Shown piece after piece: positions 1-22,937 of a stretch of 22,937 nt of DNA. Made by a program: the position numbers and the translations under genes. The notes beneath the pieces were generated by a model that worked only from the letters and a program-made list of their open reading frames with translations, did not search any database and had not been told where the DNA came from. Origin of the DNA: a virus; IMG/VR virus record IMGVR_UViG_3300024346_000545, positions 1 through 22,937 of that record. One strand, written 5' to 3'. Position 1 is the stretch's first letter. Every line of letters begins with the position of its first letter.

Positions 1-43
1 GAAGTGTACATAATTAATTTAATACTATTTATAGAGATTCTCA

Positions 44-1177
44 ATGGCATCTATCGACAAACTAATTTCAAAAATCAATAAAGCGAAGTCTGCTATCAAT
101 TCTTTCAAAGGTATTGCAAGTAAGTTCAGTAGTAAAAACTTTACCTCTGCATTAGATAAACTTGGAGAACGAGCGGAAGAAGCAAAAAGAAGTTTAGAGA
201 AGAGAAGAAGTTCACTAGAACAATCTGTTGCAAGTAATAGGACTAAGAACTTGAGTAAGAGTCCACCACCTCTCGGATATAAGGAATTAAGATATCCCTT
301 AGAAGAAGTGGATAACTACATTACCTTTCAAACTCGTTTAAGAAGAAAGAGAGAGGGAGAGAATGCCGCCAACATTTTTGGAGATACAGGTGTTGAGATT
401 ATGTTGTATGTACCTGATGGGTTAACATCTTCTTCAGAGGTTTCTTATACTGGGAAAAATGTCGGAACAATGGCAAGAGCAATACAAGATATTAGAGAAG
501 AAGAAGGGCTTCCTGATACTTTTAATGAGACTACTGGTCAAATAGGTAAAATATTTGAAAGACGATTACAAGCAATGGGTAATAAACTTACTGCTGGTGT
601 AGGAAATATCAATGACGGTAGAGCAAAAAATCCCATGCAAGAACAAATGTTAGAGGGAGTAACATTCAGAAGTTTTTCATTTGATTATGAGTTCTGGCCT
701 AAAAGTGCTGAAGAAGCAGAGATGGCCAATGATATTATATACACATTCAGAACTGCAATGCTTCCCGATACATTTGGTGGAAAAGATGGTGATGCAGGAG
801 TTGAAAACTACTTTAACTTTCCCAATGTTTTTGATGTAGAGTTTGAAGGCCCTATTCGACAGGTCTTAGATGGGTTCTTACCTATGGTGTGTACTAAATG
901 TGATGTAGACCATTTCAATGGACAAAAGTTTGCAACATTCACTGATGGTCAACCAGTGTCAACTAAGATGACACTTGAATTTTTAGAAATAAAAATACTT
1001 TCACAAGAAAATTATCAACAAATTTCTCCCCGAGGTAATAAGAGTATTACTGGTATGGATAGTTTGAGAGATAACGCAACAAACGATAATGAATTAAGAA
1101 ACCAAGGACTTAGTAATGATGACATTGCTAAGAAAAGGGGTAGAACCCGAACACCTGAAAGTGGAGGGGGTGGATAA
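44..1177 (+). CDS. gp48: Baseplate tail-tube cap protein, T4 gp48-like
   Basis: In T4, gp48 sits on the hub at the top of the baseplate and, with gp54, starts tail-tube polymerisation. This 377-residue product is close to the T4 gp48 length. The best visible match is at residues about 205-225 (TFRSFSFDYEFWPKSAEEAE), which resembles the T4 segment with TFTWDL-like strands followed by PRS and an acidic helix. The C-terminal strand pattern ending in MTLEFLEIKIL also fits. The N-terminal 70 residues are Lys/Ser/Glu-rich and helical, and the extreme C terminus is a glycine tail (ESGGGG). The ATG follows a weak GAGA ribosome site at 34-37. The stop overlaps the gp53 start as TAATG, suggesting translational coupling. 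A gp54 assignment is the main alternative; no separate gp54 is seen in the window. The family is fairly sure, the exact T4 number less so. Confidence 0.75.
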   Translation: MASIDKLISKINKAKSAINSFKGIASKFSSKNFTSALDKLGERAEEAKRSLEKRRSSLEQSVASNRTKNLSKSPPPLGYKELRYPLEEVDNYITFQTRLRRKREGENAANIFGDTGVEIMLYVPDGLTSSSEVSYTGKNVGTMARAIQDIREEEGLPDTFNETTGQIGKIFERRLQAMGNKLTAGVGNINDGRAKNPMQEQMLEGVTFRSFSFDYEFWPKSAEEAEMANDIIYTFRTAMLPDTFGGKDGDAGVENYFNFPNVFDVEFEGPIRQVLDGFLPMVCTKCDVDHFNGQKFATFTDGQPVSTKMTLEFLEIKILSQENYQQISPRGNKSITGMDSLRDNATNDNELRNQGLSNDDIAKKRGRTRTPESGGGG

Positions 1178-1890
1178 TGGCAAATAAATTTTTCACAAAC
1201 TTTCCTGAAATACAATACACATTAAATACAGGAAAAATTATAACAATAAAGGACTTCTTCCGTAAGGGGTCAATTCAACAAGAAGCAGTAAATAACTATA
1301 TTGAATATGAAACTTATGAATTGACAGACGGTGAGAGACCTGATGTTGTTGCTGCAAAGTTGTATGGAGACAGTGACTTGCATTGGACATTCTTTTTGGT
1401 TAATGGTACAGAGAATTATTATGACTGGCATATGGATAGTGAGACTTTCAATTTATATATTGAAGAGAAGTTCCAAGGTCAAAGTCTTGTTGCACCAACT
1501 ATAGCAGATGTCATCTCCTCAACTTCTAAGTTTCTTGTTGGAGAAAAGATTACATCTAATACTGGTAAGACTGGTAATGTACTTGTGGTTGATGGTTCAC
1601 ATAAACAAATTATTGTGAGTGGGGAGTTTTCAACTGGAGACATTGTTACAGGTTCAATAAGTAGTAAATCATTTACAGTCCAATCTACAGTATATCACAA
1701 AGATGATGTATCCTATTATGTCAATGCAGATGGAGTTAGAAAAAACTTTAGTGGAAGTGGATTTGCAGAAGTGTCACATTATGATGAGGAATGGGCATTA
1801 AACGAATCAAAAAGAACCATCAAGGTTATACGACCTTCAAAGATTAGAAGAGTTGTTGCAGAATTTGAGCGTGTAATGTCAGATGAGTAA
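1177..1890 (+). CDS. gp53: Baseplate wedge protein, T4 gp53-like, with an inserted beta module
   Basis: gp53 joins adjacent wedges around the hub in T4. Here the product has 237 residues against 196 in T4. The N-terminal part (YFxNFPxIxY-like opening, then DFFRKG, and LYGDSDLHWTFFLVNG at about residues 62-77) and the end (NESKRTIKVIRPSKIRRVVAEF, about residues 208-229) are the gp53-type core. Residues about 112-170 are an extra glycine/threonine-rich beta segment (FLVGEKIT, then FSTGDIVTG) of the type repeated in gp7, gp8 and the 2202-residue protein of this window; this accounts for most of the extra length. The start codon shares one base with the gp48 stop (TAATG) and has a GGAGG ribosome site at 1162-1166. 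The 3' end overlaps gp27 by 8 bases. Confidence 0.85.
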   Translation: MANKFFTNFPEIQYTLNTGKIITIKDFFRKGSIQQEAVNNYIEYETYELTDGERPDVVAAKLYGDSDLHWTFFLVNGTENYYDWHMDSETFNLYIEEKFQGQSLVAPTIADVISSTSKFLVGEKITSNTGKTGNVLVVDGSHKQIIVSGEFSTGDIVTGSISSKSFTVQSTVYHKDDVSYYVNADGVRKNFSGSGFAEVSHYDEEWALNESKRTIKVIRPSKIRRVVAEFERVMSDE

Positions 1891-3349
1891 TTATAAAGCA
1901 GGTGAATTTCTATTAGAGTCCTGTACAATCATAAACTCTGAAAAGGACACAATAGATTTTAGTGCAGATGTAGTTTCGGGGTTTAGATTATATGAATCTA
2001 TATTCAAGAAGTTTGTTACAGGAGACATACATCTATTAGACGGTCTTAATATTTTAAAGAACTATAAATTCACTGGTCAAGAAAGTTTAACAATTCGTAT
2101 GAAACAAAAAGAAGGTATGTCAGATGTATCTTCAAAAGAATTTTCTATAGAAAAAACTTTCAGAATCTATAAAGCAGTCAATGTACACACCCATAAACAA
2201 AGTAGTCAAACATACATGTTAAATTTTTGTGACCCTAGAATGTTTCCTGCTGAAACCACAAGAATTAACGAAGTACTAAGAGGTTCTTATACCAATATGT
2301 TGTATAAGATTTGTCAAGACCCAAAAGGTATAAACATTAAACCTAGTGAAATAGATGCATGGGAAGAAACTTCACCCGATAGTTTACAATTCGTTTCACC
2401 CAATTGGAGTGCTAATCGATTAATAAACTATATTGTAAGTGAAGCAGACATTGGTGGTACTTCTTCTTCATGGAAGAATGGTATGTTCTTCTTTCAGACT
2501 TTGAATGGTGGATTTAGATTTTCAAGTATTGACACTATGTTAAGTATGGAGTTCCCATTAGTGTTTTCATATAAACCAAGGAATGCAGATACGACTACTA
2601 ATGAAAAAGACATCAATGACTTTGATGGATTGAATACCCAAATTATGCATGTCCATAAACCTCAACAGTTTGATACACTTAAAGGAACTGGTGCAGGTGC
2701 TTACGCATCCTCTATGAGAGTCTATGATGCTGTAAGGAAATTAGAATCTGATATGGTCTATGACATTGAAGAAACCTTTCAACGGGGAGAACACCTTTCG
2801 GGGTTTCCTATAATTAGAACAGAAAGTGAATTGAATCCATATGAAGAAGTTGTAAGAACTGCTGATGTTATTTTAGATGATACGAATCCACCCCAATCTA
2901 AAGACTTCACTGTTGACCTTGCCCCAAATAAAGCATTTGAAGGAGTTGTATTAAATGCACATACTTCTAATCATGAATTTGACAATGCAAAAGATATATC
3001 AGAAGACAGTACATTCTTAGGTAATAATATAATAGATAATTCACCACTAGAAAGAATTGGGTTACTTCAAATACTAGAACAAAATAGAATTGTAGTTACA
3101 ATACCACTAAGGACTGATTTGACTACTGGTCAAATTATAAAATTAGCAATACCCGAACCTGAATCACAACATGACGGTGCAGTAGTCAAAGATGTAGTTA
3201 ATGATAATAGATATCTAATTGTAAATTTAACCATAGAGGCAGATGCAGTTAAATATAGAGGTGTATGTCATTTAGAGTGTGTTAAAGAAAGTTATGCAAA
3301 AGATATTAGAACTGCAGTTCAAACTAAGTCAAGTCCGAAGGTGATATAA
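1883..3349 (+). CDS. gp27: Baseplate central hub protein, T4 gp27-like
   Basis: gp27 forms the trimeric ring of the central hub, adapting the sixfold tube to the threefold gp5 spike. The product has 488 residues, about 100 more than T4 gp27. The N-terminal region (FLLESCTIINSEKDTIDFSA, then a strand-rich stretch with RLYESIFKKFVTGDIHLLDG) is the tail-tube-like barrel pattern of hub proteins. The middle has the typical PNWSANRLINYIVSEA helix (about residues 172-187), the segment that leads into the inserted domain of gp27/gpD-type hubs. The C terminus ends in strands (RYLIVNLTIEADAVKYRGVCHLECV) and a short charged tail. Its place directly before gp5, with which it shares the bases TAATG, supports the call. 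Start: ATG overlapping the gp53 end by 8 bases; no strong ribosome site, so coupling is likely. Confidence 0.8.
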   Translation: MSNYKAGEFLLESCTIINSEKDTIDFSADVVSGFRLYESIFKKFVTGDIHLLDGLNILKNYKFTGQESLTIRMKQKEGMSDVSSKEFSIEKTFRIYKAVNVHTHKQSSQTYMLNFCDPRMFPAETTRINEVLRGSYTNMLYKICQDPKGINIKPSEIDAWEETSPDSLQFVSPNWSANRLINYIVSEADIGGTSSSWKNGMFFFQTLNGGFRFSSIDTMLSMEFPLVFSYKPRNADTTTNEKDINDFDGLNTQIMHVHKPQQFDTLKGTGAGAYASSMRVYDAVRKLESDMVYDIEETFQRGEHLSGFPIIRTESELNPYEEVVRTADVILDDTNPPQSKDFTVDLAPNKAFEGVVLNAHTSNHEFDNAKDISEDSTFLGNNIIDNSPLERIGLLQILEQNRIVVTIPLRTDLTTGQIIKLAIPEPESQHDGAVVKDVVNDNRYLIVNLTIEADAVKYRGVCHLECVKESYAKDIRTAVQTKSSPKVI

Positions 3350-4494
3350 TGAAAACATTTTATGGTATAGTTGAAGATAGACAAGACCCTCTTAAGATAG
3401 GTAGAGTAAGAGTTCGTTGTCATGGTATCCACACTGCAAACAAACAAAAGATTTCTACACCCGACCTTCCATGGGCCCAAGTGTTACTACCGACTACCTC
3501 TGCAGGGTTATCAGGTTTTGGAACACAACACGGACTTGTGGAAGGGAGTACGGTATTTGGGTTCTTCAGAGATGGGGATGCATGTCAGTTACCAGTCATT
3601 ATAGGTTCTGCTGCAGGTATACCACAAGTGGGATTTAAAGAAGGGGTTGATAAAAAACTTGTATCTAGAAAGATTACTGATGGATTTAATGACCCAAGAA
3701 AGTTGACTGGAACAGTAAAGGACAAGGATGGTAAAGATACATCATCATACAGTGGAACACCTGATGGTGCAAACCCAGAGCATGCACCCACAAGAGGTTT
3801 TGGTTTAGAACATGCATTAGATACTGCTCCAATCAAACCTGAAAAATTGGACATAACTTATTTAGGAAAAGGTTCAACATATACAAACCCAACTCTAACA
3901 GAAGACAGTCTACCAAGATATCCATTGTACATGGAAGAGTCAGACCTATCTAAGTTTGCAAGAGGGGATGAGAAAGATGGTGAAAATAACTATGCACATA
4001 GAAGTGTTAATGGTCAAGTTGCAGGTCAAGGGGTTGCTGCATTTGTAGAAGCAATCAATAAGACCGACCCAAGACTTTCAGGATTCCCATCCTCAAGAGC
4101 AAACCCAGTTTACCCATACAATAAAGTTACAGAAACCGAGTCGGGTCATATGATTGAATTAGATGACACACCTAAATTTGAACGAATCGCAGTTGAACAT
4201 AGGACTGGAACTTTCCACGAGATTCATCCCAATGGTTCTCAAATGACTAGAATTGTCAACGATAGATACACTGTAGTGTGTGCAAATGATGAAGTGTATA
4301 TTGGTGGCAATGTAACCGTGAACATTAATGGTAATGCAGATATCAAGACATATGGTGATGTTAAATTGAAAGGTTATGGTAAAGGTGAAATTGATGTCAC
4401 GGGAACAATGGATATTAAGTCAGGTGATAACATGACACTCCAATCTGCAAAAGTATTGTTCCTAAAAGGTCAAGTAATACAAGAAGGTTCATAG
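3349..4494 (+). CDS. gp5: Baseplate hub/cell-puncturing spike, T4 gp5-like, no lysozyme domain
   Basis: gp5 is the trimeric needle under the baseplate. Residues 1 to about 95 form the OB-fold domain: GIVEDRQDPLKIGRVRVRCH at the start, then DLPWAQVLLP and GLVEGSTVFGFFRDGDACQL followed by PVIIG, the standard phage spike/VgrG arrangement. Residues about 319-377 are short alternating strands with Gly and Val (GNVTVNINGNADIKTYGDVK and following), matching the triple-stranded beta-helix. T4 gp5 has 575 residues with a lysozyme domain between these parts. This protein has 381, and the middle (about 100-300) is a polar linker with no visible muramidase core, so it is probably a non-enzymatic spike. 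An AAGGTGA ribosome site lies at 3338-3344. The stop TAG overlaps the next GTG by one base. Confidence 0.88.
   Translation: MKTFYGIVEDRQDPLKIGRVRVRCHGIHTANKQKISTPDLPWAQVLLPTTSAGLSGFGTQHGLVEGSTVFGFFRDGDACQLPVIIGSAAGIPQVGFKEGVDKKLVSRKITDGFNDPRKLTGTVKDKDGKDTSSYSGTPDGANPEHAPTRGFGLEHALDTAPIKPEKLDITYLGKGSTYTNPTLTEDSLPRYPLYMEESDLSKFARGDEKDGENNYAHRSVNGQVAGQGVAAFVEAINKTDPRLSGFPSSRANPVYPYNKVTETESGHMIELDDTPKFERIAVEHRTGTFHEIHPNGSQMTRIVNDRYTVVCANDEVYIGGNVTVNINGNADIKTYGDVKLKGYGKGEIDVTGTMDIKSGDNMTLQSAKVLFLKGQVIQEGS
4482..4487 (+). promoter_or_regulatory. Ribosome binding site supporting the GTG start at 4494
   Basis: AGAAGG lies 6 bases before a GTG at 4494 that shares its G with the gp5 stop codon (TAGTG). 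This spacing, and the lack of a nearby in-frame ATG, is why the GTG is taken as the start of the 608-residue protein. Confidence 0.65.
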
Positions 4495-6320
4495 TGACCA
4501 CAAAGAATGTAGCAGAAACTTCAGAAGATTTAAAGATTGATTTACCTCTTTCATTTCCGTGTCCAACAGATGATATCTTTAGTATACCCAAAGTAGAAGA
4601 TTTACTAAAACCTCTTTTAGAAATTGCACAACTTCCCGATAAACTAGATGCAAAGATTGCTCTATTGAAAAAGGAGAAAGAAGAGGAGTTAGTAGAACTC
4701 AATAAAAAATTACAGAACCCCGACTTAACAGATGAGGAACGGAATGCAATCTTAACGGAGATAGAAGTTGCAGAAGATTATATCGATAGGGTTCTATTAG
4801 GAGAACTCTTTGAAGAGTTTAACGAAATCAAAGAAGATATCAGTAAGTTCTTTGATAACATGCAAAGTATTCTAAGTCCGTTTTGGAAAAAGAGAGAAGG
4901 GACAGAGAAACGCAATCTACAAAAAGAACTTGAAGATGCACTAACGGAGGTATTTTCAGAATTTGCATTATTCATTCCAATTAAAATTTCAGAGTTGATA
5001 CAAAAACTTGTACCACTTAGTTTGACCATCAACATTCTAGGTCTTGAGATAGACATCATTAAGATAGTCATCGCTCCTGATTATAGAACAGAGATACAAG
5101 ACCAAATCGGTGGAAAGAATTTTGTAACTCAAATTATATCTAAAAGAAAAGAACTTGCAAAAATTAACGAAAGGTTAACTGAAGAAATATTTGTTTTAAG
5201 TGCAGAAGAGATTGATAAGTTAGAAAAGGAAAAGGAACAACTAGAAAAAGATATACTTACACTTGAAGAGAAGAGAACGAAACTCATTGATACATTCTTT
5301 AATTTAGTTCCTGAAGCACAAAGAAAATTTGATGGAGAAATATCAGAACTCAATAATGATGCAAGAGCAAAACTTATTTGGGACTATATCAAAAAGGAGA
5401 TGAAGGAATGGGTTTTAAATGCACACGTAAAAGCATTTGAAAAACTCATTGACTTGTTCAAAGAGATATGGGATGCATTAGGATTACCGAAACTACCCTT
5501 CTCACAAATTGCAGAACTTCTTACTATGGATATATCTGCACTTATAGAAACCCTTGTATCAGAACTAAAGAGAAGATTTCAAACTACTGCTAGTGAACTT
5601 AGAGGGAAAATTAAAAAGATTGATAAGAAGTTGGAAACTGAAACCGACCCTGCGACAATCGAAAAACTAAACGAAGAGAAGAGAGAACTAGAACAAAAAC
5701 TTACAGACGAGAAAGGAAAATATCTAAGAGCATTGGAAGACCATGTACTTGGATTTGTGATACCAATTATAGGAATGACTGTTGAAGAGATAATCGGTGG
5801 AGTGAATATATCTACTACTATTAGTTCAGAAGAAAGACTTGCAAAGTTCCAAGCAGCACTAGAAGACTTCAAACAGAACTGGATGCAGAAACTTCTTTTT
5901 GGGTGGGTCAAGTTGGTTGAAAAGTTTTTTGCGGCAATAGGATTAGGTGCAATCATTGATTTGTTACTCTTAACTATGTGTGACTTCTTAAAACTTATTG
6001 GAAACCCATTTGCAGTTATGATTGCTATACCTAATCTAGATGGTATATTAGAATCAACCACATACAAACCTAAAGTTCGTGTCAATACTAGTAATAGAAG
6101 TAGAGTGGAGGGAGTAGCATCTTTCGATTCAGATGGTGAAACTAGTCAGTTTGCAGTACCAAGTGGAAGTGGAGACATCAAAGTCTTTGTGAATGGAGTA
6201 GAACAATCAGGTTCAAGTGTAACTATAACAAGTAGTACGGTGAACGGCGTAACAAGTAGTACGGCAACATTTGAAGAAAACCCTAATGAATTTGACTTAG
6301 TCTCAATAATAAAAGTCTAA
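4494..6320 (+). CDS. Large helical coiled-coil structural protein; candidate gp29-type hub/tape-measure protein
   Basis: I do not recognise this 608-residue protein by sequence. It is almost entirely helical up to about residue 520. Charged coiled-coil stretches lie at about 48-119, 225-264 (KLEKEKEQLEKDILTLEEKR) and 367-419. Strongly hydrophobic stretches lie near 420-435 (VLGFVIPIIGMTVEEIIGG) and 480-515 (IIDLLLLTMCDFLKLIG), the second long enough to span a membrane. The last 80 residues switch to a small beta domain (DIKVFVNGVEQ) that resembles segments of gp7 and of the 394-residue fibre-like protein downstream. It sits immediately after gp5, coupled by TAGTG, and before gp25. Length, helicity, hydrophobic segments and position would suit the T4 gp29 role (590 residues; hub protein that sets tail length), since no other gp29 candidate is in the window. 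This role is inference. Confidence 0.55.
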   Translation: MTTKNVAETSEDLKIDLPLSFPCPTDDIFSIPKVEDLLKPLLEIAQLPDKLDAKIALLKKEKEEELVELNKKLQNPDLTDEERNAILTEIEVAEDYIDRVLLGELFEEFNEIKEDISKFFDNMQSILSPFWKKREGTEKRNLQKELEDALTEVFSEFALFIPIKISELIQKLVPLSLTINILGLEIDIIKIVIAPDYRTEIQDQIGGKNFVTQIISKRKELAKINERLTEEIFVLSAEEIDKLEKEKEQLEKDILTLEEKRTKLIDTFFNLVPEAQRKFDGEISELNNDARAKLIWDYIKKEMKEWVLNAHVKAFEKLIDLFKEIWDALGLPKLPFSQIAELLTMDISALIETLVSELKRRFQTTASELRGKIKKIDKKLETETDPATIEKLNEEKRELEQKLTDEKGKYLRALEDHVLGFVIPIIGMTVEEIIGGVNISTTISSEERLAKFQAALEDFKQNWMQKLLFGWVKLVEKFFAAIGLGAIIDLLLLTMCDFLKLIGNPFAVMIAIPNLDGILESTTYKPKVRVNTSNRSRVEGVASFDSDGETSQFAVPSGSGDIKVFVNGVEQSGSSVTITSSTVNGVTSSTATFEENPNEFDLVSIIKV

Positions 6321-6325
6321 CAGTG

Positions 6326-6333
6326 CATAAATA
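6326..6333 (+). promoter_or_regulatory. Weak T4-late-promoter-like box before gp25
   Basis: CATAAATA differs from the T4 late consensus TATAAATA at the first base. It lies in the 18-base gap between the 608-residue gene and gp25. The gp25 ATG is only 5 bases downstream, so a transcript from it would have almost no leader. It may be chance in AT-rich DNA. Confidence 0.2.
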
Positions 6334-6338
6334 GAAGT

Positions 6339-6758
6339 ATGGCAATAGATATAGTAAACAATGCAAAAGTAGTTGCAACGAAAGAAGGGTATAGAGACTT
6401 AGATTTACTTTTCAAACCACATCCTATAACTGGAGATGTCACAACTAGAAGTGATGTCGAAGCAGTTAAGAGGTCAGTTAAAAACATTGTATTAACCAAT
6501 CATTATGAAAGACCATTCAAGCCAGGGTTTGGTGGTTCTGTTAGAGACTTACTATTTGAATTGAATACAGATAGAAAAATTAGAAAGATGCAAGAAAGGA
6601 TTTCAAAAACTATAACAGATTTTGAACCTAGAGTGGATAAAGTAACTACTCGTATTTCTAACAGTGATTCAAATGAGGTTAACTTAGAGATTTTTTATAA
6701 TATTAGAAACGTAAACAGACAGCAAGATGTACAGTTTAAAATAACAAGGGCAAGATAA
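6339..6758 (+). CDS. gp25: Baseplate wedge protein, T4 gp25-like
   Basis: gp25 is a small, highly conserved wedge component at the base of the sheath, related to the GPW/gp25 family; it contacts gp6, gp53 and the first sheath ring. The 139-residue product matches T4 gp25 (132 residues) in size. The diagnostic pattern is clear: DVEAVKRSVKNIVLTNHYER, then PFKPGFGGSVRDLLFE (about residues 62-77), then a helix ending in DFEPRVDKVTTRI. No good ribosome site precedes the ATG: AGAAG ends only one base before it. The gene may depend on readthrough or initiate poorly. The stop overlaps the gp6 start (TAATG), the usual 25-6 pairing of T4-like phages. Confidence 0.93.
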   Translation: MAIDIVNNAKVVATKEGYRDLDLLFKPHPITGDVTTRSDVEAVKRSVKNIVLTNHYERPFKPGFGGSVRDLLFELNTDRKIRKMQERISKTITDFEPRVDKVTTRISNSDSNEVNLEIFYNIRNVNRQQDVQFKITRAR

Positions 6759-8629
6759 TGGCGATTAAGAGTTCACAAATAAACATCACCGATTTAGATT
6801 TTGAAAATATAGCAGATAGTCTTAAATCATACTTACAAGGACAAGATAGATTAAAGGACTATGACTTTGAAGGGTCAACTATGTCAGTCTTAATCGACCT
6901 TCTTGCGTACTCGTCACATATTGGTGCAGTAAACACAAACATTGCAGGTAGTGAGTTGTTCTTAGACTCAGCACAAATTAGAAAGAATGTAGTGTCTCGT
7001 GCAAAAGATTTGGGATTTGTTCCTGCATCTGAAAAAGCATCAAGTGCAGTTGTAGATATATCTCTTAAAAATGTTAGAAATGCAGATGGAACTTACCCGA
7101 CAGTTAGTGAAATGGCAATGACAAGAGGAACTAGACTCTCAACAGTATTTGATGGTTTAACATATGAGTTCGTAGTTCCTTCAACAATTAACCCAACTCA
7201 AAATGGAACGACATACCTTTACTCTAGTGTTCCTATTGTTCAAGGTACTTACACTACAGACCAATTTGTATTTGACAATCAAGTTGCAAACCCTAAGTTT
7301 GTTTTATCTAATGAAAGAGTAGATAGAACAAGACTTGATATTTCTGTTAACTCTGCTGGAGTTTCAGATACATATACACTTTCAACAGATGTATCAAATA
7401 TCACAACAACTTCTAAAGTGTATTATGCACAAGAAAATGAAGATGGGTTCGTTGAACTTTATTTTGGTGACGGAGTATTAGGTAAAGAACTATTAGATGG
7501 TGATGTTATTACTGTTACTTATATCATAGTTGATGATATTCATTGTGATGGTTCGAGAACATTCACATTAGAAAGTTCTGTCAATAGTTATACCGACTCT
7601 ACTATCACGACTACTGAAGTTTCTACAGGTGGTGCAGAGAAAGAAAGTATAGAGTCAATCAAATTTAAAGCATCCAAGTTCTACACTTCACAAAATCGTT
7701 TAGTCACATTGAATGACTATAAGGCAAAGGTATCAGAGTATTATCCAAATGCAGATGCAGTTGCAGTATGGGGTGGTGAAGACAACACTCCACCCGAATA
7801 TGGAAAGGTGTTCCTTGCAATCAAACCTCTAAACTCTGATTACTTATCAGATACAGAAAAGACTGCAATCAAAGGTAAATTGAACTCTCTAAATATGTTA
7901 ACAGTAAGACCAGTTATTGTAGATGCAGAAATCGTTAAGGTTCTTATCTCAACAACATTCAAGTATAACGATAGAGCAACAATCTTATCAGAAGGAGAGT
8001 TGAAATCATTAGTGGAACTAACTATAAACAATTTCGATAAGGAAAACCTAACTAACTTTGATTCAGTGTTTAGACATTCAAATCTAATTAAGAAGATTGA
8101 TGATGCAGAGGGGTCTATTCTTTCTAACACAACAAACATAAGATTGAAGAAGAGTATGCCGACAAAGACTTCACAACTAATAGGTTATACTCTAGCAACT
8201 GGAAATGGATTGTATAATCCAACAGACGGATATAACAAAGTGAATGGTGGTATAACAACTTCGACTGGGTTCTATGCTCAGGGAGATGCAACCAACATTC
8301 AATACTTTGATGATGATGGGTCAGGAAACTTGAGAAGATTCTACCTATCGGGAGCAACAAGAATTTATACGGATAATTTTGCTGGAACAGTGGATTATTC
8401 TACAGGACTTTTATCAGTCAATGCCATCAACATAACTTCAACAGTGAATGTAGATAGTACGATTGATTTCACCTTAATACCGAGCAGTAATGATGTTGTT
8501 GCGACAAGAGGAATCTTAATTGATATCTCTAGTTCTGATATATCGGTTAAGGCGGAGATAGACACCATAGCAAGTGGTGAGAGTAGTGCAGGTGTTGGAT
8601 ATTCTCCAACATCTACATCAACATATTAA
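6758..8629 (+). CDS. gp6: Baseplate wedge protein, T4 gp6-like
   Basis: gp6 dimers form the continuous ring of the T4 baseplate and drive its dome-to-star change; the core is shared with the gpJ family of contractile tails. The product has 623 residues against 660 in T4. The N-terminal signature at about residues 24-52 (SLKSYLQGQDRLKDYDFEGS followed by a DLLAYSSH stretch) matches the T4 pattern with DYDFEGS and DLLAYN almost position by position. It is followed by IRKNVVSRAKDLGFVPAS, as in the family. YFGDGVLGKEL (about residues 235-245) matches the T4 FYFGEGEI segment, and RLVTLNDYKAKVSEYYPNAD (about 313-332) the conserved gpJ-type helix. The C-terminal about 150 residues are Ser/Thr-rich strands. 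The start overlaps the gp25 stop as TAATG, with AAGGG at 6746-6750. Confidence 0.93.
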   Translation: MAIKSSQINITDLDFENIADSLKSYLQGQDRLKDYDFEGSTMSVLIDLLAYSSHIGAVNTNIAGSELFLDSAQIRKNVVSRAKDLGFVPASEKASSAVVDISLKNVRNADGTYPTVSEMAMTRGTRLSTVFDGLTYEFVVPSTINPTQNGTTYLYSSVPIVQGTYTTDQFVFDNQVANPKFVLSNERVDRTRLDISVNSAGVSDTYTLSTDVSNITTTSKVYYAQENEDGFVELYFGDGVLGKELLDGDVITVTYIIVDDIHCDGSRTFTLESSVNSYTDSTITTTEVSTGGAEKESIESIKFKASKFYTSQNRLVTLNDYKAKVSEYYPNADAVAVWGGEDNTPPEYGKVFLAIKPLNSDYLSDTEKTAIKGKLNSLNMLTVRPVIVDAEIVKVLISTTFKYNDRATILSEGELKSLVELTINNFDKENLTNFDSVFRHSNLIKKIDDAEGSILSNTTNIRLKKSMPTKTSQLIGYTLATGNGLYNPTDGYNKVNGGITTSTGFYAQGDATNIQYFDDDGSGNLRRFYLSGATRIYTDNFAGTVDYSTGLLSVNAINITSTVNVDSTIDFTLIPSSNDVVATRGILIDISSSDISVKAEIDTIASGESSAGVGYSPTSTSTY

Positions 8630-8713
8630 TTTATGGATAACGTGGTCTAAGATGGTAGGTTCCATGCTTAGAGTAGCATCCCATTAATTTGGTTTTTATA
8701 GGAGTAAACTAAA
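8630..8713 (+). other. Intergenic leader with a small stem-loop and a strong ribosome site
   Basis: This 84-base gap is one of the longest in the window. It contains a perfect 5-base inverted repeat, ATGCT (8664-8668) and AGCAT (8675-8679), with a 6-base loop. ATGG/CCAT pairs nearby could give alternative folds. A T-rich run (8688-8698) and AGGAG at 8700-8704, 9 bases before the next ATG, follow. The hairpin is too weak and too far from the T run to call a terminator. No TATAAATA box is present. Confidence 0.35.
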
Positions 8714-9202
8714 ATGGCAGATAAAAAAATAAGTGCATTAACACAAGTATCAGATTCTGATATCGGTGCAGATGACCTTCTACATATTGTAGACAACCCA
8801 GGCGGAACACCCGTCAACAAGAAAATGACTATCGGTCAAATGTTTGAAAACATCCCAACTCACTTAGCAGTTGACGATATCACAACATTGACTGCAACTG
8901 CAAGTAACCTTGCAAGTTCTTTTGCAACTGCAATCGACCTTTCAGGTGCATCAGCAGATGTCGCTTTCACATTAGACAACGGAACAGACGTTGGTCAGTT
9001 AAAAGTAATTTATGCTTCAACTGAACCTGCATCATCATACGTTGCAAACGTAACTGTAACTTCATGGGGTACAAGTGCGACTGGTTCAAACCAAATCGTT
9101 CTTTCAACTCTTGGTGAAGCAGTTATTTGTTTTTGGTCAGGAACAGCGTGGTTTGTAATCGCTGATTCAGGATTAACAGCATCAAGACCTGCAATAACAT
9201 AA
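8714..9202 (+). CDS. Small fibre-like virion structural protein, unrecognised
   Basis: This 162-residue protein lies between gp6 and gp7, where T4 has no gene. Its N terminus (KKISALTQVSDSDIGADDLL, then HIVDNPGG and NKKMTIGQMF) is the pattern seen at the start of many phage fibre and adaptor proteins: K-I-S-x-L, an acidic DDLL, then V-D and K-x-T. Residues about 65-150 are short strands ending in GEAVICFWSGTAWFVIAD, a form common in beta-barrel head-binding parts of fibres and tailspikes and like the strand-rich part of T4 gp10 near its N terminus. Wobble positions look richer in C than in the neighbours (many AAC, ATC, GAC codons), which may reflect high expression or a different origin. A strong AGGAG ribosome site precedes it. 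A rim or fibre-attachment role is inference. Confidence 0.6.
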   Translation: MADKKISALTQVSDSDIGADDLLHIVDNPGGTPVNKKMTIGQMFENIPTHLAVDDITTLTATASNLASSFATAIDLSGASADVAFTLDNGTDVGQLKVIYASTEPASSYVANVTVTSWGTSATGSNQIVLSTLGEAVICFWSGTAWFVIADSGLTASRPAIT

Positions 9203-9206
9203 GGAT
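9201..9206 (+). promoter_or_regulatory. Ribosome binding site supporting the GTG start at 9215
   Basis: AAGGAT overlaps the stop codon of the preceding gene and lies about 9 bases before the GTG at 9215. No in-frame ATG lies near, and the conserved N-terminal helix (LKERLSYRLPSLLPEYLK) begins only a few codons later, so GTG is the likely start. Confidence 0.6.
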
Positions 9207-9214
9207 AATAACTA

Positions 9215-12200
9215 GTGTCTAAGAATCATACTTTAAAGGAGAGACTCTCATACAGACTTCCTTCATTGCTCCCCGAGTACTTGAAGTCCGAAGCACCTGC
9301 ATTTGAAACATTCCTTAAAGCATATTTTGAATTCTTAGAAGCAGAAGTATTAACTTTAACAGAACAGGGCGATTTAGATGGTATCGCTAATGAAGATGGT
9401 ACGGGTTCAGTTTTACTTGAACCTGCTACCGTCTCACCATCTCCCGATTCTAATACCTCAAAGATTCTCTTTGAGATAAGTGCAACAAATAGTAATTCAG
9501 ATGCAGACCCCTTTACTATTGGGGAGTATGTTGTTGGTTCAAAAAGTAAATCAGTTGCAAAGATAGAAGTCATTAATGACAATGTACTTTATCTAAAAAC
9601 AGTTTCAGGTAATGGATTCTCAAAAGGGGAAACCGTAACTGGAAGAGATTCTAATCAAACAGGAACAGTTGGTTCCTATAAAGAAAATAGTATTCTTGCA
9701 AACAATAGACTATTAGACTATTCAGATATTGACGAGACAACAGAAGAGTTCTTAGAGTATTTCCAAAAAGACTTTATGCCTTCTATTGACCTTGCAACTT
9801 TACAGAACAGTCGTTTAACAATCAAAAATATCAATGACCTCTACAAGAAGAAGGGTACTGGAGAGTCATTACAATTCTTAATGAGACTCTTGTATGCACA
9901 AGATGCTGAGATAAGATATCCAATCAATGAAACGATTCATGTAAGTGAGTCGGGTTATTCTCAACAGAGAAGAATGAGAGTGACAATGACTTCAGGTATT
10001 CCTGAAGCGAATGATAAGATAACACAATATGCATTAGATGGAAGGACTATTACTGCACAAGCAGTTATAGAAAATGTATATATCGATAATAGTGAAACAG
10101 GATTGTATTCATTAGAGATAATGAACAATCATGTAGGAGAATTTACTAAAGGGTCTAGTGTGACCATTTTAGATAGAGACGGAATAACTGCTTTAACTGC
10201 AACCGTCAATGGTGTTATATCAGATATAAAAACAGGTTCATCTACTTATGTTGAACATAGTGATGATGGAGTAGTTTTACTGGAAGATGGTTATGGGTTA
10301 CTATATGAAAATGTATTAAATCCTTTTGGTTCTCTTTATACACTAAATGATAAGATAAACATTGTCGGTGGTAAAGGGGATACAGATACTACTGAATGTC
10401 TTGCAGTTGTTAATGGTTTAGTTGAAGGTGGAATTACCGAAATTCTAATTGAAGAATCAGGTGACAACTATGAAGCAGGAGACTTAATCGTATTTGAAAA
10501 CGGACAAGGTTACGGAGGAGAAGCAATAATAGGTGCAATCAATGACACCATTTTGTTAGAACAAGGAACCAAAGACCAAAACCGTCCCGAAGTTACTGAA
10601 TGGGAGTTTACTGCAACTGCAGGTCAAACCGTATTCGGTGGGCCAAGTGTAGTTGATGATTATGGAAACCTAGTATTTTTCAATGACAGTGCAATACAAG
10701 TGTTTGTGGATGGTCTTCTAAGTACTAGAACTTTGAACTTCACATCAAAGAATGACAGAGTTACATTCTTATCAGGACTTAATGCAGGTCAGACAGTAAA
10801 CATCTATACAGAGTTTAATAATATAACATATGAAGATGGAAGTATTATAAATCATGAGACTGCTACAGGAGAAATTAGAAGTGTTAAGATAACTTCAGGT
10901 GGAAGTTACACTTCATTACCAACAGTGTTCCCTGGCGGTTACATCTACATGAAGGATGTATCAGGTTTTGAAGAAGGAGAATCCATAACAGGTGGTACAT
11001 CAACTGCTACTGCAATCATATCAAAGATAGACACAACTAACAAACGACTAATTGTTAAACGAGTATCTACAGATACTGGTGTATTTTTAAATGCAGAGTT
11101 AATTACTGGTGGAACAACTGAAACAGCAACAGTAAATACTCAAGTAAAAGTTTCAAGTGGTACAGGTGCAAAACTATTTGCATATTCTGATACTGTTGGT
11201 GGAGTTTCATCAATCAATATCCAAAACCAAGGTAACATGTTTGATGCTGACGGTGTTGTATCCGACACATCTCATTTCCCTTTATTAATTACTACACCTA
11301 GTGCAACACTTACACGAGACTTAGTTATAACAGGAGAGATGTCAGGAACGACTGCAAAGGTAGTATCATATGATGCTGCAAGACACATCTTAACATACAC
11401 TTCACTAAGTGGAGACTTCTTTGAGAATGAGAAGGTTACATATAATCTTAACGATTCATTTACTGTATTGAGAAGTAGTCGATTCAATGGACGAGGTCTA
11501 TTTGCAGGTGAAGGAATAATCGAAGAACAGATGGTTGGAGATTATGGAACAATAGATGCGAGTGCTTCAAGAGTTCAAGATGGTAAATTCTATCAGACTC
11601 ACTCATATGTTGTCAAGGTCGGAGAGTCAATCAACAAGTGGAGAGGTATCGTTAAAGATTTACTTCACCCTGCAGGACACATCTTCTTTGGTGAGGTTGC
11701 AATCAAAAACACAATTGACACAACTGTAGAAGACCAAGTAAGATTTAGACCAACAATTATTATACCAACAAATGCTGTGTTAGGTGTTCCAACTCCATTC
11801 ACAAACTCTATGAGAGAGATAGAGATTTATACACTATCGGATGAAATAGACCCAGTTACAATTGCAGAACTAAAAGATGCAGGTGTTCCAAATGTAGGAA
11901 CAGACCCAAGAACAGGTGGTGCAATAACAGAACCATATACAGAGTATGGTGATTCATCACATAGAAACAGACATTTCAATATCAATATCATTCAGTCTCA
12001 TGTACTTGGAACATCACAAGTCGGAATGCATTCACATGATGGCATACCTACAGTTCTTTCATTAGATTCTGCAGATAATGGATATCTAGTTAGAAGTACT
12101 GAAAGAAGACCTGCAGACAAGGGTAAGATTACTCAATTGTGGAACGCAGAGGACGAGAAGTTAATATTAGAAGATAATAATCTGATATTAATGGAAGAAG

Positions 12201-12739
12201 ACCCGAACTACTTAAAATTTGAACCAAGGATAACTGAAAATGTTTACTTCCAAGGAACGGAAGGAGAAAGAATACTTTCAGAAGATGGTTTAGATATATT
12301 TAATTTAGAAGATGCAACAATTGAATACGCACCAGCAAACTATATGAATACAGAAAGAAGTATAGAGATAGATGGTGGTTTGTATTTTGAAGATGGGAAT
12401 AGAATAGTATCGGAAGATACTACACCATTCCTACAAGAAGGTTTATCTGAAAGTGGATTGACATCCTTTATCCCTTTAGGGTCAACTTTCAGAACCCTAA
12501 ATACAATTACAGGACAACAAGTCTATGATATTTCATATTATATAAAAGATGAGACTGATGCAGATGGCTTATTGTTAGAAGATGGAACTGGAAATATGTT
12601 AAGTGAGGAATCAAATCCCGAGGGATTGAGGATTAATGACTTGAACACATACTTCCCTAACTATTTCATGGATGAATTTAGTAACCATGAAAGAAAAAGA
12701 ACAAATATTACATTTAGTGCATACATAAAGTCTGCATAG
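9215..12739 (+). CDS. gp7: Baseplate wedge protein, T4 gp7-like, rebuilt with beta modules
   Basis: gp7 starts wedge assembly in T4 and links gp10, gp8, gp6 and gp53. This 1174-residue product lacks the T4 N-terminal half but carries the elements of the T4 C-terminal part: LLPEYLKSEAPAFETFLKAY (residues 18-37), the helix LYKKKGTGESLQFLMRLLYA (about 209-228, matching T4 FYSTKGIEASYKFLFKVLYN) and KWRGIVKDLLHPAGHIFFGE (about 807-826, matching T4 RWKSDVIRFVHPVGFGF). Between these lie several inserted beta modules (about residues 97-155, 580-645, 697-755), one FTATAGQTVF/VFVDG module (about 460-535), and a degenerate acidic ED-G-x-G motif seen at least six times. Position between gp6 and gp8 agrees with T4 order. 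The GTG start is supported by AAGGAT. The stop lies just before two late-promoter boxes. Confidence 0.8.
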   Translation: MSKNHTLKERLSYRLPSLLPEYLKSEAPAFETFLKAYFEFLEAEVLTLTEQGDLDGIANEDGTGSVLLEPATVSPSPDSNTSKILFEISATNSNSDADPFTIGEYVVGSKSKSVAKIEVINDNVLYLKTVSGNGFSKGETVTGRDSNQTGTVGSYKENSILANNRLLDYSDIDETTEEFLEYFQKDFMPSIDLATLQNSRLTIKNINDLYKKKGTGESLQFLMRLLYAQDAEIRYPINETIHVSESGYSQQRRMRVTMTSGIPEANDKITQYALDGRTITAQAVIENVYIDNSETGLYSLEIMNNHVGEFTKGSSVTILDRDGITALTATVNGVISDIKTGSSTYVEHSDDGVVLLEDGYGLLYENVLNPFGSLYTLNDKINIVGGKGDTDTTECLAVVNGLVEGGITEILIEESGDNYEAGDLIVFENGQGYGGEAIIGAINDTILLEQGTKDQNRPEVTEWEFTATAGQTVFGGPSVVDDYGNLVFFNDSAIQVFVDGLLSTRTLNFTSKNDRVTFLSGLNAGQTVNIYTEFNNITYEDGSIINHETATGEIRSVKITSGGSYTSLPTVFPGGYIYMKDVSGFEEGESITGGTSTATAIISKIDTTNKRLIVKRVSTDTGVFLNAELITGGTTETATVNTQVKVSSGTGAKLFAYSDTVGGVSSINIQNQGNMFDADGVVSDTSHFPLLITTPSATLTRDLVITGEMSGTTAKVVSYDAARHILTYTSLSGDFFENEKVTYNLNDSFTVLRSSRFNGRGLFAGEGIIEEQMVGDYGTIDASASRVQDGKFYQTHSYVVKVGESINKWRGIVKDLLHPAGHIFFGEVAIKNTIDTTVEDQVRFRPTIIIPTNAVLGVPTPFTNSMREIEIYTLSDEIDPVTIAELKDAGVPNVGTDPRTGGAITEPYTEYGDSSHRNRHFNINIIQSHVLGTSQVGMHSHDGIPTVLSLDSADNGYLVRSTERRPADKGKITQLWNAEDEKLILEDNNLILMEEDPNYLKFEPRITENVYFQGTEGERILSEDGLDIFNLEDATIEYAPANYMNTERSIEIDGGLYFEDGNRIVSEDTTPFLQEGLSESGLTSFIPLGSTFRTLNTITGQQVYDISYYIKDETDADGLLLEDGTGNMLSEESNPEGLRINDLNTYFPNYFMDEFSNHERKRTNITFSAYIKSA
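12146..12625 (+). repeat. Degenerate acidic ED-G motif repeats in the gp7 C terminus
   Basis: Four loosely spaced copies of a Leu-Glu-Asp-Gly pattern occur here: LILEDNNLILMEEDP, RILSEDGLDIFNLED, YFEDGNRIVSEDTTPFLQE and LLLEDGTGNMLSEESNP. Two more lie upstream near 9389-9422 and 10270-10320 (EDGTGSVLLEP, LLEDGYGLLYENVLNP). They share spacing of the acidic pair, a glycine and a second Glu, but are not identical at DNA level, so they are old repeats within the protein. Confidence 0.5.
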
Positions 12740-12742
12740 TCT

Positions 12743-12750
12743 TATAAATA
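12743..12750 (+). promoter_or_regulatory. T4-type late promoter box upstream of gp8 (first copy)
   Basis: This is an exact match to the T4 late -10 element TATAAATA, lying in the 39-base gap between gp7 and gp8. T4-type late transcripts start several bases after the box, so this copy would give a leader retaining the TAGGAGA ribosome site (12767-12773). It is the more plausible functional copy of the pair. Confidence 0.7.
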
Positions 12751-12754
12751 GTAT

Positions 12755-12762
12755 TATAAATA
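12755..12762 (+). promoter_or_regulatory. T4-type late promoter box upstream of gp8 (second copy)
   Basis: A second exact TATAAATA lies 12 bases after the first, as part of an 11-base imperfect direct repeat (12742-12752 and 12754-12764). A start about 7 bases downstream would fall in or beside the ribosome site at 12767-12773, so this copy may serve less well for gp8 translation. Confidence 0.5.
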
Positions 12763-12778
12763 ATCGTAGGAGATTACA

Positions 12779-14239
12779 ATGGCAGCAATTATTACCGAAA
12801 AGTTTAGAATTCATAATGCTAAACAATTCAAAGAAGATTTTGGAGAGAGTGCCTCTTCATCATATATTTTTATAGGTCGTCCATGGTCATGGACTGATGA
12901 CACACAACCACCTTCACCTGCAAACGCAGTTGGTGAAGAGATTGATTCATATGCAGATATGTTAGCAATGAAAAAAGTAGGTAGTGCAGATGTCTCACAT
13001 GGTCTAACAAGATATGACTATGATACAACAGGAAGTACTAAGTATGATGAGTATGCACATGACTATAGTGCAAGTAATACTTCTCCTGCAACATCATCAA
13101 ACAATCTTTACGATTCAAAATTCTTTGTTATAACAGACGAGTATCATGTATATAAATGTATTAGAACTGGAAGAAATTCAAGTGGTGCTGTTATAAATTC
13201 AACAGTTCAACCAACTGGAACATCTGCAACTGCATTAGTTGAAACATCAGATACAGGTGCTGCTTCAGGTAGAGGATATATTTGGAAATATATGTATACT
13301 GTTTCTGCATCAGAAACAATCAAATTTGTAACAAACGACTTTATACCAGTTAAAACAATTGGTGCTCAAACAGAAATTGATGGTGCTTCAGGTGCATTAG
13401 GAACTGCTGCCGCAGATGACGGAACATCACAATGGGATGTTGAGAACTCTGCAGTGGACGGAGGAGTTCACCATGTAGTAGTAACAGCAGGTGGTTCAGG
13501 TTATACTGATGCAACATATACTTCAGTTGCAATAGACGGAGATGGTTCAGGTGGTGTATGTACAGTGGTTGTATCTTCGGGTGCAATTTCATATGTAAAC
13601 ATAACTTCTGCAGGAACTGGATACAAACGTGCAACTATAGATATCGCTGGTATTTCAGGAATCGGTTCAGGTTCAGGTGGAGTTGCTAAAGTAATTATCT
13701 CACCTCTTACTGGACATGGTTCAGACCCAATCCAAGAACTTGGTGGAAACTATGTAATTGTAAACTCAAGATTAGAGTTTGGTGAAGGTAGTGGAGATTT
13801 CCCAACAGACAATGACTTTAGAAGGATAGGACTTTTACAAGACCCATTTAATAAAGGAACAACAACTGTATCAACATCTCCAACATTAGCTGCATATCAT
13901 AAAATGACACTTTCAAGTGTTAGTGGTCTTAGTATTGATGATATCATTCTAAACGCAAACTCTGATGGAAATGGAGTTGCAGTATCAAGAGTTATCTCAA
14001 TCACTGGTAATGTTGTATCTCACATCCCAGTTTCAAACAGTGACGGTGGATATGTAAACTTTGTTAGTTCAAACACTGTATATGTCGGTGGTACAACAAT
14101 AGGAACTATCTCAGCAGTTGATGCAAACTTCCCCGAAGTTGAAAAATATTCAGGTCAAGTGATGTATGTTGAGAATAGAGGTGCAGTAACAAGAGCTGCA
14201 GACCAAATAGAAGATATTAAATTAATTATTGAAATGTAA
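12779..14239 (+). CDS. gp8: Baseplate wedge protein, T4 gp8-like, with two inserted modules
   Basis: gp8 is a dimeric wedge protein that binds gp7, gp10 and gp6. The ends match T4 gp8 well: ITEKFRIHNAKQFKEDFGES at the N terminus, IFIGRPWSW (about residues 30-38, T4 has TFGRSEPWS), GRGYIWKYMYTVSASETIKF followed by VTNDFIPV (about 162-190), FRRIGLLQDPF (about 350-360) and the end SGQVMYVENRGAVTRAADQI, which parallels T4 SGEMIYMENR and the MDQTEEI end. The product has 486 residues against 334. The extra length is two inserts: a GGSGYT/GTGYK glycine-rich module at about 202-317 and a second beta module at about 370-450. It has TAGGAGA 5 bases before the ATG, two late-promoter boxes upstream and its own terminator. 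Confidence 0.92.
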   Translation: MAAIITEKFRIHNAKQFKEDFGESASSSYIFIGRPWSWTDDTQPPSPANAVGEEIDSYADMLAMKKVGSADVSHGLTRYDYDTTGSTKYDEYAHDYSASNTSPATSSNNLYDSKFFVITDEYHVYKCIRTGRNSSGAVINSTVQPTGTSATALVETSDTGAASGRGYIWKYMYTVSASETIKFVTNDFIPVKTIGAQTEIDGASGALGTAAADDGTSQWDVENSAVDGGVHHVVVTAGGSGYTDATYTSVAIDGDGSGGVCTVVVSSGAISYVNITSAGTGYKRATIDIAGISGIGSGSGGVAKVIISPLTGHGSDPIQELGGNYVIVNSRLEFGEGSGDFPTDNDFRRIGLLQDPFNKGTTTVSTSPTLAAYHKMTLSSVSGLSIDDIILNANSDGNGVAVSRVISITGNVVSHIPVSNSDGGYVNFVSSNTVYVGGTTIGTISAVDANFPEVEKYSGQVMYVENRGAVTRAADQIEDIKLIIEM

Positions 14240-14243
14240 TACT

Positions 14244-14262
14244 GGGGATGAAATCCCCTTTT
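14244..14262 (+). terminator. Intrinsic terminator after gp8
   Basis: GGGGAT (14244-14249) and ATCCCC (14253-14258) form a perfect 6-base stem with a GAA loop, followed directly by TTTT (14259-14262). It begins 5 bases after the gp8 stop. This is the only clear intrinsic terminator I see in the window. Confidence 0.8.
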
Positions 14263-14294
14263 ACATACAATAGTACAAAACAAGTTAGGAAACT

Positions 14295-17200
14295 ATGGCT
14301 GAAAAAACTGATTTAAATGTATCCCCATACTATGATGATTACAATGAGAATAACAATTTTCATAAAGTATTGTTTCGTGCAGGTAGGGCTCTACAATCAA
14401 GAGAATTAACTCAATCCCAATCTATACTTCAAAACCAAGTTGAAAGATTTGGTAGTCATATGTTTAAAGAGGGTTCTATTGTTCAGGGTGCTCAAACAGA
14501 TGTTAACATGGAATTATACTATGTTAAAGTTAACTCTGCAAACCCAAATGCAACTGGTGATACTAATGCAGAAACATATAGAACATCCTTTCATGGAAAA
14601 TTTCTTCAGGGTAAGACAACAGGAGTTGTTGCAAAGGTAATTACATCCTCTGCAGAGACTTCAGATGATTCCCTAACAATATTCGTTAAGTACTTAACTC
14701 AAGGAACGGATACAGGAAACTCATTCTCATTTACTACAACAGAAGAATTACAAGAAGTAACAGTAGATGATGCTGGTGTTATATCAGTAGTATCCAATAA
14801 CTATAACGAGTTTACGGTTGCAACAGAAACAACAATCAACATTGTTAATGGTAGAGCATCTATTGCAAATATATCAGAAGGTATTATGTTTATTAGAGGG
14901 TTCTTCGTTAAAGTTCCTGCACAAGAATTAATACTAGAAAAATATAGTGGTAGTCCTTCTTACAGAGTTGGTCTATCTATTGTTGAGAGTTCAGTAGACT
15001 CTGCAACAGATATTTCATTAAACGATAACGCAACTGGTACAACTAACGAGAACTCGCCAGGTGCAGACAGATTAAAAATGTCATTGACATTAGCAAAGTT
15101 CTCACTTGCAACTACAGATGATACAGACTTTGTAGAAACTATGAGAATTAACAATGGTATTATTGAACTAGAAATCAATAAAACAATGTACAATAATATC
15201 GAAAACACACTTGCAAGAAGAACATTTGATGCAAATGGTGATTTTGTTGTAAGTCAGTTCACACATAGTTTAAGAGAACACTTGGACGATAGTACTAATA
15301 GAGGTTTTTACGCAAAAGCACAAGGTGGTGACGAAGGACAGTTTGTCATGCAAGTATCGCCTGGTAAAGCATACGTTAAAGGATACGAGATTGATAAAGT
15401 AGGAACAACTACTATCCCTTTCTCAAAAGCAAGAAGTACAGTTTCATTAGATAACGCAAATACACCTATAAGAATAGGTAACAGTTTAAAAGTCTTTAAC
15501 ACACATTCACTACCCGAGTTTGGTAATGAAAGTGGAGATGATGCAATGTCCCCGTTTGCACCTTGTGAACTTTGGGATTCTTCAGTAACATCTGCTGGAA
15601 CAAAACCTACAACCAACATGATTGGTTATGCAAGAGTAAGAAACATTGATTTGGACAGTGGTTCAGATTCAAGTGATGTATATACAAATGCATCTATCTT
15701 TAACTTGTATATGTTTGATATCAAGATGTTCACTAAACTTAGTGGTACACTAAGTGGAACATTCTCTGAAGGAGATAAAGTAGTCGCTAATAACGGTGCA
15801 ACAGGAATCGTATCTCATACATCTAGTGGACAGTTATTTTTACATGATGTTGTGGGAACATTTGCAGTTGGAAATACAATTACAACAGAAGGTGTAACTT
15901 CAGGTACAACAACAGTGACTGCAGTTAGGTCTTACAATGTTGACCGTGCAAGGTCAATTACACAAACACCTAAGAATACAAACAGAGAGATATTTACTGC
16001 AGACTTAGTTGCAGATTCAGATAAAGTATTAACTGGAACAGTTACTATGACTGCTTCAGACCCAACAGTTACAGGTTTTGCCACAAAATTCTTGACAGAA
16101 TTAAAAGAGGGTGATATAATATTAGACCAAAGTGGAAACGAAAACAAAGTATTATCAGTAACAAACGATTTAAGTTTAGAGTTAACTGATAATGGTACTA
16201 CTGGATTCAGTGGTAATGCAATACGAAGAAGAGTTAGAATCTTCAACCAAGACCAAACAGTTGCACTTGCATCATGGCCTAGAGACTATGTGTCATCCCA
16301 TACTGCAGAATCAATTCAAGTAAGACGACAACAAGTTGTATCTATTGCATCTAACGAAGTTCAGTTATCAACTGGTTCAAATGGTATATTCGGTGCAAAA
16401 AATACAGACAACTTTACAATTGCAGTTATTGAAGCATCTACAGGTTATGCACAAGGTGATATCCTCAATGTAGAAGACTTCGGTGGAACACCACAATCTT
16501 CAGGTTCAGGTCAAACACTAACATTGACAGGATTTGATTCTGCTGATAATGGTGCAGTTCTTAGAGTTACCTCTACTATCACGATTACAGACCCAGTTAA
16601 CAGAGACAAAACAATCAGAGAAGCAAGACTTCTTAAAGTTGGAAGTGACAGAACTGCAGGTGGTAAATATGGTACTGCATATGACGATAGAGAAATATCG
16701 TTAGGTGTTGCTGACGTATTTAAAATCCATGCAGTCTATGAGGGAGTTGGAGGAAGTACACCTCTACCACCTAGTGCAACATTTACAGTGTCTAGTGGGA
16801 CATTCGTAAACTATGAAAAATTTATTGGACAAACATCTAATGCACATGGTATAATAATAACAACAGGTGGAACAACTTATTTCTACTATGTATCAGGAAC
16901 ATTCGTAAATGCAGAGACTGTAGTTGGACAAACATCTAATGCAGTTGCGACACTAACTAATGTAACTACAGGTTCATCAAACATAACATCTAGATATTTC
17001 TTCGACAATGGTCAGAGAGATGGATTTTATGACTTAGGAAAATTAACAAGAAAGACTGGTTCTGCAGCACCATCTAATTCTATACTAATATGCTTTGATT
17101 ACTTTACGCCATCAGGAAGTGGAGACTTCTTTGATGTTGAATCATATGCAAGTATAGAGTATAAAGACATTCCAGTTTACTCTCCAAACAAAGTAGACTT

Positions 17201-20200
17201 GGGTGGATTAGAACCTGATGGAACATATGAACTTTCAGATGCACTAGACTTCAGACCTGTATGTGGACAGATACTTGGTTCATCTACATTCGGTAGTAAC
17301 AACGCACAAGACCCAACAACTCCAGTTGACTTATCAACAAACGCACAATTCGCTCCATTCGGATACGATACAGGAAGAAACTTTGAAGGAAGTAGAACAG
17401 GTATTTCTTCAACAGGTGCTAATGCAACAGATACACCAGTAACTGGTTCAAGTTTTGTTGGAGACATTTCATTCTATGTTGGAAGATACGATAAAGTATT
17501 CTTACATAAGTCAGGTTCATTCCAAACTTCAGTTGGTACTGCAGGATTAACTCCGCTAAAACCAAAAGGAGTAGACGAGTCAATAGAGTTGTTTGAACTT
17601 TATATACCACCTTTCACTTTAAATCTTAATAGTATTAGAGTAAGGTCACAAGACCACCGTAGATTTACAATGAAAGATGTTGCAAGAATTAATAACAGGG
17701 TTACTAACCTTGAAAGAATTACATCTTTATCTCTACTAGAGAAAGATACACAAACAAAACAGATATTAGATTCAGATGGACTAGATAGATTTAAGTCAGG
17801 TTTCTTAGTAGATAACTTCAGAGGTCATAGAGTTGGAGATGTAAACCATCCCGATTATAATATATCTATTGATAATAAACTAGGTGCTATGAGACCTAAG
17901 TCTTATCAACAGTTCTTTGACATTGGGTTGAACACTACATCATCTTCTAGTTATCAGAAGACAGGTGACTTAATAACATTACCATATTCTGAATCATCTT
18001 TTGTTTATCAAGATAAATCATCAAGAACTATTAATGTTAACCCATATAATGTCTTTGCATTTATAGGAAACATCAAGTTAACACCAGGCACAGATGTCTG
18101 GCAAGATACAGACCAACTTCCCGAAGTGAGAATCAACAGAGAAGGAAACTTTGATGCAATTCTAGCATCAAATACAAATGCACTTGGAACAGTTTGGAAC
18201 TCATGGCAAACAACATGGGTCGGAGAACCTACACAAGTTTCATCAGAGGTCGAATCGACTTCTAACGGTTCATGGAATGGAGACCCAACTCAAGGTGGTC
18301 AGTGGATTTCAGGTGAACAAGTCACAAGAGAGATTACAGAAACCGTTGAAACGCAAACAAGAACAGGTGTAACAACAAGTGTCGTAGAAGACTTTGTAGA
18401 AACAAGAAATGACAGAGTTGTAAGTGTAACACTTATACCATTCATGCGTGCTAGAACAATTGAGATTGATGCAGATAACTTAAAACCAAATACAAACCAC
18501 TATGTGTTCTTCGATAACATGAGAGTGGATGAATACACTAGACCATTTAGTGCAACGTATTCACAAGATAGTGGAGTAACAGCATCATCATTCTTAAAAA
18601 CAGATGGAAACGGAAGACTTCGTGCATACTTTGATTTACCAAATACAAATAAACAAAGATTCCCAACAGGAATGAGAGAAGTTAAGATAACTTCAAGTTT
18701 CTATAATCTAAGTAATCCACCTTCAAGTGGAACAGAGATATATCAAGCACAAGGTTTACTACAAGCATCTCAAACAGAAATTGTATCTACAAGAAATGCA
18801 AAAGTTATAACAGGAAATGTCGGTGGAGAAAGGTCAATAACAAGAAGAGGTGAGATATTGAACACCATGCCTATTGACACAACTGCACCTGTTATACCTA
18901 TAGATATAATACCACCTGTAATTATAGACCCACCAGTTTCGTCACCTATATTGCCTCCAATATTCGTGCCACCATTGGTATTTGATGACCCACCAGTTGC
19001 ACCATTCATCCCTACTAACAGGGGTGGAGACAAAGATGAATTTGAAATAAGATTCGACTTTGATGATATAGAACCAAGATGGAGAGACCCTCTTGCACAA
19101 TCATTCATGGTAGAATCAAACGGTGGTATGTTTGTATCTTCAATAGATGTATTCTTTGAAACAAAAGATGCAACACTACCTGTATCTGTAGAAATCAGAA
19201 ACATGGTAAACGGATATCCTGGCCAGTTGGTCATGCCGTTCTCTATTGCAACTAAGACACCTTCACAAGTTAATACTTCAACAGACGGTTCAGTTGCAAC
19301 AACATTTACTTTTGAATCTCCAGTATATCTAAAACAAAACCAAGAAATGTGTTTTGTTGTATACTCAAACTCAAATGAATACAATGTGTTTATATCTAGA
19401 ATGGGTGAAACAGACCTTGCGACAGGACAAACTATTGCAGGACAACCATATGCTGGTTCATTGTTTATGTCACAAAATGCATCAACATGGACTGCAGAAC
19501 AAACAGACGATTTAAAATTCAATCTTAAGAAGTGTAAGTTCAACACAACGAAGACACCTGTTCTTAAATTTGATAACGATACATTACCAGTTCATACATT
19601 ACAGAACAATCCAATTGAAACATTTAGTGGACAAAACTATGTAAGAGTGATAAACTATCTACATGGAATGTATTCAACAACTTCTAATGTTACAATTAGT
19701 GGAGTAGTTGGAGATAAACTAACATCAGTTTTAAATATTGGAACTCCAAGTGTAACTGGAACACCAACTAACGGAACCTATAATGGAGTTGCAACTACAA
19801 CTTCAGGAACTGGTGCTGGAGTAACACTTGACATAGTAGTAACAGACAGTGCAATATCATCATGTGTTATTGCAACAGTAGGTAATGGATATAGTACATC
19901 AGATACATTGACAATAACAAACTTTGATGGTGGTACTGCAGATGCAACCATAAACATTGATGTAGTTGAAGAGACACTAGGTGGAATACCAGTAAGTTCT
20001 ATCAATGCTACATTTACTGCAATTGCAAACATAGGAATCGATTCACATACAGTTATACCCGATTTGTCATCATACGATTTGAAAGCAGGTTATACTGCAG
20101 ATGACAGTACACTAGGTGGTGGAAGTGTTGCAACTTCTACAAGAGATTACTATTTCGATTCAGTACATACAATGATTCCAAGTACGCAAGTGGAAGGAAC

Positions 20201-20903
20201 ACGAATCGTTGCATCAGCAAACTTAACACCTGCAACTTCACCCGAAGGATATATAAACGGAAGTGCATATACTAAGAGATTGGATAATGACTTTATCACT
20301 TTAAATGATAATGCATTCTTTGGTTTCCCAAGTGTTGTTGCCTCATCAATTAACGAAAGTAACGAGATGAGTGGTAGTAAATCATTTACAGTTGTATTGC
20401 AAATGCAATCTACTAACTCAAACGTATCACCAGTTGTGGATGTATCATCTATTGGTGTTATTGCAGTTGGTAATAGATTGAATGAAATTAATAGTGCTAG
20501 TGACCTTTCTATTGCTAGTGACTTTGTCCCATCAACAGAAAGTGATGCTGACAATAATGCAATGGTATATTGTACTAGAAAGGTGAATCTAAAAACTCCT
20601 GCATCAACTGTTAAGGTTATTGCAGATTTCTTTAGACCACCAACTACAGATTTAAAAGTTATGTATAAAGTATTGACAAATGATGACTCAACACCATTTG
20701 ATGATTTGGGTTGGTCATACTTTAATACAGATGGTTCTGCAGATATTACTACAGAAAGAGATGCAAGAAACTTTAAAGAATATGAGTTTACTGCAGAGAA
20801 CTTACCCGAGTTCAGTGCATTTGCAATTAAGATTGTGGGACAAGGAACAAACACTTCAGTAGTACCGTTGGTATCTGCTCTTAGGTGTTTAGCACTTGCA
20901 TAA
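14295..20903 (+). CDS. Giant peripheral baseplate/fibre protein (2202 residues), DUF4815-like N terminus
   Basis: The N terminus (SPYYDDYNENNNFHKVLFRA, then GRALQSRELTQSQSILQNQV and ERFGSHMFKEGSIVQGA) is the pattern I associate with DUF4815 proteins of large tailed phages. Further landmarks: beta modules near residues 480-545 and a 33-residue tandem pair at 833-898; a helical stretch NRVTNLERITSLSLLEKDTQ near 1133-1152; a Trp-rich GTVWNSWQTTWVGEPT near 1298; a hinge at 1526-1573 with 16 prolines in 48 residues; and a jelly-roll-like segment about 1598-1752 beginning DPLAQSFMVESNGGMFVSSI, common in baseplate and fibre proteins. It takes the place of T4 gp9-gp10, without visible similarity to them. 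AGGA at 14287-14290 precedes the ATG. No late box lies between the terminator and this gene. Its role at the baseplate rim or as a fibre is inferred. Confidence 0.75.
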   Translation: MAEKTDLNVSPYYDDYNENNNFHKVLFRAGRALQSRELTQSQSILQNQVERFGSHMFKEGSIVQGAQTDVNMELYYVKVNSANPNATGDTNAETYRTSFHGKFLQGKTTGVVAKVITSSAETSDDSLTIFVKYLTQGTDTGNSFSFTTTEELQEVTVDDAGVISVVSNNYNEFTVATETTINIVNGRASIANISEGIMFIRGFFVKVPAQELILEKYSGSPSYRVGLSIVESSVDSATDISLNDNATGTTNENSPGADRLKMSLTLAKFSLATTDDTDFVETMRINNGIIELEINKTMYNNIENTLARRTFDANGDFVVSQFTHSLREHLDDSTNRGFYAKAQGGDEGQFVMQVSPGKAYVKGYEIDKVGTTTIPFSKARSTVSLDNANTPIRIGNSLKVFNTHSLPEFGNESGDDAMSPFAPCELWDSSVTSAGTKPTTNMIGYARVRNIDLDSGSDSSDVYTNASIFNLYMFDIKMFTKLSGTLSGTFSEGDKVVANNGATGIVSHTSSGQLFLHDVVGTFAVGNTITTEGVTSGTTTVTAVRSYNVDRARSITQTPKNTNREIFTADLVADSDKVLTGTVTMTASDPTVTGFATKFLTELKEGDIILDQSGNENKVLSVTNDLSLELTDNGTTGFSGNAIRRRVRIFNQDQTVALASWPRDYVSSHTAESIQVRRQQVVSIASNEVQLSTGSNGIFGAKNTDNFTIAVIEASTGYAQGDILNVEDFGGTPQSSGSGQTLTLTGFDSADNGAVLRVTSTITITDPVNRDKTIREARLLKVGSDRTAGGKYGTAYDDREISLGVADVFKIHAVYEGVGGSTPLPPSATFTVSSGTFVNYEKFIGQTSNAHGIIITTGGTTYFYYVSGTFVNAETVVGQTSNAVATLTNVTTGSSNITSRYFFDNGQRDGFYDLGKLTRKTGSAAPSNSILICFDYFTPSGSGDFFDVESYASIEYKDIPVYSPNKVDLGGLEPDGTYELSDALDFRPVCGQILGSSTFGSNNAQDPTTPVDLSTNAQFAPFGYDTGRNFEGSRTGISSTGANATDTPVTGSSFVGDISFYVGRYDKVFLHKSGSFQTSVGTAGLTPLKPKGVDESIELFELYIPPFTLNLNSIRVRSQDHRRFTMKDVARINNRVTNLERITSLSLLEKDTQTKQILDSDGLDRFKSGFLVDNFRGHRVGDVNHPDYNISIDNKLGAMRPKSYQQFFDIGLNTTSSSSYQKTGDLITLPYSESSFVYQDKSSRTINVNPYNVFAFIGNIKLTPGTDVWQDTDQLPEVRINREGNFDAILASNTNALGTVWNSWQTTWVGEPTQVSSEVESTSNGSWNGDPTQGGQWISGEQVTREITETVETQTRTGVTTSVVEDFVETRNDRVVSVTLIPFMRARTIEIDADNLKPNTNHYVFFDNMRVDEYTRPFSATYSQDSGVTASSFLKTDGNGRLRAYFDLPNTNKQRFPTGMREVKITSSFYNLSNPPSSGTEIYQAQGLLQASQTEIVSTRNAKVITGNVGGERSITRRGEILNTMPIDTTAPVIPIDIIPPVIIDPPVSSPILPPIFVPPLVFDDPPVAPFIPTNRGGDKDEFEIRFDFDDIEPRWRDPLAQSFMVESNGGMFVSSIDVFFETKDATLPVSVEIRNMVNGYPGQLVMPFSIATKTPSQVNTSTDGSVATTFTFESPVYLKQNQEMCFVVYSNSNEYNVFISRMGETDLATGQTIAGQPYAGSLFMSQNASTWTAEQTDDLKFNLKKCKFNTTKTPVLKFDNDTLPVHTLQNNPIETFSGQNYVRVINYLHGMYSTTSNVTISGVVGDKLTSVLNIGTPSVTGTPTNGTYNGVATTTSGTGAGVTLDIVVTDSAISSCVIATVGNGYSTSDTLTITNFDGGTADATINIDVVEETLGGIPVSSINATFTAIANIGIDSHTVIPDLSSYDLKAGYTADDSTLGGGSVATSTRDYYFDSVHTMIPSTQVEGTRIVASANLTPATSPEGYINGSAYTKRLDNDFITLNDNAFFGFPSVVASSINESNEMSGSKSFTVVLQMQSTNSNVSPVVDVSSIGVIAVGNRLNEINSASDLSIASDFVPSTESDADNNAMVYCTRKVNLKTPASTVKVIADFFRPPTTDLKVMYKVLTNDDSTPFDDLGWSYFNTDGSADITTERDARNFKEYEFTAENLPEFSAFAIKIVGQGTNTSVVPLVSALRCLALA
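16791..16988 (+). repeat. 99-base tandem duplication (33 residues) in the 2202-residue protein
   Basis: Two adjacent copies with a 99-base period share identical blocks: ACATTCGTAAA at 16800-16810 and 16899-16909, and TGGACAAACATCTAATGCA at 16826-16844 with the matching block at 16925-16943. The protein copies begin SGTFVNYEKFIGQTSNA and SGTFVNAETVVGQTSNA. The period keeps the reading frame. Confidence 0.85.
18870..19013 (+). other. Proline-rich hinge in the 2202-residue protein
   Basis: Residues 1526-1573 contain 16 prolines in 48 positions, mostly as PP pairs separated by Ile, Val and Asp (IDIIPPVIIDPP, ILPPIFVPPLVFDDPP). It divides the large N-terminal part from the DPLAQSF-type C-terminal domains and would act as an extended, stiff linker. 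Confidence 0.8.
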
Positions 20904-21115
20904 TGATTAAGGTAGAAGGACATAGTAATCTTGAAAGAGATGAGAGTTCTTCTGCAATTGTAAGTACTGATTACACTGGGTATCTTGCAGTAAAGAAAAG
21001 AAGAGAATCATTTCAGAACAATAGAGACGATATAAATACATTAAAGGAAGAGGTGGGACAAATGAAAAATTTAATCACCACCCTAATAGAGAAATTAAAT
21101 GGCAAAGACAGTTAA
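20903..21115 (+). CDS. Small helical protein (70 residues), unrecognised
   Basis: The ATG at 20903 shares a base with the preceding stop (TAATG), which is why I prefer it to an in-frame ATG 18 bases upstream inside the giant gene. The N-terminal half (MIKVEGHSNLERDESSSAIV) is polar. Residues 28-69 form one charged helix with a leucine/isoleucine spacing suited to a coiled coil (NTLKEEVGQMKNLITTLIEK). No signal peptide or membrane segment is present. It overlaps the next gene by 17 bases. Sandwiched between two structural genes and translationally coupled to both, it is likely a virion or assembly factor such as a trimerising clip or chaperone, but nothing in the sequence proves this. Confidence 0.7.
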   Translation: MIKVEGHSNLERDESSSAIVSTDYTGYLAVKKRRESFQNNRDDINTLKEEVGQMKNLITTLIEKLNGKDS

Positions 21116-22283
21116 TCAGTTTAGTACTATAGAAGACTTCAGAAAGAAGTATAACGAACTTGCAATAGATGTAGGGGAGAAGAGTGGGTTAAGAACTACT
21201 AACTCTTCTACTTTAGTAGATGCAGTTAATTCACTAGAAGATAAATCATTCTTCTTCCAAGAATTTGTTTATGTTGCAACTGCTGGACAAACTGCTTTTA
21301 GTGGTGACGATTCATTTGGAAACTCTTTAGAGTTCCGTGCAAATAGAATCCAAGTGTTCAAAAATGCACAACATTTAATTGAAGGAACAGACTTCACAAT
21401 TAGTGGTGCAAGTGGAAACAAACACACTATTATAACTTTAACTTCAGGTGCAACAGTATCTGATAAAGTTGTAATCTATTCATTTACAGGTTCTTACTTA
21501 GGAACAAACATTGGTTCAGGCAGTGGAGTTGCAGGACAGTTTACAGAGACTGCTGCAAATACTATTTACAATATCAATGATTCAGGTGTTATTCTAAATG
21601 GAGAAGGTTCTCCAAGTCAAACAACATCATTACAGAGTGGATTCAATATTCAACTTGCAGGAAAGACTTATGCAGAAGATGATATAACACTTGCAAGTGG
21701 TAAAACTCTAACAGCATCAACACTAACAGATGGAACTGCATCTATTTCAGGTGGAGTTGGAACAGGTTTTAGTTCTATAACATCAACATCATTAGTAGGT
21801 GCATTGACAGGTAATGCAACAACGTCATCAACAACAACATCTGTATCAAACCATGCAGTAAGTGGGTTGAGTGATGTACAAACTAGTTCACCACAAAATG
21901 GACAATTAATGGTTTGGAACAATTCTGCAGGATATTGGGAAAACCAAAATGCAGCTGCAACTTTTACAAATGAAGATGCAATGGATGCTGCGGCAGGAAT
22001 GATAACAAGTGCAACACATAGTAACATAACTGTAAGTTATGATGATGCAAATAACACCCTAGCATTTTCTGCAGCTGCACAATATGGTGATTCAGATGCA
22101 AGAAGTGCCATCTCGGGTGGAGAAGGTTTAGTTTATAACTCCTCTAATGGTGTTATGGCTGCAAACACTTCAAATGGAGTTGTTGTAAACTCCGACAATA
22201 TTGAATTAGACTATCAAGTAGTTAGTTCTGCACCAACAACTGTTGGTTCAACATCAACTGGACACTTATGGTTTGTTATATAA
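21099..22283 (+). CDS. Fibre-like virion structural protein (394 residues)
   Basis: The N terminus (IEDFRKKYNELAIDVGEKSG, residues 11-30) followed by FFFQEFVYVATAGQTAFSGD (about 51-70) is a pattern I associate with fibre proteins of marine T4-like phages. T4 gp10 also begins with a comparable NENFDELYYELGD helix and has a QTDFLDVF strand, so a gp10-like adaptor role is possible. Residues about 60-130 are a small beta domain (IQVFKNAQHLIEGTDFTI) also seen in gp7. The middle (about 190-250) is Ser/Thr/Ala-rich with little sequence complexity. At about 255-282 is GLSDVQTSSPQNGQLMVWNN, ending in YWENQ, a common fibre shaft motif. The end is STSTGHLWFVI. The start ATG lies inside the previous gene with only a weak GAGA site. 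I see no catalytic motif. Confidence 0.7.
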   Translation: MAKTVNQFSTIEDFRKKYNELAIDVGEKSGLRTTNSSTLVDAVNSLEDKSFFFQEFVYVATAGQTAFSGDDSFGNSLEFRANRIQVFKNAQHLIEGTDFTISGASGNKHTIITLTSGATVSDKVVIYSFTGSYLGTNIGSGSGVAGQFTETAANTIYNINDSGVILNGEGSPSQTTSLQSGFNIQLAGKTYAEDDITLASGKTLTASTLTDGTASISGGVGTGFSSITSTSLVGALTGNATTSSTTTSVSNHAVSGLSDVQTSSPQNGQLMVWNNSAGYWENQNAAATFTNEDAMDAAAGMITSATHSNITVSYDDANNTLAFSAAAQYGDSDARSAISGGEGLVYNSSNGVMAANTSNGVVVNSDNIELDYQVVSSAPTTVGSTSTGHLWFVI

Positions 22284-22292
22284 GATTATGCT

Positions 22293-22937
22293 ATGTCAGA
22301 TGAAATTTTTATAAATACTGGGACGAGTATACAGCAACCCTTTAATCAGAGAAACCCTGCACAAGGAACTCAACCAGCAGTAGCACAAAGAGTTGCACAA
22401 CAACCTGCAATAACACAACAACCATTTACCTATACTAATAGGTCACCGTTTACATATAGGCATCCTGCAGATGCAAGACAACCTTATATTGCTAATGCGA
22501 GACAACCTTATCCATACATTGCAAACGCACAAACACCCTTTATTGCAAATACAAGACAACCATATCCGTATATTGCTAATGCACAGCAACCGTATCCATA
22601 CATTGCTAATAGTCAAACACCAAGTATTGCAGATGCTAGACAACCGTATCCGTATATTGCAAATAGTCAATCACCAAGTATTGTTAATGCACAACAACCT
22701 TATCCATATATTGCTAATAGTCAATCACCAAGTATTGTTAATGCACAACAACCTTATCCATATATTGCAAACAGTCAAACATCAGTCAATGCACAACAAC
22801 CTTATCCATACATTGCAAACAGTCAAACATCAGTTCCTGCAAGACAACCGTCAACGTATTCACATACAACTGTTACCAATGTAACTGTAAACGAAACTAT
22901 ATCCTTTGGTGAACAAGGGCCGTTATCAGGAACCTTA
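22293..22937 (+). CDS. Tyr/Pro-rich repeat protein (PYPYIAN repeats), 3' end beyond the window
   Basis: An open frame runs from ATG 22293 to the window edge with no stop (215 codons seen). It begins MSDEIFINTGTSIQQPFN, then a Gln/Ala/Pro-rich stretch, then from residue 60 to about 181 an array with seven PYPYIAN units. After the array the sequence becomes THTTV/NVTVNETISFGE-like and strand-forming (about 188-215), probably entering a globular part. Short QPFTYTNR and SPFTYRHP units precede the array and look like distant relatives of the repeat. No lysine occurs in the visible part. I recall similar Tyr-Ile-Ala-Asn-rich repeats in structural proteins of marine phages but cannot confirm this here. 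A fibre or flexible tether role is inference. The ribosome site is weak (TAAG at 22281-22284); it starts 9 bases after the previous stop. Confidence 0.75.
   Translation, partial: MSDEIFINTGTSIQQPFNQRNPAQGTQPAVAQRVAQQPAITQQPFTYTNRSPFTYRHPADARQPYIANARQPYPYIANAQTPFIANTRQPYPYIANAQQPYPYIANSQTPSIADARQPYPYIANSQSPSIVNAQQPYPYIANSQSPSIVNAQQPYPYIANSQTSVNAQQPYPYIANSQTSVPARQPSTYSHTTVTNVTVNETISFGEQGPLSGTL
22470..22835 (+). repeat. In-frame tandem repeat array, PYPYIAN unit
   Basis: Seven copies of PYPYIAN occur, most preceded by A(R/Q)Q and followed by S/A-Q. The spacing changes: 10-residue and 18-residue units early, 18-residue units (54 bases, NAQQPYPYIANSQSPSIV) in the middle, and 16-residue units (48 bases, NAQQPYPYIANSQTSV) at the end. 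The copies beginning near 22685 and 22739 are nearly identical in DNA, so expansion is recent or homogenised. Confidence 0.9.

Follow-up and report, generated by a model that had tools for sequence, protein, structure and literature searches.

The window analysed here, the whole 22,937-base contig of an IMG/VR virus record (IMGVR_UViG_3300024346_000545), carries a T4-like baseplate cluster that encodes a tail tube cap, a wedge protein, a hub/lysozyme and gp25- and gp6-like wedge proteins. Behind the wedge genes lie those for a large phrog_358 protein and for a small virion protein (phrog_473), and then a fibre gene. Over 19-29% of its length, the fibre protein shares 37-41% identity with tail fibres annotated in Pelagibacter phages (Table 1). 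Comparison of gp6 places Methylophilales phage Melnitz (41%), Pelagibacter phage Mosig (39%) and HTVC008M (37%) nearest among cultured phages; no repeat gene was found in 49-kb tail-cluster stretches of these three.

A repeat gene, R1, is the last of the window. Its frame begins with an ATG at 22293 and stays open for 215 codons up to 22937 on the + strand; because the contig is the entire record, the gene is simply cut off at the contig end. The first-pass annotation had described seven in-frame PYPYIAN units of changing length and an absence of Lys in the visible part, and our analysis confirms and extends this observation: the copies lie at 22506, 22560, 22590, 22644, 22698, 22752 and 22800, with spacings of 18, 10, 18, 18, 18 and 16 residues. 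Lys is absent from the 215 residues, and Gly accounts for only 5 of them. The sole other array reported by Tandem Repeats Finder in the window scores 47, against up to 336 in R1. The placement of R1 directly after a fibre-like gene also holds beyond the window, since 25 of 26 distinct R1 starts in relatives are located at most 60 bp from a fibre-type C-terminus. A stop or frameshift just past the window, a possibility raised in the same annotation, is not expected, as the closest relatives (L001-L004, 70% identical) are 414-415 residues long and extend for about 200 residues past the point where the window stops. Within the N-terminal motif, M1, N8, Q14 and Q15 are invariant and I5 and G10 nearly invariant among 17 R1 proteins. 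At the other end, the tip of the window copy appears to be of the L001 type, as judged from 29 residues.

An octamer resembling the T4 late promoter, TATAAATA, occurs five times in the window against 2.1 expected, a count reached by 4 of 100 shuffles. One copy is found at 21031-21038 (+), about 60 bp ahead of the fibre gene, and another at 22310-22317 (+), within the first codons of R1.

Table 1. Features at the 3' end of the window, ordered by position.
Feature	Position	Strand	Evidence
Small structural protein of the virion (70 aa), two genes before R1	20903..21115	+	phrog_473 'virion structural protein', E 7e-15
Tail-fibre gene encoding 394 aa, with C-terminal ..GHLWFVI; 9 bases separate its end from R1	21099..22283	+	Pelagibacter phage fibre similarity; also present ahead of R1 in relatives
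R1 repeat protein, first 215 codons	22293..22937	+	Open frame; 70% identity over residues 1-213 to relatives whose full length is 414-415 aa
R1 conserved N-terminal motif MSDEIFINTGTSIQQ; presumed attachment end	22293..22337	+	Invariant residues in 17 R1 proteins
R1 repeat zone of even-length [QR]xP blocks; Pro opposite in parity to aromatics	22338..22856	+	Block list; parity count
Tandem array with seven PYPYIAN copies	22478..22834	+	Tandem Repeats Finder rows, scores up to 336
Apparent start of C-terminal tip module, L001 type, cut by contig end	22857..22937	+	29 aligned residues, 65% identity to L001

Two-residue alternation in the repeat zone

Split at [QR]xP, the repeat proteins yield blocks between 4 and 20 residues long, in most cases 6, 8 or 10. 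This explains the 10-, 16- and 18-residue units noticed at first, which are sums of finer even-length blocks of 6, 8, 10 or 16 residues, each beginning with [QR]xP. Block distances are even in 3248 of 3250 cases in the first 102 proteins and in 8974 of 8990 in 279 sequences, Pro occupies one parity (38 exceptions in 10,333) and Tyr, Phe and Trp the other (58 exceptions in 11,142), all of these being counts in which related sequences are not independent. An even length is found in 1965 of the 1979 distinct block strings and an odd one in 14. Pro and aromatics were on opposite parity in every one of the 102 proteins first examined, and residues 16-156 of the window R1 (141 residues) follow the same rule, as all 24 Pro share one parity and all 18 aromatics have the opposite one. 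As a control, 236 ORFs without repeats from these loci gave an even fraction of 0.51 for Pro-Pro distances and 0.49 for aromatic distances. The parity rule survives many rearrangements, as there are 82 different block orders among the 102 proteins, and the distinct indel segments within the repeat zone number 145 even versus 8 odd (of 153).

The alternation spans 75-533 residues, with a median zone of 225 residues. One face comprises Pro, Gln, Thr, Arg, Asn and Ile, and the opposite face Tyr, Ala, Phe, Gln and Ser. Such strict parity may be the signature of an extended, strand-like, two-faced chain, since the common two-residue hairpin turns would flip it. An extended chain measures about 0.33 nm per residue, and the median zone, if fully extended, would be roughly 75 nm long.

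Blocks are gained and lost between otherwise identical or nearly identical proteins: differences of 18 residues separate L074 from L072 and L053 from L054, and differences of 20 residues are found among L012-L016, exact block counts being subject to the fact that short-read metagenome assemblies may miscount repeats. The variable copy number that had been anticipated is therefore observed among near-identical relatives. The accompanying idea of an array-wide active expansion did not hold, as most copies in the window are synonymously diverged. For its seven 10-residue units pS is 0.62 (0.624) and pN 0.08 (0.082), a pN/pS of about 0.13, and most copies are thus old and kept by selection on the protein. 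Likewise, the near identity reported for neighbouring DNA copies applies to the last copies (28/30 and 29/30 bases), whereas earlier ones share 21-25 of 30.

Relatives, paired genes and linked enzymes

We found relatives encoded in 178 stretches of IMG/VR, and a DNA pattern for QQPYPYIAN occurs in at least 119 stretches. Complete relatives have 370-590 residues, in which the N-terminal motif is followed by the repeat zone and then by a tip at the C-terminus. The family has no match in PHROGs, Pfam or NCBIfam, and tblastn with the R1 proteins of the window and of L021 against 50,697 phage records gave no relative; the low-complexity filtering of this search may hide repeats, and the unmasked R1 ends were also without a match. 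A DNA search with the whole window found no near relative, and no PYPYIAN-type motif was encountered in the literature searched. We find no support for placing R1 in a named family of fibres or adhesins. The repeat family has been found so far only in uncultured marine viruses, of a T4-like marine phage lineage, and represents a widespread marine phage family without a protein-family library entry or a cultured-phage match in the collection searched.

Three matches were set aside. The single bacterial one, in a Sphingobacteriales MAG (L086, JAAXIF010000105.1), is a phage contig of the repeat family with the same neighbours, and its presence in that MAG is probably due to misbinning. We ascribe a Pfam 'Cementoin' match on the R4 protein of L041 to chance resemblance among short QxP repeats, and a match to Pseudomonas phage YA3 (L082:2526-3875) concerns a hypothetical protein whose long array of SAASNTG heptads is unrelated.

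In all seven of the longest relative records there are four repeat genes, arranged as two pairs that each follow a fibre gene. R1, with its conserved N-terminus MSDEIYVNTG, and R2, with a conserved C-terminus KIHQSVPT, come after one fibre gene; R3, whose N-terminus has VKTPTGWN motifs, and R4, with the C-terminus RWDG..WP.TP, come after the last fibre gene of the cluster. A second repeat gene follows R1 in 19 of 19 distinct cases. Some relatives have an inserted gene of unknown function, phrog_25854 (L028:8750-9613, L006:8614-9495), after the R2 region and ahead of the following fibre gene; others lack it.

The tips change faster than the rest of the protein. In L006, L008 and L010 the N-terminus and repeats are 99% identical and the tip 63-73%, and at least eight unrelated types of tip module occur among the relatives, while some R3 proteins end in short Gly-rich tails with no tip domain. 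On one contig (IMGVR 3300035135_001487; L055 and L036), the R1 and R3 tips are visibly similar (YPSYTYPYFGYSSG..), which suggests tip exchange between these paralogues.

Past R4, the relatives carry in order a putative glycosyltransferase, an unknown gene, a 2OG-Fe(II) oxygenase, another unknown gene, a second 2OG oxygenase and, shortly after, a neck gene. The putative glycosyltransferase has a weak Glyco_transf_8 match below the cut-off and belongs to phrog_28018, and its relatives are annotated as nucleotide-diphospho-sugar transferase. The first oxygenase has an intact HxD...H motif, and its only PDB match is the prolyl-4-hydroxylase alpha subunit (E 9e-4). By motif scans, the putative transferase and the prolyl-4-hydroxylase-like gene lie behind all 58 distinct R4 genes; conversely, repeats lie upstream of 43/43 hydroxylase-like and 63/63 transferase loci with enough sequence. 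Since the enzyme-side loci comprise the 80 closest relatives, this linkage may be no more than the mark of a single clade. The link of the hydroxylase to the repeats, which at first seemed specific, may not be so, as HTVC008M carries oxygenases at the same site without repeats. The window itself holds none of these enzyme genes, and its phage would be expected to have them by comparison with its relatives.

The oxygenase family represented by L061:9800-10522 is labelled 'DNA endonuclease V' by phrog_274 and several cyanophage records. Its Pfam, NCBIfam and PDB matches and its HxD...H motif point to a 2OG-Fe(II) oxygenase close to prolyl-4-hydroxylase, and the label is probably a database misannotation.

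Possible roles of the repeat proteins

We consider it probable (about 0.6) that R1 is a tail-fibre-associated adhesin, in which a length-adjustable two-faced rod bears an exchangeable receptor-binding tip. As part of the virion, the protein would be anchored by its conserved N-terminal motif on the product of the fibre gene that precedes its own. The repeat zone would form an extended rod with a Pro/Gln/Arg/Thr/Asn face alternating with a Tyr/Phe/Ala face, several chains may pack through the aromatic face, and the C-terminal tip carried by the rod would contact the host. Block gain and loss in even lengths would tune the length of the rod, and divergence and module exchange would tune the tip. 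A stiff extended rod had already been proposed in the first-pass annotation, and the strict two-residue alternation agrees with it, the geometry being here our inference.

AlphaFold2 gave a mean pLDDT of 31 for R1 and 39 for R4, with no strands in the repeat zone; run on a single chain with 17 sequences, it may be unable to yield a confident structure, and its output neither supports nor excludes a multi-chain rod. A beta-solenoid, for which the first-pass annotation had proposed a test, is unsupported by these values, and the PDB holds no solved structure that matches the R1 repeats by sequence. Dense proline is unusual for a regular beta-sheet and speaks against a rod, and the same sequences could be disordered. 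In that case R1 may be a sticky tether, an unfolded chain whose spaced Tyr/Phe and Arg 'stickers' bind cell surfaces or other fibres non-specifically, with the alternation as a by-product of block duplication. The Pro-, Gln-, Asn- and Tyr-rich composition and the very low AlphaFold2 confidence are consistent with this proposal, yet we find it unlikely: disorder gives no reason for even-only spacing, and parity is kept over 1965 distinct units of several lengths and over 145 of the 153 distinct indel segments, beyond copies of one unit.

Fast evolution of the tips has other possible causes than receptor binding. R1-R4 could be whisker-like decorations or spacers of the tail or baseplate with no adhesin role, their tips varying by drift or by diversification unrelated to receptor choice. 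All four genes are indeed within the structural cluster, some R3 proteins have the short Gly-rich tails in place of a tip domain, and phage CBB is known to bear hair-like appendages of 119 nm on its tail (PMC5259590). Nevertheless, tips that diverge fastest on rods that are 99% identical, together with swapped modules, are the pattern expected of host-contact parts, which makes a purely structural role quite improbable in our view. It is harder still to believe in an assembly artefact, or in a repeat that is not expressed as protein. The contig does break off within the repeat gene, and repeats are a frequent place for assemblies to stop, but the frame is open, the low pN/pS holds among the units, and conserved families with a fixed gene order recur in hundreds of contigs from many samples, so that the relatives already refute this explanation.

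Returning to the adhesin with a two-faced rod, the linked enzymes allow a speculative extension in the manner of silk and extensins, to which we give little credence at present: the hydroxylase-like enzyme would hydroxylate the Pro face and the transferase-like enzyme would decorate the Pro face (or Tyr), resulting in a glycosylated two-faced virion rod. If true, such a modified fibre would be a concrete substrate for marine phage prolyl hydroxylases. According to a 2022 survey, the viral use of prolyl 4-hydroxylase remains cryptic (PMC9301287), and the invariable enzyme neighbourhood described above makes the role of the phage enzymes directly testable.

Comparison with known systems

Like the T2/T4-type gp38 adhesin/chaperone, R1 is encoded immediately behind a fibre gene within the tail cluster of a T4-like phage, and it shares with gp38 a conserved N-terminal part and a fast-changing distal part. 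It differs in lacking the glycine-rich motif architecture of gp38 and any PHROG or Pfam profile match to known adhesin or fibre families, and in having a long Pro/Tyr rod.

Some relatives, all outside the window, resemble Hint or bacterial intein-like domains in their tips, namely 20 of 96 R3-like proteins and some R1 proteins (L064:5926-7377, L039, L044, L057, L069, L017, L086). In L064, Vint scores above and Hom_end_hint just below the curated cut-off. These tips start with Cys1 after a GGG linker, contain a TxxH-type block (GGHP/TxxHP) and end in a terminal HN; the visible part of the window copy shows none of this. In contrast to ordinary inteins, the HN is followed by G, M, F, A, R or I and never by Cys, Ser or Thr, so that ordinary splicing is not expected, and cleavage or transfer is suggested instead. 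The papers examined that mention both a Hint domain and a tail fibre deal with inteins in terminase and ribonucleotide reductase, not in fibres.

Collagen-like (Gly-X-Y) phage tail fibres likewise have a repetitive Pro-rich zone of variable repeat number in a fibre-associated phage protein. Their Gly at every third residue is not found in the window R1, where the period is two, not three, and Gly is scarce. Mussel foot protein fp-1 and plant extensins, which are hydroxylated, have short Pro/Tyr-rich repeats as R1 does, and the linked prolyl-4-hydroxylase-like and putative glycosyltransferase genes of the R1 relatives would extend the likeness to a putative modification; to our knowledge, the repeats of fp-1 and extensins do not keep Pro on one parity.

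Silk fibroin (GX)n has no sequence relationship with R1, and its residue classes are Gly versus Ala/Ser where those of R1 are Pro/polar versus aromatic/Ala. In silk, strict dipeptide alternation puts one residue class on one face of an extended strand, and by analogy the repeat zone of R1 displays the same strict two-residue alternation of residue classes. This parity rule is a strong and testable constraint on the structure of the fibre, and a possible design rule for alternating protein materials.
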